Assembly (NCBI GenBank): GCA_030608765.1
Contig: JAUWDN010000110.1
Coordinates: forward strand, 1 to 5,437
Direction of reading: 5' to 3'
DNA: 5,437 nt
DNA from: Promethearchaeota archaeon
Lineage (GTDB): Archaea; Asgardarchaeota; Lokiarchaeia; Sigynarchaeales; SOKP01
The position numbers were made by a program, and so were the translations under genes. This document shows, in pieces, positions 1 to 5,437 of this stretch (positions are counted from its first letter, which is position 1; each line of letters opens with the position of its first letter). The notes beneath the pieces are model-generated. The model worked only from the letters and a program-made list of their open reading frames with translations. It had not been told where the DNA came from and made no database searches.

Positions 1-611
1 ATATCGCCACATATCAAACCTATAACTATATCAACTTTTACGATAATATTAACATTAATAGAACTTTCTTCCACAATTTTTGTAGATTGTTTATCGACAA
101 CAATATTAAAATTCCATGGGGTTGTGAATTACGAGTCGATACAATTACCTCTGAAGATGCAAATTTGTTAAAAAAGGCAGGTTGTCGGTTAGTTGCGACT
201 GGAATTGAATCTGCAAGTCTCGAAGTTCTTAAAAACAATTTGAAGTACCAAGATCCAAAACAAGTAGTGACTGGTATAAGACACTTGAAAGCGGTCAATA
301 TTCCTATTCAAGCGTACTTTGTATTAGGATTACCCGGTGAAACTGAAATTAGTTTTCATAAAACAGTTGAATTCATCAAAAATTTACCGTTTAATGAAGA
401 TGATAGGATTAATTATTTTGCAGCCACGCCATATCCCGGTTCTCGCTTATGGGACGAGAAAGATTATTTTAAAATCAAAATTGTAGAGAATGATTACACT
501 AAATACGATTGTCAACATATCATTTTCGAAACTAAAGATTTAGACTTGAAGAAACTCAGCAATCTACTTAACATCGCTAAAGAAACGGAAAAATTATTTG
601 GCCAACCTTAA
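1..611 (+). CDS. Radical SAM domain protein, 3' part (5' end outside window)
   Basis: The frame is open from base 3 to the TAA at 609-611, giving about 202 residues with no stop before the left edge. The gene is therefore cut by the window; the TTG at 87 is not a credible start because family-like sequence precedes it. What is visible is the C-terminal half of a radical SAM barrel (Elp3/MiaB/NifB type): INFYDNININR resembles the usual 'FxDDxFxxN' strand, followed by WGCELRVDTI, AGCRLVATGIES, YFVLGLPGE and ATPYPGSRLWDE. These are typical of radical SAM enzymes, including those with an N-terminal B12-binding domain. The CxxxCxxC cluster motif and any cobalamin domain would lie upstream and cannot be seen. 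The substrate cannot be assigned. The gene converges on the 99-residue ORF on the other strand with a 4-bp overlap, so any 3' transcription end must fall inside that neighbour. Confidence 0.9.
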   Translation, partial: IATYQTYNYINFYDNININRTFFHNFCRLFIDNNIKIPWGCELRVDTITSEDANLLKKAGCRLVATGIESASLEVLKNNLKYQDPKQVVTGIRHLKAVNIPIQAYFVLGLPGETEISFHKTVEFIKNLPFNEDDRINYFAATPYPGSRLWDEKDYFKIKIVENDYTKYDCQHIIFETKDLDLKKLSNLLNIAKETEKLFGQP

Positions 612-907
612 AGTATTGATCTGTGAGGCATACAATAAGGAAATGTCCTCGTAAAAAGATTAAACGCGACTGTTTCTTTTCCTTTTACGACTAAGGATTT
701 TACTTCTTCCAAATTTTCTTTCTGTCTTTTATAGAAATCTGGATCTAATCCGCTTTTTTCTAGGTCTTTAATTAAAGTGCTTAGATATTCTAATACTATA
801 TTCCCATTTCTATCGTTAAATTTTCTAAAATCTTCTTTACATATCGTTAAATCAACTATTCTATCTGGTTGTCTAGGATATCTTCCTTCAGATAATGCGT
901 TTGACAT
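608..907 (-). CDS. Hypothetical 99-residue protein
   Basis: I do not recognise this protein. It starts at the ATG at 907-905, and GAGGTG at 925-920 lies 12 nt upstream. This is a good match to the archaeal anti-Shine-Dalgarno, though spaced slightly long. The sequence is soluble and mixed-charge. It has a basic/polar N-terminus with GRYPRQPDR, a probable helical pair at about residues 36-76 (LEYLSTLIKDLEK, then KRQKENLEEVKSLV), and a C-terminal NLFTRTFPYCMPHRS segment with one Cys and one His. No signal peptide or membrane segment is present. Natural composition, the SD and the tight tail-to-tail fit with the radical SAM gene support a real gene. The opposite-strand ORF at 777-995 is less credible because it has no recognisable content. 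Function is unknown, and a link to the radical SAM enzyme is not implied by convergent orientation. Confidence 0.7.
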   Translation of the reverse strand: MSNALSEGRYPRQPDRIVDLTICKEDFRKFNDRNGNIVLEYLSTLIKDLEKSGLDPDFYKRQKENLEEVKSLVVKGKETVAFNLFTRTFPYCMPHRSIL

Positions 908-919
908 TTTAAACTTTCA

Positions 920-925
920 CACCTC
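920..925 (-). promoter_or_regulatory. Shine-Dalgarno site of the 99-residue ORF
   Basis: Read on the minus strand this is GAGGTG, complementary to the conserved archaeal 16S rRNA 3' end, and it lies 12 nt before the ATG. It supports the chosen start and the reality of the small gene. Confidence 0.6.
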
Positions 926-970
926 TACAGAAAAATATAATTCTGTATTCTCTAAAGAACATAACAATCT

Positions 971-983
971 TAATATAAATAAT
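971..983 (-). promoter_or_regulatory. Possible TATA box for the 99-residue ORF
   Basis: The minus strand reads ATTATTTATATTA, close to the archaeal TTTATATA box. Transcription starting about 25 nt downstream would give a leader of roughly 40 nt that contains the GAGGTG ribosome site. The whole intergenic region is AT-rich, so chance matches are common. Confidence 0.35.
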
Positions 984-1068
984 TATCTACAATAGGTTTT
1001 TTTCTAAATAGGGGAAGGATAATTTTAATAATGGAGAATTAACTCTAATTTAATGTAGTAAAGAATTA

Positions 1069-1078
1069 TTTTATAATA
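1069..1078 (+). promoter_or_regulatory. Possible TATA box for fae-hps
   Basis: TTTTATAATA lies about 50 nt before the Fae-Hps ATG. Start of transcription about 25 nt downstream would leave a leader of about 25 nt. No convincing Shine-Dalgarno precedes the ATG (TTAGGCGCTG is the only G-rich stretch). The mRNA could instead be leaderless, using the A-rich AAATAAAT near 1096-1103 as its box. The choice cannot be settled from sequence. Confidence 0.35.
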
Positions 1079-1125
1079 TCTAAAACATACAAAAAAATAA
1101 ATAAAAATTAGGCGCTGTATTTATT

Positions 1126-2409
1126 ATGGCTAAAAGTGACTACTTTATAGGGGAAGCCCTTTTGGGTGCTGAAGAAAACTTAGCACATATAGATTTAATA
1201 ATTGGTTCAAAAGATGGTCCCGTTGGTATATCTTTTGCAAATGCACTTAGTTCTCCTTCAATAGGACATGGGGGACTTCTAGCATGCATAAGACCAAATC
1301 TTCTTACAAAACCAATTAGCCTTGTAATACCTAAAGTAACAATTTCAAAAATGGAAGAAGCAAACAAGATTTTTGGACCCGCTCAAGCTGCCGTTGCTAA
1401 AGCAATAGCCGATGCAGTAGAAGAAAATATAATACCTATGAATAAACTGGATGAATGGTTACTTATTGTGAGCGTCTTCATTCACCCTGAAGCAAAGGAT
1501 TATAGGAGAATCTATCAATACAACTATAGTGCAACAAAATTAGCGATTAAAAGAGCTTTAAAGAATTACCCGCCAATTGAGAAAATTTTCTACGATAAAG
1601 ATCGAGCAAAACACCCTGTTGCTGGAATCAGAGTACCAAGGCTTTGGAGACCCCCATATATCCAAGTTGCTATGGATCACCCAAATATTGAACATCACTT
1701 GAAAGTTGTAAAACAATTACCAAAGAGTGACAGAATTATCTTAGAAATCGGAACACCTTTTCTCAAGAAGTACGGAATGGAAGCGATCAAAAAAATACGG
1801 GAGCTCGCCCCACAGAAATTCATCGTTGCAGATTTAAAAACTCTGGATGTAGGAAAATTAGAAGTAGATTTCGCATTTGACGCGACTGCAGATGCCGTTG
1901 TTGCAAGTGGTTTAGCGGCTCCCTCATCTATTGATAAATTCCTTTTAGAAGCAAATCGTTTAGGAATCTATGGTTTTGTTGACACTATGGAAGTAGATGA
2001 TCCTATCGCAAAACTAAGCAAGCTAAAGCAGGTCCCTGATGTTGTCATTTTACATCGAGCTATTGATGTGGAACAAGCTGCTGGTTCAGAATCCTCAAAT
2101 GCCGCTCAAAAAGCAAGATGGGCTGCAATTCCTAAGATTAAGGAATTATATAAAGACCAGAAATTAGCATCCGGACGAGATCGCGTTTTAGTTGCTGTCG
2201 CAGGAGGAATTGATCCAAATACTGCCAAATATGCATTAGATATGAAAGCAGATATATTAATAGTAGGAAGGTTCATTACATCGGCTAAGGATGTTGAAAA
2301 TTCCACGAGGAGATTACTCAATATTATTCCAGGTTATTCTGATATTGACTTGAAGAGAATTCATACAGAAGATGACGATAATTCTGTAAAAAAGGCTAAA
2401 TGGGATTAA
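1126..2409 (+). CDS. fae-hps: Bifunctional formaldehyde-activating enzyme / 3-hexulose-6-phosphate synthase
   Basis: A 427-residue fusion of two enzymes. Residues 1-160 or so are Fae, which condenses formaldehyde with tetrahydromethanopterin. Visible family blocks are GEALLGAEENLAHIDLIIG, with His21 matching the catalytic His of Methylorubrum Fae, plus the RPNL and PKVTI blocks and FGPAQAAVAKAIADAV at 83-98. Residues 176-400 or so are Hps, an OMP-decarboxylase-superfamily barrel that interconverts ribulose 5-phosphate plus formaldehyde with hexulose 6-phosphate. Here one sees AMDHP (Asp184), LEIGTP (Glu207), the superfamily DxKxxD motif as Asp236-Lys238-Asp241, LHRAID (His310), and phosphate-loop segments VAGGI (358-362) and VGRFIT (380-385). 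All expected key residues are present, so both halves should be active. In archaea the fusion usually runs toward ribulose 5-phosphate, with Fae trapping the released formaldehyde. The partner isomerase (Phi) is not in the window. The start fits the family N-terminus. A charged tail follows residue about 402. The enzyme is cytoplasmic. Confidence 0.97.
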   Translation: MAKSDYFIGEALLGAEENLAHIDLIIGSKDGPVGISFANALSSPSIGHGGLLACIRPNLLTKPISLVIPKVTISKMEEANKIFGPAQAAVAKAIADAVEENIIPMNKLDEWLLIVSVFIHPEAKDYRRIYQYNYSATKLAIKRALKNYPPIEKIFYDKDRAKHPVAGIRVPRLWRPPYIQVAMDHPNIEHHLKVVKQLPKSDRIILEIGTPFLKKYGMEAIKKIRELAPQKFIVADLKTLDVGKLEVDFAFDATADAVVASGLAAPSSIDKFLLEANRLGIYGFVDTMEVDDPIAKLSKLKQVPDVVILHRAIDVEQAAGSESSNAAQKARWAAIPKIKELYKDQKLASGRDRVLVAVAGGIDPNTAKYALDMKADILIVGRFITSAKDVENSTRRLLNIIPGYSDIDLKRIHTEDDDNSVKKAKWD

Positions 2410-2421
2410 ATTAAACAAACC

Positions 2422-2446
2422 TATTTTTTACTTTACCTTTTTTCTC
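2422..2446 (+). terminator. T-rich terminator after fae-hps
   Basis: Two T-tracts, TATTTTTTA and TACCTTTTTT, start 13 nt after the fae-hps stop codon. Archaeal RNA polymerase terminates at T-rich non-template stretches without needing a hairpin, so this is the likely primary 3' end. Confidence 0.6.
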
Positions 2447-2468
2447 CTAAATAATTTAAAATTTATGG

Positions 2469-2507
2469 AAGGTTAGATCATCTAAATTGATTAATTCTAC
2501 CTTTTTT
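2469..2507 (+). terminator. Hairpin plus T6, possible backup terminator after fae-hps
   Basis: AAGGTTAGA (2469-2477) pairs with TCTACCTT (2496-2503) as an 8-bp stem with T2474 bulged and an 18-nt loop, running directly into T-tract 2502-2507. It reads as a terminator only on the plus strand. Intrinsic hairpin terminators are not general in archaea, so the T-tract may be the functional part. Confidence 0.4.
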
Positions 2508-2585
2508 GGATTAGCAAAAAAATAAGTAAAGAATGTTTTTCAATAATTTAATCACAAAAATGCAATAAAGTACTCGTTTTTTCTG

Positions 2586-2617
2586 AAAAAGGTAAAAAAA
2601 GAAAGATAAAAAATAAA
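2586..2617 (-). terminator. T-rich terminator after the 751-residue gene
   Basis: On the minus strand, about 45 nt after the stop codon, the sequence runs through several T-tracts ending with TTTTTTTACCTTTTTC. It contains the same TACCTTTTT word found twice on the plus strand after fae-hps. Confidence 0.5.
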
Positions 2618-2661
2618 TCTTATATTGAATTATCCGGTTTGAGATTCTAGTTAATTCCCTC

Positions 2662-4917
2662 TTATTTAATTGGGCGACTGTTAGCTTGGAAGATTGGACC
2701 GATAAACTGACTATACAAAATACTGAAGGCAGTTTGATTTGACACTACACTTATCATTTCGCCTTCTTTCTCTGTTGCAGGACCGATGATGACTTCTTCT
2801 GCGTCTCGCGTGAGTGCGAAGAAATCGCCAGCGCCACTAAGTTGTCTGAACTGGATGTTTCCCAACCCCATCATTTTACGTATTATATCACCATAGGTGT
2901 TCATATCGAAACGAGATGTAAGCATAAAGCGCACAGATTTCTTCTGAAAAGCGTATTCGCTTATAACTTGTAAAATCTCAGGTAATACATAGGGCATTAC
3001 AATAATGATGGAAGATTTAACCCTATAAATAGCGTCTTTTATAGCAGCTATTAAAGCGTCTCGACCTACTACTTGCCAAGTAGTAATATCTTCTATTTCT
3101 GGGATAGAACTTGAAGCGATGTGTATATCGCTAAGTTTATTTTCATTTTTTTCAGCAAGCTCGGTACCATCGTCAATAGAATTCATAAATTGAAGAGTGA
3201 AATCTGCTATTGCATCTTTGATATTCTGAATAGTATCTCGAGTGGTAGTAGAGAGACTATTTTGTAAGGTTTTCGCATTTTCTTCATATTTGGATTTGTG
3301 GTCTATTAACATTTCACTTAAATTCCTATCCAAATCTGCTGATTCATCACCCCATAGGTTAATCTCAGCTGTTATTTTATCCGAAGTGTCTCGTTTTCCC
3401 CCTGTAAATTTGTCATCGAGATCCCTAATCCAATCCTCTTTAATTCTCTTAACATCAATGTCATACTCACCATAATGCCTTAATGATTCCTCTTTATGTC
3501 TATTAATCGCTTCATCGTATTGTCTGTGATGAGTTTTAAGCGAGTTTTCTAAAGAATCTTTCAATTTAATCGTTGTATCAGAGCAATCTTTTACGCCATT
3601 TTGTAGAGTAGTGTCAATTTCGCCAGACATATCTGCCGCTAGCGTTTCTAATTGAACGTTAATTGTTTCTTGAGCTTTGTGATCAAGGTCTGTAGTTTCA
3701 TTAACAACATTATCATTCTCTTTTGTCATAATTTCAGTAACATCTGATTTTAAACTATCTGTTGTTTCCCTTGTATTTTTAATATAATCCTCACTCGTGG
3801 TCGTAAAGTCATCCTTCATCGGTTCAGTGTATTTTAAGATACTTTGAATAGTTGTTTCATGCCTTGCTTTGTATTTTTTCTTTTTGCCCATCCAGAAAAA
3901 GCCTTTTTTCCCCATATCTTGAGTAAAATCTGTAAATCTATTTGCGTGTTCTAAAAGGTTATCAATTAGTGTTAATGTCATGCTTTTAAAATCGTTGGTT
4001 TGATCTGTCAATACTCTATGTCTTTCGTCAACTGTAGCCTTTAAATCCGTTTGAAGCGTGTCCGTTGTATTTTTTAGGTGATTTAAGTGTTCTTTTAATA
4101 GATTTGCTATTCTATCTTTCAAATCGACAACTATTTTATCCATGCGTTCAAGATATTTTTCGAGAATTTGTTCCATTCTTGGTTTGAGATCATTAGCGAT
4201 AGTTTGATGCCTATCAACATGATCATCCAAATCGCTTTTTAATTCCCTTTCTAGTTCCTCTACTCTTTTTGTAAAATCTGTTAATAAATTTGATATTAAA
4301 CCAGTTAAACCGTCTTTAGTTTTATTCACCATAGATTCGTTTTCTTTTACTCTAGTATCGCTAATATTTTTGATATTAGAATTTAGGGTATTCATAATGG
4401 AATGTATATTTTCTTCCAAAGTCTTTGAAGTGTCTGTGAATCGATTTCTTGAGCTATTAATTCTGTCTCTTTTATTATTGTTTTTAGTATCCGAATCATC
4501 AAAAAAAGTCTTAAGTTGATCATCAACAGCAGTTACTACCTCATTTATACTTTTCTCTTGAATAGCTTCTAATTTTTCAAATCGATTTGATTGATCCCCT
4601 AAGATCGAGTCCTTAATTTTACCAATTTCGTCTCTAAAGATTTTAGATTCTCCAATATACAATTCAAAGAATGGTTCTAAAGGAATATATCTATCTACAA
4701 TCCCAGTTACTTTTTTAAGAAAGCCTTTCTCGACTAACCAATCAGTAATTTCAAGAACTAATTCATATGTCAACTCTGGATGTTCTTCTGCTAAGGAGAG
4801 ATAGACCTCAGACGATGTTGCTCTTGGCACTCTAAGGTAAACGATGTAAACGTTGATTTGCTCTTCGGTGAAACCATATCTCGTGAAAATTTCCTTCGTA
4901 AATTCTTTTAAGCTCAT
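2662..4917 (-). CDS. TrmB-like winged-helix protein with giant coiled-coil and PLD-like C-terminal domain
   Basis: A 751-residue protein in three parts. Residues 1-84 form a winged helix of the TrmB/MarR kind: FTEEQINVYIVYLRVPRATSSEV, a helix around 50-64, then LVEKGFLKKV and the wing DRYIPLEPF. Residues about 85-605 are almost entirely charged, Thr/Asp/Lys-rich helix with heptad-like leucine spacing and only two prolines (246 and 366); this suggests a long coiled-coil rod. At its midpoint (335-353) sits a Lys/aromatic patch, GFFWMGKKKKYK. Residues about 610-751 form a compact alpha/beta domain (DALIAAIKDAIYRVKSSIIIV, KSVRFMLTSRFD, DAEEVIIGP, then AFSILYSQFIGPIF). It resembles the PLD-like effector domain of TrmB regulators; the HxK of the catalytic motif is replaced (Asp698-Phe-Phe700) and only Asp705 fits. 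TrmB regulators are usually about 250-350 residues, so the rod is the oddity. GGAG at 4929-4926, 8 nt before the ATG, fixes the start. Likely a DNA-binding regulator or architectural protein; ligand and targets unknown. A purely structural role is the alternative. Confidence 0.85.
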   Translation of the reverse strand: MSLKEFTKEIFTRYGFTEEQINVYIVYLRVPRATSSEVYLSLAEEHPELTYELVLEITDWLVEKGFLKKVTGIVDRYIPLEPFFELYIGESKIFRDEIGKIKDSILGDQSNRFEKLEAIQEKSINEVVTAVDDQLKTFFDDSDTKNNNKRDRINSSRNRFTDTSKTLEENIHSIMNTLNSNIKNISDTRVKENESMVNKTKDGLTGLISNLLTDFTKRVEELERELKSDLDDHVDRHQTIANDLKPRMEQILEKYLERMDKIVVDLKDRIANLLKEHLNHLKNTTDTLQTDLKATVDERHRVLTDQTNDFKSMTLTLIDNLLEHANRFTDFTQDMGKKGFFWMGKKKKYKARHETTIQSILKYTEPMKDDFTTTSEDYIKNTRETTDSLKSDVTEIMTKENDNVVNETTDLDHKAQETINVQLETLAADMSGEIDTTLQNGVKDCSDTTIKLKDSLENSLKTHHRQYDEAINRHKEESLRHYGEYDIDVKRIKEDWIRDLDDKFTGGKRDTSDKITAEINLWGDESADLDRNLSEMLIDHKSKYEENAKTLQNSLSTTTRDTIQNIKDAIADFTLQFMNSIDDGTELAEKNENKLSDIHIASSSIPEIEDITTWQVVGRDALIAAIKDAIYRVKSSIIIVMPYVLPEILQVISEYAFQKKSVRFMLTSRFDMNTYGDIIRKMMGLGNIQFRQLSGAGDFFALTRDAEEVIIGPATEKEGEMISVVSNQTAFSILYSQFIGPIFQANSRPIK

Positions 4918-4925
4918 TTGCTTTT

Positions 4926-4929
4926 CTCC
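4926..4929 (-). promoter_or_regulatory. Shine-Dalgarno site of the 751-residue gene
   Basis: GGAG on the minus strand, 8 nt before the ATG at 4917-4915. Good spacing, so it decides this start. Confidence 0.65.
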
Positions 4930-5039
4930 ATTCTAAAATTAAAATTTGTTATAATTCATATTATCTTATTAATAAATCTAATCTGAATTTCTTTTTAATA
5001 TTTTTATAATATTTTAAAGTCTATAATAATATTTCCAAA

Positions 5040-5120
5040 ATGATTATATTAAAACTTAAGGATAAAGAAGCTTCATTTTTCTGGGACTTTCATCCTGCAT
5101 TTAAAAATGCTTTAAAATAG
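5040..5120 (+). CDS. Possible 26-codon micro-ORF
   Basis: ATG at 5040 runs to TAG at 5118-5120. The predicted peptide begins MIILKLKDKE and ends FHPAFKNALK, with Phe-Phe-Trp-Asp-Phe between. Its composition looks more protein-like than translated intergenic DNA usually does, and the segment is less AT-rich than its flanks. No Shine-Dalgarno is present. TTTTTATAAT at 5001-5010 could drive a near-leaderless transcript. It overlaps the inverted repeat at 5055-5130, so it may instead be part of a structured RNA, a relic of a decayed gene, or chance. Confidence 0.2.
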   Translation: MIILKLKDKEASFFWDFHPAFKNALK

Positions 5121-5130
5121 TATCCTTGAG
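5055..5130. repeat. 10-bp inverted repeat with nested palindromes
   Basis: CTTAAGGATA (5055-5064) pairs with TATCCTTGAG (5121-5130) over 10 positions with one G-T wobble. Inside lie the perfect palindrome GAAGCTTC (5067-5074) and the 6-bp hairpin GCATTT-AA-AAATGC (5097-5110). It could be an operator cluster or a folded RNA. No poly-T tail follows, so it does not look like a terminator. Confidence 0.4.
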
Positions 5131-5265
5131 AATAAAAAGCTAAATAGTTTTTTCATTATCTCTCAATTACACGGTTTTTTAAATCTATACACAAATGTTA
5201 AATGTCGCTTCTAAATTCACGAAATTTCTATATCTTTTCAATGGGAGAATGTTATTCCTCAATCC

Positions 5266-5274
5266 TTTTTATAT
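5266..5274 (+). promoter_or_regulatory. TATA box for the secreted-protein gene
   Basis: TTTTTATAT is a close match to the archaeal box. A start about 25 nt downstream, near 5296, leaves a leader of roughly 22 nt that includes the weak AGAG at 5305-5308 before the ATG at 5319. Confidence 0.5.
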
Positions 5275-5318
5275 GTCTTTATTTTGTATTAATTAAAACA
5301 ATTTAGAGAAAAAAAAAA

Positions 5319-5437
5319 ATGAAAAAATTAAGTAAAATTCTCTTAGGCACAATTTTTCTAATGATCTTATTTTCGACGATTACTTCATTCAATGTCGTAG
5401 CCGTTGGAGCTCCAGACGATACTGTTGAAGTTCCTAC
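5319..5437 (+). CDS. N-terminus of an exported protein (3' end outside window)
   Basis: ATG at 5319 opens a frame that stays open to the right edge: 39 full codons and part of a fortieth. The N-terminus is a textbook Sec signal peptide. It has a basic n-region MKKLSK, a hydrophobic core from Ile7 to about Phe24 (ILLGTIFLMILFSTITSF), then a polar stretch NVVAVGAPDDT. Cleavage after Ala28 (VVA) fits best, because Pro32 disfavours cutting after Ala31; retention as a membrane anchor is also possible. No lipobox Cys is seen. The mature part is only PDDTVEVPT, too little to name a family; substrate-binding proteins, S-layer or surface proteins are all possible. Ribosome binding is weak: AGAG followed by an 11-A run that ends in the start codon. 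The gene is transcribed divergently from the TrmB-like gene, making it a candidate target of that regulator. Confidence 0.75.
   Translation, partial: MKKLSKILLGTIFLMILFSTITSFNVVAVGAPDDTVEVP

Follow-up and report, generated by a model that had tools for sequence, protein, structure and literature searches.

A TrmB-derived archaeal protein with a long hendecad helical hairpin between its terminal domains

The window, the whole stretch of 5,437 nucleotides of archaeal DNA analysed here, encodes a protein with TrmB-type folds at both ends and a very long helical region between them (residues 83-603). This region almost certainly forms an antiparallel hairpin that turns at a cationic-aromatic tip (residues 337-349), an arrangement that brings both terminal domains to the base and leaves the tip alone at a distance. 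Our computations established the end folds, the hairpin topology, its register, and the paired and quantised changes in its length. We found no description of this architecture in the literature searched, for the most part papers available without a subscription.

Parts of the gene and descent from TrmB

Structure prediction and fold comparison yielded, in this order, a winged helix (residues 1-82), a stretch that is nearly all helix (83-603) and the PLD-like sensor fold of TrmB (607-751) (Table 1). A sequence-only reading of this DNA had proposed a winged-helix N-terminus (1-84), about 520 residues of near-continuous helix and a PLD-like C-terminal domain (610-751); predicted structure confirmed the first two, and fold comparison the first and the third. 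Fusion of two genes by assembly error was rejected for the window gene.

Table 1. Positions in the window of the gene and of its parts
Feature	Residues	Position	Strand	Remarks
Whole gene	751 aa	2662..4917	-	stop codon included in span
Winged helix	1-82	4672..4917	-	acidic, net -5 (family mean -4.2)
Arm 1 of hairpin	89-336	3910..4653	-	
HxxxH	233-237	4207..4221	-	both His in 238/238 ortholog rows
Pro246	246	4180..4182	-	238/238 ortholog rows
Tip	337-349	3871..3909	-	KKGFFWMGKKKKY; net +6
Arm 2 of hairpin	350-603	3109..3870	-	
[DH]C	444-445	3583..3588	-	opposite HxxxH in coevolution register
PLD-like TrmB-type C-terminal domain	607-751	2665..3099	-	

In fold comparisons, the N-terminal domain matched winged helices, and TrmB and TrmBL2 gave the best PDB rows. 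Sequence searches of PDB with the C-terminal domain returned two chance-level rows only (E 1.5), and it was fold comparison that found TrmB. PF01978 gave no match in the window protein at E<=1. Among five distant relatives scanned, the long proteins L116, L118 and L127 exceeded the cut-off of 25.6 bits (44.9, 28.3 and 26.1 bits, respectively), and L108 and L124 gave no match; P0154 and P0156, the two others scanned, scored 40.1 and 40.7 bits. One of the PF01978-positive distant relatives also matched NF040851 and NF041141, far below cut-off. Descent of the protein from TrmB is thus supported, at the level of sequence, by the distant long relatives that exceed the PF01978 cut-off.

TrmB and TrmBL2 are archaeal regulators, and TrmBL2 is a chromatin protein. 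Their domain order, with a winged helix at the N-terminus and a PLD-like fold at the C-terminus, is that of the window protein, which retains the PLD-like effector/sensor domain of the family. Unlike them, however, it has a hairpin of ~520 residues in place of a short dimerising helix, its winged helix is acidic and the tyrosine that contacts DNA is missing. The protein is TrmB-derived, yet lacks two of the TrmB features tested, the DNA-contact Tyr and the short dimerising helix.

Arm lengths, coevolution and topology of the hairpin

Three long homologues in the first alignment contained two inserts each, at mirror positions and of matching size (40/40, 40/40 and 44/44 residues). We then evaluated a divergent set of 26 rows, composed of the window protein and 25 further rows, the majority picked for divergence. 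Arm 1 measured 248, 259, 288, 292, 299, 310, 354 or 398 residues in this set (largest pair 398/404), and arm 2 was 6 residues longer than arm 1 in every row except L111. The same difference was found in 238/238 ortholog rows, comprising the listed proteins that reach 700 aa and locus ORFs with more than 700 bits and at least 740 aa; this set is redundant, with 190 distinct rows and an effective number of 58 at 90% identity, and the score cut-off places L101, L104, L105, L111 and L118 outside it. Arm 1 had 248 residues in 222 of these rows and one of six other lengths in the remaining 16. Tip length varied (13, 14 or 17 residues) while the arm difference stayed at 6.

Steps in arm length were of 11n or 11n+7 residues, and each arm showed a hydrophobic period of 3.66-3.68 and next to no power at 3.5. 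Both arms are thus a hendecad rod that changes length without loss of register, through few independent events, because the steps are inherited by common descent. When the arms were cut at a conserved mid-rod site (see below), their distal parts measured 100 and 96 residues in 25 of the 26 divergent rows; in L096 they measured 89 and 85, one hendecad fewer per side, and the proximal parts were each 51 residues longer. Pairing of the arms at each height explains this pattern, and an extended rod does not. The rule of six was broken in L111 and L118, with about +14 residues in arm 1 and -4 in arm 2, as deduced from a profile HMM alignment of low similarity (L111 is 20% identical over 702 aligned residues).

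Coevolution indicated the same topology. APC-corrected mutual information on antiparallel diagonals peaked at i+j = 682, close to twice the predicted loop centre (341.5). Once rank-transformed and smoothed across seven diagonals, the antiparallel sums had their maximum at 683, with a score of 4.7, and smoothed parallel offsets did not exceed 1.4. Without smoothing, the best antiparallel diagonal reached 7.1 against 6.2 for the best single parallel offset (d = 340), so that it is the breadth of the antiparallel peak, and not its height alone, that carries the argument. Likewise, when sums of 640-730 were compared in six 50-residue segments along arm 1 (overlap 10), the best smoothed sum was 680-686 in all six. 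The strongest single coevolving pairs were scattered, as expected at this alignment depth.

The sequence-only reading had pictured an extended parallel coiled-coil dimer with its domains at opposite ends. Long helices are indeed predicted, and one unsmoothed parallel offset does come near the antiparallel value; nevertheless, the two halves change length equally and in pairs, the antiparallel peak is broad and in one register all along arm 1, and no parallel offset stands out after smoothing, which makes such a dimer extremely improbable. Of the proposed TrmB-like regulator split by a rod, the TrmB-like ends and the very long helical insert hold, but the separation of the domains does not, in view of length pairing, coevolution and AlphaFold2 models. 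The linker does span tens of nanometres, although with arms of ~250 residues each the hairpin reaches ~37 nm, half the extended length.

AlphaFold2 modelled the piece 232-452 as helix-loop-helix, and single-chain models of both this piece and the whole protein turned through 5 to 8 non-helical residues. Confidence in the whole-protein model dipped at 221-250 and 441-460, at about equal height on both arms. This model interrupts arm 2 at 446-449, an interruption that is absent from the model of the piece, and Pro246 is a possible kink of arm 1 near the same height.

Length symmetry and coevolution are blind to whether pairing occurs within or between chains, and they would also fit a two-headed rod made by domain swap between two chains, where arm 1 lies against arm 2 of the partner chain; PMC4158304 describes TrmB itself as a possible domain-swapped dimer. 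The single-chain turn of 5 to 8 residues and the constant arm difference across tips of three lengths argue against such a swap, which we consider unlikely, and we infer that the arms pair within one chain.

Tip, mid-rod site, winged helix and gene neighbourhood

The tip is of the RGSAFKALFxGKHKKYK type in many divergent orthologs. F340, W342 and K345 were found in 222, 216 and 233 of the 238 rows, respectively, and no tip column was fully invariant among them. Family-mean net charge is +5.2 at the tip and +2.0 in the C-terminal domain, and negative in the winged helix and in all arm segments. A cationic-aromatic tip suggests a membrane as its simplest partner. Of the links to DNA and to a membrane or surface envisaged in the sequence-only reading, the latter is possible through the tip, while the DNA side is doubtful, given the acidic winged helix and its missing tyrosine.

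About halfway up the rod, HxxxH in arm 1 faces [DH]C in arm 2, with His237 opposite Cys445 in the coevolution register. Cys445 is the sole cysteine of the window protein and occurs in 238/238 ortholog rows; residue 444 is Asp in 229 of them and His in 9. The four site residues are kept in 25 of the 26 divergent rows, the other being L101, with Y, H, K and S. HxxxH and DC are also retained in the distant L111 and L118, and both occur in L109 and L110, placed roughly symmetrically around a P/G-rich loop near the middle that contains all their internal indels; this symmetry suggests that L109 and L110 may also be hairpins. The motif pair is absent from the other 17 of the 21 distant relatives scanned, including L122, in which both motifs appear only within an N-terminal extension. 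In the ortholog group, these residues are a candidate metal site bridging the arms; we regard the case for metal as evenly balanced, because conservation in more than 200 of the 238 rows is shared by eleven histidines of the rod.

The winged helix has a net charge of -5 over residues 9-79, compared with +2.6 on average (range -4 to 10) across 21 PF01978 domains from four related genomes. These are 21 of the 29 matches in those genomes, the 8 omitted being mostly partial and including the long-coil relative L153; the two of lowest charge belong to ORFs 650 and 652 residues long. According to the review PMC4158304, the DNA-contact tyrosine in the TrmB recognition helix is Tyr50, and the family member MreA has Ser instead. 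In our alignment, this Tyr was present in six of six short TrmB controls and absent from the window protein, where Leu55 occupies its position, and from four long-coil members; it was found in 0/238 ortholog rows. By eye, 17 of the 21 PF01978 domains had it, and it was missing in L138, L140, L143 and L144, two of which are frames of the 650-residue type. Basic residues are nearly invariant elsewhere in the domain (K4 in 237, R32 in 230, K68 in 235 and R76 in 238 of 238 rows), which makes another DNA surface possible. DNA binding by the winged helix appears doubtful.

We sampled the neighbourhood at those loci among L001-L042 and L088-L107 whose hit exceeded 400 bits. At least one member of a divergent cluster lay within five ORFs upstream in 34 of the 50 loci with at least 2.5 kb upstream. 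This single joint BLAST cluster contains a small protein whose N-terminus is signal-like and whose C-terminal stretch is hydrophobic, together with a membrane protein of ~417 residues that ends in winged helices (HTH_HVO_0163_N and HTH_24 in L002). The start of the divergent small-protein gene lies at 5319-5437 (+) of the window, with a signal-like N-terminus (MKKLSKILLGTIFLMILF...); in relatives, the gene for the ~417-residue membrane protein comes next after it. A Fae-Hps gene occurred within five ORFs in 30 of the 44 loci with at least 2.5 kb downstream; in the window, a fused formaldehyde-activating enzyme and hexulose-6-phosphate synthase is encoded at 1126-2409 (+; NF009833, 530 bits). 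A B12-type radical SAM protein is truncated at the window edge and represented by its C-terminal part (3-611, +; PhpK/BchE-like NCBIfam matches, below cut-off). The window also contains a 99-aa ORF (608-907, -) with no Pfam or NCBIfam family, which by eye resembles a small protein beside the same gene elsewhere, e.g. in L008.

A divergent layout is usual for a regulator and its target. Here it would suit either regulation or a joint role at the membrane, and proves neither. Together with the TrmB-type ends, it would fit an ordinary sequence-specific TrmB repressor, perhaps of the divergent membrane-protein genes, with the hairpin as an oligomerisation handle or ornament. The charge of the winged helix and the absence of the DNA-contact Tyr across the orthologs speak against this explanation, and the exact upkeep of hairpin length speaks against an ornament; we hold such a repressor to be rather unlikely.

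Distribution, resemblances and proposed role

The third protein search retrieved three hits, two with Asgard names, and profiles were searched in Asgard genomes. In the phylum to which G001, the genome of L017, belongs, a full-length profile matched in 183 of 227 genomes, some matches being contig-end fragments. Close orthologs were present in 68 of the 227 by hand count, with best E<=3.8e-49 and then a gap to 5e-31. The C-terminal domain profile matched in 218 of the 227 (E<=1e-6); among the best 150 matches listed, 139 belonged to ORFs of 550 residues or more and 39 to ORFs of 1000 or more, up to 2092; ordinary TrmB proteins may be among the weaker matches beyond these. Judging from the lengths of these ORFs, long insertions ahead of the PLD-like domain are common in the phylum.

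L052, L055, L108, L127 and others are long TrmB-like relatives of ~730 to more than 1700 aa with a different coil composition, and by eye L108 contains an internal repeat within its coil. Tip position could not be fixed by homology in most of the other long relatives (L108-L127, as far as listed). L051 encodes, at 1378-2010, a 210-aa protein that is mainly a C-terminal PLD-like domain near that of the long family (E 1.6e-34). L059 and L060, from genome G004, are two overlapping partial gene copies far apart on one chromosome. A naturally split gene was rejected there, since the copies share a stretch of 232 residues with 96% identity that adjoins masked bases, and they are probably a matter of assembly.

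A long helical arm folded back on itself is a shape otherwise known from chromosome-folding machines. As in SMC and Rad50, the terminal domains meet at one end of a long antiparallel arm of restricted length; the arm of those proteins pairs within one chain, and here the pairing found is antiparallel and within-chain pairing is deduced. Nevertheless, the length distribution of SMC arms is multimodal and advances by ~100 residues (PMC5344682), whereas the arms of the window protein and its orthologs have a hendecad period and length steps of 11n or 11n+7. In addition, SMC and Rad50 split an ABC ATPase head over their N and C termini, where the window protein has a winged helix and a PLD-like domain, and no ATPase head or hinge family appeared among its Pfam or NCBIfam matches at E<=1. 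The protein resembles an SMC arm in shape and is not an SMC.

Other resemblances are looser. The best VIA-align row for the tip half was 4ke2, the hyperactive type I antifreeze protein of winter flounder (195/196 residues aligned), of unrelated sequence (10% identity). This is a helical hairpin with 11-residue repeats, no terminal domains and a different role. The dynein stalk, a helical hairpin whose binding tip is a folded domain and whose base is AAA, gave a weak Foldseek row (3vkg; TM 0.38, E 0.87). Apolipoprotein A1/A4/E identity was rejected for the window protein (PF01442, 27.9 bits vs a cut-off of 90); some distant relatives do pass (L124, 123 bits; L055, 99 bits), which we read as an effect of 11-residue repeats. 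Apolipoprotein, ZorA, SpiroCoCo, ExoVII and baculovirus PEP matches were all below cut-off and were taken as shared coil composition.

Overall, we favour the explanation that the protein is TrmB-derived and works as a tether or strut, a hairpin of ~37 nm. What in TrmB is a short helix linking the winged helix to the PLD-like sensor has probably become an antiparallel hendecad hairpin, with both terminal domains side by side at the base and the conserved tip at a fixed distance. The rotational phase of the tip is probably fixed as well, since the steps in arm length keep register. The base would hold DNA, or perhaps a protein in view of the acidic winged helix, and the tip would dock on a distant surface, most likely a membrane. 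At mid-rod, the His-His-[Asp/His]-Cys site would join the two arms, perhaps via a metal, and may set the stiffness or bend of the rod. No ATPase family was found, which points to a tether or strut and not to a motor; we put forward an ATP-free function of this kind tentatively, as somewhat short of probable. Alternatively, the protein might be a protein-protein scaffold or cytoskeletal strut that does not bind DNA, with winged helix and PLD-like fold as docking modules, a role that winged helices play in some other complexes. The acidic winged helix and arms fit this alternative, as does the C-terminal domain, in which no HKD motif was seen in the alignment by eye, but the nearly invariant K4, R32, K68 and R76 leave room for another DNA surface; we consider such a scaffold possible, if less than probable.

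With its paired indels, the family offers a natural experiment in rod mechanics, in which arms stay equal and length moves in register-keeping steps, and the mid-rod site and the tip yield sharp predictions on metal content, liposome binding and a spacing of ~37 nm. The protein illustrates how a common archaeal regulator can become an SMC-shaped rod that lacks an ATPase. It occurs in Asgard archaea, which stand nearest to eukaryotes and are related to the ancestor of complex cells; to our knowledge, little is known of how they organise chromosome and membrane. Our most speculative proposal, which we think has a small chance of being right, is that Asgard TrmB gave rise to ATP-free, SMC-shaped rods with membrane-binding tips and lengths set in hendecad steps, fitted, in the Lokiarchaeial orthologs and a few relatives, with a metal or thiol clasp that switches rod stiffness or bend. 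If so, metal or redox state would control the distance from the base, with its chromatin or other partner, to the membrane.
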